From assembly GCA_002690755.1 (NCBI GenBank), contig NZFT01000088.1:6317-11980 (forward strand): a stretch of DNA of 5,664 nt, read 5' to 3'. Shown one piece after another: positions 1-5,664 of the stretch. Within the stretch, counting starts at the first letter, position 1. The number at the start of each line of letters is the position of its first letter. Origin of the DNA: Phycisphaerae bacterium. Its GTDB lineage: Bacteria > Planctomycetota > Phycisphaerae > Phycisphaerales > SM1A02. The notes under the pieces are model-generated. The model was not told where the DNA came from, did not search any database, and worked only from the letters and a program-made list of their open reading frames with translations. The position numbers were made by a program, and so were the translations under genes.

Positions 1-528
1 CTGGTCTTCGGGGTCATTCTCGGGACGGGAGTCGGTGGGGGACTGGTGATCGACGGCGTGGTCCATGAGGGCCGGAACGGCGTCGGGGCCGAGTGGGGCC
101 ACATGGGCCTTCCGCACCGGCATGTTCGAGACGTCTCGCCGCGAGACTGCTACTGCGGTCGCACCGACTGCCTGGAGCAGTACCTGAGCGGGCCGGCGGT
201 CGAAGCGGAATACGCGGGACTCGCGGGTGAAGCCCGACCCCTCGCCGAGATCGCGGGACGAGTCGACGCGGACCCGGCGGCTTCCGCGGTGCTCGATCGT
301 TTCCACCAGCGACTCGCCGAGAGCCTGGTCACCGTCGTGAACATCCTCGATCCGGAGGCGATCGTGCTCGGTGGTGGGGTGAGCAATCTGGATTCGATCT
401 ACGAGGTGGTCCCGACGAGGGTGCACGAAGGCATCTTCGGTGGGGCCGGTGGCACACCGATCCTTCGTCACCACCATGGTGATTCGAGCGGCGTTCGCGG
501 GGCGGCGTGGTTGTGGCCCGAAGACTGA
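1..528 (+). CDS. mak: ROK-family sugar kinase, fructokinase (Mak) type, C-terminal part only
   Basis: The reading frame is open from the first base, so the start lies outside the window; 175 codons plus a TGA stop are visible. Fructokinases of this type transfer phosphate from ATP to the 6-hydroxyl of fructose in the cytoplasm. The visible part begins with the glycine-rich motif GVILGTGVGGG (visible residues 4-14). It continues with the ROK zinc site, a His in EWGHMGL (His34) and three Cys in CYCGRTDCLE (Cys50, 52, 57), followed by SG. VNILDPEAIVLGGGVSN is the second ROK glycine motif. The C-terminal GDSSGVRGAAWLWP is, from memory, essentially the end of Escherichia coli Mak, which is why fructose is preferred over N-acetylglucosamine as the substrate. 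The catalytic Asp and the N-terminal phosphate-binding DxGxT motif lie upstream of the window. An in-frame GTG at 46 is internal, not a start. The gene converges on the DadA-like gene with 16 bases between the stops. Family assignment is firm; the exact sugar is inferred. Confidence 0.88.
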   Translation: MVFGVILGTGVGGGLVIDGVVHEGRNGVGAEWGHMGLPHRHVRDVSPRDCYCGRTDCLEQYLSGPAVEAEYAGLAGEARPLAEIAGRVDADPAASAVLDRFHQRLAESLVTVVNILDPEAIVLGGGVSNLDSIYEVVPTRVHEGIFGGAGGTPILRHHHGDSSGVRGAAWLWPED

Positions 529-544
529 GCGTTCGATCGGTCGA

Positions 545-1813
545 TCAGCCGACCCGTCCGAACCGGGCCGCATCGAGCAGCGGCGATTCGATCGAAGGGG
601 CGCCGTCGCAGAGGATCTCCGCGACCAGTCGCCCGGTGATCGGCCCCAGGGTCATCCCCATCATCGCGTGTCCGGTCGCGACCACCAGCCCGCGGGCCCA
701 GGGGATCTCGCCGATCATCGGCATGCCGTCCGGGGTGCACGGTCGGTAACCCGCCCACTCCGCGGTCACCTCGCCCGCCTCGAGGTCTTCGAGGTACGGA
801 CGGGCCGCGCGGGTGAGGTTCTCGAGTCGGGAGCGGGTCCACGGTCGGCCGAGGTCGGTGATCTCGAGCGTCCCGGCCAGCCGAAGCCGGTCGAACATCG
901 GCGTGAAGGCGATGAAGGTCTCCCGAAACACGCCGCCGACCGAAGGAACGTTCGAGAGGCCGGTGAGCTCGCGGTGATAGCCACGGGCGGCCTGCATCGG
1001 AACGTCGACGCCCGCGGTCGCGGCCAGCGGGCCCGACCAGGTCCCCGCGGCGAGCACCACGCGATCGGCGTGCAGGACTTCGCCCGTGGCGAGGACGACG
1101 CCGACGACCCGGTCGTGCTCGACCAGCAGTCGTTCGACCCCCGCGTCCGTGCCCTCGCGAATCGTCACGCCGTCGGCGACGAGGGATCGACGCAGGCCGG
1201 CCATGAAAGCCATCGGATCCATCGTGGCGCTCTGGTTCCAGCGGATCGCGCCGGCCACCGCCTCGCCGAACGCGGCATCGGTCGACCGAAGGGCGTCGCC
1301 ATCGAGTCGCTCCGCGGTGTAGCCGTGGGGCGCGAGGTGGTCGATTTCGTGTTCCGCGGCGTCGAGGTTCTTCGCTTCGAGGCAGACGTCGAGCCATCCG
1401 GTCGGTCGCCAGTCGCAGTCGATGGCGGCGTCTTCGAGGATCTCGTCGAACGCCCGGGCGGTCTCCCAGCCGAGGTGGGCGAGCACGGCGAGGCAGGCTT
1501 CGAAGTGGGGCTTTCGGCAGTGTCGATGAAAGGTGAGGAGCCACCGGGCGAGATCGCCGTCGAGCCGAGGCCGGATGTAGAGCGGACTTTTGCGGTCGAA
1601 CATCCACTTGAGTCCCTGCACGCTGACCCCGGGCCGGGTGAGCGGGGGATGGCCGTAGACGATCAGCCCGGCGTTCCCGCAGCTCGCGCCGTCGCGGATC
1701 GGTTCCTGATCGAGGATCGTGCAGGGCACGCCGCGACGGTGCAGCGCCCGGGCGGCCGAGAGCCCGATGATGCCGCCACCGATGATGAGGACCGGTCGTT
1801 CGCGCGCCTTCAT
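545..1813 (-). CDS. DadA-like FAD-dependent oxidoreductase (D-amino-acid dehydrogenase / DAO family)
   Basis: This 422-residue protein is close to the usual DadA length of about 430. Family members oxidise an amine substrate, usually a D-amino acid, D-proline or D-hydroxyproline, to the imino acid and pass electrons from FAD to a quinone or other acceptor. The N-terminal Rossmann dinucleotide site reads VLIIGGGIIGLSAARALHRRG (residues 8-28) with the ribose-binding acid Asp35 at the end of strand 2. CGNAGL (45-50) matches the DadA-type NAG segment. RGYH (277-280) is the equivalent of the conserved RGY motif. GYRPCTPDGMPMIG (355-368) and GHAMMGMTLGPITGRL (381-396) are the C-terminal FAD/substrate motifs. 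No signal peptide is seen, so it is probably cytoplasmic or membrane-peripheral. The ATG at 1813 sits six residues before the first Rossmann strand, which fixes the start well, although no good Shine-Dalgarno is present. It is the last of three minus-strand genes, and a 16-bp direct repeat lies just upstream. The substrate cannot be read from sequence; related sarcosine/glycine oxidase-type activity is possible. Confidence 0.85.
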   Translation of the reverse strand: MKARERPVLIIGGGIIGLSAARALHRRGVPCTILDQEPIRDGASCGNAGLIVYGHPPLTRPGVSVQGLKWMFDRKSPLYIRPRLDGDLARWLLTFHRHCRKPHFEACLAVLAHLGWETARAFDEILEDAAIDCDWRPTGWLDVCLEAKNLDAAEHEIDHLAPHGYTAERLDGDALRSTDAAFGEAVAGAIRWNQSATMDPMAFMAGLRRSLVADGVTIREGTDAGVERLLVEHDRVVGVVLATGEVLHADRVVLAAGTWSGPLAATAGVDVPMQAARGYHRELTGLSNVPSVGGVFRETFIAFTPMFDRLRLAGTLEITDLGRPWTRSRLENLTRAARPYLEDLEAGEVTAEWAGYRPCTPDGMPMIGEIPWARGLVVATGHAMMGMTLGPITGRLVAEILCDGAPSIESPLLDAARFGRVG

Positions 1814-1837
1814 GGATCGAATGGTAGTCCGCGAGGC

Positions 1838-1870
1838 GCGGTTCGTCGTCGCCTGCGGTTCGTCGTCGCC
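1838..1870. repeat. Perfect 16-bp direct repeat, two copies, period 17
   Basis: The 16-mer GCGGTTCGTCGTCGCC occurs at 1838-1853 and again at 1855-1870, separated by a single T. It lies in the 86-base gap between the stop of the thioredoxin gene and the start of the DadA-like gene, 25-57 bases upstream of the latter's ATG. The placement is compatible with a regulator binding site, but a two-copy slippage duplication in GC-rich DNA is equally possible. The other bases of this gap show no terminator with a T-run and no convincing promoter. Confidence 0.6.
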
Positions 1871-1899
1871 ATTCGGATGGTGGCTCGTCCCGGACGGCG

Positions 1900-3072
1900 T
1901 CAGCCGGCCTTGCGGCCGCTCGACGCCTCGTCGCGGTACTTCTGGAGCTGCGTCTTGATGCCTTCGGCCATCGGACCACCGTCCGACTTCTCGACCGCCT
2001 TCCGCTGGAACTTGATCGCCATGTCGAGGTCGCCCTGTTCGTAGTATGCCCGGGCGAGGGTATCGAGGATCGCGGGGTCGCCGCCGCCGGCCGCGACGTT
2101 CGCCGCCTTGGCGGCCGCCATCGCGAACTCGAAGTCCCGATCACCGACCGCGGGATCGTCGAGGGTGTACCAGGCGATGGCGTTCAGCATCATCGCGTCG
2201 TCGCGGTTCCGCTTCAGCATCTTCCAGCCCAGGTCGTAGCCTTCGGCGTCGTTCATCGGGCCGATCATGGTCTGGAACTTCATCATCTGAAGTCCGGTGT
2301 CCTCGGGCATCTCCTCGATCGCGGCGTCGAGCGTCTTCATCATGCCGCGATAGTCGCCGGATCGCTGCGCGTTGCGAGACTCCTGCCGGACCGCGGCAAT
2401 GATGCGGGCGGCCTTCTGGGAATTCTCGTACTCGGTCGCGAACGCCTTCCGGTCCCAGGTGCCCGCGACGATCTGCTCGAGGGGTTCGTCCATGGTCATG
2501 GGGTGTCCGATCCACGCGACCTTGCCCTCGCCATCGACCACGAAGGCGCAGGGGATTCCAGTCCGCTTCGCCGCCGTCATGTAGGCCTTGTTGGTGACAT
2601 CGTCCTGGTCGAGCGCGATGGTGTAGCGGGTCTTCTCGTCCCACTGCTTCTGGGCGAGGAACGCCTCGACGACCTCGGGCTTCTCGCGGGTCACGCCGAC
2701 GATGTTCACGCCCTTCGACGCGTACTTCTCCTGGAGTTCGGAGAGATGGGGCATGCCGGCCTTGCAGGGACCGCACCACGTCGCCCAGAACTCCATCACC
2801 GTCACCTTGCCCGGCGTCGGGCCTCGGAAGTCGGTGTCGCCCTTGAAGATCCGCGCCAGCTTCGGCTTCGGGGCCGGGTCGCCGATGGTGAGCGTCCGGG
2901 GCGCGTCGGCGGCCCGCATGTCGGGATTCGGCTGCGGAATCGCGATGGCCGCGTCGGCGGCCGGTGGTCGGCTCGGCTTCTGTTCACCGATGAGGGCGGG
3001 CGCATGCTGGGCGATGGCGACCGCGGCGAGGGCGAGGCAGGCGATCGCGACGATGAGGGTGACCAGTTTCAT
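1900..3072 (-). CDS. Exported TlpA-like thioredoxin-domain protein with helical-repeat C-terminus
   Basis: This is a 390-residue protein predicted to be exported and to carry out thiol-disulfide exchange outside the cytoplasm. Residues 1-21 form a signal peptide (MKLV, hydrophobic core, AIA before Gln22). A Pro/Ala-rich linker runs to about 60. The thioredoxin domain spans about 62-205 with FWATWCGPCKAGMPHL, both active-site cysteines present (Cys100 and Cys103), and the cis-proline loop TGIPCAFVVDGEGKVAWIG with Pro174. Residues about 215-385 are helical and TPR-like, the clearest part being ILDTLARAYYEQGDLDMAIKFQRKAVE split around 335-361. Cys175 directly follows the cis-proline, an extra cysteine near the active site. 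The ATG at 3072 is chosen because it begins the signal peptide; the frame stays open for another 121 codons upstream but that stretch looks non-coding. A GGAG lies 12 bases before the ATG, rather far. The gene is a paralogue of the next minus-strand gene upstream (3230-4447). The in vivo partner is unknown; cytochrome c maturation is a known role of TlpA relatives, but nothing here supports it. Confidence 0.9.
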   Translation of the reverse strand: MKLVTLIVAIACLALAAVAIAQHAPALIGEQKPSRPPAADAAIAIPQPNPDMRAADAPRTLTIGDPAPKPKLARIFKGDTDFRGPTPGKVTVMEFWATWCGPCKAGMPHLSELQEKYASKGVNIVGVTREKPEVVEAFLAQKQWDEKTRYTIALDQDDVTNKAYMTAAKRTGIPCAFVVDGEGKVAWIGHPMTMDEPLEQIVAGTWDRKAFATEYENSQKAARIIAAVRQESRNAQRSGDYRGMMKTLDAAIEEMPEDTGLQMMKFQTMIGPMNDAEGYDLGWKMLKRNRDDAMMLNAIAWYTLDDPAVGDRDFEFAMAAAKAANVAAGGGDPAILDTLARAYYEQGDLDMAIKFQRKAVEKSDGGPMAEGIKTQLQKYRDEASSGRKAG

Positions 3073-3229
3073 GATGAACCGAGGCTCCGGCGAAGGGTCG
3101 CGGTCGGGGAGTCCGAAGCGACCTCGACATCGTACCGTCGACCGGACGGATTCCGGCGTCACGGTTGGAAATCGGGGCATCCACCCCGGTGACGCGGTGG
3201 GTCCCGACGATTCGGCGGGCTCGGACGGG
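3073..3229. other. 157-base spacer between the two thioredoxin-fold genes, with a weak hairpin
   Basis: There is no credible gene here. CCACCCCG (3181-3188) and CGCGGTGG (3193-3200) can pair over eight positions with one C-C mismatch around a four-base loop. On the transcribed minus strand no T-run follows, so it is not a standard intrinsic terminator. A minus-strand TACGAT (about 3129-3134) resembles a -10 box, but I could not place a matching -35 hexamer. The spacer is long enough to hold a separate promoter for the downstream thioredoxin gene. Confidence 0.35.
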
Positions 3230-4447
3230 TCAGGGGCGTCGATCGGAGCGATACGGCGGTGGGAGTTGGCCCGGCTGCACGTAACCGCTGGTGTAGGCCG
3301 CGAGATTCGCCCGGGTCGCGTCGCCGTGCCAGGTGTCGAGGGCGCGGGCGACGGCACGTCGCTGCCAGCGGATCGCTTCCGCCGCGTCGCCCCGCATCCA
3401 CCACACCCGGGCGAGGGTGTCGAGGGTGGAATCATCCATGTAGCCCTGGATGTCGTTCGCCCGGCGGGACATCTCCATGGCGAAATCGAGGTCGCGTTCG
3501 CCGACGTCGGGAAGGTTGACGGTGTGCCAGGCGAGGTCGTTCAGGATCAGGTAGTTGTCGGGGAAGCGGGCGGCGATCTCCCGGCCGTAGGCGTAGCCGG
3601 TCTCCGGATCCGCGGCGGTCGTGATCAGGACGTCGAACTTCGCGATCTGACGCGAGCCGTTCCGGGGATCGAGGGCGATGAGCTCGTCGGCGACCGCGAT
3701 CGCATCCGCCGGCGTCGCGGTGCCGCGGCGGACGCGGCCGTTGACTTCCGCCAGCGCGACCGAGGCGTTCTGCCGGGCGAAGTACTCGAGGACGTTGTCT
3801 CGATACGCTTCCGGCGACCACTTGCCGCTCGCGACGTTCGCCAACGCCATGGTCGACGTGTCCATCGGGCCGTGGAAGATGACCCTTCCCTCGGGATCGA
3901 GTGCGACCACCGCGGGGAGACGGGTCTGGCCGGTCGCATCGAGGATCTCCCGCTTCCAGGCGCCGGTCTCGTCGAGGATGGTTCGAGGCTTCAGCGGTTC
4001 ACGACCCGGGAGGGCGTCGAGCACCGCCTCGACCCGGGTCCGGGGACCGCTTGCGATCGAGATCGCCTCGACCGAATCGAGTTGCGCGTCGACACTGGCG
4101 GTCTGGGCGAGATGCTCGGCGGTCCGGCCGCCGACGAACGGGGACCAGAACACCAGGATCGTGGGACCGTCATCGTTCCAGGCGGTGACCGGCTCGCCCT
4201 CGATCATGGTTCCCGGCGGCGGGGGTGGGGCGACGGAGCCGATCATGCGGAGTTCAGGGAGCGTGGAAGGGTCCGGGGCGTACTTCGAGCGGGCCATGGG
4301 GCGATCGGCCGGAGGTGCTGCGCCGCCCCCGCCGGGCTGGCCGGGGATCGGCGTCTGCCCCGCGACCGGGGTGGACAGCAGCACGGTCGCGAGCAGGCCG
4401 CTGGCGAAGACGGGGCGAGACGTGATCCGGCGGGTTTCTGTGGCCAT
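3230..4447 (-). CDS. Exported cysteine-free thioredoxin-fold protein with helical-repeat C-terminus, paralogue of the neighbouring TlpA-like gene
   Basis: This 405-residue protein is related along its whole length to the next gene (1900-3072). A signal-peptide-like N-terminus (hydrophobic about 12-29, PVAG before Gln31) is followed by a Gly/Pro-rich linker (35-85). The thioredoxin-like fold covers about 93-210. At the active-site position the sequence is FWSPFVGGRTAEHL (100-113), so the two redox cysteines are replaced by Val105 and Arg108. The protein has no cysteine anywhere. The cis-proline loop TRLPAVVALDPEGRVIFHG (Pro178) is kept, so the fold is probably intact. In the C-terminal helical part, residues 302-331 match 296-325 of the neighbour at 15 of 30 positions, and 341-367 match 335-361 at 14 of 27. 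The ATG at 4447 is chosen because it starts the signal peptide; the longer frame would run into the divergent folD gene. TRRIT near the start only loosely resembles a Tat motif. No redox function is expected; a binding or scaffold role is inferred. Confidence 0.85.
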   Translation of the reverse strand: MATETRRITSRPVFASGLLATVLLSTPVAGQTPIPGQPGGGGAAPPADRPMARSKYAPDPSTLPELRMIGSVAPPPPPGTMIEGEPVTAWNDDGPTILVFWSPFVGGRTAEHLAQTASVDAQLDSVEAISIASGPRTRVEAVLDALPGREPLKPRTILDETGAWKREILDATGQTRLPAVVALDPEGRVIFHGPMDTSTMALANVASGKWSPEAYRDNVLEYFARQNASVALAEVNGRVRRGTATPADAIAVADELIALDPRNGSRQIAKFDVLITTAADPETGYAYGREIAARFPDNYLILNDLAWHTVNLPDVGERDLDFAMEMSRRANDIQGYMDDSTLDTLARVWWMRGDAAEAIRWQRRAVARALDTWHGDATRANLAAYTSGYVQPGQLPPPYRSDRRP

Positions 4448-4460
4448 GAGCCAACGATAG

Positions 4461-4483
4461 TCGACCCCGGACCTCGGGGTCGA
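4461..4483. promoter_or_regulatory. Perfect 9-bp inverted repeat in the divergent intergenic region
   Basis: TCGACCCCG (4461-4469), a five-base spacer GACCT, and CGGGGTCGA (4475-4483) form a perfect inverted repeat. It sits in the 94-base gap between two divergent genes, 13 bases upstream of the minus-strand ATG and about 58 bases upstream of the folD ATG. As DNA it could be an operator for a dimeric regulator acting on both genes; as RNA it would form a stable hairpin in the leader of the minus-strand gene. No T-run follows on either strand, so it is not an ordinary intrinsic terminator. I found no convincing -10/-35 pair in this gap. Confidence 0.5.
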
Positions 4484-4541
4484 TCTGGACGAGCCTTCGG
4501 TTCCCGGTCCACCGGTCGTGAGGCGGTATCCTCCTGAGCCG

Positions 4542-5417
4542 ATGTCCACCGCCTCCGAATCCTCGCCGACCGACCACGCCACGACCATCGACGGGAAGCA
4601 CCTCGCCTTCCAGGTGCGGCGAACCGTGGCCCGTCGCGTGGCGGAAGGCAAGCGGCCGGTCCGGCTCGACGCGGTGCTCGCCGGTGGCGACAAGGGGGCG
4701 GACATCTACGCCCACAACCAGCGAAAGACCTGCGCCGCGGTCGGCATCGAATACCACCTGCACCGACTTCCGGCGGACGCCGACGTGCGGGCGGTGGAAG
4801 GCTTGATCGAGACGCTCAACGCCGACCCGGTGGTCACCGCGATCATGGTCCACCTTCCGCTTCCGGACGGCGTCGAGGCGGAGCGGATCCAGTCCTTGAT
4901 CGACGAGGTCAAGGACGTCGAGGGCGTGAATCCCGCGAACATCGGAAACATCGTCTACGGCCGACGGAGCCTGGTGCCGTGCACCGCGCTCGCTTCGGTG
5001 GAGATGATCGAATCCACCGGGGTGGAACTTCGCGGCAAGCGATGCGTGATCGTCGGTGCCAGCAACATCGTCGGCAAGCCGATCGCGGTGCTGCTGATGC
5101 GGGCCGAAGCGACCGTGATCTCGACCAACGAGTACACCGAGGATCTCGCGGGTCTGACCCGCACCGCGGACGTGCTGGTGAGTGCCGCGGGCGTCCCCGG
5201 GCTCATCACCCGGGACATGGTCAAGCCGGGCGCGGTCGTCGTGGACGTCGGCATCAACCGGATCGTCGGCGAGGACGGCAAGCGGCGGACCGTCGGCGAC
5301 GTCGACCACGACGGCGTGGTGTCGGTCGCGGGTCACTTGAGCCCGGTGCCCGGAGGGGTCGGTCCGATGACCGTGGCGATGCTGCTTCGAAACACCGTGG
5401 ATGCCGCCGACCGCTGA
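4542..5417 (+). CDS. folD: FolD-family methylene-tetrahydrofolate dehydrogenase, probably NAD-dependent and lacking cyclohydrolase activity
   Basis: This 291-residue protein has the usual FolD length and both domains. The family oxidises 5,10-methylene-THF to 5,10-methenyl-THF and usually also hydrolyses that to 10-formyl-THF, in the cytoplasm. Family hallmarks present are LNADPVVTAIMVHLPLP (92-108), KDVEG (124-128), PCT (146-148), GASNIVGKP (172-180), DVGIN (235-239) and PVPGGVGPMT (268-277). The catalytic Tyr is kept (Tyr56). However, the Lys four residues later is Gln60, the Gln of the usual VQLPLP is His104, and the second Asp of KDVDG is Glu127. In the dinucleotide site, the usual GRS is GAS (Ala173) and the usual HS is NE (Glu197). 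This pattern resembles the monofunctional NAD-dependent yeast Mtd1, as I remember it. The ATG at 4542 gives 14 residues before the first recognisable conserved block; an in-frame GTG at 4518 would add eight. Neither start has a good Shine-Dalgarno. It diverges from the gene at 3230-4447. Confidence 0.93.
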   Translation: MSTASESSPTDHATTIDGKHLAFQVRRTVARRVAEGKRPVRLDAVLAGGDKGADIYAHNQRKTCAAVGIEYHLHRLPADADVRAVEGLIETLNADPVVTAIMVHLPLPDGVEAERIQSLIDEVKDVEGVNPANIGNIVYGRRSLVPCTALASVEMIESTGVELRGKRCVIVGASNIVGKPIAVLLMRAEATVISTNEYTEDLAGLTRTADVLVSAAGVPGLITRDMVKPGAVVVDVGINRIVGEDGKRRTVGDVDHDGVVSVAGHLSPVPGGVGPMTVAMLLRNTVDAADR

Positions 5418-5454
5418 TCCCCCGCGGCCGCCGGAAAGACGAACCGTTCACTTC

Positions 5455-5460
5455 TGGAGG
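5455..5460 (+). promoter_or_regulatory. Strong Shine-Dalgarno sequence
   Basis: TGGAGG lies seven bases before the ATG at 5468. It is the only near-consensus, well-spaced ribosome-binding site in the window and it decides the start of the last gene. Confidence 0.8.
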
Positions 5461-5467
5461 CCGTTTC

Positions 5468-5664
5468 ATGCGCGAATCCACCCCGTTCCTCCGGCCGGCG
5501 ATCGTCGCATTCGTGATCGCGACATCCGCCATCGCCACGACGACCGTCGGCGGTCCGATCGCCACGGTGCAGGCGTCGCCGACCGCGGGAGCCGCGAACG
5601 ATCCCGCGATCGGGACGGCGTCTCCCCGCGTCTGGCCGCGCTCGATCCGGCGCGGCGACGCGGT
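5468..5664 (+). CDS. N-terminal fragment of an exported protein of unknown function
   Basis: Only the first 65 codons are in the window and the frame is still open at the end. The protein begins MRESTPFLRPAIVAFVIATS, a short charged start followed by a hydrophobic segment (about residues 11-23) and small residues. This is a typical Sec signal peptide with likely cleavage somewhere between residues 23 and 36. The following part is rich in Ala, Pro, Thr and Gly and shows no recognisable domain. Support for the start comes from the strong Shine-Dalgarno at 5455-5460 and from the high G/C at third codon positions in this frame. It begins 50 bases after the folD stop on the same strand, so co-transcription is possible, but the separate strong ribosome-binding site suggests independent expression strength. 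The function cannot be judged from this fragment. Confidence 0.7.
   Translation, partial: MRESTPFLRPAIVAFVIATSAIATTTVGGPIATVQASPTAGAANDPAIGTASPRVWPRSIRRGDA

Follow-up and report, generated by a model that had tools for sequence, protein, structure and literature searches.

A lysine-less FolD from a planctomycete, predicted to act as a dehydrogenase only, and its putative FchA-like partner

The pairing of a monofunctional FolD with FchA is already known from clostridia. Clostridium perfringens, in work by Aluri et al. from 2016, reportedly divides the two steps between a FolD that is a dehydrogenase only and a separate FchA cyclohydrolase. The NAD-dependent methylene-THF dehydrogenase of yeast, Mtd1 (structure 1edz), is also monofunctional and has the FolD fold. 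In Methylorubrum extorquens, structure 1lu9 represents a methylene-H4MPT dehydrogenase, which is taken here to be MtdA; the FchA of structure 7vg4 presumably comes from the same organism.

In bifunctional FolD, a lysine is described as the general acid/base of the cyclohydrolase step, with a glutamine that positions this lysine and an aspartate that binds the pterin (PMC3338484). The lysine and glutamine have also been credited with a role in the dehydrogenase step (PMC3368264). Another study (PMC9173628) sees no noticeable part for Lys56 in dehydrogenase catalysis and does not settle what it does for the cyclohydrolase. In the FolD of E. coli, cyclohydrolase is undetectable in the K54N mutant, which keeps about 19% of the dehydrogenase activity, while Q98H retains about 1% of the cyclohydrolase and about 8% of the dehydrogenase; carolacton binding is lost in the first and seriously attenuated in the second (PMC5688156). 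The K54N strain survives, growing very slowly, and methenyl-THF is reported to hydrolyse spontaneously (PMC5688156); a cyclohydrolase may thus not be strictly needed.

The stretch of DNA analysed here, 5,664 nucleotides from a Phycisphaerae bacterium and called the window below, codes for an intact FolD-family protein, with an ATG start and no internal stops (Table 1). Alignments made with phmmer against the FolDs of E. coli (1b0a) and Pseudomonas aeruginosa (4a5o) are gapless across the key sites. Together with the codons, they confirm what a first-pass annotation had proposed, that Gln60, His104, and Glu127 stand in place of Lys, Gln, and Asp. The spacing of 44 residues that it gave between the first two sites is indeed that of E. 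coli positions 54 and 98; the next spacing, 23 residues, likewise equals that from 98 to 121. Its phrase "all three key residues replaced" holds at every site, but the change of Asp to Glu is conservative. The protein is altered at both positions where the E. coli mutants were made; at the third, the side chain is still a carboxylate. The KDVEG motif of yeast Mtd1 (1edz) is, on the authority of that annotation, taken to be the same as the one found here.

Table 1. Features of the window and of related loci. Positions are those of the window unless a locus is named.
Feature	Position	Strand	Remarks
folD-like CDS	4542..5417	+	291 aa; predicted monofunctional methylene-THF dehydrogenase
Tyr56 codon TAC	4707..4709	+	kept Tyr of YxxxK; E. 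coli Tyr50, human Tyr52
Gln60 codon CAG	4719..4721	+	replaces cyclohydrolase Lys; E. coli Lys54, human Lys56
His104 codon CAC	4851..4853	+	replaces Gln; E. coli Gln98, human Gln100
Glu127 codon GAG	4920..4922	+	replaces Asp; E. coli Asp121, human Asp125
Glu197 codon	5130..5132	+	at E. coli Arg191 position, from alignments
DAO-family FAD-dependent protein	545-1813	-	D-amino-acid-dehydrogenase-like; under NCBIfam cut-offs
Thioredoxin-fold protein	1900-3075	-	weak TPR matches close to C-terminus
Protein with weak TPR match	3230-4447	-	no thioredoxin domain recognised; adjoins the preceding gene
FTCD_C gene of source genome	L073:4532-5188	+	predicted start overlaps pheT stop
FolD-FTCD_C fusion, Paenibacillus mangrovi (G106)	L214:1972-3489	-	one 506-aa frame
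SAR324 Lys-less FolD neighbourhood	L109:271-6660		DAO-GCV_T protein, Rieske oxygenase, creatinase/prolidase-type gene

Both Pfam domains of the FolD superfamily (THF_DHG_CYH) are recognised well over their gathering scores, PF00763 at 90.7 bits against 32.8 and PF02882 at 199.6 bits against 27. The protein lacks, of course, the catalytic lysine of YxxxK and the Gln and Asp partners of a bifunctional FolD. It also falls short of the NCBIfam subfamily and equivalog models for bifunctional FolD; the best score is 272.6 bits against a cut-off of 396, and no cut-off is reached among the 25 models listed of 31 matched. Several public records label its close homologues "bifunctional," names that are contradicted by the residues and by the genomes.

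The reading preferred here, with a probability of roughly 0.86, is that the window FolD is a methylene-THF dehydrogenase only, and that an FchA-like protein would do the cyclohydrolase step. With the lysine and its two partner residues gone, the FolD would oxidise methylene-THF to methenyl-THF and go no further. The methenyl-THF would then pass to a separately encoded FTCD_C protein and be hydrolysed there to 10-formyl-THF. The loss of cyclohydrolase is argued from published data on E. coli FolD mutated at the corresponding residues. Retention of the dehydrogenase is argued from three things: the genome has yielded no other FolD, purifying selection on this one is strong, and its predicted fold is intact.

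How firmly the altered site is held can be judged from the source genome (G000) and 60 relatives, in which PF00763, PF01268, PF04961, and PF02971 were sought. Here, 58 FolD genes were read in 55 genomes; the 59th match to PF00763, in G031, spans only 27 residues, is under the cut-off, and was left out. A Lys-less FolD is carried by 43 of the 61 genomes, with Gln at the lysine site in every one. The full set is Tyr-Gln-His-Glu in 41 of these and Tyr-Gln-Phe-Glu in one, and in the last a contig edge ends the gene after His. Relatives with as little as 57% identity retain Tyr-Gln-His-Glu, and dN/dS of the window gene against five same-genus copies is 0.13-0.14. The Q/H/E site is therefore neither chance nor sequencing error. 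Its near-fixation and the low dN/dS point to an enzyme that has been tuned, rather than to one that is decaying.

A site that is nearly fixed and not decayed is probably functional, and this could be taken to mean that the FolD is still bifunctional through Gln60, His104, and Glu127, with the FTCD_C protein doing something else. The same near-fixation, however, is equally expected if these residues serve the dehydrogenase. Further, in E. coli FolD a single substitution at either of two of these sites removes all or nearly all of the cyclohydrolase (PMC5688156). Nor does a substitute lysine appear. The first-pass annotation had named Lys62 as a residue that might take over from the catalytic lysine, an idea that is not borne out. 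Position 62 varies among the 43 Lys-less genomes (Lys in 15, Arg in 15, and Ala, Ser, Thr, or Val in the remaining 13), and by alignment E. coli FolD has a lysine there as well as its catalytic one; Lys62 is thereby ruled out as a replacement. No new invariant lysine is present among 16 aligned sequences of the clade.

The gene content of the source genome bears directly on the preferred division of labour. It holds one PF00763 match, the window FolD (on contig C85); no Fhs (PF01268) and no formiminotransferase domain (PF02971) were found by the Pfam search of this genome; and PF04961 (FTCD_C) gives one match, standalone, on contig C11. This gene content is what the dehydrogenase-only inference of the first-pass annotation would lead one to expect, and a likely partner is now found. 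The missing fhs suggests that the pair would run oxidatively, from serine- and glycine-derived methylene-THF to 10-formyl-THF. The product has users here, PurH and ArnA being over their NCBIfam cut-offs and Fmt- and PurN-like formyltransferases being present with scores under theirs, so 10-formyl-THF is required. Thus, the FolD and the FTCD_C protein would form the sole enzymatic route to 10-formyl-THF found in this assembly, which is 88.8% complete with 5.9% contamination. Four same-genus genomes, 94-97% complete, have the same gene set.

The partner passes the PF04961 gathering score easily (118 bits against 24.5) and keeps all eight invariant columns of the family in an alignment of 82 members, itself included. 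It does not reach the cut-off of the NCBIfam MthfCyhylaseFchA equivalog (72.9 bits against 275, E 2.4e-20), which is why it is called FchA-like here, and which is a point in favour of a FolD that is still bifunctional. The nearest solved structure is the methenyl-THF cyclohydrolase 7vg4 (E 6e-11), with the formimidoyltransferase-cyclodeaminase 1tt9 almost as near (E 2e-10). With the equivalog cut-off missed and 7vg4 only marginally nearer than 1tt9, its reaction is given here as a prediction. A role as the cyclodeaminase of histidine degradation was considered and rejected for the source genome, as no PF02971 was found there; the gene probably lies outside that pathway. The genome thus shows the clostridial type of arrangement, a Lys-less FolD and a standalone FTCD_C with no formiminotransferase found, and shows neither of the acetogen features, fhs or linkage of fchA to folD. 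The two genes lie unlinked on separate contigs.

The window also holds genes of other kinds (Table 1). The protein at 3230-4447 is possibly a diverged duplicate of the thioredoxin-fold protein that it adjoins.

Across the 61 genomes, standalone FTCD_C accompanies the Lys-less FolD in 43 of 43 cases, and is found in none of the 12 genomes that have a Lys-type FolD only. Eleven of those 12 have no FTCD_C at all; G015, from the window's family, has one only as a formiminotransferase fusion. This contrast counts against a FolD that is still bifunctional, a reading judged very improbable. Fhs is over its cut-off in five of the 61, three of which have a Lys-less FolD. Three genomes (G027, G038, and G051) have both FolD types, and there the Lys-type copy adjoins a fused FTCD. 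Six others have standalone FTCD_C and no FolD match (G025, 98% complete; G035, 96% complete; G010; G001; G017; and G021), a pattern that may reflect another dehydrogenase or gaps in assembly.

If methenyl-THF hydrolyses unaided, of course, no second enzyme need be sought, and the FTCD_C protein might be a remnant or a formimino-THF cyclodeaminase. The spontaneous reaction and the slow survival of the E. coli K54N strain, both noted in PMC5688156, lend this some weight. Yet every one of the 43 Lys-less genomes retains the FTCD_C gene, the copy in the source genome has the invariant residues of its family, and no formiminotransferase is found in 40 of the 43; in the remaining three, a fused FTCD accompanies the standalone gene. 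Such an account is very improbable.

It might also be supposed that the protein is no methylene-THF dehydrogenase at all, having lost both activities or turned to another C1 carrier. The E. coli mutants at Lys54 and Gln98 do lose much of their dehydrogenase as well, and Glu197 of the window FolD stands where E. coli has Arg191. Among six other same-genus FolDs read at that position, five have Lys and one (G004) has Glu, as here; Glu at this site may change the preference between NAD and NADP. However, no other FolD was found beside the Lys-less protein in the source genome, nor in 40 of the 43 genomes that carry this type, and the purifying selection and intact predicted fold would be hard to square with such a loss. 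This is the least probable of the explanations considered.

Does the pairing of a Lys-less FolD with FTCD_C extend beyond the planctomycetes? A survey of the lysine site in 80 named loci, with genomes examined for 50, found Lys-less FolDs in eight. Five further genomes with only a Lys-less FolD all have FTCD_C, in frames of 204-298 aa. Four are titled Planctomycetota, Phycisphaerales, or Phycisphaeraceae and one "uncultured bacterium," and none repeats an earlier genome; G061, which gave the same places as G007, was dropped. In the genomes from SAR324 and Hyphomicrobiales, a Tyr-Gln-Gln-Glu FolD is accompanied by a second, Lys-type FolD, and FTCD_C was sought there and not found. The neighbourhood of the SAR324 copy (Table 1) is suggestive of betaine demethylation.

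Among 42 Lys-type genomes, three have FTCD_C. In G080, it lies in a 637-aa frame that appears by eye to be formiminotransferase plus FTCD_C, and there is a second, weaker match. In G106, a natural FolD-FTCD_C fusion has Tyr-Lys-Glu-Asp in its FolD part, the Gln being replaced by Glu, and a separate canonical folD is present. G073 is a real exception, with a Lys-type FolD and a standalone FTCD_C that adjoins MTHFR and Mur-ligase-like genes.

In a sample of 196 clostridial genomes, FTCD_C is over the cut-off in 68 and not in 128. The lysine site could be read in 65 of the 68 (it is masked by N in G138, and G191 and G205 have no FolD match). Among the negatives, FolD was read in 41 of 128, namely all but one of the 30 highest-scoring and 12 picked for a low score or as borderline; the borderline pick is G239, whose FTCD_C match is under the threshold and which counts as negative, and the Paenibacillus fusion is left out of this count. 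A Lys-less FolD is present in 62 of the 65 readable positives, against one of the 41 negatives (G143, a 1.2 Mb genome), the other 40 being Lys-type. The 62 include G114, which also has a Lys-type copy. These clostridial proteins have A, I, L, V, or Q at the lysine site and F, L, M, or Q at the glutamine site, and keep the Asp, bar two exceptions.

Three FTCD_C-positive Clostridia have only a Lys-type FolD. In G177, FTCD_C is the last in a series of genes for a lyase, urocanase, formiminotransferase, and amidohydrolase; in G277, it adjoins such a set on the opposite strand. Both are explained by this position beside histidine-degradation genes. In G165, the contig ends at FTCD_C, which cuts off the gene context. 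Thus, the pairing largely holds in Clostridia.

Counts of genomes are not, of course, counts of evolutionary events. A FolD tree was built from 168 of 251 rows after thinning, with four trait columns left out. On it, FolDs with Gln60 and Glu127 from Planctomycetota, SAR324, and Hyphomicrobiales group together (31 rows, SH-aLRT 99), and the clostridial Lys-less FolDs lie elsewhere. The tree needs three changes of lysine state, or two in a 72-row version from which five long or odd rows were left out. Repeated convergent loss is unsupported, as a single Lys-less clade has a likelihood better by 7.1 and is not rejected (AU p 0.643). FTCD_C is present in the source genomes of 80 of 83 Lys-less representatives, against eight of 67 Lys-type ones with known status; the Lys-less exceptions, three in all, are G143 and the copies from SAR324 and Hyphomicrobiales, each of which shares its genome with another FolD. 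Independent contrasts number one on starred branches and three on all, too few for significance in a sign test. The association is therefore strong by genome count, and weak as a phylogenetic test with few independent events.

These observations may be joined in one larger picture, which is put forward tentatively and which we hold to be somewhat doubtful. In it, the FolD lysine and fchA would be interchangeable across bacterial phyla, takeover by FchA would free the Lys-Gln-Asp site, and the Q/H/E enzyme of planctomycetes would be a dehydrogenase in its finished form, tuned separately, that serves a purely oxidative, Fhs-free route to 10-formyl-THF. It might even hand methenyl-THF to FchA within a complex, as the natural Paenibacillus fusion hints. 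For annotators, the YxxxK lysine alone would allow a prediction from sequence of whether a FolD needs an FchA partner. For pharmacology, the E. coli mutants lead by analogy to the prediction that Lys-less Q/H/E FolDs would be insensitive to carolacton. Further, the pair in the source genome suggests that FchA is tied neither to Fhs nor to acetogenesis.

Comparison with described systems places this one. The E. coli enzyme (1b0a, 5o28) has Lys54, Gln98, and Asp121 and both activities in the wild type; its Q98H mutant is structure 5o2a. The M. extorquens system works alike, with the dehydrogenase of 1lu9, lacking cyclohydrolase, plus FchA. C. perfringens resembles the predicted window system in its reportedly dehydrogenase-only FolD with a separate FchA. 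It differs in having Fhs as well, to go by the title of Aluri et al. (2016), whereas no fhs was found in the window genome. The window clade is Q/H/E and mostly has no fhs; the clostridial Lys-less FolDs sampled here differ at these sites. Acetobacterium woodii, with its fhs1-fchA-folD genes, likewise encodes FchA apart from FolD, one gene for each step, but clusters them with fhs in the Wood-Ljungdahl pathway (PMC10472528), whereas the genes of the source genome lie on different contigs, with no fhs found. In open-licence literature, at the level of listings and the openings of abstracts, no description was found of a Lys-less FolD in Planctomycetota or of the Lys/FchA pairing. As far as these searches show, what is apparently new is the Q/H/E form nearly fixed in a planctomycete clade, its mostly Fhs-free setting, and the rule that links a residue to a gene.
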